NCBI RefSeq assembly: GCF_010365805.1
Contig: NZ_CP048386.1
Span: 186,001-250,000, forward strand
Direction: 5' to 3'
DNA: 64,000 bases
Source: Spiroplasma sp. BIUS-1
GTDB taxonomy: Bacteria > Bacillota_I > Bacilli_A > Mycoplasmatales > Mycoplasmataceae
Below, in pieces: positions 1 through 64,000 of this stretch. The translations under genes and the position numbers were made by a program. The notes below the pieces were generated by a model that was given only the letters and a program-made list of their open reading frames with translations, had not been told where the DNA came from and made no database searches. The first letter of the stretch is position 1; every line of letters starts with the position of its first letter.

Positions 1-66
1 GACATAGATATTGATGTATTTTATGGTGAAACAGGAAATGTTGATACAAAGAAAGAGAGAAAGTAA
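1..66 (+). CDS. 3' end of an unidentified gene
   Basis: The window opens inside an ORF whose last 21 codons are readable (ending ...TKKERK, then TAA at 64-66). The tail is polar and carries no motif I can name. It ends 3 bases before the proS ATG, so the two genes are probably cotranscribed. In other Firmicutes proS often follows rseP or neighbours polC, but nothing here allows that assignment. Confidence 0.6.
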   Translation, partial: DIDIDVFYGETGNVDTKKERK

Positions 67-69
67 ATA

Positions 70-1494
70 ATGGCAAATAAAATGGAAAAAATAACATCAA
101 GAGATATTGATTTTAGTCAATGATATACTGATGTTGTTAAAAATGCTGGTTTAATGGATTATGGTCCAGTAAAAGGAACAATGATTTTTAAACCTCACGG
201 TTATGCAATATGAGAACAAATCCAAAAGTTTGCAGATAGTGAATTTAAAAAATTGGAAGTACAAAATGTTTATTTTCCTCTTTTAATTCCTGAAAAATTA
301 TTTTTAGCTGAAAAAGAACATGTTGAAGGATTTGCTCCAGAATTGGCAACTGTTACAAAAGTTGGTAATAAAGATTTAGGTGAAAACTTATTTATTAGAC
401 CTACAAGTGAAGTTATAATTGCAGACTTTCTATCAAGAGAAATAAAATCTTATAGAGATCTTCCTGTTAAATATAATCAATGAGCTAATGTAATGAGATG
501 AGAAAAAACTACTAGACCATTTTTAAGAAGTAGTGAATTCTTATGACAAGAAGGTCATACTTTCCATTCAAGCAAACAAGAAGCTAAAGAAATGACTTTA
601 GATATCTTGGAAGTTTATAAAAGAATAGCAAACGAAGTTTTATTACTACCTGTTATTGCCGGAAGAAAAACAGAAAAAGAAAAGTTTGCAGGAGCACAAG
701 AAACATACACTATTGAATCTCTTATGTATGATGGTCAGTCATTGCAATCAGGGACAAGTCACTATTTTGGAGATAATTTTGCAAAAGCATTTAATATCAA
801 ATTCCAAAATAAAGAACAAAAAGAAGAAAATGCCTATTCATCAAGTTGAGGGATTTCAACAAGATTGATTGGAGCAATAATTATGACTCACTCTGATGAT
901 TTTGGTTTAGTTTTACCAAGTAAAGTAGCTCCAATTCAAGTGTCTATAATTGCAATTAACGATTCAGATGAAGTTATGAATGTTTCAAATGACTTAAAAT
1001 CAAAATTGGCAAGCGACTATAGAGTAGAGTTGGATAAAACTGATAAATCATTTGGATTTAAAATTTCAGAAGCAGAAATTAAAGGTGTTCCAATTAGAAT
1101 TGAAGTTGGGCCTAGAGATCTAAAAGAAGGTGTTGTTACTATTTCTAGAAGAGACTTAAGAAATAAAGTACAAGTTAAACTAGATGAAGTAGAAACTTAT
1201 ATAAAAAACCAAATAGTAGAACACGACAAAAATCTTTATGAAAAAGCTTTAGAAAATAGAAAAAATAAGACTTTCAAAGCAAATACATTAGAAGAATATA
1301 AAACTATTATTGAAAAAACACCAGGATTTGTTCTTGTTCCGTTTTGTGGTGAAATCGAATGTGAAAATGATGTAAAACAAAAAACATCAACTAACTCAAG
1401 ATGTATTCCAGAAGGTGTTGAGCAAACAAAATCAAAATGTTTTAACTGTAATAAAGACTCTGAATTAATGGTATATTTTGCCAGAGCATATTAA
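70..1494 (+). CDS. proS: Prolyl-tRNA synthetase
   Basis: Class II aminoacyl-tRNA synthetase that charges tRNA-Pro in the cytoplasm. The 474-residue product is the short archaeal/eukaryotic-like form without the bacterial insertion domain. Visible are the motif 2 region (RPTSE followed by ...[18 protein letters not shown]), the catalytic [10 protein letters not shown] loop, and the [10 protein letters not shown] motif 3 region near residue 260. The C-terminal third carries a cysteine set (CGEIEC...CIPEG...CFNC) typical of the zinc-binding tail. Several in-frame TGA codons sit where Trp is conserved. The start at 70 follows the upstream stop by 3 bases. Confidence 0.95.
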
Positions 1495-1522
1495 AAATAG
1501 ATGCATAAGCATCTATTTTTTT
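1495..1522. terminator. Terminator between convergent proS and fic
   Basis: A 10-bp perfect stem (1495-1504 with 1509-1518) with a 4-base loop, flanked by A and T runs, lies between the proS stop and the fic stop. It can work in both directions. Confidence 0.85.
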
Positions 1523-2612
1523 ATCAATCTTTTCCAACAATTAAATCAACAACTCTACTAAATTCATAGTTTTTAGACTCTGGTATTTTTCTCATTTTGT
1601 AAGTTGCTATTAATTCATCAAATAATGATACAAAAGTGGCATCATCTATTTTTTCAAACTGTGGTTTTATTTTAAAGTAAACTCTTGAGAAAGTGAAAAT
1701 GGGATAACGAACCATATAATCCATCATCGCTCTTTTAACTTCTCTGTGAGAACTTTCTTCATCTAAAATCATTTCTCTTTTGATTTCTACAAATAAATCA
1801 TTGGCACTTTCAAAAGTCTTAATGTTTGCATCTAATTGATAAATCAAAAGATCTAAGAAGAATTTTATTCATTTTTGATAATCGTTGCTATCATCTAATT
1901 TTGCTAGAGCTTGATAGTATAAAAATTGCTCATGCAAAATTGCTTTTGATATATAAAAATATGGTTTTGTAGTTAAGTTATATCTATTTAATACAATATT
2001 AAAAAGTATTCTTCCTGTTCTACCATTTCCATCTGTAAATGGGTGTATTTTTTCAAAATAAGCATGTGTAATTGCTGCTTTTACAATTGATTCTAATAAA
2101 TTAGAGCAACCTTCAAATTGTTTAGAGTCATTAATTCAGTCGATAAATTCTACCATGTACTCTTCAACTCTGCTTGGTGGAGGTGGCATATGATTGGCAA
2201 TTTGCACTTGCTTCACTCTTCAAACACCAGGATTGGCATTAATTGCATCAATTGACATCATATTTAAAAATAAATTTCTATGAATATTTAAAATCATTTC
2301 CTTTGTAAAGACTTTGTTTTTAATTAATTCATCATTTGCAAACTTTAAAGCATTAACATAGTTTGAAATTTTTTTACTTAATGGTGTGTTTGCAGCTAAT
2401 AACTCAATATCATTTGTATCGATTCCTTCGATCATATTTGAGTGTCTTGCTTCATATTTTAGAAGTTGCATACTCAAAAATTGAGTATCAAAAGGTGAGT
2501 TATTTAGAAACTGATTATACACTTTAAACTTTTCTAAAATTATATTTGCTTCTTCTTTAAAAGCATGAGGATCAAATTTTATTTCAGAGATTTTGTAAAG
2601 TTCTTTTGCCAT
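1521..2612 (-). CDS. Fic family protein (putative AMP transferase)
   Basis: A 363-residue Fic-domain protein. The core motif HPFTDGNGRTGR is complete (catalytic His, Asp, and both phosphate-binding Arg), so AMPylation or a related nucleotidyl transfer is expected. An N-terminal SNMIEG matches the inhibitory-helix motif (S/T)xxxE(G/N), so it resembles self-inhibited class II Fic proteins. The start is set by GGAGG just before ATGGCA at 2612; an in-frame ATG at 2624 overlaps that ribosome site and was rejected. Reading TGA as Trp moves the stop to TAA at 1521-1523. It stands alone, convergent with proS, and the target protein is unknown. Confidence 0.9.
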
Positions 2613-2644
2613 AATATCCTCCATAAACTTAGTAGTTATAATAG

Positions 2645-2650
2645 ATTATA
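2645..2650 (-). promoter_or_regulatory. -10 box of the fic gene
   Basis: TATAAT on the minus strand about 33 bases before the fic start codon; no clear -35 box. Confidence 0.5.
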
Positions 2651-2716
2651 TCATATCTCAAAAATCTAAAAACTTTTATGAACCTTATGAAAAGTGGTTT
2701 TTAAATTTATCATTGC

Positions 2717-2746
2717 TTGGAATTATTATATTTTTAAAGTTATAAT
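2717..2746 (+). promoter_or_regulatory. Promoter of the DUF402 gene
   Basis: TTGGAA (2717-2722) and TATAAT (2741-2746) are separated by 18 bases. This leaves a 5' UTR of about 80 bases before the ATG at 2834, with a small CACAA/TTGTG hairpin in it. Confidence 0.6.
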
Positions 2747-2833
2747 AATTTTGTATACGGATTCACAATTCATTTGTGCTATTAACGTTATTTGTATCAA
2801 TTATTTAGTGGACAGCTGAAGGGAGGTTTTTGA

Positions 2834-3361
2834 ATGAAATCAAAAACTGGAGATTTAGTTCTTGTTCATGCATATAAACATAGTGGAAAACTATATAGAT
2901 CATGAGAAAAAGTCAGTGTTTTTGAAGAAACAGATGATTATTTAATTTTAATTAACGAAGAAGTATTAATTACTGAAGTTAATGGAAGAAAATGAAAAAC
3001 AAATGAACCAGCTATATGATTCTTTTTTAAGAATAGCTGATATAACATAATATGTATGTTTAAAGAGCGAGGAATTAATTATTATTGTAACTTGGCTTCA
3101 CCGTATATTTTTGAAGAAGATACAGTAAAATATATCGATTACGATTTAGATTTTAAAGTATTTAATGATAACAGTTACAAAATCTTAGATTTAAAAGAGT
3201 TCAACAGAAACAGAATGTCTTGAAATTACTCTGCAGAAATTGTAGATAAAGTTTGAGAAAGTGTTGATGAAATAAAGTCAATGATTAAAAATAAGGTTAA
3301 ACCCTTTGATCATGATTATGTAACTAATATATGAGAAGAATATGAAAAAACTAAAAAATAA
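2834..3361 (+). CDS. DUF402 protein, YgaC-like nucleoside tri-/diphosphatase
   Basis: A 175-residue protein that resembles B. subtilis YgaC along its whole length: the N-terminal HAYKHSGKLYR-W segment, the central WYN-I-M...YYCNLASP stretch and the metal-site region KYIDYDLDFKV...ILDLKEF. Family members hydrolyse nucleoside tri- and diphosphates with acidic residues binding the metal; that activity is inferred here. A strong GGGAGG lies 8 bases before the ATG. It is monocistronic, between its own promoter and a terminator. Confidence 0.88.
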
Positions 3362-3385
3362 AAACTAGCATTAGCTAGTTTTTAT
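3360..3385 (+). terminator. Terminator after the DUF402 gene
   Basis: AAAAACTAGC (3360-3369), loop ATTA, perfect complementary arm 3374-3383, then T-rich sequence. Confidence 0.85.
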
Positions 3386-3410
3386 TTACTAATAACAAAA
3401 GATTATTGGT

Positions 3411-3416
3411 TATAAT
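3411..3416 (+). promoter_or_regulatory. -10 box of lepA
   Basis: TATAAT 30 bases before the lepA start; the -35 region is not distinct. Confidence 0.55.
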
Positions 3417-3445
3417 ATTTAAAGGAATTATGGAGACGATTGTAT

Positions 3446-5248
3446 ATGGATAAATCAAAAATTAGAAATTTTAGTATAATCGCACATATTGATCATGGTA
3501 AATCTACTTTGGCTGACAGAATTTTAGAATTAACTGGAAGTGTTGAAAAAAGAGATATGCAAGCTCAACTTTTGGACTCAATGGATATTGAGAGAGAACG
3601 TGGAATTACAATTAAATTAAACTCAGTCCAATTAAAATATAAAGCAAAAGATGGAGAAGAATATATTTTTCATTTAATAGATACTCCTGGACACGTTGAC
3701 TTTACATATGAAGTTTCAAGAAGTTTGGCTGCTTGTGAAGGAGCACTTCTTGTTGTTGATGCAAGTCAAGGAATTGAAGCTCAAACTTTAGCTAACGTTT
3801 ATTTAGCTTTAGATAATGATTTGGAAATAGTGCCAGTAATCAATAAAGTTGATCTACCTGCAGCAGAACCAGATAGAGTTAAAGAAGAAATAGAAAAAGT
3901 AATTGGAATTGATTGTTCAAATGCACCAATGATAAGTGCAAAAACTGGATTAAATGTAGAAGATGTTTTAGAAGCAATTGTAAACTTCATACCAAGTCCG
4001 TTAGAAGCAGATGATTCAAAACCTTTTAAAGCTTTAATTTTTGACTCTTATTATGACAAGTATAGAGGTGTTATGGTTTCAGTGAGGGTTATGGATGGAA
4101 CTATAAAAGTTGGTCAAACTATCAAAATGATGCAATCTGGTGCAACTTACGAGGTAACAGAACTTGGAGTTAAAACACCATTTGAAATTAAGAAAAATAG
4201 TTTAGAAGCAGGAGAAGTTGGTTGAATCGCAGCTTCAATCAAAACCGTAAGAGATGTTCATGTTGGAGATACAATCACAACAAAAGAAAACAGTGCAACT
4301 GAAGCTCTTCCTGGATATAAAAAATTAAACCCTATGGTTTATTGTGGGATTTATCCAGTAGATACTGCAAGATACAAAGATTTAAAAGAAGCTCTAGAAA
4401 AAATATCTTTAAGTGATGCAAGTTTAGTTTATGAACCAGAGAGCTCTCAATCACTTGGGTTTGGATTTAGATGTGGATTTTTAGGATTATTACATATGGA
4501 TGTTATTCAAGAAAGACTTGAGAGAGAATATGATTTAACTCTAATTGCAACAGCTCCATCAGTAGTTTACAAAGTTACTCAAACAAACGATGAGATTATT
4601 GAAATTGATAACCCAGCATTTTTACCAGATCCTCAAAAAATAAAAACTATTGAAGAACCTTTTGTAAAAGTTACAATAATGACACCAGATCAATATTTAG
4701 GTGATTTAATGGCTTTATGTCAGGATAAAAGAGGTAATTACATTGATATTGAATATATCGATGATACTAGAAGAACTCTTGTGTATGAAATGCCTTTAAA
4801 TGAAATAGTTTTTGATTTCTTTAATAAATTAAAATCAATGTCAAAAGGATATGCTTCATTTGACTATGAATTAATTGGTTATAAAACATCAAAATTAGTA
4901 AAAATGGATATTTTATTAAATGGAGATATTGTTGATGCTCTATCAATAATTGTTCATAAAGACTTTGCACAAGGTAGAGGTAGAGTTTTAACTGAAAAAT
5001 TAAAAGAAATAATACCGAGACAAAACTTTGAAGTACCAATTCAAGCTGCAATTGGTGGAAAAATTATTGCTCGTGAAACTATAAAAGCTATGAGAAAAAA
5101 TGTTTTGGCTAAATGTTATGGGGGAGATATTTCTCGTAAGAAAAAACTTTTAGAAAAACAAAAAGAAGGAAAGAAAAGAATGAAAGCAATTGGTTCTGTG
5201 GAAGTTCCACAAGAAGCATTTATTGCCGTTCTTAAGTTGGATGATTAA
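3446..5248 (+). CDS. lepA: Elongation factor 4 (LepA), ribosome-associated GTPase
   Basis: A 600-residue translational GTPase, the usual LepA length. The G motifs are intact: G1 [10 protein letters not shown]2 RGIT, G3 DTPGH, G4 NKVD, G5 SAKTG. EF-G-like domains follow, and the LepA-specific C-terminal domain ends ...[17 protein letters not shown]. LepA acts on stalled or back-tracked ribosomes or in initiation. ATG at 3446 lies 9-10 bases from GGAGA; the alternative TTG at 3440 is too close to it. The stop is one base from the next ATG, so the acetyltransferase is translationally coupled. Confidence 0.97.
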
Positions 5249-5249
5249 T

Positions 5250-5675
5250 ATGCAATTTTTAATAGATTTTTCAAATGACAACCCAGTATTTGAACAAACA
5301 TCAATAATAAGAGAAGTTGTTTTTTGTGAAGAACAAAAATATCCAAAAGAAGAAGAGTTTGATGAATATGATTCATCTAGTTTTCATGTAATTGGTTTTT
5401 ACAACGATCAACCCGTTGCTTGTGGAAGAATTCTAAAAAAACAAGATGATTGATATTTAGGTAGAATCGCTGTTTTAAAAGAATTTAGGAATAAAGGTTT
5501 GGGTTTAGAGTTGGTAAATTATTTGGTTGAATTTGCAAATTCAAAATTAGAAGCAAAGCACATATATTTAAATGCACAAGAAACTGCAGTTGGTTTATAT
5601 GAAAAAGCAGGATTTAAAATATCATCAGAACCTTTTTATGATGGTGCAATAAAACATTTTAAAATGGTTAGATAA
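5250..5675 (+). CDS. GNAT family N-acetyltransferase
   Basis: A 141-residue single-domain GNAT protein. The acetyl-CoA-binding region reads YLGRIAVLKEFRNKGLGLELV (motif A, RxxGxG type), and the C-terminus has the YEKAGFK motif B. The substrate cannot be read from the sequence. The start lies one base after the lepA stop, with the ribosome site inside lepA, so it is coupled to lepA. Confidence 0.9.
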
Positions 5676-5688
5676 TTCTAATCATTTT

Positions 5689-5719
5689 TTATATAATTTT
5701 GTCTTAGAAAATTATATAA
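5689..5719. promoter_or_regulatory. AT-only 12-bp inverted repeat before a membrane-protein gene
   Basis: TTATATAATTTT (5689-5700) and its exact complement (5708-5719) flank a 7-base loop. It may end the lepA unit, although it lacks GC pairs and a T tail. It also carries a TATAAT-like box on each strand 25-50 bases before the next start codon, so it may be a promoter or operator. Confidence 0.45.
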
Positions 5720-5743
5720 TTAAATATAAAGGTGGGTTTTGGG

Positions 5744-6691
5744 ATGAGAAGAGTAAGAGTTTGAAGATTTATAATAATGTCAATAATATCTATTTGTCTA
5801 ATTTTTGTCATACCATGACTTACTGTTACAAATGATGTAAATGGTTATAAAATCGGTTTTTCAGCAAGTGCGTTTACTACAACAGCAATGTTAATTTTAA
5901 TAAGTGGTATTGCATATTTGGGAGCAGGATTTTTAGCAAATGGTTTAAAAAATAAACCAGGAAAAGTATTTGGTGTTGTTAACGCTGTTATGGGATTTGG
6001 TATTATTGTACTTTTATCAATCCACACATTTATTGGTGGTGTAAACATAGCGTTCAAAATGACATATTTTATGCCTTTATTTTCTCTTCTTACAGTTGAT
6101 TTGGTTTTAGCAATAATTCATATTTCAATTAAGCCAGGAGCACAACAAAACCAAAATGTACAACAAGCTCAAGCTGTTCAAGGACACCAATTTGCAACAA
6201 ATGAAGACTCAAATTCAAATGTAAATATAAGTACTCCTCAAACACAAGATGTTACAGAACTAAAAAACAAAATTCTTAATATGAAAAGTGGTTTGAGCAA
6301 ATCATATGAAGAAGCAATTGATGAAATTGAAAGAACAGGTGCTTTAAGTGGTTTGGATATGTCTGAACTTTTAAAAGAAGATGAACAAGCAGATAAAAAT
6401 AAAATAATTCCTTATTCTGTTGAAGACCAAATGCATTATCAACAACCACAACAACCAGTACAAGTTCAACAACCACAACAATATCAACAACCACAACAAC
6501 CACAACAACCAGTACAACAAGAACCTTATGAACCAAAACACTATACTCCAAGAAGAGAATACGGTTCAAATGTTCAAGATCCACTAGCAAATTCTTCTAG
6601 TGATTATGAAAGCATCCATTCTTCAAGTTTATCTAGAAAAGACTATAAATATACTTCAAGAAGAAATGATATAGATGAAAATAAACATTAG
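5744..6691 (+). CDS. Four-helix membrane protein with a Gln/Pro-rich cytoplasmic tail
   Basis: A 315-residue protein that I do not recognise. Four hydrophobic segments lie at about residues 9-26, 48-66, 75-98 and 107-127. A long polar tail follows, with a short helical patch (TELKNKILNMKSGLSKSYEEAIDEIE, about 165-190) and a Gln/Pro-rich stretch (about 233-262) made of repeated CAA and CCA codons, then a Tyr/Ser/Arg-rich end. The topology places the tail in the cytoplasm, suggesting a scaffold role. The ATG at 5744 follows GGTGGG by about 7 bases. The next gene has a similar plan, so the pair may act together. Confidence 0.8.
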
Positions 6692-6692
6692 A

Positions 6693-6726
6693 GAATTTAA
6701 GCATATTTTTGTTTAAATTCTTTTTT
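6693..6726 (+). terminator. Terminator after the Gln-rich membrane protein
   Basis: GAATTTAA (6693-6700) pairs with TTAAATTC (6713-6720), followed directly by six T. Confidence 0.75.
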
Positions 6727-6754
6727 GTATATTATTTGAAAGAAAGGTGAAAAC

Positions 6755-7621
6755 ATGAAAAAAACAGAAAATAAATCTGAGAAGAAAAAACTTAAGAAAA
6801 TAAACTTCAGAAATTTCAAAACAGGATCTGTTCTTTTTATGATTTTATTAAGTATTTTTAGGATAGCTATGATTGTATTTTGACTTATAGCTCCAGTTGT
6901 ATTAGCATTCAACCTAGCTTTTGATGATGGGATAAGAAATCTTATCAACTATATTTGAACTCTTATTTTATTGGATGGTAATGTACATAAAGCAACAGAT
7001 ATCACAATCAATGTTGCAGCTCCGTTGATGTGATTTTTATCTCTAATAATAATGTTGGTTGCAAGTGTAAAACCATTCTTTAATAAAAGAACTTGATCTC
7101 AAAGAGCTTATTTAGCATTTAACTATATCTTTTGACCAGTTCTTTTTATAAGTATAATTTATGGAATTTACTTTACTATTCCTTTTTATGAATCAGGTTT
7201 AGCAACAAGTCCAACAGATCCAAATCAAGATCCTATATGACAAGCTTGAAATTCATTGCAATTAACATTTAGACCTTTTAGTGGTTGAATGATAGCTATA
7301 CAATGTGTGTTTATAGTTTTCATAATTTTTGGTATTTTTTCAATATTTGAAGCAATAATGGTTAAAAAAATGAAGTTAGACTATAGTGATTTTGTTGTTA
7401 GAGAAACAAATCAAAGAAGTTTGGTAAATCAAGTAATTGAAGGAAAAATAGAGTTTGGAGAATTTAATCCAGATGAAGTTGATAAAGAAATTAAAAGAGT
7501 TAGAAATGAAACAATAGCAGAAGAAAAAAGATTAAAATTTGAAGCTATGCAAAAAGCAGAAGAAGAAAGAAAAGAACGCAAAGAAGCAAAAAAACAAAAA
7601 AGAAAAAAGGGAAAGAAGTAA
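6755..7621 (+). CDS. Four-helix membrane protein with a charged coiled tail
   Basis: A 288-residue unrecognised membrane protein. The N-terminus is Lys-rich (MKKTENKSEKKKLKK), four hydrophobic segments follow (about 27-52, 88-106, 119-143, 176-203), and the C-terminal 50 residues are almost all Lys, Glu, Arg and Ala, which predicts a charged helix or coiled coil in the cytoplasm. AAAGGTG lies 7-8 bases before the ATG. Its stop abuts the ATG of the metalloprotease gene with no gap, so these two are coupled. Confidence 0.8.
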
Positions 7622-8290
7622 ATGAAACAAAAAAAGACTCTCAGCTATAAAGGTCAAAAAATTGAATATTTTTTAACTTTGAGAGATCAAAAGTTTATAA
7701 GATTAAAGTTGGAAGATACAAATATATATGTTTCAGCACCTTTTCAAGTTTTTGACTTTGAAATAGAGCAACTAATTTACAAAAATATTCATAAAATACA
7801 AAAAATAATAGATTATAGAGAAAAGCATAAATTTTTCTCTATTGAAAAAGATGGTTTCATAAAAATAAACAACGAAAAAATCCCAGCTAAGTTTGAAAAA
7901 GAAATCGATATTAAAAATAAAACGAGTTTTAAATTATATGAGAGTGAAGAAGATACAGTCAAAGCGATGTACAAAAAACTTGCAATCATTTACAAAGACT
8001 ATTTTCAAGAATCTGTTGACAGAAATAAACAAATTATGGATTTAGACTTTAAAAATTTGACTATCAAATCTATGAAGGGTAAATGAGGGGTTTGTTATCC
8101 TGAAAAATCAAAAATTGTATTAAATACACGCTTATTGCATTTTCCAAAGGAAGCTTTGGATTATGTTGTTATACATGAACTTAGTCACCTTGTTCACAAA
8201 AACCATTCTAAGGATTTTTGAAGACATGTAGAGAAATATATGCCAAATTATAAAAACATAAGTGAAATTTTAAAAGTAAATGTTTTATAA
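7622..8290 (+). CDS. YgjP/SprT-like zinc metallopeptidase (M48-type, DUF45)
   Basis: A 222-residue protein with the zinc motif HELSH at about residue 185, followed by HKNHSKDFW, the arrangement of YgjP-like (DUF45, WLM-related) peptidases, where two His of HExxH and a third downstream His bind zinc. The N-terminal half (LTLRDQKFIRLKLED...IYVSAPF) matches the beta-rich start of the family. It has no signal peptide, so it should act in the cytoplasm; its substrate is unknown. It begins at the base after the upstream stop. Confidence 0.85.
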
Positions 8291-8320
8291 AGTATAATAA
8301 ATCTATGGAGAAATAAAATC

Positions 8321-9301
8321 ATGGGATGAAGACGCGAATTTAAAAAAATGAAAAAAGAAACCCAAAAGAAATCAAGCATTTTTGATTACTCTGATGGTAT
8401 TTCAAGCAACATTATATGAAATAGGTCAATGAACTCAGCAAATCACTGAGTCATTGAAACTTTACTTTCTGAAATTTCAAGTTTTAATAAAGACATAAAA
8501 GAAGTTTTGAGTATCCAAGAACTTCCAGAAGAATTAGAGACTTATACTTGAAAAATAGACTCTATTTCTACTGTGGAAAATTTTTATTCTTATCCAATGA
8601 CAAGTTATTTTAAAGAAACATACAATAGCATTTCTGAAAGATTAGGTAATTATGAAGCTGCTTTAATTGTGGCTGCTTTAACAAAATTCGCATACTATAC
8701 AACAGAAAAATTTTGAAAAGTTTTTAATTATACCTTTGCAAATAAAGATATAAATGAAAAACCTTTATTAAGGGTTTTTGAAGTTATGCAAAGAACTTCA
8801 ATGGATTCTGTTAATGGGATAATTGAAAAAGCTTTTCTATTGATTGATAGAAAAGAGTTAGACCCTTATAAACATCACTTATTGATAGAAGAAATAATTG
8901 ATTTAGGAGATGATTTCACTTATCACTGATCAAGAATGTTAGACCAAGTGGTTGATTTAACAGTTGAAACTTTTGTTTTCCAAAATGAATATGGACAAGG
9001 AAATTCTTCAACATATTCTTCAACATACTCAGATTTTTTTGGAGGAGATGACGAAGATATCGATGATTTCTTTGAGAAAACAAAAACTATGGTTTTCAAT
9101 GATGAAGTTAATGATGCTTTCGCATACTTTGGTATTTCAAAAATGGCAAAACCAGATGAGTTCAAAAAAATATATAGAAAAATGGCAAAACAGTTCCATC
9201 CAGATTTAAATCCAGATCCTTCGGCTGCTATTGAAATGAAAAAAATTAATATGTTTAAAGAAATTGTCGAACAATATTATGACAAATATGACATAGTTTA
9301 G
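8321..9301 (+). CDS. Protein with C-terminal J domain (DnaK co-chaperone-like)
   Basis: A 326-residue protein. Residues 1-200 are helical and match nothing I know; a Ser/Tyr-rich and acidic linker (about 225-255) follows, and the C-terminus is a J domain with HPD at 293-295 (KKIYRKMAKQFHPDLNPD). J domains stimulate the ATPase of DnaK; here the domain sits at the C-terminus and there is no Gly/Phe or zinc-finger region, so it is not DnaJ itself. GGAG lies 10 bases before the ATG. It leads a cluster of four close genes (8321-11298), so its DnaK recruitment may serve the three downstream proteins. Confidence 0.85.
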
Positions 9302-9318
9302 AAATGGGGAAATTATTT

Positions 9319-10014
9319 ATGCAAAAACAAGTTTGAAATAATTTATTCGAAGCGTCACAAAATTTAATAACAAATTTTTCTGAGGATTCAGACAAATTAT
9401 TAACTTCTGTTAAGGAGTTTAGTGAAAAGTTAGTTGCTTTTTCTGAAGTTTATTTTTCAGATAGAGAAGAATTCTTTAAATTTTTAAAAAGCAAGTACAG
9501 TAACTTTTATATGCAAGCAACATCTATAGTATCAAATGCAGACTCAGTTTCTGTCATTATGCAATTAAATGAAGGGGTAAATGATTATTTAATTTTAATA
9601 AACCTATTTAGACAATTGCTTGTAACTCTTGATGCACTTACAAGTGATTATTGATTAAGGGTTGCTGAAAAAGTGAAAGATGCCAAGTTTATCAAAATGG
9701 TAATTGGAATTTCAAACGAAGCTAGATTTGAAGATGAACAAGAAGTTTCGGGATATATTTTAAAAACTTTAGAAAAAAATAGAATAAAAGAAAATGATTT
9801 TTTCAAAAATTGCATGAATAAAGAATTGTGAAATGAAATTAAATTATTAGAAGAGAAAATATTAAATAAACCTGATGGAGATTTTGAATACTTTAAAGAG
9901 TTACTTCAAAAATCTGATCATTTAGCAGATGATATGGTAATAAATTTATGAGCTATTTTGGCTATAAATATTAGTTATTTAGAATTTTTAAATGATATTG
10001 TGGGTGAAAATTAA
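9319..10014 (+). CDS. Hypothetical helical protein of the J-domain cluster
   Basis: A 231-residue protein with no family I recognise. It is acidic and predicted mostly helical, with no signal peptide or membrane segment. TGA codons encode several Trp (residue 6, for example). It starts 17 bases after the J-domain gene, with GGGGAA as ribosome site, and its TAA overlaps the next ATG (TAATG), so it is translated with the next gene. Even base composition with its neighbours argues against recent transfer. Confidence 0.75.
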
Positions 10015-10832
10015 TGGGTATCAACATAAAAGAATATGAAGAGTACAGTTTTATACAAAATGATTTAATAAGTAAGGAAATGTTTATTTTATACTCTATT
10101 TTTGGAGAGGATAGTAAATTTTTAAAGTCTATTCAAAACCAATGATTTGAAAATAAAGATGTAGAAAAATTTAGAGAGTACATCGAGTTTAAATTTGATG
10201 AAATAGAAGTTAAACAAAAGCCTCAAGTTGATAGAGACAGTCTTAGTTGCCTATTAAGAATGATGTCTATTTGTGATTGTTTTTATGAGTATGAGTTTTT
10301 ATATGAATCTACAAAAGAATTATTTATTGAATCTAAAAGAGAAACTATAAGTAACTTAAAAACATACGAATACGCTTTCAATGAGTTTTTTGATTTAAAT
10401 CACAAAGCGTTTTTAGAAGAATTAGATACATTAAGAATTTCTCCAAAGTATGCTCAAATAGTTAAAGATATAAAAACAACTATCAACAGAATTTCTGAAA
10501 TTGATGAATATAGACTTAAGTTAAGAGAAAGTTATAAAGTAAATGATTTGATGAGTGATTTATTAGACATATTAGAAGATGATGATGACAATTCTTTTGA
10601 GTTTGGTTCAGATGAAGAAGTTATTCTTTATAATTTTTCAATATATCATTCAACTAAGATGTATTTTTCGCTTTTATTAAGAGAATACATAATTTTAGAA
10701 GAAGAAAGAATTAATGATACAACAATAGATGAGTTCAAGCCATTAATAGATGAAGAAGAACTTAGAATGTCAGAGACAAAAATGATTTCTGATCAAAGCA
10801 AAGAGATTTTTTACAAAACTTTAAAAAACTAA
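10014..10832 (+). CDS. Hypothetical acidic protein of the J-domain cluster
   Basis: A 272-residue cytoplasmic protein that I do not recognise. It is strongly acidic, with an Asp run near residue 187 (LEDDDDNSFEFGSDEE), and looks helical throughout. The ATG overlaps the stop of the upstream gene by one base, which signals translational coupling, and another gene of the cluster follows within 16 bases. A physical complex with its neighbours is plausible but inferred from order alone. Confidence 0.75.
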
Positions 10833-10848
10833 AAAGGAGTTGAGTGTC

Positions 10849-11298
10849 ATGGAACAACATATTAAATATCCATTTTGTTGTAAAGAGCACTCAACTTTTT
10901 TCTCTACGCTTTTTGAAAACTATATAAAGCTGAGAAAAAAACAAGAGGGAATTGTCATCATTAATAATGATTTTTCACTTTATAAAGAACTGACAAAAAC
11001 AAACTTGAAACTAATATTTGAAAGTCAAAAAAAGAGTATTAGTAAATGAAATGATAACTTAATAGTTGATTTAGAAAAAAAATTATGAAGTATATCAAGC
11101 ATAATGTTTATATATTATGTTTTTAATGTTTTTGAAATAGTTTTAGATAAAGAAATAAATGATAACTTTGAGTTCTTGAAAGATCAAAGTATTAATTTAC
11201 ATAATTCAGTAGGGACAGAAGAAATTAAAACTGCTTTTGAACTAATTTTTCAAATATTAGATGATATAAAAAGAGCAAAAAATATAGATATTTTTTAA
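10849..11298 (+). CDS. Hypothetical protein ending the J-domain cluster
   Basis: A 149-residue protein without a recognised family. Two cysteines and two histidines near the N-terminus (MEQHIKYPFCCKEHS) could bind metal, and the rest looks helical. Two in-frame TGA codons (about residues 67 and 78) must be read as Trp. AAGGAG lies 9 bases before the ATG at 10849; an upstream in-frame TTG at 10840 is next to the ribosome site and was rejected. No clear terminator separates it from typA. Confidence 0.72.
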
Positions 11299-11339
11299 AA
11301 TGTCTATAAAGGATAATTAAAAGAACAATTTAAACTAAT

Positions 11340-11390
11340 TAACTTATTTGTTGGTATAACAATTAAATATTTGGTATTATCAATAAGTTA
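11340..11390. promoter_or_regulatory. Spaced inverted repeat upstream of typA
   Basis: TAACTTATT (11340-11348) and AATAAGTTA (11382-11390) are exact complements 33 bases apart and enclose two GGTAT motifs. The 117-base gap before typA holds no gene. It may contain the typA promoter, though no good -10 box stands out. Confidence 0.3.
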
Positions 11391-11415
11391 TTAAATTATT
11401 AAGTAGGAGAAAATC

Positions 11416-13239
11416 ATGGATAAAAAAATAATAAATATAGCTGTTATTGCTCACGTTGACGCAGGTAAATCAACTTTAGTTGATGCTTTTTTAAGTCAGT
11501 CAAACGTTTTTAGAGCAAATGAAGAAGTTAAAGAACAAGTTATGGACAGCAATGATCAAGAAAGAGAACGTGGAATTACAATCTATTCAAAAAACTGTGC
11601 AATTGAATATAATGGATACAAAATCAACATTGTTGATACACCAGGCCATGCTGACTTTTCAAGTGAAGTTGAACGTATTATGAAAACTGTTGATACAGTT
11701 ATCTTATTAGTTGACTCAGCTGAAGGACCAATGCCACAAACAAGATTCGTTCTTTCAAAGGCTTTAGAATTAGGTTTAAGACCAATTCTTTTAGTTAATA
11801 AAATAGATAAAAAAGACCAAAGAGCACTAGAAGTGGTGGATGAAGTTTTAGAATTATTTATGGAACTTGATGCAAATGATGAACAAATAGAATTCCCATC
11901 ATTATTTGGTACAGCTCGTGATGGTATTGTTCAATACTCAATGGAAGAAAAAAGTGATAACTTAGTTCCATTGTTTGAAACAATCATCAAACAAGTTGGA
12001 AACTACCCAATTGAATTAGCACAAGAACCAGTTCAATTACAAATTTCTTCTTTAGCTTATGATTCATTTATTGGAAGATTAGGAATCGGAAGACTTTTCA
12101 AAGGTGTTTTAAAAGAAGGTCAACAAGTTGCTATATCTAAAAACGATGGATCGGTTGCTAAAGGAAAAATATCTGGATTATTCATTTATGAAGGTTTAAA
12201 AAGAGTAGCTGTAAAAGAAGCTCAAGCTGGAGAAATTGTTGTTATTTCAGGAATAAGTGACTTAACAATTGGAGATACTGTTTGTGAACCAGATAAAATT
12301 GATGCATTGCCACCAATTGTTATTGAAGAACCAACTATGAGTATGAACTTCTTAGTAAACACTTCACCATTTGCTGGTAGAGTTGGAAAATATGTTACAA
12401 CAAGAAACATCAAAGAAAGACTAGATAAAGAATTAGAAGTAAACGTAGGACTTAGAGTAGAACCTCTTTCAGATTCATCTGCAGATGGTTTCAAAGTTTT
12501 AGGTAGAGGTGAACTTCACTTATCTGTTCTAATTGAAACAATGAGAAGAGAAGGATTTGAATTAGGAATCTCAAGACCTGAAGTTGTTGTTAGAGTTGAT
12601 GAAAAAGGTAACAAATTTGAACCTATGGAAAAAGTTATCATTGACGTTCCAACAGAATTTTCAGGAACAGTTATTAATAAATTAAACCTAAGAAAAGGTA
12701 TGATGGCAGACATGGATTCAGATGGTGTAAGAGATAAAGTTACTTACCACATTCCAACTAGAGGTTTAATCGGATTCAAATCAGAATTCACTAACGATAC
12801 ACGTGGTGAAGGGGTTATGGTTAAATCAAGTATTGGTTACGAAGAATACAAAGGTAAAATTGAAGGAAGACAAAACGGAACACTTGTTTCTATGGCAAAT
12901 GGTGTAACACTTCCTTATGCTTTAAATAACTTAGAAGAAAGAGGAATCTTATTTGTTGGTCCTCAAACTGAAGTTTATGATGGTATGATTGTTGGATTAC
13001 ACTCAAGAGACAATGACTTAAATGTTAACCCAACAACTGGTAAAAAATTAACTAACACAAGATCTTCAGGTAATGATGATTCAGTTAAGTTAACTCCACC
13101 AAGAAAATTCACTTTAGAAGAAGCTTTAGAGTTTATTGAGTGAGACGAACTTGTTGAAGTAACACCAGAAGACATTAGATTAAGAAAAAAATGACTTTCA
13201 GAAAATGAAAGAAAACAACACAGAAACGATCCACATTAA
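11416..13239 (+). CDS. typA: Ribosome-associated GTPase TypA/BipA
   Basis: A 607-residue translational GTPase of the usual BipA length. G1 AHVDAGKST, G2 RGIT, G3 DTPGH and G4 NKIDK are intact, and the EF-G-like domains and the BipA C-terminal domain (PTRGLIGFKSEFTNDTRGEG) follow. BipA binds 70S ribosomes and helps ribosome assembly under stress or cold. The C-terminal 30 residues lie beyond an in-frame TGA (Trp). GGAG is 8 bases before the ATG. Confidence 0.96.
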
Positions 13240-13268
13240 AAAAAATTTCCGTAAGGGAATTTTTTTTT
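13240..13268 (+). terminator. Terminator after typA
   Basis: AAATTTCC, loop GTAA, GGGAATTT with one G-T pair, then a run of T. Confidence 0.85.
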
Positions 13269-13333
13269 AAAAAAAGTTCCACCAATATCTATTAAAAAAT
13301 GATTCTAATATAGTAAAAATAGGTTTATTATAG

Positions 13334-14707
<1,374 letters not shown>

Positions 14708-14726
14708 TAAAAATATAATTTTTAAT

Positions 14727-14750
14727 CGAACCAATTAGTGGTTCGTTTTT
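14727..14750 (+). terminator. Terminator after eno
   Basis: CGAACCA (14727-14733) and TGGTTCG (14739-14745) with a 5-base loop, then a T run. Confidence 0.9.
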
Positions 14751-14776
14751 TATTTATAATCAAGAAAGGTGATTAA

Positions 14777-15661
14777 ATGTTTAGAAATAGAAAAACTTAC
14801 ATTTTTATTTTTTTGGCTTCAATTATTTTGGCTTATTTTGTTTTAGCCTCTCTTTTTGATTATGATATTGCAGTAACTGTTAGTGGTAAATTTAAAAATG
14901 GATTTTTTACACTATTTTTCGATACATTTGCTCAAGTCTTAATATTTTCTCCCTTATTCTTAATCTTTTCTATATATTCTCTAAAATTTACTTCTTTTCT
15001 AAAGTTTAAAATTAATATTAAAATACTAATTCAAACTATTATTATTTTTTTATTTACAGGATTTTTAATTGTCTATTTATTTTTAATTAAAAAGGATAAA
15101 ATAGTTGATTATTCGCTTTCTATAAAATTGATTACATTTTTCACTATCTTTATTAGTTTGTCTATATTAAATATTTACGTCTTAAAAGTTATTTTAAAAA
15201 ATGATGAAGTTGAGATAAATCAATTAGTTTATAAATCAAATATAGTTGTTATTTTCCTTGTTCTTAGTTGATTAAACGTCATTCTATTTAAATATATTTT
15301 TGGTAGAAATAGACCAGAAGATGTAATAGAAAATAATGCTTCATTTCAGTATATTTTTCAAATAAATTTTAATAGAACTAAAACTAGCACGAGTTTTCCT
15401 TCTGGTCACACAATGTCTGCTGGACAACTGATTGTATTTTGCTATTTTTTAGATTTTAAAAAAACTAAAAAAGAAAGAATATTAAAAAGTATACTATTAG
15501 TAACTATTGGTTTTTTAATAATAGCAACAGCAATTTCTAGAATACTCATGCAAAAGCATTTTTTAACAGATGTTTCTTTTTCGGTGGTGATAATAGCTGG
15601 TTATTATTTTTTAGCACCAATTATAGTAAATAAGATAAATAGGAGAATTAATAATGGCTAA
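14777..15661 (+). CDS. PAP2-family membrane phosphatase
   Basis: A 294-residue integral membrane protein with about six hydrophobic segments and the three-part phosphatidic-acid phosphatase signature: KYIFGRNRPED (about residue 172), SFPSGHTM (about 207) and SRILMQKHFLTDV (about 250). Active-site residues are complete (Lys, Arg, Pro, both His, Arg, Asp). Substrates may be phosphatidate, PG phosphate or a polyprenyl pyrophosphate; the last would fit an organism that also keeps ispG. Its end overlaps ruvX by 8 bases. Confidence 0.92.
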
Positions 15662-16076
15662 ATATATAGGTTTAGATTTAGGAAGTAAAACAATAGGGAT
15701 AGCTACAAGTGAAGGTTATTTTTCAAATCCTAAAGAAACAATAAGATTTCAAGAAAATAATTTTGAAGATGGAGTAAACAAACTAAATGCCTTCCTTAAA
15801 AAAGAAGGATTTGAAAAAATAATAATAGGTTATCCAAGAAATATGGATGGATCAACTGGCCACAGAGTTGAAATGGTAGAAGATTTCATAAAAGTTATGA
15901 TAGATCAAAATGTAGTTTCACAAGAATCTATTGAAAGAGTTGATGAAAGATTGACTACAAGAATGGCGAAACAAGTTATGATATCAGCTGATTTAAGTAG
16001 AAAAAAACAAAAAGAAAACAAAGATCAAGTTGCTGCTAAATTAATTTTAGAAACCTATCTTAACTCAATTAAGTAA
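15654..16076 (+). CDS. ruvX: Holliday junction resolvase-like nuclease RuvX/YqgF
   Basis: A 140-residue RNase H-fold protein of standard length: YIGLDLGSKTIGIATS (first catalytic Asp), GYPRNMDGSTGHR, ERVDERLTT, and the C-terminal KDQVAAKLILETYL with the last acidic residue. The family processes pre-16S rRNA 5' ends and has been proposed to resolve Holliday junctions. It overlaps the PAP2 gene by 8 bases and is followed 35 bases later by hpt. Confidence 0.95.
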   Translation: MAKYIGLDLGSKTIGIATSEGYFSNPKETIRFQENNFEDGVNKLNAFLKKEGFEKIIIGYPRNMDGSTGHRVEMVEDFIKVMIDQNVVSQESIERVDERLTTRMAKQVMISADLSRKKQKENKDQVAAKLILETYLNSIK

Positions 16077-16111
16077 GTATATAATTATTTTGTATATAAG
16101 TGGAGGTATCA

Positions 16112-16681
16112 ATGGAAAAACATCCTTTAGTAAAAGAAATTCTATTTTCTAAAGAAGATATAGACACCAGAACTGCAGAACTTGCAGCTGAAATTGATAA
16201 GTACTACGAAAGTCAAGAAGTTAAAGACAACACAGTTATATTGGTGGGTCTTTTAAAGGGGTGTGTTCCTTTTATGGCTAATTTTATTAAGTATTTTAAA
16301 CATGAGTGTCAAACAGAATATATGGTGGTTTCATCATATCTGGGTGGAACAAAAACCACAGGAGAACCAAAAATTAATTTGGATCTAAACATATCAATTA
16401 AAGATAAACATATATTAATAATAGAAGATATTATTGATTCTGGAATAACTTTAGATTATGTTAAAAACTACCTTTCTTTTAAAGGTGCTAAAGAAGTAAA
16501 AATAGTTACTCTTTTAGATAAACCACAAGGAAGAACTGTAAACATGGAAGCAGATTGAAGTGGATTTACAATCAAAAATGAGTTTGTAATTGGTTATGGA
16601 CTTGATTATGATGAAAGACTAAGAAATCTTCCATACGTTGCTGTTTGTGACGTAGATAAATTAGATGATTGAAAATGATAA
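16112..16681 (+). CDS. hpt: Hypoxanthine(-guanine) phosphoribosyltransferase
   Basis: Purine salvage enzyme joining hypoxanthine or guanine to PRPP, essential-type function in a mollicute without de novo purine synthesis. The 189-residue product has [26 protein letters not shown] and the PRPP loop [14 protein letters not shown], and ends [21 protein letters not shown] precedes ATG 16112; the in-frame GTG at 16100 overlaps that site and was rejected. The stop codon lies inside the terminator hairpin. Confidence 0.96.
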
Positions 16682-16697
16682 TTTGAAATCATTTTTT
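16672..16697 (+). terminator. Terminator overlapping the hpt stop
   Basis: AAAATGAT (16672-16679) and ATCATTTT (16688-16695) with an 8-base loop, running into T. Confidence 0.8.
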
Positions 16698-16719
16698 TAT
16701 TAATTAATTAGATTTTTAA

Positions 16720-17724
<1,005 letters not shown>

Positions 17725-17745
17725 TAACAATAAGGAGAAAAAATT

Positions 17746-19200
17746 ATGAACAAAGAAATAGAATTTTACGAACCAAGTAAGATAGCGAAAAAAATTAAAA
17801 GAACTAAAATAGTAACAACAATAGGACCAAGTACTCATTCAAAAGATGATATTAGAAAATTATTTGAATCAGGAATGAATGTTGTAAGATTAAACTTCTC
17901 ACACGGAAAACAAGAAGAACAATCAGAAAAAATTAAATCAGTAATAGAATTGAGAGAAGAGTTAGAAAAACCAATTTCAATTATGCTTGATACAAAAGGA
18001 CCAGAAATTAGAATTGGTAAAGTTCTAGATGGTGCTCAAGAAATTAAAGCAGGTACTGATGTAAGAGTTTACACTACTCAAGAAGAATATTTAAATCGTG
18101 AATGTAAAGCAACTGAAATGACAGTTTCTTATGACATGAGTATTGATTTAAAACCTGGAGACACTGTTTTAGTGGATGATGGAAAACTTACATTAAATGT
18201 TATAAATGTTGAACCAGGATTAGTAAACTGTAAAGCATTTAACACACATACAGTTAAAACAAACAAGAGAGTTAATTTACCTGGTGTAGATTTCTCATTG
18301 CCATTCTTAGCACAAAAAGATATTGAAGATATCAAATTTGGAGCAAAAATGAAAGTTGACTATATTGCAGCATCATTTGTTAACTCAGCTGATAATGTAA
18401 ATGAAATTAGACAAATTTTAAAAGAATGTAATGCAGAACATGTTCAAATTATTTCAAAAATAGAATCAAAAATTGGTATTTTCAATATTGATTCAATCAT
18501 TGAAGCTTCAGATGGAATCATGGTAGCTCGTGGAGATCTAGGATTAGAAATCCCTTACTATGAAGTTCCATACTGAGAAAAACAAATGATAAGAAAATGT
18601 AGAAAAGCTGGTAAAGTTGTTGTTGTTGCAACACAAATGTTAGAATCAATGACTGACAACCCACAACCAACAAGAGCAGAAGTAACTGACGTTTACTATG
18701 CAACTGAATTAGGAGCTGATGCAACTATGTTAAGTGGTGAATCAGCAGCTGGAATCTATCCATTTATAACTACAGAAACTATGGCTACAATTAATAAACG
18801 TGCTGAATTAGGTTTCTATGGAAAAATATATTATGATAGAGCTTTAGAAGTAGCTAGAAATTCAAGTACAGGTAAAAGAGCTGAAATAGCTGATGAATTA
18901 GCAAACATAACAAGAAATGGTAAATATGAATTTGCAATAGTTTTATCAAGAACTGGTGAATTATTAAGAACAATTTCAAAATTCAGACCAAACGTTACAA
19001 TTCTTGGTGTTTGTGAAAAAGAAGAATTATGAACTGGATTTGGAGCAATGCACTCAATCTTCATGAATAAAGTTGATAATATTGATAAAACAATTGATAA
19101 TAAAGAAGTTTTATCAGAAATAGCAAGATCATGAGGAGCTAAAAAAGGTGAAGAGATCTTAATTGTTAAAAATGAAGATATAAAAACATTCACTGTTTAA
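17746..19200 (+). CDS. pyk: Pyruvate kinase, copy 1
   Basis: Makes ATP and pyruvate from PEP and ADP. The 484-residue product has the N-terminal barrel ([32 protein letters not shown]), the catalytic Lys/metal region SKIES and [13 protein letters not shown], and [20 protein letters not shown], plus the regulatory C-domain. It lacks the extra C-terminal PEP-utiliser domain of Bacillus enzymes. It is in an operon with pfkA. A second, mosaic-identical copy follows immediately downstream. Confidence 0.97.
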
Positions 19201-19230
19201 AAATAACCACTATAATAGTGGTTATTTTAT
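19200..19230 (+). terminator. Terminator between the two pyk genes
   Basis: AAATAACCACTA (from 19201) pairs with TAGTGGTTATTT (19216-19227), followed by T-rich DNA. Confidence 0.85.
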
Positions 19231-19269
19231 TTTAAAGCTAGGAAATAAACAAAATTAATTATAAAATGT

Positions 19270-19275
19270 TATAAT
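19270..19275 (+). promoter_or_regulatory. -10 box of pyk copy 2
   Basis: TATAAT 28 bases before the start; copy 2 therefore has its own promoter after the copy 1 terminator. Confidence 0.6.
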
Positions 19276-19302
19276 TTTTTTGTTAATAACAAGGAGAATA
19301 CT

Positions 19303-20739
19303 ATGAACAAATTTAACCCAAATGAAAAAATGAAAAGAACCAAAGTTATAACAACTATTGGTCCAAGTGTTCATTCAAAAGAAGCTATCAAAGAATTATT
19401 TGATAAAGGAATGACAACAATTCGTTTAAACTTTTCACATGCTGACTTTCAAGAGCATGGTGAAAGATTTGAATGAGTAAAAACATTAAGAAAAGAAATT
19501 AATAAACCAATCTCAATTTTATTAGATACTAAAGGTCCAGAAATTAGAATCGGAAAAATGAAAGATGGTAAACAAGAAGTAAAAGCAGGAACAGAAGTTA
19601 CTGTTTATACAAACCCAGAAGACTTCTCATCAAGAGAATGTACTGCAACTGAAATGCAAATGTCATACGACATGTCTCAAGATGTTAAACCTGGAGATGT
19701 TGTTTTAGTTGATGATGGAAAACTAACAATGCACGTAACAAGTGTTGAAAAATTCAAAGTTATGTGTAAAGCTTTCAATACTCACTTAGTTAAAACTAAC
19801 AAAAGAGTTAACTTACCAGGTATTGAATTTACATTACCATTCTTAGCAGAAAAAGATTACAACGATATTCACTTTGGAATTGAAAATGATATCGACTATA
19901 TTGCAGCATCATTTGTTAACTCAGCTGATAATGTAAATGAAATTAGAGCAATCTTAAAAGAAAAAAATGCAGAACACATTCAAATTATTTCAAAAATTGA
20001 ATCACAAGTAGGATGTGACAACATCGATTCAATTATTGCAGCTTCAGATGGAATCATGGTAGCTCGTGGAGATCTAGGATTAGAAATCCCTTACTATGAT
20101 GTACCATACTGAGAAAAACAAATAATTAGAAAATGTAGAGAACAAGGAAAATTAGTTATTGTTGCAACACAAATGTTAGAATCAATGACTGACAACCCAC
20201 AACCAACAAGAGCAGAAGTAACTGACGTTTACTATGCAACTGAATTAGGAGCTGATGCAACTATGTTAAGTGGTGAATCAGCAAACGGGGACTTCCCATT
20301 CATAACTGTTGAAACAATGTCAACAATTAACAAACGTGCAGAAGTTGAATTCTATGAAAAAAACTACTACACAAAACAATTAGAAAAAGCTAAAAAATCA
20401 AGTTCAGGTAAAAGAGCTGAAATAGCAAACCAATTAGCAAACACAACTTTACCAGGAAACTATGAATATGCAGTTGTTGTTTCAAGAACTGGTGAATTAT
20501 TAAGAACAATTTCAAAATTCAGACCAAACGTTACAATTCTTGGAGTTTGTGACAATGAAAAATTATGAACTGGATTTGGAGCAATGCACTCAATCTTCAT
20601 GAACAAAGTTGATAACTTAGATTCATTCATGACAGATGAAAAAGCAATTTCAGAAGTTGCTAAATCATGAGGAGCAAAATCAGGTGAAAGAATTTTATTC
20701 GTAAGAAACGAAGATATCAAAGAAATCACTGTTGCTTAA
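19303..20739 (+). CDS. pyk: Pyruvate kinase, copy 2
   Basis: A second full pyruvate kinase of 478 residues. The catalytic signatures are intact ([12 protein letters not shown]-type [51 protein letters not shown]), so both copies should be active. The N-terminal region differs from copy 1 (TIRLNFSHADFQE against [13 protein letters not shown]), but blocks in the barrel and C-domain are identical at the DNA level. It has its own promoter and terminator, which would allow separate expression. Confidence 0.96.
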
Positions 20740-20740
20740 A

Positions 20741-20784
20741 AAAACAAAAAAACTAAACATACTTATGTTTAGTTTTTTTGTTTT
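20741..20784 (+). terminator. Long perfect terminator hairpin after pyk copy 2
   Basis: A perfect 20-bp stem (20741-20760 with 20765-20784) around loop ACTT; the 3' arm is T-rich. Confidence 0.9.
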
Positions 20785-20801
20785 ACACTAATAAATTTAT
20801 G

Positions 20802-20807
20802 TATAAT
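20802..20807 (+). promoter_or_regulatory. -10 box of thrS
   Basis: TATAAT preceded by TG (extended form possible); a TTTACA lies at 20782-20787 with a short 14-base spacer. No T-box was seen in the 40-base leader. Confidence 0.5.
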
Positions 20808-20853
20808 ATTAATTGGTATATTTATAATTTATATAAAAAAGGTGGAAATACAG

Positions 20854-22797
20854 ATGAAAATAACATTATTAGATGGAAATTCAATGAGTTTTGATGGACC
20901 AAAAACTGTAGTTGAAATTGCCCAAGAAATTTCTATTTCTTTAGGTAAAAAATGTGTTGGAGCCGTAGTCAATGGTAAAGAAATACTGCCTTCAAAAGCT
21001 TTAATTGATAGAGATTGTAAGTTGGAATTAATAACAGAAAGACATAGTCTTTATAATTCTGTTGTTAACTATACTGCAAAAATTCTTACTTCATTTGCTT
21101 TGAAAAAAGTTTTCCCTGAAGGGTGTGTTTATCCTGAAAGTGAAGGTTATGATAAAACTGAGTTTTTTGTTTATTTTGATTTAGATGAAAAATTAACTTT
21201 AGAAGATATTAAAAAAGTTGAAAAAATAGCAAATGAATGAGTTCAAAAACAATTATCTTTCGGATTTGAAAAAGAAGGACTAACTGAAAAAGAATACATT
21301 GATTTAATGGTTTCTTTAAAAGTTAAAAAAAGTTATATTGAAACAATGATAGAAAATAATAAACAAAGATATATAAAATACCCAATGGCTTCTCTTGATG
21401 GAATAGCTTTCTATTCAAGATTTGCAACTTTAAATAGTACAAAAGATTTATTTAAAATTGAATTAAATGAAATCACCGCTTTCCAAGTGGAAGAAGGTCA
21501 ATTTGTATATAAAATTCATGGACTTACAGGAGTTAGTGAAAAAGATTTAGAAGATAAAAAGAAAAAACTTGAAGAAATTAAAGAAAGTGATCATAAATAT
21601 ATTGCTAAAAACTTAGAAATATATCATTTAGATCCTTTAATTGGTCAAGGTTTACCGATTTGATTACCAAATGGTACAGTCTTGAAACAAGAAATTAAAA
21701 AATATCTAATGCAAAAAGAATTTGAATATGATTTTATTCAAATTGAAACACCAGTTATTGGTACAAGTGAACTTTATAAAACATCAGGACATTGAGATCA
21801 TTATCGTGATGATATGTTTGCACCTATGATTCTTCCAAAAGAAGAAATGGTTCTAAAACCAATGAGTTGTCCTCACCACATTTCAGTTTATAAATATAAA
21901 CAAAGAAGTTATAGAGATCTGCCTTTAAGATTTGCAGAACATGCATTACAACATAGATATGAGTCAAGCGGAAGTTTAACAGGGCTTGAAAGAGTTAGGG
22001 CTATGGAGTTAACAGATTCACATATCTTTGTTAGACCAGATCAGGTTAAAGATGAATTTGTAAGATGTTTTAACTTAATAACAGAAGTTTTAAATACATT
22101 TGGTATTAAAATTGATTATCTTTCATTATCTTTGAGAGATCCTCATGATAAAGAAAAATACTTTAATGATGACAAAATGTGAAATAATGCAGAAAAACAA
22201 TTAGAGTCAGTTTTAGATGACTTAGGTATTAATTATGAAAAAATGATTGGTGAAGCAGCCTTTTATGGTCCTAAATTAGATATTCAAGCAAGAACTGCTT
22301 TAGGTCATGAAATTACAGTTTCAACAATTCAATTAGACTTCTTATTACCTCAAAAATTTGATATTAACTATATAAATGCAGAAGGAAACTTAGAAAGACC
22401 TATAATGATCCACAGAGGTCTTGTGGGAACATATGAAAGATTTATTTCAGTTCTTTTAGAGCAAACAAAAGGGGTTTTACCACTTTGATGTACACCTCAA
22501 CAAGTTGAAATAATACCTGTAAATATAGCTAATAAAGAATATGCTGAAAAAATTAGAAATGAACTTAAATCAAACTTAATTAGGTCAAAAATTGACTTAA
22601 GAGATGAAAGATTAAGTTACAAGATTCGTGATGCACAAGTAAGAAAAATTCCATACCAATTAGTTCTTGGTGAAAAAGAAGCTGAAAATGAAACAGTTAC
22701 TTATAGAAAATATGGTAGTGAAGAACAAATCACTGTAACAATAAAAGAATTTTGTGAAATGATTAATAAAAAAGTTATAGAAAAATCATATAATTAA
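20854..22797 (+). CDS. thrS: Threonyl-tRNA synthetase
   Basis: Charges tRNA-Thr. The 647-residue product has the TGS domain (residues 1-60), the N2 editing-like domain, the class II core with motif 2 region (FRFAEHALQHRYE...), the zinc ligands around MSCPHH, GEAAFYGPKLDI, and motif 3 HRGLVGTYERF, then the anticodon-binding domain. ATG 20854 is 8 bases from AAGGTGG; a GTG at 20842 overlaps that site. FNT follows 19 bases later. Confidence 0.97.
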
Positions 22798-22816
22798 TTT
22801 TAATTAGGAGAAAATT

Positions 22817-23911
22817 ATGAACAAAACTAACAAAATTGAAGATGAAATTAAACTTCTTAAAGAACAAGATTATGGCGTTTTAGATGCTCAACATTCATTC
22901 ATGGTTGATGGAGTTTTAGGTGGTTTTAAAGCAGCTATTCATAAGCTTCACTACACATTTGTAAAACAAATTTTACTAGGAATTATGAGTGGTGTTATTA
23001 TTGGTTTTGGATATGTAGCATGTATTATTGCTATGGTATCTATAAGTGGAACTGATTTTGAAAAATTCGGAACAATTCTTTTAGGATTCATTTTCCCGGG
23101 ATGTATCATTATGATTACATTTTTGGGTGGGGGATTATTTACAAGTCACGTATTTAGTACAATTCCTGTGTTTAAAGGTTGTGGAAGTAGAAGACTTTAC
23201 TTAAAGGGAATCTTTGGAGTTCTTTTAGGTAACTTCGCAGGTACATTTATATTTGTAGCATTATTTTCTGCAGCTGGTGGACTTTGAGATAACGGACCTT
23301 TTTTAGACAAAGTTTTTTCAATGGCTATGCATAAAATGTATTTAGTAAATCACGATTTAAATGCAAGTGGAACAACAAATATTTTAAGTGTTTTAGGAAC
23401 AATTGGAATTGGTATTGCTTCTGGTATTTTATGTAACATGATGGTTTGTGCAACACTACCATTGGCAAGTACGACAAAAAATACAGCAGCAGTAATACTT
23501 CTTATGATCTTCCCGATTGCTTATTTTGCAATTGGTGGATTCCAACATGGACCTGCAAACTCATTCTTTATGTGAATGTTATTGTTTGAATCAATATTTA
23601 ATCATTCAACTGTAGTTTCTGGAAATTTACACCCAGAAATCCAATATTTCTTACTATTTATAGTTTTAAGTACTTTACCAACATTAATTGGTAACTGAAT
23701 TGGTGGGGCTTTATTATTACCAGGTATTTTATATTTAATAAATAAAGAATACGCTACTGTTTTATTTAAAAAAATAAAATTAGAATATCTTGAAAACAAA
23801 GTTTACAGTTTTAAACAAAAAGCAGAAACACAAGCAGCTAATTTAAAGAATAAAATTAAAGAAAAAGAAGCTGATATAAAAGCTCAAGAAAAACAATCAA
23901 AAGATAAATAA
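22817..23911 (+). CDS. Formate/nitrite transporter (FNT/FocA) family channel
   Basis: A 364-residue membrane protein with six hydrophobic segments and FNT-type features: a Gly-rich first helix region (GVLGGFKAA...GIMSGVIIGFGY), LTSHV-like GLFTSHVF, and NMMVCATLP near the fifth helix. A 70-residue charged, coiled C-terminal tail extends beyond the usual 270-280 residues. FNT proteins move formate, nitrite or lactate with protons; in a glycolytic mollicute acid export is a reasonable inference. It follows thrS by 19 bases and may share its transcript. Confidence 0.85.
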
Positions 23912-23937
23912 AAAAACCATTTACTATGGTTTTTTTA
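23911..23937 (+). terminator. Terminator after the FNT gene
   Basis: AAAAAACCAT (23911-23920), loop TTACT, ATGGTTTTTT. Confidence 0.9.
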
Positions 23938-23982
23938 TTTTTTTATATATAATTAGTAAAGATAAATGTACAGGAGTATTTT

Positions 23983-24090
23983 ATGAGATTAATTATCAAG
24001 CAAATCAGCAAGGGCAAACGTAAGTAGTTTAAAACCTATTGATTTTTTTGATTAACAAATACATTAATACTTATCTTTAAAACGAAATAA
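23983..24090 (+). pseudogene. Decayed ORF, probable remnant of a membrane-protein N-terminus
   Basis: AGGAG and an upstream TATATAAT-like box lead into an ATG at 23983 and a 14-codon ORF (MRLIIKQISKGKRK, TAG). Reading through the TAG gives 20 more codons (FKTYWFFWLTN, then a hydrophobic run) to TAA at 24088. The start resembles the N-terminal helix of mollicute ABC-permease proteins. It may be a gene broken by the TAG and deleted downstream, or a short leader ORF. The rest of the 257-base gap is A/T-rich with no other gene. Confidence 0.35.
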
Positions 24091-24096
24091 TATAAT
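24091..24096 (+). promoter_or_regulatory. -10 box upstream of the YfcC-type gene
   Basis: TATAAT 73 bases before the start codon; another TATAAT-like box lies about 20 bases further on. Confidence 0.45.
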
Positions 24097-24168
24097 ACAA
24101 ATAATAAAAAATATAATTAAAAACAAATATAAATTAAAAAATAATAATTAGAATGTGAGAATAGAAAA

Positions 24169-25707
24169 ATGAAAAATAATAATTTAAAAGTAAAAAGGAA
24201 GTTTAAGTTTAAAATTCCTACATCATTTACAATACTTTTTGCTGTATTGGCAATGATAATGATAGCATCTTGAATAATGCATTATGCTGGGGTCACTTAT
24301 ACAAAACCACCAGAAAAAGAAGAGGGTCAACCGACTCCCGGAGTTGCTATAACTGCAATTGGTATCGTTGATTTATTTGTATCTATATTTAGAGGTTTTG
24401 AAGATAAAGTTGAAGTAATTGTATTTGTACTATCCATCGGGGCATTTATTTATATTGTTATGAAGTCAAAATCATTAGATGCTTTGACTCAAAAAATAGC
24501 TTGAAAATTTAAAGATAAAACAATTTGAGCCATACCTATTATTGTTGTATTTTTAAGTTTTTGTGGATCAGCATACGGAATGGCTGAAGAAGCTTTAGGG
24601 TTTCATATGATTGTTATTCCTTTGATGTTGGTTGCTGGTTTTGATGTATTTACAGCTCTAATAACTGTTCTTCTTGGTGGGGGAATCGGACCAATGTTAG
24701 CAACATTTGATCCGTTCTTAATTTTTACTGCAGCAAATGCAGCAAATAATGCTCCACCAATGGATGGATTAATATTTAGATTGGTTGCATGAGTTTTAGT
24801 TACAAGTTTCACTTCTGGGTGAATAATGTTTTATGCAAGAAGTGTTAAAAAAAATCCACAACTTTCTTATACATTTTCAACTTTGGAAGAAGATAAAAAA
24901 TTTTTCCTAAAAGAACAAATTAATGAAGTGCCATTAACAAAAAAAAGAATAGCAATTAGTGTTATCTTCTTATCAATGTTTTTAATTATGATAGCTTATC
25001 TTTTTCCTTGAGATACTTTATTTGGAACAAACGCAATGCAAAATGCAGGGTTATGAGTTAACAAATATATCCCTTTCCTAACAGGTCTTGTTCCTGGTAT
25101 GGGTCATGGTGATATGTTTGTGGTTGCTGGATTTTTCTTGATAGGATCATTAATCGTTACAATTTTAAATTGAGAAAGCGAAGAGTCTTTTATAGAAGAC
25201 TTAATGGTTGGTGCCAAAGATATGTTGGGAGTAGCATTTATTATCTCTATAGCAGGGGCAATAACTTTTTTACTAAAAGAAACAGGTATGCAATCATTAA
25301 TGCTTGACGGTATTGAAAAATCAAATGTAAATAATATGAATCCATTTTTATTTATTATAATGACATTCTTATTATTTATTCCGATGTCATTTGCATTACC
25401 ATCAACTTCTGGATTCTCAAGTGCTGTATTTCCTGTTTGAGGACCTCTAGCAGAACAAATAACTGTTGGTTCTACTGCAACAAATATGGTTTCTGGTAGT
25501 ATTACTGCATTTGCATATGCAAATGGTACAGCAAATATGATTTCTCCGGCTTCTGGAATTGTTGTTGGAGCAGCACAAATTGGAAGAACAAGTTATGGTA
25601 CAATAATTAAAGGTACATGAAAATTTCATTTATGTTTATTCTTTATAAATATTTCATTACTTTTAATTGGTACTGGTTTAAATTATACTGGTGCACACAT
25701 CTTTTAA
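24169..25707 (+). CDS. YfcC/DcuC-family membrane carrier
   Basis: A 512-residue polytopic membrane protein (about 11-12 hydrophobic segments) with the family's start PTSFTILFAV, the GSAYGMAEEALGFH segment, GGGIGPMLATFDPF, and the FALPSTSGFSSAVFPVWGPLAE re-entrant region. Members carry C4-dicarboxylates or exchange arginine and ornithine; the substrate here is not certain. The ribosome site before the ATG is weak (GTGAGAA). It stands alone between its promoter and terminator. Confidence 0.85.
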
Positions 25708-25719
25708 TCTATTTTATTA

Positions 25720-25745
25720 AAACCCTTTACAAGGGTTTATTTTTA
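25720..25745 (+). terminator. Terminator after the YfcC-type gene
   Basis: AAACCCTT and AAGGGTTT around a 3-base loop, then ATTTTT. Confidence 0.8.
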
Positions 25746-25756
25746 CGAGGTAATTT

Positions 25757-27565
25757 ATGAAAGTGAAAAAATTTCAAAGTGATAAGGCTTTTTCTGTAAA
25801 GAAATTTTCTGATTCATTTAAAATGATTGGCGAAACCATAAAACATAACCCATGAACATTCGTGGGTTATTTAATATTTACTGTAATTGACTCTATTTTG
25901 TACTCTTCAATAACAATTGTTGTTAGTCAAATGACAAAATCTTTAACAACTGATGGACAGAAAGGAAATAATTTTTTAGGTCTTTCAATGCAATGATACA
26001 GTTGAGCATTTATTGGACTAGCTATTTTAATGCTTATTGTTGTTTTTGATTATCTAACTAATGTTTTTACAGCACTTTTTTCAAAGAAAGTTGAAATTTA
26101 TCTTCGTATAAAAGCTTTAAAAAAACTTGTTGAAATTGATATAAGTTATTATTCAAAAAACCAACTTGGTTTAATAATGTCTAGAGTTATAAATGATAGT
26201 CAAGGATCTGGAGATTCATTCAATGATTTTCTATTAAACCTTCTTTTCACAAGTGTTAGTTTTACAACAATGATGGTTTTTATGTATATGATAGATCCGT
26301 TAATGGCTTCAATAATATTTGCAATATTTTTAACACTTGTTGTTATAGTTTGAGTTTTATTTGTATACTACAGAAGAGCTATAATTATCTCAATTGATGT
26401 TAAACAATCAATTGATGCAGACATCACTGATAGATTAATAAATATTAGAGCTATTAAAGCAAATGCGGCAGAAGATAGAGAAACAATGAGAAATAAAGAA
26501 CTGCATAGAAAGTATGATGAGAAATTAAGTAGAGTAATATGATTACAATCTTCTCTAACATTCTTTTCTTATACATTTGCTTGATCATTGCCCATTGTTG
26601 CAATAATTTCAGCAATGGGATTATATGGTAATTCTATGGATGGAGCTGAATTAACAAACTTAATTGTTGCATTTGCTTCAGCTACAAATAATATACTTTA
26701 TTCATTAATGACTCTTCCTGTATGGATGAGAGGTCTTACAAAGCTATCAAACTGTATTATGAGGCTAAATCACATATATGACTCAAAATCATTATTAGAG
26801 TTTATTGATAACCCACAAAAAGTTGGAGATATTGAAACAATTACTTTTGATAAAGTTACATTTAACTATCCAGAGTCTCCAACAAAAAAAATCTTGCCAG
26901 AAGTTAGCTTTACTTTTGAAAAAAACAAAAGTTATGCATTTGTCGGAGAAACTGGGGTTGGAAAATCTACAATAGCTAAACTATTGTTAAGATTTTATGA
27001 TGTAACATCAGGAGAACTGCTTATAAATGGTAAAAATATTAAAAAAATTGATCATGTAGATTATCTAAATAAAGTAGGTTATGTAGAACAAGAGCCACAA
27101 ATACTATATGGAACTGTTATGGAAAACTTAAAATATCCATGTTTTGATAAAACAGATGAAGAAGCAATTGCAGCTGCAAAAAAAGCAAAAATTCACAATT
27201 ACATAGAAAAGTTACCAAAAGGTTATGATACAATTTTAGGAGAACGTGGTTTTATGTTTAGTGGAGGGCAAAAACAGCGTCTAGTAATTGCGCGTCTTTT
27301 CTTGAAAGACCCACAATTGCTAATTCTCGACGAAGCAACAAGTGCGTTGGATAATGTCGTTGAGAGAGAAATTCAATCAGAGCTAGACAAATTAATGGTG
27401 GGTAGAACCACTGTTGTTATCGCACACAGATTAAGTACAATCAAAAACGTCGATGAAATAATTGTTTTAGACAAAGATGGAGTTTCTCAAAAAGGTAGTT
27501 TTGATGAGTTGAAAGAAAAAGAAGGAAGATTCAAAAAGCTATACACTATTGGTTTGATGAAATAG
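25757..27565 (+). CDS. ABC exporter, fused permease and ATPase
   Basis: A 602-residue type IV (MsbA-like) half-transporter: about six membrane segments in residues 30-320, then the ATPase with Walker A GETGVGKST (about 396), Q-loop, signature FSGGQKQR (about 503), Walker B LLILDEATSALD and the switch His in VIAHRLS. It acts as a homodimer or with an unlinked partner. It has no C39 peptidase domain, so it is not a leader-cleaving bacteriocin exporter. A rare TGG codon is at 26723. A PTS IIA gene begins 9 bases after its stop. Confidence 0.92.
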
Positions 27566-27574
27566 AGGTATTAT

Positions 27575-27892
27575 ATGAACGATATTAAATGAAATGAAAT
27601 ATCAATGGAAATGATCTCTTGCATAGGTACTGCAAAGTCAAATACAATAATGGCGATAAGAGCTGCCAAAGAAAGTGATTTTGATAAAGCAAAGGATTTA
27701 TTAAAAGAAGCTGAAACAGAAATGACAAAAGCTCACAACTTACATTTTGATATAGTTTCTAGAGAAGCTGGTGGAGAAAAATTGGAAATTAAATTAATTT
27801 TTATTCATGCAGAAGATCAAATGCTAACAACTCAAGCAATGATGGATTTAGCAAAAGAAATGATTGAAATGTATAAAATTATTAATAAATAA
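27575..27892 (+). CDS. PTS lactose/cellobiose-type IIA component
   Basis: A 105-residue three-helix IIA protein. His78 in FIHAEDQMLTTQAMM is the expected phosphorylation site, receiving phosphate from HPr and passing it to IIB. It starts 9 bases after the ABC exporter stop and is followed 26 bases later by a ROK kinase. The matching IIB (32262) and IIC (30030) genes lie just downstream, past a terminator, so the system is split over two transcripts. Confidence 0.92.
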
Positions 27893-27918
27893 ATAAAAAA
27901 ATTGGGAGGGTATAATTT

Positions 27919-28878
27919 ATGCCAAAAGCGTTTACTATTGACTTAGGAGCAACTTCTGCAAAGTGTGCATTCTTTGATCATGAAAAGGTTATCAAAACAT
28001 TTGTTTTTGATACGACAAATAAAACAAACTTATTAGAAAACATTTCAAAAGAAACTTTTAAAGTTGCAGCTGAAAACAATATCGATATGGAAGCATTAGA
28101 TTTTGTTGGAATAGCTGTTTGTGGAATTGTTGATAATGAAACAGGAACAGTTCTTTATTCAACTAACTTAGGTTGAACAAACTATCCAACAAGAATTGAA
28201 TTACAAAAATTATTTAACAACAAAAACATTGTAGTTTTAAATGATGCAAAAGCAGCAACTTATGGAGAATGAAGTGCTTCTTTAAATAAAGAACCAGAAT
28301 CAATGGCTTTATTCACAATTGGAACTGGAGTTGGAGGAGGAGCTATTTTCAATAGAAAATTAGTTTTTGGAGATAACACAGGATTACCAAGTGAACCAGG
28401 ACATGGTGGAGGATTCCAAAATGTATTTCAATGTAGTTGTGGATTACTTGGTTGTTTAGACCCAGTTTCTTCAGCAACAGGTATTGAAAGAAGACTTATA
28501 GAGGTTGCTTCTAAATCAAGTGGACCTTTAGGTGAAGTTTATTCAAGATTAAAAGAAGATCTACACATTATTGATGTAGCGGACTTGTTTAAAAATGGAG
28601 ACAAGGAAGTTGTTGATGTTTTCAAAGAAAATTTAGAACCGCTAGCTAAATGTATCTCTGTTTTAATACATTTCTTTGATCTTTCAATGATAGTTATTGG
28701 TGGAGGGCCTTCAAATTTAGGAGAACCTTTCTTAGATATTATTAAAGAAGATTTAAAAAAATATGTATTACCACAATTTTATGACAAGATAAAAATAACA
28801 AGCTCAGGATTAAAAGACTTAGTTGGAGCTTGAGGGGTTTACAAATATGGAGTAGATCACATTATAAACAAAAAATAA
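27919..28878 (+). CDS. ROK-family sugar kinase (glucokinase-like)
   Basis: A 319-residue ASKHA kinase: phosphate-binding IDLGATSAKCA at the N-terminus, catalytic Asp in NDAKAATYGEW, GTGVGGGAIF, SEPGHGGG, and the ROK zinc motif CSCGLLGCLD. It probably phosphorylates free glucose or an amino sugar released in the cell. GGGAGG lies 10 bases before the ATG. It shares a transcript with the IIA gene and ends at a strong terminator. Confidence 0.92.
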
Positions 28879-28900
28879 ATCTTAAAGATTTATTTTTTTT
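28870..28900 (+). terminator. Terminator after the ROK gene
   Basis: AAATAAATCTT and AAGATTTATTT around a very short loop, followed by eight T; the stop codon lies in the 5' arm. Confidence 0.75.
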
Positions 28901-28907
28901 GTTTGAA

Positions 28908-28930
28908 AATATTTATATAAATATTATAAA
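28908..28930 (+). promoter_or_regulatory. Palindrome and -10 box before the lipoprotein-PTS operon
   Basis: An 18-bp perfect palindrome (28908-28925, AATATTTAT with its complement) abuts TATAAA (28925-28930), 24 bases before the lipoprotein start. The position suits an operator, but A/T richness raises chance matches. Confidence 0.4.
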
Positions 28931-28953
28931 ATATGTATAAGGAGACTTTCTGT

Positions 28954-30030
28954 ATGAAAAAACTATTATCTTTATTCGGAACATTAACACTTTCAACAAC
29001 AAGTATAGCGATTTCAACACAAGTAGTCTCATGTAATGCAACTTGATCTGGTGAATTTCAATCAATAATTGACAAAGATGTTGAAAAAATAACTGGAAAA
29101 GATTATTTTGATATAAAAGAAGAAAAGGATAAACAAATAACACCAAACAAAGTTGATCCTTGTAAACCGGGTTCATTTTACTCTGACGAAACAAACCCAG
29201 AACCTGAAAACCCAGAACCTGAAAACCCAGAATTGCCTGCTTGTGTTGAAGTGAAACACAGGGATGTAAATGTATTAGAGTTAAAACCTTCTGAATTAAT
29301 AAATAATAAAAAAAACGAAGTTGAATTAAAAAAAATTACTGATAATTCATTAGAACTTTTCAAAGAAGCAAGTACCTATTTTGATTCAATTGTCCCTGAT
29401 TTTGATCCAAAAGATGAAGATGGAAACGACTATTATTACTATGTTTTAGATGATAAAAATGCCTATGGTAATTCATCAAAACTTATGAATTATGAATCTC
29501 AAAAAAATATTTTAGATTTTTACGGTGATGCAATAATAAATCCTTTATTTCAAAAAACAGCAGTTCAGTTTGCGGTTTTAAGAAAAAACTTAGCATTTAC
29601 ACAATACTTTGAAGATACTTTCCTTAAAAATCCAAGTGAAAAATATACTAAGGAATATATAAGTGAAGTTGAATACATGAACAATTATTTAACTGATGGT
29701 TGATTTGTTCCTATGTTTAAAATAATAAGACAAGAAAAAGTAATCAGTCAGGGTAACTCGATGACTAAAATGAAATTCGACAAACATGTTGTAAGTTATT
29801 TCGACGTAGGTTCAAAATCAAGTGAGTACCTTAAAAAATACGAAGGATATTGATTCACACCTTCTTCAAACAATGATGATTGAATAAAAGGTATTATTTT
29901 AGCTGATGGAAAAAGTCCAGAAAAAGATGTAATTTACGGTTCTAAACCTCATATAGCTGCAAGAATAAATGATTATGAAGTTTCTAGATTATATAATTAT
30001 GGATTTACTGAATTGGGGGGTCATAGATAA
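28954..30030 (+). CDS. Lipoprotein coupled to a PTS IIC gene
   Basis: A 358-residue lipoprotein. Residues 1-27 form a Spiroplasma-style signal peptide ending VVSC, so Cys27 is the lipidated residue and the protein is displayed outside the cell. A Pro/Glu linker has 2.6 copies of a 5-residue repeat (NPEPE, DNA 29194-29232). The rest is acidic and unrecognised. The TAA overlaps the IIC ATG (TAATG), tying it to sugar uptake; it may bind or capture the substrate, which is inference. Confidence 0.85.
29194..29232 (+). repeat. 15-bp in-frame tandem repeat in the lipoprotein gene
   Basis: Two exact copies of a 15-base unit (AACCCAGAACCTGAA) and a 9-base partial third. Copy-number change would lengthen or shorten the linker by five residues without shifting the frame. 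Confidence 0.8.
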
Positions 30031-32237
30031 TGCAAAAATTTGAAAAATACCCTGATATATTTGAGCTTTCTAATAATATTAAAGCAAACAAAGAAAGAAG
30101 AAAGAAGTTAAAAACTGAAATATTTGATCTTAACAATGAGCTTCACACTAAAAAATTAAAGGCAAAAGATATTTCTTCAACTTTTAATAAAATTAGAAGA
30201 GAAAAAGAAAAGGAATTAACTGCTTCTTTGGATGTTGATTTAGCGAATGCTAAATATAAAAAAGCTGATATAAACAAAATTTATGATGTTTATAATGACA
30301 CAATTTCTTCTTTAAAAGAAGAATATGAAGCAAAAAAAATTAAAAGATCTGAAAAAATGCGAATGGAAATAGAGGATTTAAAGTCAAAAATAGAATCTTC
30401 TAAGCAACAATATAAAGATATCGGAATAAGAAATAAAGAAATCAAATTAGAAGTTAAAGAGCTTTGAATAATCAAACAAGAGGATATTCAAAATGAATCT
30501 GATAGATTAAAATCTGAGTTAATTGAATTAAAACTTGAAGTTAAATCAAATATTTATCACTTTAATAAAGAATACAGAGAAAAGTATGTAGAATTAATTT
30601 CTAATTGAAAAGAAGAAAACCACTCATTAGTTAATGTTGGCTATATTCTTAGAAAACTAAAACGTAAAAGAAGATTAAAACCTTTTGAACACGAGTTAGA
30701 TGAAACAATTTATGAATTATCTCTTAAAGTTAATGAACTTAAGATTATTTATAAAAATAAAATAGATATTGAAAAGAAAAAGTTAAATGATAAAAAATTA
30801 GAAATCAGATATAACTCTGGGAAATCAGACCCGGTAACCATCAAAACAACTGTTGATAAAATAACTTGAGCATCAGGTAAATTATCAAACTGAAAATACA
30901 TGGTTGCTATAAAAAATGGGTTCTTTTCATTAATGCCTCTAGTAATTGTTGGAGCAATGTTTATATTGGTTAACAACATTATCCTTGGAGCAGGAAATGG
31001 TGGATTATTCAACTTATTTTACTTATCTGCCGATCAATTGGCAGTTTTGGATAAAGTAAAATTAATTGGTTCTTACATCTGAAATGGTACATATGCATTC
31101 TTTGGGTTGCTTTTAGCTGGAGCTATTGCTTATCACTTGGCGCCATACTATAAAGTTAACCAATGAGCTGCTGCTGTTGTAGGGTTTGTTTCATTCCTTA
31201 TAATGAATCCATCATTTTGAGGAAATTTAGGAGTATTTGGTACTTCTGGAATGTTTACTGCAATGATTATAGGTATTTTATCAACAGCTTTATTTGGAAG
31301 ACTTTCAAAAAATGAAAAATTAAAAATAAAAATGCCTGACTCAGTACCTGATGGGGTTGCAAAGTCTTTTAACGTTCTAATACCTTATACAATAACTGCT
31401 GTTGTTTTCGGGGTTACTGCTTTTGGAATTTCTTGAATAGGTTCTGCTGTGGGAGAAATAACAATCGGAGAAAACACAGTCACATTTATGGATATAAATG
31501 GTCTAATTACTGTAGCGATTCAAAAACCACTTGTTAACGCGGTTTCTGGATTTGGTGGAATGATAAGTATAGTATTTATCTGACAAATTTTATGATTCAT
31601 GGGAATTCATGCAAGTGGTATATTATCACCTATTGTTGAGCCAATTCAACTTGATGGTTTAACTCAAAATCAGCAAGCATTAGCTGAAGGTATACAACCA
31701 CAATATGTATTTACAAATCCATTTATGAATAACTTCTTATTTATGGGTGGAACTGGAGGAACAATTGGACTTATTATAGCGATTCTTTTATTCTCTAAAC
31801 GTGGAGATTATAGATCAATGGCTAAAATAACATTAATACCGGCAATATTCTGTATTAATGAACCATTACTATTTGGTTTACCAATTGTTCTAAATCCAAT
31901 ATTGTTCATACCATTTGTGTTTGGACCAATATTGGCAGGTGTTGTTGCTTATCTAGCAACAACTACTGGAATAATGCCTCACTCTAGTGTTGTTGTTCCT
32001 TGAACAACACCACCGATTATTGGGGGTATATTAACGACAAAAAGTTTAATGGGTGGTGTAATAGCTGGGGTAAACTTAGTTTTATTAATATCAGTATACT
32101 CACCATTCGTAATGTTAGCAAATAAATTAGAACAACGTGATTTATTAAACAAATTTGCTAAAAATAAAAATCAAAATGAAGAAAATATTGTAAAATTAGA
32201 AAGTAATTTAAATAGTGTAAATTTAAATAACGTTTAA
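30030..32237 (+). CDS. PTS cellobiose/lactose-type IIC with a long coiled-coil N-terminus
   Basis: A 735-residue fusion read in one frame. Residues 1-265 are Lys/Glu-rich with heptad-like spacing and predict a long coiled coil with no membrane segment. Residues about 272-715 are a PTS IIC of the lactose/cellobiose/diacetylchitobiose family (about ten membrane segments, INEPLLFGLPIVLNP, HASGILSPIVEP). Ordinary family members are about 430-450 residues and begin near the equivalent of residue 275. The gene overlaps the lipoprotein stop by one base and is followed by IIB 24 bases later. The coiled coil should face the cytoplasm. Confidence 0.9.
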
Positions 32238-32261
32238 TTCGCTTTGGGAGGGGAAAAAACA

Positions 32262-32561
32262 ATGAACAAGAAAGTACTTTTAGCTTGCAATGCTGGAATG
32301 AGCACATCAATACTTGTTAAAAATATGCAAAACTATGCTTTTGAAGAAGATATCAATGTTGAAATAAAAGCTGTTTCTGTAAATGAAGCAAAACTAAATG
32401 GTAAAACATGAGACATAGTTCTTCTAGGGCCGCAAGTTGCATATGAGTTAGATGAAATTAAAACTTACTTTGATACACCTGTTTTTGTAATAGATAAAGA
32501 AGATTATGCAAAAGCAAGTGGAGAAAAAGTTTTAGAATTTGCATTGGCAAACTGTAAATAA
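32262..32561 (+). CDS. PTS lactose/cellobiose-type IIB component
   Basis: A 99-residue IIB protein. Cys9 in LLACNAGMSTSILV is the phosphorylated residue, and the following loop is the family's P-loop-like turn. It takes phosphate from IIA (27575) and passes it to the sugar carried by IIC (30030). GGGAGGGG lies about 8 bases before the ATG. A terminator closes the operon. Confidence 0.95.
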
Positions 32562-32588
32562 AAAAATCACTTTAAAAAGTGATTTTTT
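32561..32588 (+). terminator. Terminator after the IIB gene
   Basis: AAAAAATCACTTT pairs with AAAGTGATTTTTT. Confidence 0.85.
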
Positions 32589-32620
32589 TATTGTTAAAAT
32601 TATATTAGTGAGGTAACTTT

Positions 32621-33724
32621 ATGAAAAGACAATTAGGTATATCAATATATCCTGAACAATCAACTTTTGAAAAAGACAAAGAATATTTGGATTTAGCAAA
32701 AAAATTAGGGTATGAAGTAGTTTTTACAAGTGTTTTACATTTTGTAGGATCAGAAAACGAAAAACAAAAAGCAGAAATGGTTTTAAAAACTATTAAATAT
32801 GCAAAACAAATCGGTTTCTACACAATTTTAGATGTTGAATATAAATCAATGGAATTAATTGGAATAAGTGTTAATGATGTTTCAAAATGTAATGATTATG
32901 GAATAGATTGTTTGAGATTAGATTCTCCAAGTTTACCATTTGAAATATCTTCTATTACACATAATAAATATGGAGTAGATATTCAACTTAACATGTCAAA
33001 TAATGACAGTTTAATTGATAATGTTATGGATTTTAAACCAATCAAAGAAAGACTTAGTGGATGTCATAATTTTTATCCATTAGAATATACAGCGCTTCCG
33101 TTTGATTACTTCAAAGAAGCAAATAAAAAATATTTAAAGCATAACTTATCAACTGCTGCTTTTGTTGGAAGCCATTTTGGTGAAATGACAACAGCTACTG
33201 GTTGAAAGGAATTGCCAACACTTGAAGAACAAAGAAATCTTTCTATTTCAGAACAAGCAAAAATTCTTTTCTACACAAATGAGATTAATTTAGTTTTGAT
33301 TGGAAATGCTTATGCAACAAAAGAAGAATTAGAAGAATTAGCAAGTATTGATAGATATGAAATAACTTTAAATGTTAAACCAATGTATGAATTAAGTGAA
33401 GATGAAAAGGGTATTTTAAAATTTGATCACTTCAGAAGAGGGGATATTACAGAATATTTTGTTAGATCTACATTCTCAAGAGTAGAATTTAAAAACTCAT
33501 CAATAGAGCCAAAAAATACAAAGAAAACTTATAATAAGGGTGATGTTGTAATAATAAATAATAATGATATTAAATATAAAGGTGAATGCCACATTATTAT
33601 GAAAGATAATTTTGAAGACAAACAACAAAAATATAATTGAATTGGTACTATAAAAGAAAGTGAAAAAAGACTAATAGAATTTATTGGTCCTTGAAGTCAC
33701 TTTAGATTCGGAATCGAGGAATAA
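32621..33724 (+). CDS. MupG-like TIM-barrel protein (DUF871)
   Basis: A 367-residue protein of the DUF871/MupG family: LGISIYPEQSTFEKD at the N-terminus, a TIM barrel (ILDVEY, CLRLDSP, LSGCHNFYPLEYTAL, AFVGSHFGEMTTATGW) and a C-terminal beta domain ending HFRFGIEE. Staphylococcal MupG is a 6-phospho-muramidase that splits MurNAc-6P-GlcNAc after PTS uptake. A wall-less cell would need wall fragments from its host's other bacteria, or the enzyme acts on another phospho-disaccharide. It sits between two PTS loci. Confidence 0.85.
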
Positions 33725-33726
33725 TT

Positions 33727-33993
33727 ATGTTATTGACAGGATTGAGTAATGGAACTTTTTGAACTTTATTTTCATTTGGTATTTTAGGACTTATTTTAGG
33801 GGTATGCTCTACAATATTTTTTATTAATTTTAAAAGAAGAAAGAAACTTGAAAAGGATTCTTTTAAAGTTACAACAACAAAGTTTAAAATTTTCAGGTTT
33901 TGACAGTATTACGGAATTTTCACATTAGCTATGGTGGGCTATTTAATGGCTTTGATTTTTTTAGGAATTTGTCTTGGTGAAATCATAGGATAA
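33727..33993 (+). CDS. Small two-helix membrane protein
   Basis: An 88-residue protein with two hydrophobic helices (about 10-30 and 63-85) joined by a basic loop (FKRRKKLEKDSFK). No family recognised. It starts 2 bases after the MupG stop, so it is probably cotranslated with MupG. Confidence 0.7.
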
Positions 33994-34060
33994 ATATTTT
34001 TAATCATTATAAATTGTAATTTTTTTCCAAAAAATAAAAAAATTTATGGAAAAAAAATGC

Positions 34061-34086
34061 TTTTTTTTTTTTTTTTTTTTTTTTTT
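34061..34086 (+). repeat. 26-T homopolymer upstream of PTS IICB
   Basis: An uninterrupted run of 26 T, preceded by A8 and TGC, and followed directly by TATATT (34086-34091) and TAAAAT (34091-34096). It could be the tail of a terminator for the mupG unit (A8-TGC-T8 stem), a spacer within the IICB promoter, or both. Such runs change length readily in mollicutes. Confidence 0.8.
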
Positions 34087-34096
34087 ATATTAAAAT
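34086..34096 (+). promoter_or_regulatory. Candidate -10 region of PTS IICB behind the T tract
   Basis: TATATT at 34086-34091 or TAAAAT at 34091-34096, 30-41 bases before the ATG. The -35 position falls inside or just upstream of the T tract. Confidence 0.45.
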
Positions 34097-34126
34097 ACAA
34101 ATGAGAGGAAAGAAAAGGAAAACAAA

Positions 34127-35980
34127 ATGAACGATAAAAGCGTACATTTAACTAATGAAAAAAAGTTAAAGACAAAAAGAATGAAAAGTTCGGACAATGG
34201 TAGCAGTAGTTGAAGTAAATTTTTAACAATGCTTCAAGAGCTTGGAAAAACTCTACAGTTTCCAATCGCTGTGTTACCGTTTGCTGCTATTTTAAATAGG
34301 TTTGGAGCTCTGGGTATTCAATTTTCAACAGATTCTGCTGGTGAAATTACAAATCAAGTAGGATATTGAATATCTTTAATAATTCAAAAACCCGGTGCTA
34401 TACCATTTGATAATCTTGCCTTATTATTTGCGATAGGTTGTGCTTTTGGTTTAGCGAAAGATCATCGAGGAGAAGTCGCCTTGGTAGCTGTGATATTTTA
34501 TTTATCGCTTGCTGCATTAACAAGTGAAGGAACTCTTCCAAGTATGATTTATGGGAATGTTTTGACTCAAAAACAAGAAGCGGTATCTTGGGTTGACCCA
34601 ATAAATAACACAACTCACTGAAGTCAAGGCGGAAGTGGATTATGGTCCCAGTTACTTTATGTTGTTACAAAATCACAGTATAAACAAGGAGCTTCTGCTG
34701 TTCCAGGGTTGGTAGATGGAGCTACATATATTACTGGAGCTACTTATGTTTTAAATATAGGGGTTTTAGGAGGAATAGTTGCAGGATGTATGTCAGCATA
34801 CTTCTACAATAGATTAAAAGATATTAAATTGCCTCCTGCATTATCATTTTTTGGGGGTAGAAGATTTGTCCCTATGGTTGCCTTAGCTGCAGCTATACCA
34901 ACGGCTTTTGCATTTGCAATAGTATGACCTTGAATACAATTAGGATTAATTAAATTCGGAACAGCAGTTGCTGATCCAACAAATCCTGCAGTTGCTATTC
35001 CAGGAACTACTGTATATGCAATATTAAACAGACTATTATTACCATTTGGTTTACACCAAATTATGAATACATTCTTCTGATTCCAAATGCCTGTGACAGG
35101 TACTCCAATAGAAGTGATAACTGGAGCGCCAATCGGCTCAGGAGAAATAATTGTAAATGGTGATATTAATGCATTTACTAAGGGATTAAATACAGCTGGT
35201 TTATTCCAATCAGGTTTCTTCCCAATTATGATGGGTGGATTACCAATGGCTGCTGTAGCTATGATTATGACAGCAGATAGAGAAAATAGAAAAGAAATGG
35301 CAGGATTCCTTGGGGGAGTTGCTGGTGTTTCATTCTTGTCAGGAATTACTGAACCTTTAGAATTCTCATTTGTATTTATTGCACCTGTTTTATTAGGTAT
35401 TCACGCAGGATTAACAGGTTTATTTATGGCAATAACAACTTCTATGAGAATTCAAATAGGATTCGGATTTAGTGCTGGATTTATTGACTATGCAATATCA
35501 TTTGCACAATCATGAGGATTAGCAAATCAAGCAAGTAATAGTGGATTTCAAACAGCAATTGCAAATCCGTTATGAATATTAGTATTGTCTGCAGCTGCAG
35601 GAGCAACATACTTCTTCGTATTCTACTTCACAATTAAAAAAATGAATCTAGCAACACCAGGAAGAAATGTTGACGGAACAACATTATCAACAGCAAGTAA
35701 ATCATCTACAAAAAAAGAATCTTCACAAAAAGGAGACAGATATGATGAGATGGCTTCAAAAATAGTAGAAGCTATTGGTAAAGATAACTTTGTAAGTATT
35801 GATAATTGCGCAACTAGATTAAGACTTGTGCTTAAAGATAATGCCATTATAGATGATGCACTAATTAAATCATCAGGAACTTATGGTATAAAACGTTTAG
35901 GAACTGAAAGTTTGCAAATAGTTGTAGGACCTGATGTTGAACATGCTGCTAATGCACTTAAAAAATTATTAAATAAATAA
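34127..35980 (+). CDS. PTS glucose/N-acetylglucosamine-type IICB
   Basis: A 617-residue two-domain permease. The IIC part (about residues 35-510; LQFPIAVLPFAAILNRFG, NRLLLPFGLHQIMNTFFWF, the GITEPLEF sugar-site motif) precedes a IIB domain with Cys561 in DNCATRLRL. IIC-IIB order fits glucose or GlcNAc carriers rather than the IIB-IIC maltose or MurNAc carriers. No IIA domain is attached, so a separate glucose-type IIA is needed. Two rare TGG codons occur (34589, 34643). GGAAAAC lies before the ATG. Confidence 0.93.
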
Positions 35981-35989
35981 AGTAAATAT

Positions 35990-36022
35990 TAAAAAAAGAA
36001 ATGTTTACATTTCTTTTTTTTT
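35990..36022 (+). terminator. Terminator after PTS IICB
   Basis: AAAAAAGAAATGT pairs with ACATTTCTTTTTT; the next ribosome site (GGAGG) follows at once. Confidence 0.85.
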
Positions 36023-36032
36023 GGAGGTAAAT

Positions 36033-36242
36033 ATGGCTTTTAATTTTGAAAAAGATACAGATTGAATATTTACTTTTTGTAAGAGCTGTTGAGATTTTAA
36101 AAAGTTTGTTTTTTCAAAAAGTATAAATTTTGAGACAAAAGATTCTTACAAAGGTATATGTGTTGAATGTAAAAAAGAGCAAAGAATAAATTTAAAGGAG
36201 GCTAGAGATTATTATGATCATTTAAATGATCATAATAATTAA
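36033..36242 (+). CDS. Small CxxC-CxxC zinc-ribbon protein
   Basis: A 69-residue protein. Cys16-x2-Cys19 and Cys43-x2-Cys46 are spaced as in zinc ribbons. The C-terminus is Asp/His/Asn-rich (DYYDHLNDHNN). It has no membrane segment. GGAGG lies 7 bases before the ATG. It ends 6 bases before a membrane protein that also has a Cys pair, so the two are likely a unit. Function unknown. Confidence 0.75.
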
Positions 36243-36248
36243 TTGGTT

Positions 36249-36926
36249 ATGGACAAATTTCCTTGATGAGTAATCCTGATAATAATTTTTGTTCTTCTTA
36301 TCCTTTATTTTGTCATTCCTTGAAACAAAATAAGATCAAAGTTTAAAGAAAAATCGGATTTAATAAATGAACCTAAAGAATATATTGATTCTGAAATCGA
36401 CAAAAAAATAACAAAAGCTGTAGAAAACCCAAATAATAAACCAATGCTTGGTATTTATAATTGATTTGGTAAAAAAGAAGCTTTGAGATTAAAAACAATA
36501 GTTTATGTACAACCTGAAGAAGATAGTTGTGATCTTTGTATCCCTTTCGAAAATCAAATTTTATCTTTAGAACAATATGACAATCAGTATATAACCATGA
36601 GTGAAGCTATATCAAAAGGCTATCATCATATTGGTTGTAAGCATATTGATATTGACTATTTTCCAGGCACTACAAAAATACCAGAGAAAAAAATCAGTTC
36701 AGAAGAGCAAGTCAAAAAACACAAACAGGTGTTGTCTCTGTATAAATTAGAAAATGATATAAGAAATTTAAAATATGAATTTGATAATGTAAAATCTTCA
36801 GATTCTTTAAATAAAAAAATAATTGAAAAAGAATTTGAGATCATAGATTACTGTTTAAAAAACAAATTGCAAAGGAACGTTGAAAGAGAAAATCCTAACA
36901 TATCTGATTTGAAAAAGTTTAGATAA
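36249..36926 (+). CDS. Membrane-anchored protein with a phage minor-capsid-like Cys/His domain
   Basis: A 225-residue protein. One hydrophobic helix (about 4-25) anchors it. The central part has Cys94-x2-Cys97 (EDSCDLCIPFENQILSL), then TMSEAISKGYHHIGCKH (His127, Cys130, His132) and YFPG. This order closely recalls the C-terminal domain of phage minor capsid proteins (CxxC...H.xCRH...PYxPG). No other phage gene is near, so it looks domesticated. A coiled segment follows (about 160-205). Function unknown; identification rests on motif spacing only. Confidence 0.65.
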
Positions 36927-36959
36927 TTAATTAAAAAAAAGTGATTTTTTTAAAAAATA

Positions 36960-36970
36960 TATAATATAAT
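36960..36970 (+). promoter_or_regulatory. -10 boxes of infC-rpmI-rplT
   Basis: Two overlapping TATAAT boxes (36960-36965 and 36965-36970) just before the leader RNA. Confidence 0.6.
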
Positions 36971-36977
36971 AATTAAG

Positions 36978-37107
36978 GTTTAAAGAAAGAAGCGCACAGC
37001 TCACCGTAATTTGTAAAGAAACGGTAAAAACTTATTTATTATTCGTATATAAAATAAATAAATTTTAAGTGTGCTCCTGATCTTTTAACGGCACACTTTT
37101 TATTTTG
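36978..37107 (+). ncRNA. L20-type leader with attenuator upstream of infC
   Basis: A structured leader of about 130 bases precedes infC-rpmI-rplT, the operon controlled by ribosomal protein L20 in Firmicutes. A terminator forms from AAGTGTGC (37067-37074) and GCACACTT (37091-37098), followed by T. GCGCAC (36992-36997) can instead pair with GTGTGC (37069-37074, one G-U pair), which would break the terminator. A small ACCGT/ACGGT hairpin lies between. L20 binding would be expected to favour termination; the switch is inferred from pairing. Confidence 0.8.
37067..37107 (+). terminator. Leader attenuator terminator of infC
   Basis: 8-bp stem with GC pairs, a 16-base loop, and a T-rich tail, ending just before the infC ribosome site. 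Confidence 0.8.
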
Positions 37108-37115
37108 GAGGAAAA

Positions 37116-37646
37116 ATGGCAGACAATAAAAATATAAAAACAGATTTTGTAAACAGAGAAATTAGAGCTAAACAAGTTTTAATTATCAATGATGATGGTA
37201 CTAAAAATGGACCACTTAACAAATTTGAAGCTTTAAAATTAGCAGAAGAAGCAGGTTTAGATCTACTTCAAGTGGGTATGCAAGATAATGCTACAGCTAT
37301 TGCTAAAATCTTGGACTACGGTAAGTTTAAATATGAACAAAAACGTAAACAAAAAGAAAATAAGAAAAATCAAGTTAAAGTAGAAAACAAAGAAATTCGT
37401 TTAACTGTCGGTATTGGTGAACATGATATGGACACTAAAGCTAGAAAAGCAAGAGAATTCTTAGAAGCTGGAGATAGAGTTAAAGTATCATTAAAATTCA
37501 AGGGTAGAGAAATAACTTTCCAAGAATTTGGAAAAGAAACATTAGATAGATTTTTTACAAAAATTGAAGATGTTGCAAAAATCGAAAAAGAAGCCAAACT
37601 AAATACAAGATTCTTAGATATGTATGTAGTGCCAAAAAAAGGTTAA
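37116..37646 (+). CDS. infC: Translation initiation factor IF-3
   Basis: Keeps 30S subunits free and checks start codons. The 176-residue product has the N-domain ([19 protein letters not shown]), the linker ([19 protein letters not shown]) and the C-domain ([21 protein letters not shown]). It starts with ATG rather than the rare AUU used in many bacteria, so IF-3 self-control through the start codon is not expected. GGAGG precedes it. First gene of infC-rpmI-rplT. Confidence 0.97.
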
Positions 37647-37665
37647 TTATAGGAGGAGAGAATTT

Positions 37666-37860
37666 ATGCCAAAAATGAAGACAAAAAGCTCTTTAGCAAA
37701 AAGAGTTAAGAAAAATGGTGCAGGTAAGTTAAAAAGAGGTAAAGCTTATAGATCTCACTTAGCACAAAATAAATCAACAAAACAAAAAAGACATCTTAAA
37801 AAAGCAACTTTCGTCTCAGCTGGAGATATGAAACGTCTAAAAGGATTATTACAAAACTAA
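37666..37860 (+). CDS. rpmI: Ribosomal protein L35 (bL35)
   Basis: A 64-residue basic protein, usual length: [20 protein letters not shown] start and KRLKGLL end. Large-subunit protein. AGGAGG precedes the ATG, between infC and rplT as in most Firmicutes. Confidence 0.97.
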
Positions 37861-37878
37861 AATAGGAGGTAGAACAAT

Positions 37879-38244
37879 ATGGCAAGAGTAAAATTTGGTA
37901 AAGTAACTAGAGCAAGAAGAAAACGTTGAATTAAAAGAGCAAAAGGTTACTACGGAACAAAAAAAGCAAACTATAAAAAGGCTCATGAACAAGTTGTACG
38001 TTCTATGGCTTATGCTTTTGTTGGACGTAAACTTAAAAAACGTGACTTTAGAAAATTATGAATTATTCGTATAAACGCAGCAGTTAGACCATTAGGATTA
38101 AGTTATTCTAAATTCATGAATGGTTTAAAAATTGCAGGAATTGATATTAACAGAAAAATGTTATCTGAATTAGCAATTCACGAACCAAAACAATTTGAAG
38201 CAATAGTAGCTTCATCTAAAAAAGCTTTAGATTCTAAAAAATAA
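37879..38244 (+). CDS. rplT: Ribosomal protein L20 (bL20)
   Basis: A 121-residue 23S rRNA-binding assembly protein: [25 protein letters not shown]-type start, [22 protein letters not shown] and the RNA-binding end. TGA encodes both conserved Trp. AGGAGG lies 10 bases before the ATG. L20 is the expected repressor of this operon through the leader at 36978-37107. Confidence 0.97.
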
Positions 38245-38247
38245 TAC

Positions 38248-38272
38248 AAATGAGCGACAAGCTCATTTTTTT
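38248..38272 (+). terminator. Terminator after rplT
   Basis: AAATGAGC (38248-38255) and GCTCATTT (38261-38268), then T. Confidence 0.85.
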
Positions 38273-38314
38273 ATTTATGTTAAAATCTTTCTATATTTAT
38301 ATGAGGTATAAAAC

Positions 38315-38635
38315 ATGGCTAAAATTTTAGATAATAACGAAATAGAATTCTCAAAAGATGACTTATTGGCTGCTTGAGAAAATTCGCCAATATTAATTAA
38401 CAAAGAACCAGAATCATTTAGAATGTGTTTCATTTGCAAATTCTATATGATTAAAGAGAATTTTGAAAAGGGAGATTTAGCTTGAATTTGTGAATTTATT
38501 GATCTAAAACATTTTAATTTAGATTCTTCAAATATGATAGCTATACATCCTGGTTGTAGAGAATTGAGACACAAAGATGACTGCTCTAAAATTGTAAAAA
38601 AGATAAAATCATCACAGTGAAGTGCTTCAGAATAA
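38315..38635 (+). CDS. Cys-rich small hypothetical protein
   Basis: A 106-residue protein with Cys38-x2-Cys41, Cys59, His78-x2-Cys81 and Cys90, a pattern that could bind one or two metal ions. No membrane segment or known family. ATGAGGTAT provides a modest ribosome site before the ATG. It lies alone between the rplT terminator and the convergent trpS. Confidence 0.7.
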
Positions 38636-38662
38636 AAAAAGAGGTTTAAAACCTCTTTTATT
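38634..38662. terminator. Bidirectional terminator between the Cys-rich gene and trpS
   Basis: AAAAGAGGTTT pairs with AAACCTCTTTT; the trpS stop overlaps its right arm. Confidence 0.8.
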
Positions 38663-39671
38663 TTCTTTTATAGTTAACTCCAGTTAAATTTTGTACTTTT
38701 GTAAGTTTTTTTCTAGCTATTTTACGAGCTTTTTCGGCTCCTTTTTCTAATCACTCATCTACTAAATCAGAATTACTTAGTTCTTTAAATTTAGTTTGAA
38801 TTTTTTCTAATAATTCAACAACCACTTCACTTACATTTTCTTTTAAGAATCCATAATCCTTACCTTCAAAGAATTTTTCTGTTTCTTCAATAGTAATATT
38901 TTTAAGTGCTGAATATATTGTTAATAGATTACTTACACCAGGTTTATTTTCTGGATCATATTTTATTAAGTTCTCTGAATCGGTAACAGCAGCTTTTATT
39001 TTCTTTTTAACATCTTCAATATCATCTAAAAGAGCTATAAAACTTTTTGGGTTAGCAGCTGATTTAGACATTTTCTTAGATGGATCTTGTAAGTCCATTA
39101 TTTTTGAACCAACTTTTGGAGTGTAATCTCCAGGTATTGTAAACATTTCTCCAAATTTATTGTTCATTCTTTCTGCAATATTTCTAGCTAATTCAATATG
39201 TTGTTTTTGATCTTTTCCAACAGGAACAAATTCTGGATCATATAACAAAATATCTGCAGCCATTAAAACAGGATAAGTTAATAAACCTGTTGGAATAAAT
39301 TCTGTTCCATTTTCTGATTTGACTTTTGTTGATTTATCCTTAAATTGAGTCATTCTTTGTAATTCCCCAATAGTTGTATTACAAGTAAGTATTCAAGCTA
39401 GTTGAGCGTGCTCTAAAACATCACTTTGTACAAAAACTGTTGATTTTTCAGGGTCCATTCCACAAGCAAAATATAGAGTTACCATATTTTTAATATTTTT
39501 TCTAAGTGTTTCTTTTTCAATTGGTGTTGTTATTCCGTGAAGGTTTGCAACAAAAACATACATATCAAACTCTTCTTGAAGTTCTACAAAGTTTTTCATA
39601 GCTCCAATATAGTTACCTAATGTCATTTGACCTGTTGTTGTTATTGCTGATAACATTCTTTTTTTATCCAT
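38658..39671 (-). CDS. trpS: Tryptophanyl-tRNA synthetase
   Basis: Class I synthetase of 337 residues charging tRNA-Trp, including the suppressor-type tRNA that must read UGA in this genome. The HIGH-like motif is TLGNYIGA, and KMSKS is present in DPSKKMSKSAAN. In-frame TGA codons interrupt it near 39354-39392 and near 38751; the true TAA is at 38658. AAGGAG lies 8 bases before the ATG. Confidence 0.96.
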
Positions 39672-39699
39672 ACTTATTACTCCTTGATTTACATTTAAT

Positions 39700-39705
39700 A
39701 TTATA
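39700..39705 (-). promoter_or_regulatory. -10 box of trpS
   Basis: TGTATAAT on the minus strand, an extended -10 box, about 29 bases before the start. Confidence 0.6.
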
Positions 39706-39768
39706 CAATCTTTATATATTTTTCTTTTAAAAATAAGTAAAATTAATTATAGTTTAGAGGTGGAATAA

Positions 39769-40569
39769 ATGTTTTCATTTAGCATAATTAAAAATGATTA
39801 TGAAACAACACAAGAAGTAGTTTCTAGTTTAAAAGAAAAACTTGAAGTCAGGGGTTGAAAGTATGATGAAATTAACCCTAGTTATGTATTTATTTTTGGT
39901 GGAGATGGAACTTTTTTAAAGGCAGTATCAACATATAAAGAAAATATAACAAATATTGAGTTTGTCCCATTTAAATCTGGAGGAATTGGTTTTTACACAA
40001 ACAAAAATAGGGTAGAAAACATTGATGATACTATTGAATCAATTGAAAATAAAAGCTATAAGTTAAATGATTTTGAGTTATTAGAAATAAAAAGTAGTCA
40101 AAAAAACTTAATAGTTACAAATGAAGTAAAAATATTAAATGAAAAAAATCCACTATATGTAGAAATTTATATAAATGATGAATTTTTAGAAAAATTTCAC
40201 GGAACAGGACTAGTTGTTTCTACTTCTAATGGAAGTAGTGGTTATATGAAATCAGCTGGAGGAGCTATCATATTGTCTAAAGACAGTAGAATATTCCAAC
40301 TCCAAGAACTTGTTCCTGTAAGTACAAACAAATTTAGAACTTTAAATGCTCCTTTAATATTAGATGAAAATCATGTATTAAAATTAAAGTTTGAAAAAAA
40401 GTCAAATGAAATAATGATAATAGATACAGTTGAGTATCCTGTTGAAGACTTAGAAATAGAGATAAAATCTTCAAAAAACAAAATAAAGGTTGTAACCGAT
40501 CATAAAGCTGCAAGTAAAATTGAAATATTGAGAGATATTTTTGTTAAAGACAAGGAAGTTATAAAATAG
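39769..40569 (+). CDS. nadK: NAD kinase
   Basis: Makes NADP from NAD with ATP or polyphosphate. The 266-residue product has the GGDGTFLKA motif (catalytic Asp), the conserved NEV helix start, and TGLVVSTSNGSSGYMKSAGGA, a variant of the usual STPTGSTAYxxSAGG. GAGGTGG precedes the ATG. The TAG overlaps the GTG of the next gene by one base. Confidence 0.92.
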
Positions 40570-40928
40570 TGAATACAATAGTTTATATTCTTTTGGCAAT
40601 AGCTTTTACGGTTTGTTTTATCTCTCTGTTTGCATATTTTTCTATAACAAAAATTATAAAAAATAAAAAAGATAAATATGGAATTGACAGTATTGAAAGA
40701 AGTTCGACAATTTATAACAAAATATTGATAGAAATTGGAACAATAGAAAATGTTGACTCTATAAAGGAAAATAGAATTTTAGTTCTTTCTTCACAACTTG
40801 TTAATATAGAAAATTTGAAAAACTTAAAAATAAAAGCTGAAATAGAAGGAAATGAAGTTGGTTTAACTTCTAAAGAATTCTCCATAAAGTTATTTATGAA
40901 AAGGTTAGAAAATGATTTAAAAAAATAA
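40569..40928 (+). CDS. Small membrane-anchored hypothetical protein
   Basis: A 119-residue protein starting with GTG at the last base of the nadK stop. One hydrophobic helix (about 3-26) and a basic cytoplasmic domain; no family recognised. The tight overlap makes translation from this GTG likely and ties it to nadK. Confidence 0.65.
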   Translation: MNTIVYILLAIAFTVCFISLFAYFSITKIIKNKKDKYGIDSIERSSTIYNKILIEIGTIENVDSIKENRILVLSSQLVNIENLKNLKIKAEIEGNEVGLTSKEFSIKLFMKRLENDLKK

Positions 40929-40952
40929 GATAATGATTATCTTATTTTTTTA
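40920..40952. terminator. Bidirectional terminator between convergent genes
   Basis: AAAATAAGATAA and TTATCTTATTTT around a 3-base loop; both stop codons overlap it. Confidence 0.8.
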
Positions 40953-41239
40953 TTATAGTTATAAATTCCTCCCTGAAGAGTTCTTGCATCATAACCAAGT
41001 TGTCTTAAAAAACTAGCTACTTGTCCGCTTCGATTACCAGCATTGCATACTGTTACTATTGGTTTGTTGCTTGGGTTATATTCCTCTAGGTATTTTTTGA
41101 AGTCATCTAAAAATTGATCTATATGAATATTTACAGCTCAACTAAAATGGGGTAAAGTTTTAAACTCTGTTCTTGTTCTAACATCCAAAGTAAAATACTT
41201 ATCCTTGTCCAAAGCATATTCTTCAACTGAAATAAACAT
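40937..41239 (-). CDS. Rhodanese-like sulfurtransferase domain protein
   Basis: A 100-residue single rhodanese domain. Cys65 in CNAGNRSGQ is the active-site Cys with the six-residue loop typical of sulfurtransferases; LDVRTRTEF and LQGGIYNY are the flanking signatures. It may carry persulfide sulfur for tRNA thiolation or Fe-S clusters (ispG needs one). AAGGTG precedes the ATG. This gene contains one internal TGA (Trp34). Confidence 0.88.
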
Positions 41240-41334
41240 CACATCACACCTTCTTTCACAAATATTTTAATCTCTTATTTGTGAATAAAACAATCTTTTT
41301 TTATTCAAAAACTTTACTTTAAACATAAATAACT

Positions 41335-41340
41335 TATAAT
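41335..41340 (+). promoter_or_regulatory. -10 box of the RNase J-like gene
   Basis: TATAAT with TTTACT at 41314-41319 (15-base spacer). The 180-base gap between the rhodanese gene and this gene holds no ORF; a GAATAAAA/TTTTATTC hairpin is near 41283. Confidence 0.5.
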
Positions 41341-41419
41341 TAGAGAGTATTTAAATCTGGTTGACGTTTTATTTTAAAAACTAAACAAATAATAAAAACT
41401 AAAGAAATGGAGAAAAAAT

Positions 41420-43135
41420 ATGGCAGATATTAAATTTATGGCCCTAGGTGGTCAAGACGAAAGAGGAAAAAATATTTTTGTTATTAGTGTAAATGATGAC
41501 TTATATATTTTTGATGCAGGAATTAAATTTCCTGAAAGAAGTGTTTTAGGAATTGATGTTATTATTCCTAACTTTGAATACTTAAAAGCTAATGCTAAAA
41601 AAATTAAAGGTATTTTCCTTTCAAACCCAAGTTCAAACAACTCAGGGGCAATTAGTTATATTTTAAGAGAAATTGATGTTCCAGTTTATTGTAATGAATT
41701 AACAACAACAATCTTAAAATACAGAAACATGAAATATAGAATAAAAAATAGAGAAAATAACTTCAAAATAATAAATGATAAAGATATAGTTTCATTTGGT
41801 GATGTAAAAATTGAAGCTTTTAGAACAACTGCTGCATTTCCAGAATCATTTGGTTTTGCAATGCATACAGAAGATGGTGTAATTGTTTATGCTGGAGATT
41901 ACATAATTGATGGAAATGAACAATCATATTTTTCAACAGATATGAACCACTTAAATGAAATTGCTAAAAAAGGAGTTCTTGCATTTATAAGTGATGCAGA
42001 ATATGCTTCAAGAATTGGATATACTGTTCCAAATCATAGAATTGAAAAATTCATAGCAGCTCCAATGAAAGATAAAAAAAGACGTTTAATTTTAGGGATG
42101 TTCGAAGAAGATGTATTTAAGTTATTTGAAATAATCAAGCAAGCCAAAGCAAATGATAGGAAAATAGCTGTTTATGGAAAAACAATCACTAAAGTTGTTG
42201 AATCAAAAGTTATACAAGAAAGTTTACAAATTTCTGAAAAAGATGTTATTTCAATTGAAGATTTCATGAAATCAGAAGATGGAATATTATTGTTAACTGG
42301 AGCAGGGGATCTTTTATACACAAGACTTGCTAAAATAGCTGCAGGAAATGATGATAAAGTTGAATTTACAGAAAACGATACAATAATTCTTGCAACTCCA
42401 CCAGCAGCTGGAGTTGAAAAAAGACATGCTGAAATATTGGATGAACTTGCAAGAACTAATGCTAAATTAGTTTCATTGAGTGATAAAAACATTTGATCAA
42501 TGAGAGCGAGTTATGAAGATATTAAATTAATGACAATAATAATGAAACCCAAATCATTCATACCTATAAAAGGTCTATATAAAGACTTCTTAAATGCTGA
42601 AAGAGCAGCAATTGAAGCTGGTGTAGAAAAGAAAAATATTCAATTAATTAATAATGGTCAGATATTAAAAATATCTGAAGAAGGTAAATTAATAATTGCA
42701 TCAGATTCTATAAAAACAGCTGATGTTTATGTAGATGGTATTGGTGTTGGTGATATTGGGGCGGTTGTTTTAAATGAAAGAAAACAACTTGCAACTGATG
42801 GTGCTGTAATAATTGGTGCCAATGTTAACAATAAAACAAAAGATTTAATTTCATTAATAGATATTCAAATGCGTGGAGTTATTTACATTACTGAAGAAAA
42901 TCCTATTTTTAAATTAATGCAAAAACAAATCATTGATATTTTAGAAAAATATAAAAATGAAGCAAAAACAAATCCTAACGCTTACGACTTAAATGCAATT
43001 AAGAAAGAAATTGTTTCAAGAATTAGAACTACTCTAAAACAAGAAACAGGAAAACAACCAATTGTATTGGTAATAATTAATGAAATTGACGGTACATTCT
43101 TTGAACCGAAAAATAATAGATCAAGAAACTCATAA
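41420..43135 (+). CDS. RNase J paralogue lacking the metal-binding site
   Basis: A 571-residue RNase J family protein (MALGGQDERGKNIFVI, DAGIKFPERSVLGID, beta-CASP and C-terminal domains). The HxHxDH metal motif, expected after GIFL, reads SNPSSNN (residues 68-74), so all its His and Asp are gone. Downstream ligands are also changed (TTAAFPESFG in place of the usual TNHSIPDS; IKGLYKDF in place of VHGEYR), although YAGDY keeps its Asp. It should be inactive as a nuclease and resembles RNase J2 roles: a partner of an active RNase J1 encoded elsewhere. GGAG precedes the ATG. Confidence 0.9.
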
Positions 43136-43155
43136 TAAATTTTGAGTTTTTTTTA
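43126..43155 (+). terminator. Terminator after the RNase J-like gene
   Basis: AACTCA and TGAGTT around the stop codon region, followed by eight T. Confidence 0.75.
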
Positions 43156-43223
43156 ATTGATTAAAAAAAATCTTTAAAATATATTAAAATCATATGGTAA
43201 GGGCAATATACAAAGGTGGAATC

Positions 43224-46154
43224 ATGAATAATTTTAATGGGCTAAATAATCAAGATGACAATGACCGTACAAGAGCATTTACTCTTCAAAAAAAAGAAAG
43301 AAGAGCAGATTCAGTTTCATGAATAGTTGGAGCTTTACTTCTATTCTTTATAAACTTAATGTCATTAGGAAGAATTACAATCGTTGGTCAATTTATTGAT
43401 GACGTATTTTTTAATTTGCCTTTTGGGTGATTTAAGTACTTTTTATATCTATTATTTTTTATGGTGGATTTTGCTATTTATTTTGGAATAAAATTTAAAC
43501 CTAAAAAAAGATTTTTAGCAATGGTAATTATTACATGAATTTCAATGTGTTGAATAATATCTTCAATTCTTTTTATAGTTGCTTATAATGTTAAAACAGA
43601 AGATTTTAAAGTTAATGCTATTTGATCATCTACAATACTAAAAGATTCAATATCTTCTTATTTTGAAAATTGAACTCAAAAATCTCTTTGAGGAGAAAAT
43701 AGTGGAACAATATGAGTTGCAAATCCAGAAACATACTTTAATTTATGAGCTGGTGGTGGATTAATTGGAACAATTTTAGCCGGTTTTTCTGCATATACAT
43801 CAATATACTTTGGGTTAGTAATAGCTTTATTCTTTTTCGTTTTAGATATGATATGAATATTTACAGGAGATGCCTTCTTCTTTTTAAAACCCAAATCAAA
43901 AAGAACAGGTAAAAGACTAAGAATACTTTCTTTAAAAAATAATAAAAATTCAAGTTATAGCCCAAAAGTTAAAAAGCAAAGAAATAACAGAGGAATATTT
44001 AGTCTTATTAATTTAGATGATGATGACGGTTTCGAGGAAAGAAATATTTTAGCATCTATGAAAGAATCTGATATCACTATTGAATTGCCAAGTTATAACA
44101 GAAACAGTGATAGAAATATTTATGAAGAAGTTAATACTGATTTTTATAATGATGACTTCTCAAACATAAATCTAGAAAACTATAATCCAAATCAAGACTA
44201 CAAAAATGAGTTCATGAATCATCAAGAACAAGGACTAAAGAAAATAACAGATTTTAATTTAGATAAAGTAAGGGAAGAGGCAAAATATAGAGCTGAATCT
44301 TTTGTCAGAGAAGAACCTGTTTATACTTCTAGAAGAGAAAAAGATTATGACTTTGATTTCCCAATGCCTATTGAATCAAAATATGGTCAAGTTTCTACAG
44401 AACAAGCAAGGGAACAATTGGCAAAAGAAACAAATATAACTCCTTTCGGTGCTAATGGTAAAACTCAAGAACTAGTTAAATCAAAAACAAAAAAAGAAAA
44501 AGTCGAAGAAACACCAGAAGGTCAAATCACTTTGGATTACTTCATTAATGAAACTAAAAAAGAAAAAGAACAAGTTAAAAAACAGTTTGAAGAATTTAAT
44601 GATTACACTTCTCCGATGCAAGAAAATCTTGCAAGAAATATTTTATATTCTTCAAGTGGATATCAATCAAGAAATAATGGTAAACAACAAATGGAGGTTA
44701 ATACAAATAAAGCTGTTGAAAAACAACAATTTGTAAATGATGCTTATCAACTTCCTTCAATTGAAATACTTACTCAAAAAGGCAATAACTCAGTTCAGCA
44801 AGAAGAAGTTAGAAAAGCAGCGGAAGAAAAAGCTCAAAGAATTAATGAAACTTTCAAACAGTTTGGAGTTCATGCTAGTGTAACTAATATGAATATCGGT
44901 CCAACTGTTATTAAATTTGAAATTCAACCAGAACCTGGAACAAAAGTTAATAGCATTACATCATTGGAAAATGACTTGAAATTAGCGTTAGCAACTCAAA
45001 ATGTTATAATGGAATCTCCAATTCCAGGAAAACAAGCTGTAGGTATAGAAATACCAAACGATAAACCTGAAATTGTTCCAATGAGAACTGTTATTGAAGA
45101 ACAACCTATTACTAAAATGGGAAGTAAACTATATTTTGCTATTGGTAAAACAGTTACTGGAGATATGTTATTTGGTGAACTTGATAAAATGCCTCACTTA
45201 CTTGTTGCTGGTTCAACAGGTAGTGGTAAGTCAGTTATGATCAACGGTATAATTTCATCAATTCTAATGAAAGCAAAGCCTCATGAAGTTAAATTCTTGA
45301 TGATTGACCCTAAAAAAGTTGAACTTTCAGTTTATTCTTCAATTCCTCATTTACTTGCACCAGTAATTAGTGATATGAGTGTTGCAAATAGTGCACTTAA
45401 AAAAGTTATAAATGAAATGGAAAGAAGATATGCTCTTTTCACAACAAATGGAGTTAAAAACATTGATGGATTTAACTCAAGACAAGCATCTTCTGAAACA
45501 AAACTTCCTTACTATGTAGTTATTATCGACGAGCTAGCAGACTTAATGATGACCTCAAATAAAAAAGATGTTGAAGACTCTATTATGAGACTTACACAAC
45601 TTTCTCGTGCTGCAGGAATTCACTTAATTGTTGCAACTCAAAGACCTTCAACAGATGTTATTACAGGTGTTATTAAATCTAACATTCCAGTAAGAATTGC
45701 CTTTTCTGTAACTTCATCAATTGATTCAAGAACTATTTTAGATTCAAGTGGTGCTGAAAGATTAATTGGAAAAGGAGATCTGTTGTACACACTTCCAGGA
45801 AGTGCTTCACTTGTTAGAGCACAAGGTGCTTATATAAGTGATGATGAAATTGAAGCTTTAGTAAGACATTGTTCAACTCAACAACAACAAATTTTCGATT
45901 CTGAATTCTTAAAAATAGAAGAAGATACCAACACAATTAACATGGGTGCTGGTTCAGATCCTATGTTTAATGAAATTAAAGATTATGTAATAAGCAAGCA
46001 AAAAGCTTCAACCAGTTTAATTCAAAGACAATTTGCAATTGGTTATAATAGAGCTGCAAAAATTGTAGATGAACTTGAACTAATGGGAATAATTGGACCA
46101 CAAAATGGTTCAAAACCAAGAGAAGTTTATATTAAAGCAGAAGATATATATTAA
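43224..46154 (+). CDS. ftsK: DNA translocase FtsK/SpoIIIE
   Basis: Hexameric motor that moves chromosome DNA at division. The 976-residue product has four N-terminal membrane helices (to about residue 215), a long polar linker, and the motor with Walker A GSTGSGKS (about 663) and Walker B VVIIDELADLM; the ATQRPS segment is present. The C-terminal gamma winged helix (KQKASTSLIQRQFAIGYNRAAKIVDELE) reads KOPS/SRS-type DNA signs. AAAGGTGG precedes the ATG. Confidence 0.97.
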
Positions 46155-46184
46155 AATCAGCAAAATTAAATGCTGATTTTTTTT
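46153..46184 (+). terminator. Terminator after ftsK
   Basis: AAAATCAGCA (46153-46162) and TGCTGATTTT (46171-46180), then T. Confidence 0.9.
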
Positions 46185-46191
46185 AAGACTA

Positions 46192-46197
46192 TATAAT
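46192..46197 (+). promoter_or_regulatory. -10 box of uvrC
   Basis: TATAAT 20 bases before the uvrC start, just after the ftsK terminator. Confidence 0.5.
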
Positions 46198-46216
46198 AAT
46201 ACTGAGGTGAGATTTT

Positions 46217-47983
46217 ATGGAAAACATAGTTAAAAATTTACCAGAAAAACCTGGTTGCTATTTATATAAAAATAAAGAAAATAAAATAATCTATGTTGGA
46301 AAAGCAAAAAATCTTAAAAAAAGAGTTTCTAGTTATTTCAATAGAGCTCATAATTATAAAACAACTAAACTTGTAAGAGACATAGTTGATATTGAAACTA
46401 TTGTTACAGAAAATGAAAAAGAATCTTTGATTTTAGAACAAAACTTAATTAAAAAATATAGACCGAGATATAACATTGTTTTAAATGATGATAAAAAATA
46501 TCCATATATTGCTATAACAAAAGAAAAAGATCCCGTTTATGTTTATACAAGAAACTATGATAATAACAATCAAATTTCATTTGGACCACTTCCTGATGGA
46601 ACAAGTGCTAGAAATATTTTAAAAACTTTAGAGAGAATTTATCCTTTAAGAAGATGTAAAGGAAATTTAGGAAAACCATGTATTCACTATCATATAGAAC
46701 AATGTTCAGGGGCTTGTTTTAAAGAAGTTGAATCTAGTTTTTATGAAAATCAAATACAAAATGTTAAAAACTTTTTTAATAGAAGCAATGATGATTTTAA
46801 AAACAAATTAGAAGAAAAAATGTTTATAGCTTCTGACAATTTACAATTTGAAGAAGCACAAAGAATTAAAGAAATTATAAGTCACTTAAACTTCTCTATT
46901 ACAGAACAATTTGTTGATTTTAACGATAATTTAAATAGAGATGTATTTAACTATTACGAAAGTGATCACTATGTTTGTTTTGTAGTTCTATTTTATAGAA
47001 GCGGAAAATTGATTTTAAAAGATCAATTAATAATGAAAAATACATTTCAAGAAGTTAAACCTTTATTTGAAAATTTTATAATGCAAATTTATTCAAAAAA
47101 TATGTTACCAGACTATATTTTATTACCAAAAGAATTAGAAGATAGTAGTTTGCAATTGTTATTTAATGAAAAGATAACATATGGGAATGATGAATCAAGT
47201 TTAAGAATTTTAAATTTAGCAAAAAATAATGCTCAAGAATATATCAGACAAGAAGAATTATATAAAAGTCAAAAATCTATCAGTAAAGAAGAATTGCTAG
47301 ATCAAGTTCAAAAAACCTTGAACTTACCTAATTATCCATATCACATTGAAATGTTTGATGTTGCAAATATATTAGATGAATTTGTAACTGGTGCTATGGT
47401 TGTTTTTAAAGGTGGTCAACCAAGTTTCAATGATTTTAGAAAATACAACATTATCATTGATGAAAAAGGTGACTTTCAAAGAATGCAAAATATGATATAT
47501 AGAAGATATCAAAAGGATTTAAATGCACAACAAAATTTACCAGATCTTATAATAATGGATGGTGGAAAAATACAAGTTCATGCAGCTAAATCACAATTAG
47601 AGTTATTAGATTTAAATATACCAGTTATTGGTCTTGTAAAAAACGATAAACACAAAACAGAATATATTTTAGATACTCAAGAAAACGAAATTATCTTAGA
47701 TAAAACATCAGAGGTCTTTAAGTTTTTAGAATTAATACAAAACAGAGTTCATAACTTTGCTATCTCAAGTTTTAGAAAAAAACAAGCTAAATCATTTTCT
47801 AAAGATGACTTATCTTCAATAAAAGGTGTTGGAGAGAAAATGATACAAAAAATTAACCAACTATATCCTTCAAGAATGGATTTCTATAATGCAGATTATG
47901 AAGATATTAAAAAAATAGTCAAAAAAGATGAAATTGTTTTAGCTATTAAAGAAATAAAAAATAAAATTGAAAACAAAAAATAG
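46217..47983 (+). CDS. uvrC: Excinuclease ABC subunit C
   Basis: Makes both incisions in nucleotide excision repair. The 588-residue product has the GIY-YIG domain (CYLYKNKENKIIYVGKAKNLKKRV), a Cys cluster (RRCKGNLGKPCIHYHIEQCSGAC), the UvrB-binding UVR region (LQFEEAQRIKEII), the RNase H-like endonuclease (FDVANILDEFVTGAMVVF) and the HhH tail (LSSIKGVGEKMI). It contains no Trp codon, so its frame is unbroken. GAGGTGA precedes the ATG. Confidence 0.97.
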   Translation: MENIVKNLPEKPGCYLYKNKENKIIYVGKAKNLKKRVSSYFNRAHNYKTTKLVRDIVDIETIVTENEKESLILEQNLIKKYRPRYNIVLNDDKKYPYIAITKEKDPVYVYTRNYDNNNQISFGPLPDGTSARNILKTLERIYPLRRCKGNLGKPCIHYHIEQCSGACFKEVESSFYENQIQNVKNFFNRSNDDFKNKLEEKMFIASDNLQFEEAQRIKEIISHLNFSITEQFVDFNDNLNRDVFNYYESDHYVCFVVLFYRSGKLILKDQLIMKNTFQEVKPLFENFIMQIYSKNMLPDYILLPKELEDSSLQLLFNEKITYGNDESSLRILNLAKNNAQEYIRQEELYKSQKSISKEELLDQVQKTLNLPNYPYHIEMFDVANILDEFVTGAMVVFKGGQPSFNDFRKYNIIIDEKGDFQRMQNMIYRRYQKDLNAQQNLPDLIIMDGGKIQVHAAKSQLELLDLNIPVIGLVKNDKHKTEYILDTQENEIILDKTSEVFKFLELIQNRVHNFAISSFRKKQAKSFSKDDLSSIKGVGEKMIQKINQLYPSRMDFYNADYEDIKKIVKKDEIVLAIKEIKNKIENKK

Positions 47984-48015
47984 AATAATATGCTTATTTT
48001 TATGGTAAAAAAATG

Positions 48016-48021
48016 TATAAT
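48016..48021 (+). promoter_or_regulatory. Extended -10 box of greA
   Basis: TGTATAAT, 28 bases before the greA start. Confidence 0.6.
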
Positions 48022-48048
48022 ATTTTAGTTAAATAAAAGGGGATTAAT

Positions 48049-48522
48049 ATGACAGATAAAGACATTATTTTAACTGCTGAGGGGCTACAAGAATTAAAAG
48101 ACGAATTAGCTAATTTAATTAATAACGTTCGTCCACAAGTTATTGAAGAACTTGTTGAAGCTCGTGCTCAAGGAGATTTATCAGAAAATGCTGATTATGA
48201 TGCAGCAAGAAACAGACAAGCAGAAGTTGAAGCTAGAATTAAAGAAGTTGAAGCTATGCTTTCTAAAGCAAAAATTATTGAAGATTCAAATTCAAAAAAT
48301 AAAGAAGTAAAAATTGGTAGCCAAGTTACATTTACAAGTCAAAAAACTAAAAAAGACATGAGTGTAAAAATTGTTGGAGCTATTGAAGCTGACCCATTTG
48401 AAAACAAAATCTCAAACGAATCACCACTTGCAAAAGCAATGTTGGGAAAAGTTGTTGGAGATTCAGTTGAAGTGAGAGAACTTAAAGAACCTTACAAAAT
48501 AACAATTAAAGAAATTAAATAA
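48049..48522 (+). CDS. greA: Transcription elongation factor GreA
   Basis: Rescues backtracked RNA polymerase by stimulating transcript cleavage. The 157-residue product has the N-terminal coiled coil with acidic tip (AQGDLSENADYDAARNRQAE) and the FKBP-like C-domain (ISNESPLAKAMLGKVVGDSVEV). GGGGA precedes the ATG. It has its own promoter and terminator. Confidence 0.97.
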   Translation: MTDKDIILTAEGLQELKDELANLINNVRPQVIEELVEARAQGDLSENADYDAARNRQAEVEARIKEVEAMLSKAKIIEDSNSKNKEVKIGSQVTFTSQKTKKDMSVKIVGAIEADPFENKISNESPLAKAMLGKVVGDSVEVRELKEPYKITIKEIK

Positions 48523-48525
48523 TTT

Positions 48526-48553
48526 AACCTAATAACTTTATTAGGTTTTTTTA
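48526..48553 (+). terminator. Terminator after greA
   Basis: AACCTAATAA and TTATTAGGTT around a short loop, then T; the rsmI ribosome site follows within 10 bases. Confidence 0.85.
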
Positions 48554-48569
48554 TACAAGGAGAAAAGTT

Positions 48570-49448
48570 ATGTTAAAAGTGCAAAGTACATTTAAAAATG
48601 ATTTACCAACTATATATTTGGTGGGAACCCCAATAGGGAATTTGGATGACATTTCAAAAAGAGTTGTAGAGACATTTCAAAAAGCTGATGTAATATACTG
48701 TGAAGACACTAGGGTGAGTTTCAAACTTTTTGAAAAACTAAATTTAAATAAAAAATTAAAAGCACTACATAAATTTAATGAATTTTCTATAAGTGAAAGC
48801 TTTATTGAAGATATTAATAAATATAAAAACATAGCAATTATAAGTGATGCTGGAGTTCCTTGCATAAGTGATCCAGGTGCAATTGTTATAAAACAAGTAT
48901 TAGAATCAAATGTTGAAGTTAATATAACTTCAGTTAATTGTGGTCCTGCCTATATTCATGCAATAGCAAGTTCTGGTTTTGTTTCTAGAAGAAACCTATT
49001 TTTAGGGTTTTTAGATAAAAAAAATATAGAAAATGACTTAAAAAAGGTTTTAGAAGAACAACAAAATGAAGAGGTTATAATATCTTTTTATGAATCTGTT
49101 CATAGAATCCAATCCACTTTAAATCAACTTTCATTGATGATTGACTCTGAAACTAAAATGGTTTTGGCAAGAGAATTAACAAAAATAAATGAAGAATTTC
49201 TAAGAGGGACAATAAAAGAGATTTGTGACTATATAAATAGTGATAATTTAGTTCTTAAAGGGGAGTTTTGTGTTGTTTTAGAATCAAACTTTAAAAAAAC
49301 TATAAATAAAGAAATAGATATGCAAAAAATAGTTTCAGAAGTTGAAGAATTATTGAAAACAAACATTAGTAAAAAGGATGCTATAAAAACTGTATCAAAG
49401 AAATATAATGTAAATAAAAATGAACTAACAAAGTTCTTCTATAAGTAA
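48570..49448 (+). CDS. rsmI: 16S rRNA (cytidine-1402-2'-O)-methyltransferase
   Basis: A 292-residue tetrapyrrole-methylase-fold enzyme that modifies C1402 in the ribosomal P site. YLVGTPIGNLDDIS, VIYCEDTR, ISDAGVPCISDPG and FYESVHRI are the RsmI signatures, and a helix-turn-helix-like C-terminal tail is present (ISKKDAIKTVSKKYNVNKNEL). AAGGAG precedes the ATG, right after the greA terminator. Confidence 0.96.
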   Translation: MLKVQSTFKNDLPTIYLVGTPIGNLDDISKRVVETFQKADVIYCEDTRVSFKLFEKLNLNKKLKALHKFNEFSISESFIEDINKYKNIAIISDAGVPCISDPGAIVIKQVLESNVEVNITSVNCGPAYIHAIASSGFVSRRNLFLGFLDKKNIENDLKKVLEEQQNEEVIISFYESVHRIQSTLNQLSLMIDSETKMVLARELTKINEEFLRGTIKEICDYINSDNLVLKGEFCVVLESNFKKTINKEIDMQKIVSEVEELLKTNISKKDAIKTVSKKYNVNKNELTKFFYK

Positions 49449-49455
49449 AAAAATA

Positions 49456-49479
49456 ATTATTTATATCGATATAAATAAT
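49456..49479. promoter_or_regulatory. 24-bp perfect palindrome before the double-glycine peptide gene
   Basis: ATTATTTATATC and its exact complement meet with no gap at 49467/49468, directly before the ribosome site (GGGAGG at 49480). It could be an operator for a dimeric repressor, or an RNA hairpin. It lacks a T run, so it is a poor terminator for rsmI. Confidence 0.6.
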
Positions 49480-49494
49480 GGGAGGTATTTTACT

Positions 49495-49779
49495 ATGGAA
49501 AAATTAAATACAAATCAAAAAAGAGAAGTTGTTGGGGGTAAAGGTGTTACTGGAGCTTTATTAAATGGTATTGGAAGTATTGCAAAGGGAGTAAGTGATT
49601 TATTTACAAACACAATTGGATCAATATCAACAACAATCTTTACAGCAAAATCTCTAAATAAAGTAGATAAATTAGAGGCAAAAATTGGTAACTCAACTTT
49701 TAAATCAGATAATACAACTTCAAATAAGCTAAATATTGAAGCTGATTCAAAAGTGCCGAGTGTAGTTAGTTTATTTTAG
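49495..49779 (+). CDS. Small peptide with a possible double-glycine leader
   Basis: A 94-residue protein. Residues 1-15 (MEKLNTNQKREVVGG) partly match double-glycine leaders: Leu at -12, Gln at -8 in place of Glu, Val at -4, GG at -2/-1. Cleavage would release a 79-residue Gly/Ser/Thr-rich peptide (KGVTGALLNGIGSIAKG...) with amphipathic character, like some class II bacteriocins. No C39 peptidase-exporter or immunity gene is in the window, so the match may be chance. GGGAGG lies about 10 bases before the ATG, with a 24-bp palindrome upstream. Confidence 0.6.
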   Translation: MEKLNTNQKREVVGGKGVTGALLNGIGSIAKGVSDLFTNTIGSISTTIFTAKSLNKVDKLEAKIGNSTFKSDNTTSNKLNIEADSKVPSVVSLF

Positions 49780-49800
49780 GTTTCTTCTGAACCTTTTTTA
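49778..49800 (+). terminator. Short terminator after the small peptide gene
   Basis: AGGTT (49778-49782) and AACCT (49790-49794) followed by T; the stem is only 5 bp. Confidence 0.5.
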
Positions 49801-49841
49801 ATAAAAAAGTTAAAAAAACTAGATTTTTAATTCCAATTTAG

Positions 49842-49847
49842 TATAAA
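49842..49847 (+). promoter_or_regulatory. -10 box of rplU-prp-rpmA
   Basis: TATAAA just upstream of the L21 leader. Confidence 0.45.
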
Positions 49848-49856
49848 ATTATTTAG

Positions 49857-49936
49857 GTTGCTAGTTTCAACCGCACTTTGTATGTCAATAAGTAGTTTGA
49901 AAAACAACTCACATGCAAGGCGAGTCTAGACTGGAG
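49857..49936 (+). ncRNA. L21-type leader RNA upstream of rplU
   Basis: About 80 bases of G/C-richer, structured sequence lie between the -10 box and the rplU ribosome site. GTTG...CAAC forms a first hairpin, and CTC/GAG with flanking bases a second near 49908-49926. Position and features fit the ribosomal protein L21 leader of Firmicutes; I did not check a covariance model. Confidence 0.6.
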
Positions 49937-49944
49937 GAATAAAG

Positions 49945-50382
49945 ATGTTCGCAATTATAAAAACAGGTGGAAAACAAATTAAAGTTTCTAAAGATGATGA
50001 AATCTACGTAGAAAAATTAGATGTTGAAGAAGGTAAAAAAGTTACTTTTAACGAAGTTCTAATGATAGATGGTACAGTAGGTTCACCTTTAATCAAAGGG
50101 GCAACAGTTACAGGAACTGTTGTTAAACAAGGTAAAGGTAAAAAACTTAGAGTTGTTAGATATCACCCTAAGAAAAACGTTAATAAAGTTTATGGTCACA
50201 GACAACCATATACAAAAGTTAAAATTGACGCTATTTCATTAGGAGGATCAAAATCAACAACTGATTCTGCAGAAACAAAAACTACAGCAACAGCTCCTAA
50301 AGCTGCTGCTGCACCAAAAACAACAACAGCTACAAAAGCTGCTGCACCAAAAGCTACTACAGAACCAAAAACTGAGGAATAG
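49945..50382 (+). CDS. rplU: Ribosomal protein L21 (bL21) with an Ala/Thr/Lys-rich tail
   Basis: Large-subunit protein. Residues 1-102 are ordinary L21 ([39 protein letters not shown]). A tail of about 40 residues made of Ala, Thr, Lys and Pro follows (for example [20 protein letters not shown]); most L21 proteins stop near residue 103. The repeats in this tail are low-complexity DNA. GGAGG precedes the ATG. Confidence 0.95.
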
Positions 50383-50385
50383 TAG

Positions 50386-50697
50386 ATGGTAAAAGCTAAA
50401 ATTGTTGAAAAAAACAATAAAATAAATTCGTTTGTAATAAATGGACATGCTGAGGGTGGTGACTATGGTCATGATCTTGTATGTGCAGCTATTACAGGGA
50501 TAGTTACTGGATCTTTAAATGCTTTCGACATTCAATTTAAAAGCAATGTTGAAATAGATGTTAAGGAAAATGAAATAAGTATTAAAATAGTTAAAGATGA
50601 TGAATTATTAAATAATTTATTAGAATTTATGCTTATTCAACTAGAAACTATTCAGGTGCAATATCCAAAGAATTTTAAAATAGAAAGGATGATTTAA
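50386..50697 (+). CDS. prp: Ribosomal-processing cysteine protease Prp
   Basis: A 103-residue YsxB-family protease. The catalytic dyad is His21 ([12 protein letters not shown]) and Cys33 (LVCAAIT). It removes the N-terminal extension of L27, encoded just downstream. It lies between rplU and rpmA, the conserved Firmicutes order, with 3 bases between the rplU stop and its ATG. Confidence 0.95.
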
Positions 50698-50698
50698 T

Positions 50699-50989
50699 AT
50701 GCGTTTCTTATTAGGATTACAATATTTTGCTTCTAAAAAAGGGGTTGGGTCAACTAAAAACGGGCGTGACTCAGAATCAAAACGTTTAGGAGCTAAAAAA
50801 GCAGATGGACAATTTGCTAATGCAGGTTCAATTATTTTCAGACAAAGAGGAACAAAAATCCATCCAGGTGCAAATGTTGGACGTGGTGGAGATGATACAT
50901 TATTCGCTTTAGTATCAGGAATAGTTAAATACCAAAGATTTGGTAAAAACAGAACTAGAGCTGTAGTTATTCCACAAGAATCTAAATAA
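50699..50989 (+). CDS. rpmA: Ribosomal protein L27 (bL27) with a Prp-cleaved extension
   Basis: A 96-residue large-subunit protein near the peptidyl-transferase centre. [10 protein letters not shown] precedes [15 protein letters not shown], matching the Prp site (hydrophobic-L-x-L-Q-x-F, then A), so mature L27 starts at Ala11. The rest is standard ([24 protein letters not shown]). The ATG is one base after the prp stop. Confidence 0.97.
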
Positions 50990-50995
50990 TAATAT

Positions 50996-51019
50996 AAAGT
51001 CCCGTTTGGGGCTTTTTTT
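50996..51019 (+). terminator. Terminator after rpmA
   Basis: AAAGTCCC and GGGGCTTT (one G-T pair) with loop GTTT, then T. Confidence 0.85.
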
Positions 51020-51039
51020 AATGAAATGAGGAAATTAAA

Positions 51040-51894
51040 ATGTCATTAATTTTAGGTATATCAATAACTTTTATAATTTTTATCTTTGTTCTATTTTACT
51101 TATTAAAGATATTTAAAAATAAGGGAAAAAAGAATGATAATAGAAATATAAAACAAGATCTATCTGATTTTAAAAAGTTATTTCAAAACCAATCAAACAA
51201 AAGGGTATTTATAAATGAATTGCAAATTACGGAAAATTTTAATACTTTTCCATTTATTAGTGATTTTAAAAATATTAAAGAAAAATATCCAAGCGATAGT
51301 TTGATAAGTTCTCTTAAACATACCCAAAATAGTTTTTACGACTATTGAGCTAATAAAGAATTTGATTTTTTTGTCATTTTTGAAAAACTTTCAAAAGAAA
51401 AATTTATTACTTTGTCTTCAGAAAATTTAATAAAAGTTTACAATGAGTTTTCTATAAGTATTTTCAATTTGTATAAAGATATTTTTATAAGCAATGTAAT
51501 ACCATCTATAATTTCGAAGTTTGAAAATAAATCTTATAAATTAATAACCCCAGATAGAATAAATGATTTTGTAGATGAACAATTTATAGATTTTTGCAAA
51601 GGTATTGATAAAATAATAATGACTATTGAAACAGAGTTTTATCAAAATAAGTCAGACAATAGTGGTAATGAAAATTCAAACTTTGTTAAAAAACAAAGTG
51701 ATGAAAAATTAAGCAGAGCATATAGAATTTTGGAAGTTTCACCATTTGAAACAGACGAAAAAATTAAAAAGGCATATTTAAAATTAGCAAAAATTTATCA
51801 CCCAGATAGAAATAATAAAGAATATGCTAAAGAAAAAATGGCTGAAATAAATGATGCATATGATACTGTTTTAAAAGATAGAAAGAAAGATTAA
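51040..51894 (+). CDS. Membrane-anchored protein with C-terminal J domain
   Basis: A 284-residue protein: one N-terminal membrane helix (about 3-24), a helical cytoplasmic region of unknown type, and a C-terminal J domain (YRILEVSPFETDEKIKKAY, HPD at 254-256). It should bring DnaK to the membrane. An in-frame TGA (Trp, near 51347) splits it in the standard code. ATGAGGAAA gives the ribosome site. pepV follows 10 bases after the stop. Confidence 0.88.
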
Positions 51895-51904
51895 GGTAAT
51901 TAAC

Positions 51905-53257
51905 ATGAATGTTGAAAAAGAAATATTACTTGGTCAATATTTTGATCAAGCTTTAGAAGAAACAAAAAAAATAGTAGCAATGCCTTCTTATAGAAGGGAT
52001 TTAACTTATGGAGCACCAGTTCACGAAGACACAAGAAAAGTTCTAGATCACTGTGTTGAATTGTTGAAAACATTTGGTTTTCAAACTTTTATAGCACCAG
52101 ATTATAGATATGGTTATGCAGATTATGGTGATGGTGACAAATTATTTGGGATAATTTGTCACTTAGATGTTGTTCCTGCAGGAAATATAGATGAATGAGA
52201 AACTAATCCATTTGAGCCAATTATAAAAGATGGAAAATTAATCGGAAGGGGAACTTTTGACGATAAAGGTCCTACTATGATGAATATATTTGCTTTTAAA
52301 TATTTAATTGATCATGGTTTTAAACCAGATTACAAAATTAGATTCATTTTTGGAACAAGTGAAGAAACAAATTGAGAATGTATGGAAGCATATGTTGAAA
52401 ATGAACAACTTTGTGATTTAGGTTATGTTCCTGACGGTCACTTCCCGGTTGTTTATGCTGAAAAATGAATTGCAGATGTTGATTTAGTTGGAGAATTTGA
52501 ATCTGAATTTGAACTAAGTGGTGGAGAAGTTTATAATGCAGTAAATGACCTAGTTAAATATAAAGGTCCAAAACAAGAAGAAATTGCTTCTTGATTAAAA
52601 GAAAATGGAATTGATTCTTATGAGAGTGATGGATACTTATTTGTTAAAGGAGTATCTGCTCACGGAAGTTTACCATTTAAAGGAGTATCTGCTTCAACTT
52701 GATTGTTAAAAGCAATTGACTCAAATGGATTAAAACATCCATTGGCACAATTTGTTGCAAATTATGCTCATTTAAATTTCGATATGAAAGAAATTTTTGG
52801 AGATTTAACAGATGAAACTGGAGATTTAACAGCATGTAATGGAATTGTAAATATTTCAAAAACAGACTATAGATTCACAATTAACTTTAGAATACCTTGT
52901 ACAAGAGATCCACAAAAAGATGTTGTTGATGTTCTTGAAAAATTTGTTAAAGACAAAGGGTTAGGGTTAAAATTATCTTCAATCGAAGATAGAGTTTATT
53001 TCCCAAAAGACAGTGATGTAGTTAAAAATATAATGGAAGTTTACAAAGAAGTTACAGGAGATCTTAAAGCAGAACCAATTGCTATTGGTGGTGGGACATT
53101 TGCAAAATCAATGCCTAACATGATCGCTTTTGGAGCTGAATTTGATTTAAATGATTCTACAATGCACGCTTACAATGAGTATGTAAAAATTGAAGATTTG
53201 AAAAAAATGATGGAAATTTATGCAAAATCATTGGTTAAACTAACAAAATTAAAATAA
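51905..53257 (+). CDS. pepV: M20 family dipeptidase, PepV-like
   Basis: A 450-residue zinc dipeptidase: HLDVVPAG (first His ligand), GTFDDKGP (bridging Asp), SEETNWECMEAY (catalytic and metal Glu), and the lid domain with VSAHGS. The last ligand His is in the C-terminal GGGTFAKSMPN...MHAYNEYV part. It completes peptide breakdown in the cytoplasm, supplying amino acids. It is coupled to the membrane J-domain gene upstream. Confidence 0.93.
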
Positions 53258-53282
53258 TGCTTTTAGCATTATTTTTTTGTTT
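53255..53282 (+). terminator. Terminator after pepV
   Basis: TAATGC and GCATTA around TTTTA, followed by T; the stop overlaps the 5' arm. Confidence 0.8.
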
Positions 53283-53303
53283 AAAAGCAAGTGTAAAAAA
53301 TGA

Positions 53304-53314
53304 TATACTATACT
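53304..53314 (+). promoter_or_regulatory. -10 boxes of rpsB-tsf
   Basis: Two overlapping TATACT boxes (53304-53309 and 53309-53314), about 140 bases before rpsB. Confidence 0.5.
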
Positions 53315-53344
53315 TGTTTGTATATTTATTTTGGGTATGCAATC

Positions 53345-53405
53345 ACATTTGGGAATTTTAACTCCCAGTGCTCGTTAACTTTAATTAAACGAGTGGAGTT
53401 ATTTA
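53345..53405 (+). ncRNA. Structured leader of rpsB with two exclusive folds
   Basis: Fold A: TGGGA (53350-53354) with TCCCA (53363-53367), and CTCGTT (53371-53376) with AACGAG (53388-53393). Fold B: TAACTCC (53359-53365) with GGAGTTA (53395-53401), enclosing the CTCGTT hairpin, which removes the TGGGA stem. S2 or another ligand may switch them. No Rfam identity was checked. Confidence 0.55.
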
Positions 53406-53452
53406 GAACCATAATGGAAGACTAACGAATTAAAATGAAAGGAGCCTTAAAA

Positions 53453-54292
53453 ATGGCAAAAGACTTAACAAGAGAACAGCTATGAGATGCTGGAGCTCAA
53501 TTTGGACACCAAACTAAACGTTGAAATCCAAAAATGAAACCATATATTTATGGAGCAAAAAACAAAAATCACGTTATTGATTTACAACAAACAATCTGAA
53601 GATTAGAGGATGTTAAAAAATACGTTACTTCAATTGGACAAAAAAGAGAAAAAATTATTTTTGTAGGAACAAAAAGAAGTGCTAAAAATGCAGTTAAAGA
53701 AGCTGCATTAAGAAGTGGAAACTTCTATGTTAACTCAAGATGATTAGGTGGAACTTTAACTAACATGAAAACTATTTCATTAAGAATTAAAGCTCTATGA
53801 GACATTGAAAACGAAGAAAAAACAGGAAAAATTAACCTAAGACCTAAAAAAGAGCAAATTCTAATTAAAAAAGAAAAAGCTAAATTAGAAAAAACTTTAG
53901 GTGGTATTAAACAAATGCATAAACTACCTGCAGCAATGTTCGTAGTTGATCCAAAAACTGATGAAATTGCAGTTAAAGAAGCAAGAAAATTAAGAATTCC
54001 AGTTATCGCTATTTGTGATACAAACGTTGATCCAGATATGGTAGACTTTGTAATTCCTGCAAACGATGACATTCAAGAATCAGTAAACATAATTACAAAC
54101 TATATTGTTGAAGTTTACGCTGATGCAGCTGGAATTAAAATGCAACCAAGTAATTTAAAAGTTGTTGCACAGAAAAAAGAAGATAGAGAATACAATGGTG
54201 AAAGAAGAAATTACACACCAAGAAACAACGATTCAAATGCTGAAAGACCAGCATACAAAAAACCAACAGTTAAAAAAGAAGAAACTAAATAG
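53453..54292 (+). CDS. rpsB: Ribosomal protein S2 (uS2)
   Basis: Small-subunit protein of 279 residues: [35 protein letters not shown], and [38 protein letters not shown] polar tail of about 40 residues ([30 protein letters not shown]-type) extends beyond typical S2. GGAG lies 9-10 bases before the ATG. tsf follows 11 bases after the stop, the usual partner. Confidence 0.97.
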
Positions 54293-54303
54293 GAGAGATT
54301 AAA

Positions 54304-55179
54304 ATGGCAGTTACACCACAATTAATTAAAGAATTAAGAGAAATGACTTCTGCTGGAATGATGGACTGTAAAAAAGCTTTAGAAGCTACAGACGGTAACA
54401 TCGATGAAGCAGTAGTTTGATTAAGAGAAAACGGATTAGCAAAAGCAGCTAAAAAAGCTGACAGAGTTGCAGCTGAAGGTGTTTCATTTGCTAAAACAAA
54501 TGGAAAAAGAGCAGTTGTTTTTGAAGTTAACTCAGAAACAGATTTCGTTTCTAAAAATGACAAATTTATGGCATTAATTGAAAACATTGGAAGTGCTTTA
54601 TTAGATTCAAGTGCATCAACTTTAGAAGAAGCATTAGAAGTTAAATTAGCATCAGGTCAAACAATTAGTGAAGCTTGTGTTGAAGCAACAGCAACAATTG
54701 GAGAAAAAATCGAATTAAGAAGAATTGCTGCAGTTGAAGGTGGTAAATTATCAATTTATAACCACGCAAACAACAGAATTTCAGTATTATTAGGATTTGA
54801 AGGAGACATTAATGATGAAGATGCATACAATGTATGTATGCACGTTGCTGCAATGGCACCAAAATATCTTTCAGAACAAGATGTTCCTCAAGAATTTAAA
54901 GATCAAGAACTTCACATTATTAAAGAAACAACTGATTTAACAGGAAAACCCGAAAATGTAGCTGAAGGAATTTTAAAAGGTAAGTTAAATAAAAAACTTG
55001 CTGAAGTTACTTTATTAGCTCAAGGTTTTGTTATGGATGAAAAACAAACAGTTGGAAACTTTATTAAATCAAAAGGAGCAACTTTAACTAACATGTTTAG
55101 ATTTGAAGTTGGTGAAGGAATTGAAAAAGTTACTACAGATTTTGCAGCAGAAGTTGCAGCACAATTGGCAGGTAACTAA
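54304..55179 (+). CDS. tsf: Elongation factor Ts
   Basis: Nucleotide exchange factor for EF-Tu, 291 residues: UBA-like start ([30 protein letters not shown]), [13 protein letters not shown] (TDFV contact with EF-Tu) and the dimerisation core. AGGAGAGA precedes the ATG; codon use is that of a highly expressed gene. Confidence 0.98.
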
Positions 55180-55181
55180 TC

Positions 55182-55874
55182 ATGTTTAATTTATTATCTA
55201 CAATAGAAGATGGCAATAATTTATTAATAATTTCAATAGTGTTATTATTAGTAACACCTCTTTCTTCAATTTCTTCATGATTTATAACAATGAAGTTTAA
55301 AAAAACAAAGTCAGAAATAAAGTTTTCAAGTAATCCTTTACTTTCTACTTTGATAACAATTCAATTATTATCAATCGCTTCGTCTTTATTATCATTGTTT
55401 TCATACTTTGGTTTATTGGCGAAAGAAGAAGATACAGCAAGAATATTATTGATCGTCTTTGTTGTATTTGCTGCAGTATTATCTGCAATTTGATTCTCAA
55501 TGGTAATCTTTTTCTCAAATCAAATATGATTCTATATTGAAAAAGAGGAAGACAAATTAGTTACTTTAGGAGAAACAATAAAATTATCTAAAATAGTTAA
55601 AATTATTGAAGATGATGAAAAAAGTGCAGTTTATGTAAACTACCTAGAAGGTAAAAGAACATTAAAAAAAATCAAGTTTAGTAAAAAAACAACAATTGGT
55701 ATGTACTTTTTAGAAATTGCTGAAAAAACTGGTGTAAAACCAGAAAAAGGCAATGAATCAGATTACTTTAAAGAAGAAGTAGCAAAAATTAGACAAGCTG
55801 CTTTACAAACTTCAAAACCAGAAGTTAAAAAGCAAGATGTTAAAAAAGAAGAATCAAAAAAAGAAGAGAAATAA
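55182..55874 (+). CDS. Membrane protein with a charged C-terminal domain
   Basis: A 230-residue protein that starts 2 bases after the tsf stop. Three hydrophobic segments (about 14-38, 50-80, 85-112) precede a cytoplasmic domain (residues 120-190) and a Lys/Glu-rich tail (VKKQDVKKEESKKEEK). No family recognised. The tight spacing makes it the last gene of rpsB-tsf. Confidence 0.75.
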
Positions 55875-55880
55875 ATTTTC

Positions 55881-55906
55881 AAAACACATTTTAAATGTGT
55901 TTTTCT
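55881..55906 (+). terminator. Terminator after the rpsB-tsf unit
   Basis: AAAACACATT and AATGTGTTTT around a short loop, then T. Confidence 0.85.
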
Positions 55907-55924
55907 TTTATTTAAATATAAAAT

Positions 55925-55930
55925 TATAAT
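55925..55930 (+). promoter_or_regulatory. -10 box of the TPP riboswitch gene
   Basis: TATAAT placed so transcription would start near 55937, at the first bases of the riboswitch. Confidence 0.65.
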
Positions 55931-56036
55931 GAAAAAGGCAGAGGTAGCTATTAAATAGCTTGAGAAATACTCTTAGAACCTGATCTAGTTAATACTAGCG
56001 TAGGAAGTCCTTTAAAAGACAAATTCTGCTTTTTTC
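55931..56036 (+). promoter_or_regulatory. TPP riboswitch (THI element)
   Basis: Conserved THI parts are present in order: the 5' P1 strand (GGCAGAGG), TTGAGAAATACTC (CTGAGA-type loop, near 55960), GAACCTGATCTAGTTAATACTAGCGTAGGAAG (from about 55973), and the 3' P1 strand TCTGC. P1 (55932-55942 with 56025-56035, one G-U pair) runs straight into six T. TPP binding would stabilise P1, so the P1-T6 unit may itself act as the terminator. It controls the transporter gene at 56050. Confidence 0.92.
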
Positions 56037-56049
56037 ATGGAGGAAATTC

Positions 56050-56982
56050 ATGAATAAAAAAAATTTAAAAATAACACTTTTATTAAGTTCTTTAAGGGTA
56101 TTTATTTTTTTAGCATTAATAATATGATCGATAATTGCAGTTAGTAATGGAATAAAATTAAATGGAGATTTAGTAACAAGTAAAATAGTTACTATAAGTT
56201 TTTGTTTTTCTATTGTTTTTGTTATGTTCCTTTTAATGAATATTTCATTAATAATGAATTATATTTATGGTGGTTTAAACAACAATAATATAATAATCTC
56301 TTTATCAATATTGACTTTGAATATTGAAATGATGATTTGAGTTTTTAGAAATGAAAGACCTAGTTTTAAATTTAAAAAGTTACCAAAAATAACTATTTTT
56401 GATTTAACTGCAAGTTCTGTTTTATTGGCTTTATACTTTGTTATTGGCTATATAACAACTTTTATACCAACAACTCAGTTTTTCTTTATAGAACTTACTT
56501 TTAAATATATACCATTGTTCTTTGGTGCATTTATTTTAACAAAAACATCATCATTCATTTTGTGTTTTACAGCAGCTAGTTTAACTGCTCTTTTACCAGG
56601 AGTATATTTAGCTTTTTGGCAATTTTTATTTGACTATTGAATAACTGCTTTTTGTATCTTTTTTGCTTCTTTTTTTGCACCAAGTGTCAAATCTAAAAAT
56701 TGAATAGTAAAATTATCTGTTTGATTCTCTTTTGTAACAGTACCTATAATAATAATTTACTTTTCTAGAGTAACATCTGGAGTGATTTTTTGATTAAACC
56801 CAAATAAACAAGAACAGTTTCCGCAATTCGAGTGATCAAATACTGTTGGATATTCATTTATATACAATTCTGTAAATACAATATTTGATTATGTAATGTT
56901 AATGATCTGTATTCCTGTTTCTTGCGAATCTCTTTGGGTGATCAAGGAAAGATTTTTTACAAATAGTGAATATAATAATTAA
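56050..56982 (+). CDS. ECF transporter S component, probably thiamin (ThiT-like)
   Basis: A 310-residue membrane protein. The C-terminal part (from about residue 115, FDLTASSVLLALYFVIGYI) has the six-helix S-component plan; the region before the last helix (YSFIYNSVNTIFDYVMLMI) resembles thiamin-binding ThiT. The first 110 residues add about three hydrophobic segments not usual in ThiT. The TPP riboswitch upstream strongly supports thiamin or a precursor as substrate. It needs the shared EcfA/T module, encoded elsewhere. Two Trp are TGG rather than TGA. Confidence 0.85.
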
Positions 56983-57020
56983 AAAACCTTATATATTCTT
57001 CAAAAAATACGCGATTTTGT

Positions 57021-57026
57021 TATAAT
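57021..57026 (+). promoter_or_regulatory. -10 box of pyrH-frr
   Basis: TATAAT 18-19 bases before the start codon; the upstream TTTTG is a weak -35 at best. Confidence 0.55.
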
Positions 57027-57044
57027 TTATCTAGCGAGGTAAGT

Positions 57045-57758
57045 ATGGCATTAAAATATAAAAGAGTTTTATTAAAAATATCAGGTGAAGCTTTAAAGGG
57101 TAGTGGAGATATTTATGATAAAGAAAAATTAGACGAAGTTGCAAACCAAGTTATTGAATTAACAAAACAAGGTTTACAAATCGGTATTGTAATTGGTGGA
57201 GGAAACATTTGAAGAGGTAAATTGGCAGATACCTTAGAATTGTTCAGAATTGAAGCTGATTACATGGGAATGCTTGCAACAATTATGAATGCATTAGCAT
57301 TTGAAGCAACATTAAGAAAATTAGGTTTTGATAAGGTTAAAGTTTATTCATCTTTGGAAATCAAAACAGTTACAAGTGCATATAACTATAGAAATGCAAG
57401 AGAAAAACTTGATGAAGGTTATGTAACAATATTTGCTGGAGGAACTGGTTACAGTTACTTTACAACAGATACAGGAGCAAGTATTAGAGCTATTGAAATT
57501 AAAGCAGATGCTTTATTGATGGCTAAAAATGGTACAAAAGGAGTTTATGATTCAGATCCAAACACCAATCCTGATGCAAAATTTTTAGAAAGTTTAACTC
57601 ATGATGATTTAGTTGCAGGTAATTTACAAGTTATGGACTCAACAGCAGCTGCTTTATCAAGAGATGGTAAATTAGAAATTGTTGTATTTGATATGAATGG
57701 TAAAGACAATATCATTAAAATAGCTCATGGCGATTTAGAAAGTACAATAATTAAATAG
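57045..57758 (+). CDS. pyrH: UMP kinase
   Basis: Phosphorylates UMP to UDP. The 237-residue amino-acid-kinase-fold product has KRVLLKISGEALKG, GGGNIWRG, ADYMGMLATIMNA and FAGGTGYSYFTTDTGASIRA. GAGGTAA precedes the ATG. It is followed by frr 16 bases later, a conserved pair. Confidence 0.97.
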
Positions 57759-57774
57759 TAAAGGAAATAGAAAA

Positions 57775-58323
57775 ATGGCACACGAAATTATAGAAATGAC
57801 AGAATTAAGTATGGAAGAAACTATTGATAGTTTCAAAGATTACTTAAATAAAGTTAGAACTGGTAGAGCAAATGCAAATATGCTAAATAGTGTAATGGTT
57901 GATTTTTATGGAACTCCAACACCAATAAATCAAACATCACAAATATCTTCACCAGAACCACAACAATTAGTTATTAAACCATATGATAGATCTCAAGTGG
58001 CAGCTGTTGTTGCTGGAATTAATAAAGCTGATTTAGGATTAAACCCAATTGCAGAAGCTGATTTGGTAAGAATTAATATTCCTGCTTTAACAGAAGAAAT
58101 AAGAAAAGATTTAGTTAAAAAAATGCTAAAAGAGCTTGAAGGTTTTAAAGTTAGAGTTAGAAATGCAAGAAGAGATGCAAATGATAAAATCAAAAAAGAT
58201 TCATCTTCACCAGAAGATGTAAAAAAAGATTTAGAAAATCAAGTACAAAAGTTAACTGATAAATACGTTGAAATGCTTGATCAACTTGCAAAAGAAAAAG
58301 AAAATGATTTAATGAAAATTTAA
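57775..58323 (+). CDS. frr: Ribosome recycling factor
   Basis: Splits ribosomes after termination with EF-G. The 182-residue product is the usual length: KVRTGRANANMLNSVMVDFYG, INKADLGLNPIAEADLVRINIP, LTEEIRKDLVKK. It shares the pyrH transcript and ends at a terminator with an unusually long T tail. Confidence 0.98.
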   Translation: MAHEIIEMTELSMEETIDSFKDYLNKVRTGRANANMLNSVMVDFYGTPTPINQTSQISSPEPQQLVIKPYDRSQVAAVVAGINKADLGLNPIAEADLVRINIPALTEEIRKDLVKKMLKELEGFKVRVRNARRDANDKIKKDSSSPEDVKKDLENQVQKLTDKYVEMLDQLAKEKENDLMKI

Positions 58324-58358
58324 CTAGTTTAACTAGTTTTTTTTTTTTTTTTTTTTTT
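58322..58358 (+). terminator. Terminator after frr with a 22-T tail
   Basis: AACTAG (58322-58327) and CTAGTT (58333-58338), then an unbroken run of T from 58337 to 58358. The next -10 is about 40 bases further, so the run is a terminator tail rather than a promoter spacer. Confidence 0.75.
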
Positions 58359-58427
58359 GAAATAAAAAATCATAAAGTTGTAAAAGTAATTTTTATATAT
58401 ATACTAAATATTAGAGAGGTGTAGATT

Positions 58428-59966
58428 ATGGGCTTTAATATGGGTATGGTGGTTACATACAACCAACAAAATTATGTAATAATAGAAATTATTGAAAAAG
58501 AAGTAACTGGAGGAACAATTAAATTTTTGAAAATCAAAAATTTAATTAATCAAGAGATTTTAACTGTTGATTCAAGAAAAGTTACTCAAATTGAACTAAA
58601 AAGAAGAGAAGATAATCAAATAAATGAATTTGACAGTCAAGTAACTGACACAAGCTATATAGAATCACTTTTTTCAGAAGTGGGAGCAGGAGATAGTGAA
58701 GATATTAGTTTATTTGACTTATCTGGAGAAGCTACTTTTACTTTAGATGATATTATCTTTGATGAAATTAAAAATGATGATCTTGAAGCACAAGCTACTT
58801 TTGAAGATTTAGAAAAACCTCAAAACGAAGCAACTGTTGGATTAGTTCAAAATTTTCAAATACCAGAAACTAAAGTTCATTTAACACCTAGAAGAACTCC
58901 TTCTTTTGAAAAAGTTCCTCCAATCGATGAAACATTCAGTGATCTACAATTAATAGGAGAAATACCAACTCAAACATCAGAATTTATACCTACAAGGGTT
59001 TTAAATGAAGAAAAGAAACATTTTGAAGCAAAACAAAATGAACAAATGCAAATGGTAGAACAATTAAAAAAAGAACAAACAATTGTTGAAAATGAACAAT
59101 ACTTGGATCAAACTTCTAGAGTTGAAAGAACAACTGCATCTGACTTATTTAATCAAATAAATGCAAATGTTGTTGAAAAAAGAATGTCAGAGGAAAAAAA
59201 TGTACTTTCAAACGAAAGCGTAGAAGAAGACTTTACAGAAACTTTAGAAAAAGAGTTTGTTGAAAAAGAAGTTATTTTACAAAAACCTCAAAAGGATATT
59301 ACAGCTACGTTGGATGAAAAACATTTCGACACACTTGAAACTGGTCCTTTAAATACTAAAAAACTATTTGAAAACTTTAATAGACATCAAAAAATTCAAG
59401 ATAGTTTAAATGAACAATATAATAACAATATAGAAAATACAAATACTCTATTTGGAGTAAGTGGTGGATTCAATCAAGATGCTTTAAAAAACTCTAAGAT
59501 ATATAGAAAATTTAAAGTTATGAGTGGATGATTGGTTACATTATTAGTATTTATGCTAATAACTCCAATTTTAGGTTTATTCGCAAAAGCTGCAATACAA
59601 TGACTTAATACAAATCAAATAATTTTCAAAGAATTGTTTATGTTCAATTTAAGTAATGTTGTTGATATTGCAATAATCGGATCTTCAATATTTATGTTTT
59701 TAGTATTTGTTATTTATTCAGTTTGTTACTTAGTTTCTGTAAGTGATAAACAATACAAAAAAATAGCATTTTATAATTTCCAATTAGAAAATAAAGTAGA
59801 AATTATTGATTCAATTCAAGAATATAACAATGAATCTAGTGTTTATCTAATTAAAGTACATAATGAAATTAAAAAAATGAAAAAGGATATTAAAAAATTA
59901 AATCAAGAAAAGATTTCTCCATCTATTTCAAAAAATAGTGAGAGTCCACAAAACTTTTCACACTAA
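58428..59966 (+). CDS. Large hypothetical protein with two C-terminal membrane helices
   Basis: A 512-residue protein with no family I recognise. The first 65 residues form a beta-rich, KOW-like patch (VVTYNQQNYVIIEIIEKEVTGG). Residues about 65-365 are acidic, Gln/Glu-rich and partly coiled. Two membrane helices lie at about 369-390 and 413-437, and a charged coil closes the protein. GAGAGGTG precedes the ATG. Long acidic tethers on the membrane suggest a cytoskeletal or scaffold role, without direct evidence. Confidence 0.72.
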
Positions 59967-59998
59967 AAGGTCATTTAAATGACCTTTTGTTTTTTATT
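59966..59998 (+). terminator. Terminator after the large hypothetical protein
   Basis: AAAAGGTCATTT and AAATGACCTTTT meet as a 24-bp palindrome, followed by GTTTTTT. Confidence 0.85.
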
Positions 59999-60028
59999 TG
60001 TAATAAAATATAAGTTGAGGTGTAAAAA

Positions 60029-61534
60029 ATGCAATATTGAGATTTAAAGATTTTATTTCCGTTACTTTTTATAGCATGTGTTATTTCAATGGTTTTTTTG
60101 TGTTCAAAAGAAAAACTTCAAAAAAATTCATATTTATGAATAATACAAATAGTTCTTTTTTGGATTGCTGCAGGTTATGCAGGAAATCAATTGAAGGATC
60201 AAATAAATTTTTTAGATTCTAAAAGTTTTATTGTAATAACAATTTTCTCTACATCTCTTTTCCTTATTTTTTTAAAACCATTAGCAACATTTGTTACTGG
60301 TATTTGAAAAAATAGAAAAATTTGAATACAAGCAAGTAATGGGATAATGATTTTGTTAGTAATTTTATTAAGTTTAACAAATCTTCCTTTATGAGCTTTG
60401 ATAATTACTTCTATTTTATTATCACTTTCAATTGCTAGTTCTACTTTATTTTATCTTTTTTTAAATGAGCAAAGTTTTTACAGAATCTATGTTTTACCTT
60501 CTGTTTGAATAACATTTGTCTTCATGACTTTCTCATCAACTTTTGGTATATATTTAAGTAACTTAAATATAGTTATTGGTCAAAAAGCACTTTCTTCAAA
60601 TTTAACTTTATCAATAATTTTAATTTTGATGTTGGCAAGCTCAATGGCTTTAAGTTTTTTTACAAAAGAAAATAAAAATATGGTTCAAGTTTTTGATCAA
60701 GAAATCTTAGAACATCTTCCGAAGAAAAATAATAAATTGTTTCTTTTAATTTATTTATTAGGTTTTCTTTTGGCTCTTACAAGTGCTATTAATAATTCAC
60801 TAGTAATTAAATTATTTATTGCTTTAAATCTTACAAAGTTTAATCTAAGTGATGAAAGTATTTATTTATGAATGAGAATAAATGACTTTATTTATTTAAT
60901 ACCAACAATTTTTGCATCAATTATAAGTTATAAAATATTGACTAAGATATTTGAACAAAAGTATCTTATTTTCATAAACTTGTTTGTTCTTTTTGGTGTT
61001 TATACTGCAATGGCTTTTGTTCAAAACCCATTTGTTTTTATAGTTTTAAATTTAATTGCAGGAATAAGTTTTAATCAAATTATTTACTCACTATTTTCAG
61101 TGTGTATGTTCTGAAATTATAGAGCAAGAAAAAATCCTGTAACAGGATTCTATGGTAGCGCTATGATTGGAGCTTACTTTTTAGTAGAAGTTTCACAAAA
61201 TATAATTTCAGAATTAAACTTAGGTATCTTTAAAGATTTTTCAAATCTAAAAGAGTTATTGGAGTTTAGAAATTCATTTGACACTAGTGCTATGAATAAT
61301 ACTTTAGCTGTATTTGATGATGCAACAACAATAATTATGTCCATTGCTTGTATCATTGTTTTAACTTTCATTTTAATATTTTATTTTATGAGCAATAAAA
61401 TATTTGCAGATTATGTTAAATATAAAATGGCAACACAAAATTTAAAAGTGCTTATAAAGAAAAGGGTAATAGCAAAAACAAAAACAAAGTTTGATGTAGA
61501 ATCAAGCATAGAGGAAGTTCAAGAAAATGTTTAA
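60029..61534 (+). CDS. MFS-like 12-helix transporter
   Basis: A 501-residue membrane protein with about twelve hydrophobic segments in two halves around a polar loop (residues about 210-245). It resembles the MFS-type proteins annotated as cation transporters in Spiroplasma, but I see no decisive motif. GAGGTGT precedes the ATG. Its stop overlaps the next gene by 8 bases. Confidence 0.7.
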
Positions 61535-62354
61535 AATATTCAATGAATCTATAGAAGTGCAATTTAATATTAGTCCTTTTGAAATAACTAGTATAAAAAA
61601 TGACACTGTTGAAATAATATATCAAAAAACTTCTTTGTGAGATAAGTCTTGACCAATTTTATTCCCGGTTTGTGGAGCTGTTAATGAAAAATTAACTCAT
61701 AAAAATAAAGAACTTGGATTAACTAGACATGGATTTTTTAGAGAAATAAAAGATTGGAAAATTTTAGAACAAAACCAAAATTCAATTTCTTTAGAGTATT
61801 TTTCAAAAGAAGAATTCATAGATGTTTATCCATTTAGATTTAAATTAAATATAGACTTATTTTTGAGTGATAAAGTATTTTCTTTTAATATAAAAGTTTC
61901 TAATTTAGAAGATGAAGAAATGTATTTTTCTTTAGGTCACCATCCTGGTTTTATTTTTAATAAAAATTCTAGAGTAGATTTAATAAAAGAAGATTTATTT
62001 ACTGATCAATTTGAAAAAGGATTGGTATCAAATTTAAAAAAGGAAATAAAAATAAAAGATATAAATATTAGTAATTTAGATTTTTCTAATGGTAAATCTT
62101 ATATGACAAATAATTTTAACAAAGAAGAGATTTATTTTGAAAATGGAAAAGTTAATTTCAATATTATGGCAAATGATTTTAAAGATTTGGTTATTTGAAG
62201 AGAAAGTAACGAATGTGATTTTATTTGTATAGAAAATTGAAATGGTATACCAGACCTATTAAACAAAGAATCTTTTGAATTAAAAGATAAAGAGGGAATA
62301 ATGAAATTACAAAAAGATGAACAAAAAGATTTTTTGTTTGAAATTAAATTTTAA
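61527..62354 (+). CDS. Aldose 1-epimerase family protein (LacX-like)
   Basis: A 275-residue galactose-mutarotase-fold protein. Visible are LFPVCGAVN, LTRHGFFRE (first active-site His), SLGHHPGF (second His) and the C-terminal Glu/Trp region (CIENWNGIPDL). It interconverts sugar anomers, feeding PTS or kinase steps. The ATG lies inside the end of the transporter gene (8-base overlap), so both are coupled and the transporter may carry a sugar. Confidence 0.9.
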
Positions 62355-62378
62355 AAAAAGTGCTATTGCACTTTTTTT
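62353..62378. terminator. Bidirectional terminator between the epimerase gene and ispG
   Basis: AAAAAAGTGC, loop TATT, GCACTTTTTT. Confidence 0.85.
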
Positions 62379-63436
62379 CATTCTTCATAATATTCTAATA
62401 TCAATTCTTTTAATTCTGGAACTAATTGGTTTTGCTCAACAGTTTTAAAGATCTTACCTTTTTTAAAAATTATTCCACCTTTATTACCACCAGCAATACC
62501 TATATCTGCTTGACTTGCTTCTCCTGGTCCGTTAACAACACAACCAAGTATTGCAACTTTTAAAGGGAACTGAAGCTCTTCGACAAATTCTTCAACTTCT
62601 CTAACCACATCTCTTAGACCAAATTCAAGTCTACCACATGTTGGACAAGCAATAACTTCTACCATATTGTGGAATAGTCCTAGAGAGTTTAATAATCTTT
62701 TGGCAACTTTTATTTCCTCAACTGGATCTTCACTCAAACTAATTCTTATTGTACTTCCAATTCCTTTTTGAAGTAAGTAACCTAAACCAAAACTTGATTT
62801 TATAGCCCCGTTTAACAAACTACCAGCTTCAGTTATACCTAAGTGAGCTGGATAATCTCAGTTTTCGCTTGCCAATTCATAAGCTTCAATTGCCATCAAA
62901 GGATCTGTTGCTTTTAGAGAATAAATTATATTTTTAAAATCATACTTTTCTAATATTTCTATGTGTTCTCTTAATGATTCAACCATAGCCTTTGCTGTTC
63001 AACCATATTGTGCAACCATTTTTTTTGGCAAACTTCCTGAGTTGACACCAATTCTTATTGGAATATTTTTTTCTTTACACTTTTCTACAACAGCTATTGT
63101 ATTTTCTTCAATACCAATATTTCCTGGATTAATTCTGATTTTTGAACATCCAGCATCGGCTGCTATTAAAGCGAACTTGTAATTAAAATGTATATCTGCA
63201 ACTATTGGTACAGGAGAATTATCTACAATTTCTTTTAAAGAATTTGCATCATCAATACCCAGAACAGCAACTCTAACTATTTGACATCCTTCTTTATAAA
63301 GTGAATTAATTTGTTCTAAAGTTTCTTTTACATTATGGGTTTTTGTTGTAGTCATTGATTGTATAACAACTTCGTTATTTCCACCAATTTCAATATTACC
63401 AACCATTACTTTTCTAGTGTTAATTCTATTTATCAT
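62363..63436 (-). CDS. ispG: 4-hydroxy-3-methylbut-2-en-1-yl diphosphate synthase
   Basis: Sixth step of the MEP isoprenoid pathway: reduces MEcPP to HMBPP with a 4Fe-4S cluster. The 357-residue bacterial-type product has the TIM barrel ([38 protein letters not shown]) and the cluster ligands ACPTCGR and [11 protein letters not shown]. An internal TGA (near 62997) is Trp; the true stop is TAG at 62363 inside the terminator. AAAGGTG precedes the ATG. MEP genes separate Spiroplasma from most other mollicutes. Confidence 0.95.
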
Positions 63437-63470
63437 AAATTCACCTTTAGAATATCGCTTTCATAAAATA

Positions 63471-63476
63471 TTATAC
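63471..63476 (-). promoter_or_regulatory. Extended -10 box of ispG
   Basis: TGTATAAT on the minus strand, about 35 bases before the start. Confidence 0.6.
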
Positions 63477-63537
63477 ACTTCTTTTTATATAACTACTTTT
63501 TTAGAACTCAAAAATAGGGGTATAAATTTTTTTTATG

Positions 63538-63543
63538 TATAAT
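63538..63543 (+). promoter_or_regulatory. Extended -10 box of the last gene
   Basis: TGTATAAT, 24 bases before the ATG at 63568; it is divergent from the ispG promoter. Confidence 0.6.
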
Positions 63544-63567
63544 CAATATAGTAAGAGGTGTATAAAT

Positions 63568-64000
63568 ATGTCAGAAAAAACTACATTAAAAGATATAGTT
63601 CAAATAAATAAAATACTTGCCTCAAAAGAATATAATACAATAAAAGAATTTAGTGCTTATAGTGATGTAATTCAAGAATATATTGACGATACTTTTTTTA
63701 GAAATGATGCAATAATACAAAAGTTAGTAGAATATTGTGAAAATAGCGGAAGATACTTAGATATTAAATTTAGACAACCAAGTTCAATAGAATTAAAAGT
63801 GGAAAACATTCACGATTATTTATCAAATACAAAGAGAGCTATTGAAAAGGCAATGTTTATTGAAGAAGATACTTTAAATCAGTCAATTTTTGTAGAGGTA
63901 AAAAGTATCTTTAGATATTTTTTAGAAAAAACATATGAATTTGATTCTTTAACTGATTATGAAACTTTATATGGAATCAATACTGTTGAGTTTCATCAAC
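63568..64000 (+). CDS. Unidentified gene, truncated by the window end
   Basis: 144 codons of an ORF that runs off the window. The N-terminal part is acidic and helical (EYNTIKEFSAYSDVIQEYID) with no recognised motif or signal peptide. AAGAGGTG precedes the ATG and a good -10 box lies upstream, so it begins a transcript. Confidence 0.7.
   Translation, partial: MSEKTTLKDIVQINKILASKEYNTIKEFSAYSDVIQEYIDDTFFRNDAIIQKLVEYCENSGRYLDIKFRQPSSIELKVENIHDYLSNTKRAIEKAMFIEEDTLNQSIFVEVKSIFRYFLEKTYEFDSLTDYETLYGINTVEFHQ

Follow-up and report, generated by a model that had tools for sequence, protein, structure and literature searches.

A run of 26 T lies just upstream of a gene for a sugar-transport permease (PTS IICB) in Spiroplasma sp. 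BIUS-1. The likeliest interpretation is that this run serves, or served until recently, as a promoter spacer like those of the vlp genes of Mycoplasma hyorhinis, and it appears to belong to a class of such spacers that recurs across the genus. In its specific form, the reading towards which we lean holds that the PTS gene's own promoter has this run as its spacer and that the length of the run, varied by slippage, controls transcription. The window analyzed here comprises 64,000 nucleotides (bases 186001–250000) of a closed genome of 915,326 bases (G000).

The sequence-only reading had described a 26-T tract at 34061–34096 that touches a TATATT/TAAAAT −10 region, and inspection of the locus bore this out. 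Exactly 26 T occupy 34061–34086 of the plus strand, bounded by C (34060) and A and followed by ATATTAAAATAC; the remainder, to 34096, takes in two overlapping −10 candidates on the same strand, TATATT (34086–34091) and TAAAAT (34091–34096). The ribosome-binding site AAAAGGA (34113–34119, plus strand) precedes by 7 nt the ATG at 34127, which is 40 nt past the end of the run. Because this gap is only about 40 nt, a promoter near the PTS gene must use the run. Directly before the run stands ATGC (34057–34060, plus strand), which comparison with relatives identifies as a degenerate counterpart of their run-abutting, −35-like TTGC box. The distance from ATGCTT (34057–34062) to the −10 candidate is 23 bp for TATATT or 28 bp for TAAAAT, and the run spans enough sequence to contain a spacer plus a −35 position. 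No TTGACA-like −35 element was present at a normal distance at the locus. A simple consensus promoter scan of 33900–34300 also found no promoter, an expected result because the spacer here is out of the scan's range.

The downstream gene (34127–35980, plus strand) encodes a glucose/GlcNAc-type PTS IICB of 617 aa; UGA is read as tryptophan in the window's genes. The best PTS model for this protein was the GlcNAc-specific IIBC family TIGR01998, at 413 bits (below the curated cut-off of 553.2), and two Pfam domains scored above their gathering thresholds: PF02378 (PTS_EIIC, 178.9 bits) and PF00367 (PTS_EIIB, 46.1 bits). Upstream of the run, an 88-aa membrane protein (33727–33993, plus strand) weakly matches the MPN207a family of PTS accessory proteins (“near_gluc_PtsG”), and in relatives, too, the end of its gene precedes the run. 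Still further upstream, all on the same strand, are genes for MupG and for lactose/cellobiose-type IIB and IIC. A search of genome contigs for the locus returned only two relatives, both distant (46%). Elsewhere in this genome, an A17 run (G000:C1:182790-182806) precedes another glucose-type PTS gene (183103–185175); near the counterpart of that gene, S. monobiae (G008) and G017 have layouts of the kind TTGAC/TTG-A15/16-TATAAT.

We searched for the PTS protein in 20 genomes, with Spiroplasma cantharicola (G001), S. monobiae and S. floricola (G019) among the genus relatives, and compared the loci at which the accessory and PTS genes adjoin. Five orthologous PTS genes keep a run of T15–T18 at this place, with TTGC before it and a −10-like hexamer 15–17 bp away when TTGCNT is read as the −35 box. 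In S. cantharicola the arrangement is TTGCA-T17-ATACCAT (−10 TACCAT, 17 bp); in G004, TTGCA-T15-GTACTAT (TACTAT, 15 bp); in G009, TTGCA-T16-GTACTAT (TACTAT, 16 bp); in G002, TTGC-T18-CATAAT (CATAAT, 16 bp); and in S. monobiae, TTGC-T18-ATACAGT (TACAGT, 17 bp). G015 carries TTGC-T17-AATATAAG further upstream. The run was absent from this place in G017, G013, G018 and others, and was reduced to T10 in S. floricola and T9 in G005; G017, the closest relative, has an A17 further upstream. This comparison suggests an ancestral layout resembling an ordinary promoter with a T spacer, albeit one whose TTGC agrees with the −35 consensus at TTG only, and the sequenced genome looks like a stretched, decayed version of it.

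The same architecture recurs well beyond this gene. The combination of TTGC and 14 or more T directly after it was found at 54 places in 13 of the 20 genomes; the reversed control pattern gave none. We read 30 of the 54 loci, and about 14 of these precede lipoprotein genes (with signal peptides ending in VVACG and similar). Others stand before PTS genes (at least three), before a single conserved SDR gene that has a leader (five), and before a glpF-like gene, resembling that of a glycerol facilitator, and an arcA-like gene, resembling that of an arginine deiminase, these last two being named by their N-termini, with no profile scan. Downstream of the run, a −10 element is enriched: at spacings of 13–19, the best −10 score over 29 non-redundant TTGC-T loci averaged 7.16, compared with 5.90 (sd 0.16) for shuffled downstream bases, and none of 500 shuffles reached the observed mean. 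In S. floricola, TTGA(C)-T16/17-ATAAT and a common leader precede each of about a dozen lipoprotein genes that are paralogues of one another. A mirror case occurs at 349712 of the BIUS-1 genome, where TTGAAA, poly-A, 17 bp and TATAAT precede the gene for a 1737-aa membrane protein. In G026, from a neighbouring genus, 15 of 38 runs have TTG before them, and 22 of the 38 have a TATAAT-like hexamer (at least 5 of 6 matches) within 12 nt after them (shuffles, mean 13.3). Enrichment of lipoprotein-like genes near runs is slight in BIUS-1 alone (within 130 nt of a run, 3 of 31 such genes vs. 14 of 861 ORFs), and thus the link to lipoproteins rests on the relatives. For the promoter class, the vlp-type idea is well supported by these sequence comparisons.

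A poly-A run after TTGC, kept between species, was also observed just upstream of a DNA-methyltransferase-like gene (G000:C1:577693-577710; G002:C1:616167), which makes that gene a candidate phase-variable modification enzyme.

The length of T26 is far beyond chance. In the whole 915-kb genome, A/T runs number 3187 at length 6, 1475 at 7, 411 at 8 and 13 at 9; there are none of 10–16, and then 21 of 17–27. Nineteen of these 21 lie outside ORFs, which make up 93% of the genome. Across the 20 genomes, 470 of the 615 A/T runs of at least 10 are at least 16 long, lengths to be read with the distrust that any assembly deserves for homopolymers above 15, the relatives having been assembled from Illumina reads; G002 has 29 runs of 15–19 and none of 10–14. 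We did not find mutS in any of the 20 genomes searched (a control was detected in 11 of 14), and slippage should therefore stay uncorrected. Run length alone, however, proves nothing about function, because terminators in this genus carry equally long T-runs. In addition to following terminator stems, such runs occur at convergent gene ends and form back-to-back TnAn palindromes. Since terminators and palindromes share these lengths, length is probably set by an equilibrium of slippage and not by promoter function. We also considered whether lengths of 16–17 reflect selection for promoter spacing only, and set the idea aside in view of the equally long terminators and palindromes.

Two further observations concern long runs of other kinds. 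Perfect TnAn palindromes (T15–18, then A16–21) are intergenic in several species and are possibly back-to-back terminators; examples are G000:C1:675527-675565, G002:C1:318993, 408209 and 454332, and G001:C1:475791. The window's other long run, a T22 at 58337–58358, stands directly behind a short stem that ends the preceding ORF and is of the terminator type.

Does T26, then, merely end a transcript? The run could be the U-tract of a terminator for the upstream operon (PTS IIC, IIB, MupG and the accessory protein) or could belong to an attenuator that precedes the PTS gene. The length of the tract would then drift neutrally or tune read-through, and expression of the PTS gene would depend on read-through or on a weak promoter with a −10 element only. 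We consider this explanation unlikely, but it is the likeliest of the alternatives. Spiroplasma intrinsic terminators have very long U-tracts of the same kind, placed, like T26, directly 3′ of an upstream gene. Many long T-runs in this genome lie directly behind perfect stems, as at 294277 (13 bp), 459387 and 519997 (9 bp each) and 455090 (7 bp). Terminator-type runs here measure 19–27, as T26 does, whereas plausible promoter-register runs are mostly 17–18. Moreover, an inverted repeat, TTTTCCA-N17-TGGAAAA, occupies 34023–34053. It is AU-rich and has a folding energy of −10.3 kcal/mol. Three weak pairs, which involve the TGC before the run, close the fold; its stem reaches the C preceding T26, as in a terminator. 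The dyad of G017 (G017:C1:216161), upstream of the orthologous PTS gene, folds to −12.8 kcal/mol and has T8 directly after it.

Against this, TTGC is kept in the five orthologues while a stem partner is not: there is none in G002, and those in G004 and G009 are poor. Shuffled versions of the 101-nt region fold just as well (z −0.07), and a scan for a G+C-bearing terminator found none at the locus. Unlike the intrinsic terminators of Spiroplasma, in which a perfect stem abuts the run, ATGC/TTGC intervenes here, with only the AU-rich dyad upstream. Elsewhere, most TTGC-T runs lack a stem upstream and have a gene start downstream. The dyad itself has another potential role. The same 31-bp dyad occurs twice more in this genome (G000:C1:167716-167746 and 758484-758514), upstream of gapA and of a gene for a 943-aa membrane protein; it was found in 6 of the 20 genomes, the control pattern giving none. 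This distribution makes it a candidate operator of a carbon-metabolism regulator. The dyad may act in a terminator or attenuator; equally, it may be an operator. As a separate observation, the lipoprotein arrays of S. floricola contain many identical terminators, GTTCCCCCCAAATTGGGAACG-T16 (G019:C1:602723, 629399, 662010, 804665 and others).

A less probable explanation is that the run belongs to a promoter but that its length is of little consequence: it would be a bent or UP-like element of a constitutive promoter, or else a generic T-rich −35 region there, and mutation bias would maintain such runs. Promoter-type and terminator-type runs share the two-humped distribution of lengths, a sign of mutational equilibrium. 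The SDR gene noted above is also pertinent. A conserved leader of 120–155 nt, lying behind TTGC-T16/17, precedes this gene (G000:C1:525800-526000 and relatives); Rfam contained no family for it. Rfam matches above gathering score elsewhere in the window were a TPP riboswitch (55930–56024) and a ribosomal protein L21 leader (49859–49937). We take G002 to be S. diminutum and its PTS orthologue to be the gene named nagE1. The expected position of SDIMI_v3c04970 (about gene 497), estimated by arithmetic on gene counts, would fit the SDR gene at 546.4 kb in G002. In G002, the PTS orthologue is behind TTGC-T18, and the SDR gene, which has a homologue in S. cantharicola, is behind TTGC-T17. By RNA-seq of S. 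diminutum, nagE1 ranked in the top quarter and the SDR gene sdr1 was highest, far above all others; sdr1 has a homologue in S. cantharicola (PMC5726471). The SDR gene behind the leader may be the one that S. diminutum expresses most strongly. That its leader keeps T16–T17 in several genomes, before a gene that is probably the top-expressed one (PMC5726471), is unlike a switch. If the nagE1, sdr1 and S. diminutum identifications hold, T17–T18 would be an ON length, and this expression would be indirect evidence that such a promoter works. Two facts speak for an effect of length: boxes flank the run at typical sigma-70 spacing, and TTGC-type runs measured 15–19 in all 33 loci read.

Very improbably, the count of 26 is wrong or atypical for a run that does exist, and the predicted OFF state is a sequencing error. 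Homopolymers longer than about 15 are difficult to call, and one group's Illumina-read relatives cluster at 16–17 whatever the kind of run, against 17–27 in this genome. The existence of the run, at least, is no artefact, since independent species carry one in the same position.

We return to the run as a promoter spacer. In M. hyorhinis, a poly-A tract lies in the vlp promoter, and insertions or deletions in it switch transcription (Citti and Wise 1995, as cited in PMC10502178). The Spiroplasma class resembles this system in having a homopolymer in the promoter region and lipoprotein families as its main targets. It differs in having T, not A, on the sense strand, in its TTGC/TTGAC box, and in occurring in a different order of Mollicutes. 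The sequence-only reading, which had invoked a vlp-like spacer, is partly supported: the relatives bear it out, but at the locus in the window it does not hold as stated. A homopolymer between −35 and −10 is found in the five orthologues and at about 30 other loci, and the orthologous spacers, at 15–17 bp, approach the 17 bp or so to be expected of a vlp-type promoter in its expressed state; in the window, the −35 side is the degenerate ATGC and the spacer is 23–28 bp, and the promoter is probably OFF or decayed. That reading had also contrasted a sugar carrier with the surface antigens switched by vlp. This is apt for the gene in the window, known here from sequence to be a PTS IICB and not a surface lipoprotein, but it does not extend to the class, which stands mainly before surface lipoproteins.

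Two other mollicute switches are instructive, as described or cited in later papers. According to Gaurivaud et al. 2004 (described in PMC3711806), the glucose PTS permease of Mycoplasma mycoides subsp. mycoides is turned ON and OFF through premature protein termination. The target, a glucose-type PTS permease in a mollicute, is of the same kind; the Spiroplasma locus, by contrast, would act on transcription through spacer length. At the vmm promoter of M. mycoides SC, the length of a dinucleotide repeat controls transcription of a surface protein (cited in PMC10502178). Control of transcription by repeat length is what we propose here as well, but with a homopolymer instead of a dinucleotide repeat and with another type of gene.

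How would such a promoter operate? The TTGC-type −35 box directly before the run and the −10 hexamer directly after it would constitute the PTS gene's own promoter, and replication slippage, in a cell lacking mismatch repair, would lengthen or shorten the run. With about 15–18 T, the boxes would be 15–17 bp apart and the gene would be transcribed. With 26 T and the box decayed to ATGC, the polymerase could not contact both elements, and the gene would be off or weak; the principle would be that of the poly-A spacer in the vlp promoters. We predict that the assembled T26 state is OFF or very weak because the box has decayed to ATGC and the spacer is 23–28 bp. The anatomy of the locus, its conservation in relatives and the genus-wide class of promoters are what we observed; we infer from them that T counts differ within living populations, that run length controls the PTS gene, and that the sequenced genome is in the OFF state.

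Discussions of phase variation in Mollicutes usually centre on the surface antigens of vertebrate mycoplasmas. The literature that we covered, which was incomplete, contained no description of phase variation, poly-T promoters or PTS genes of this kind in Spiroplasma. We tentatively suggest, with some doubt, a genus-wide contingency system of poly-T spacers (about 16–27 T, no mismatch repair) that would switch surface lipoproteins and carbon-source genes together. The latter would include PTS permeases and the glpF-like and arcA-like genes, such that metabolism and surface would be varied by one device. The gap in run lengths, with few of 10–15 and many of at least 16, offers a clean setting in which to study slippage in cells that lack MutS. 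If the proposal is true, bet-hedging in insect symbionts would be testable through T counts in reads, and a poly-T-spacer class in arthropod-associated Spiroplasma would couple nutrition to antigenic state.
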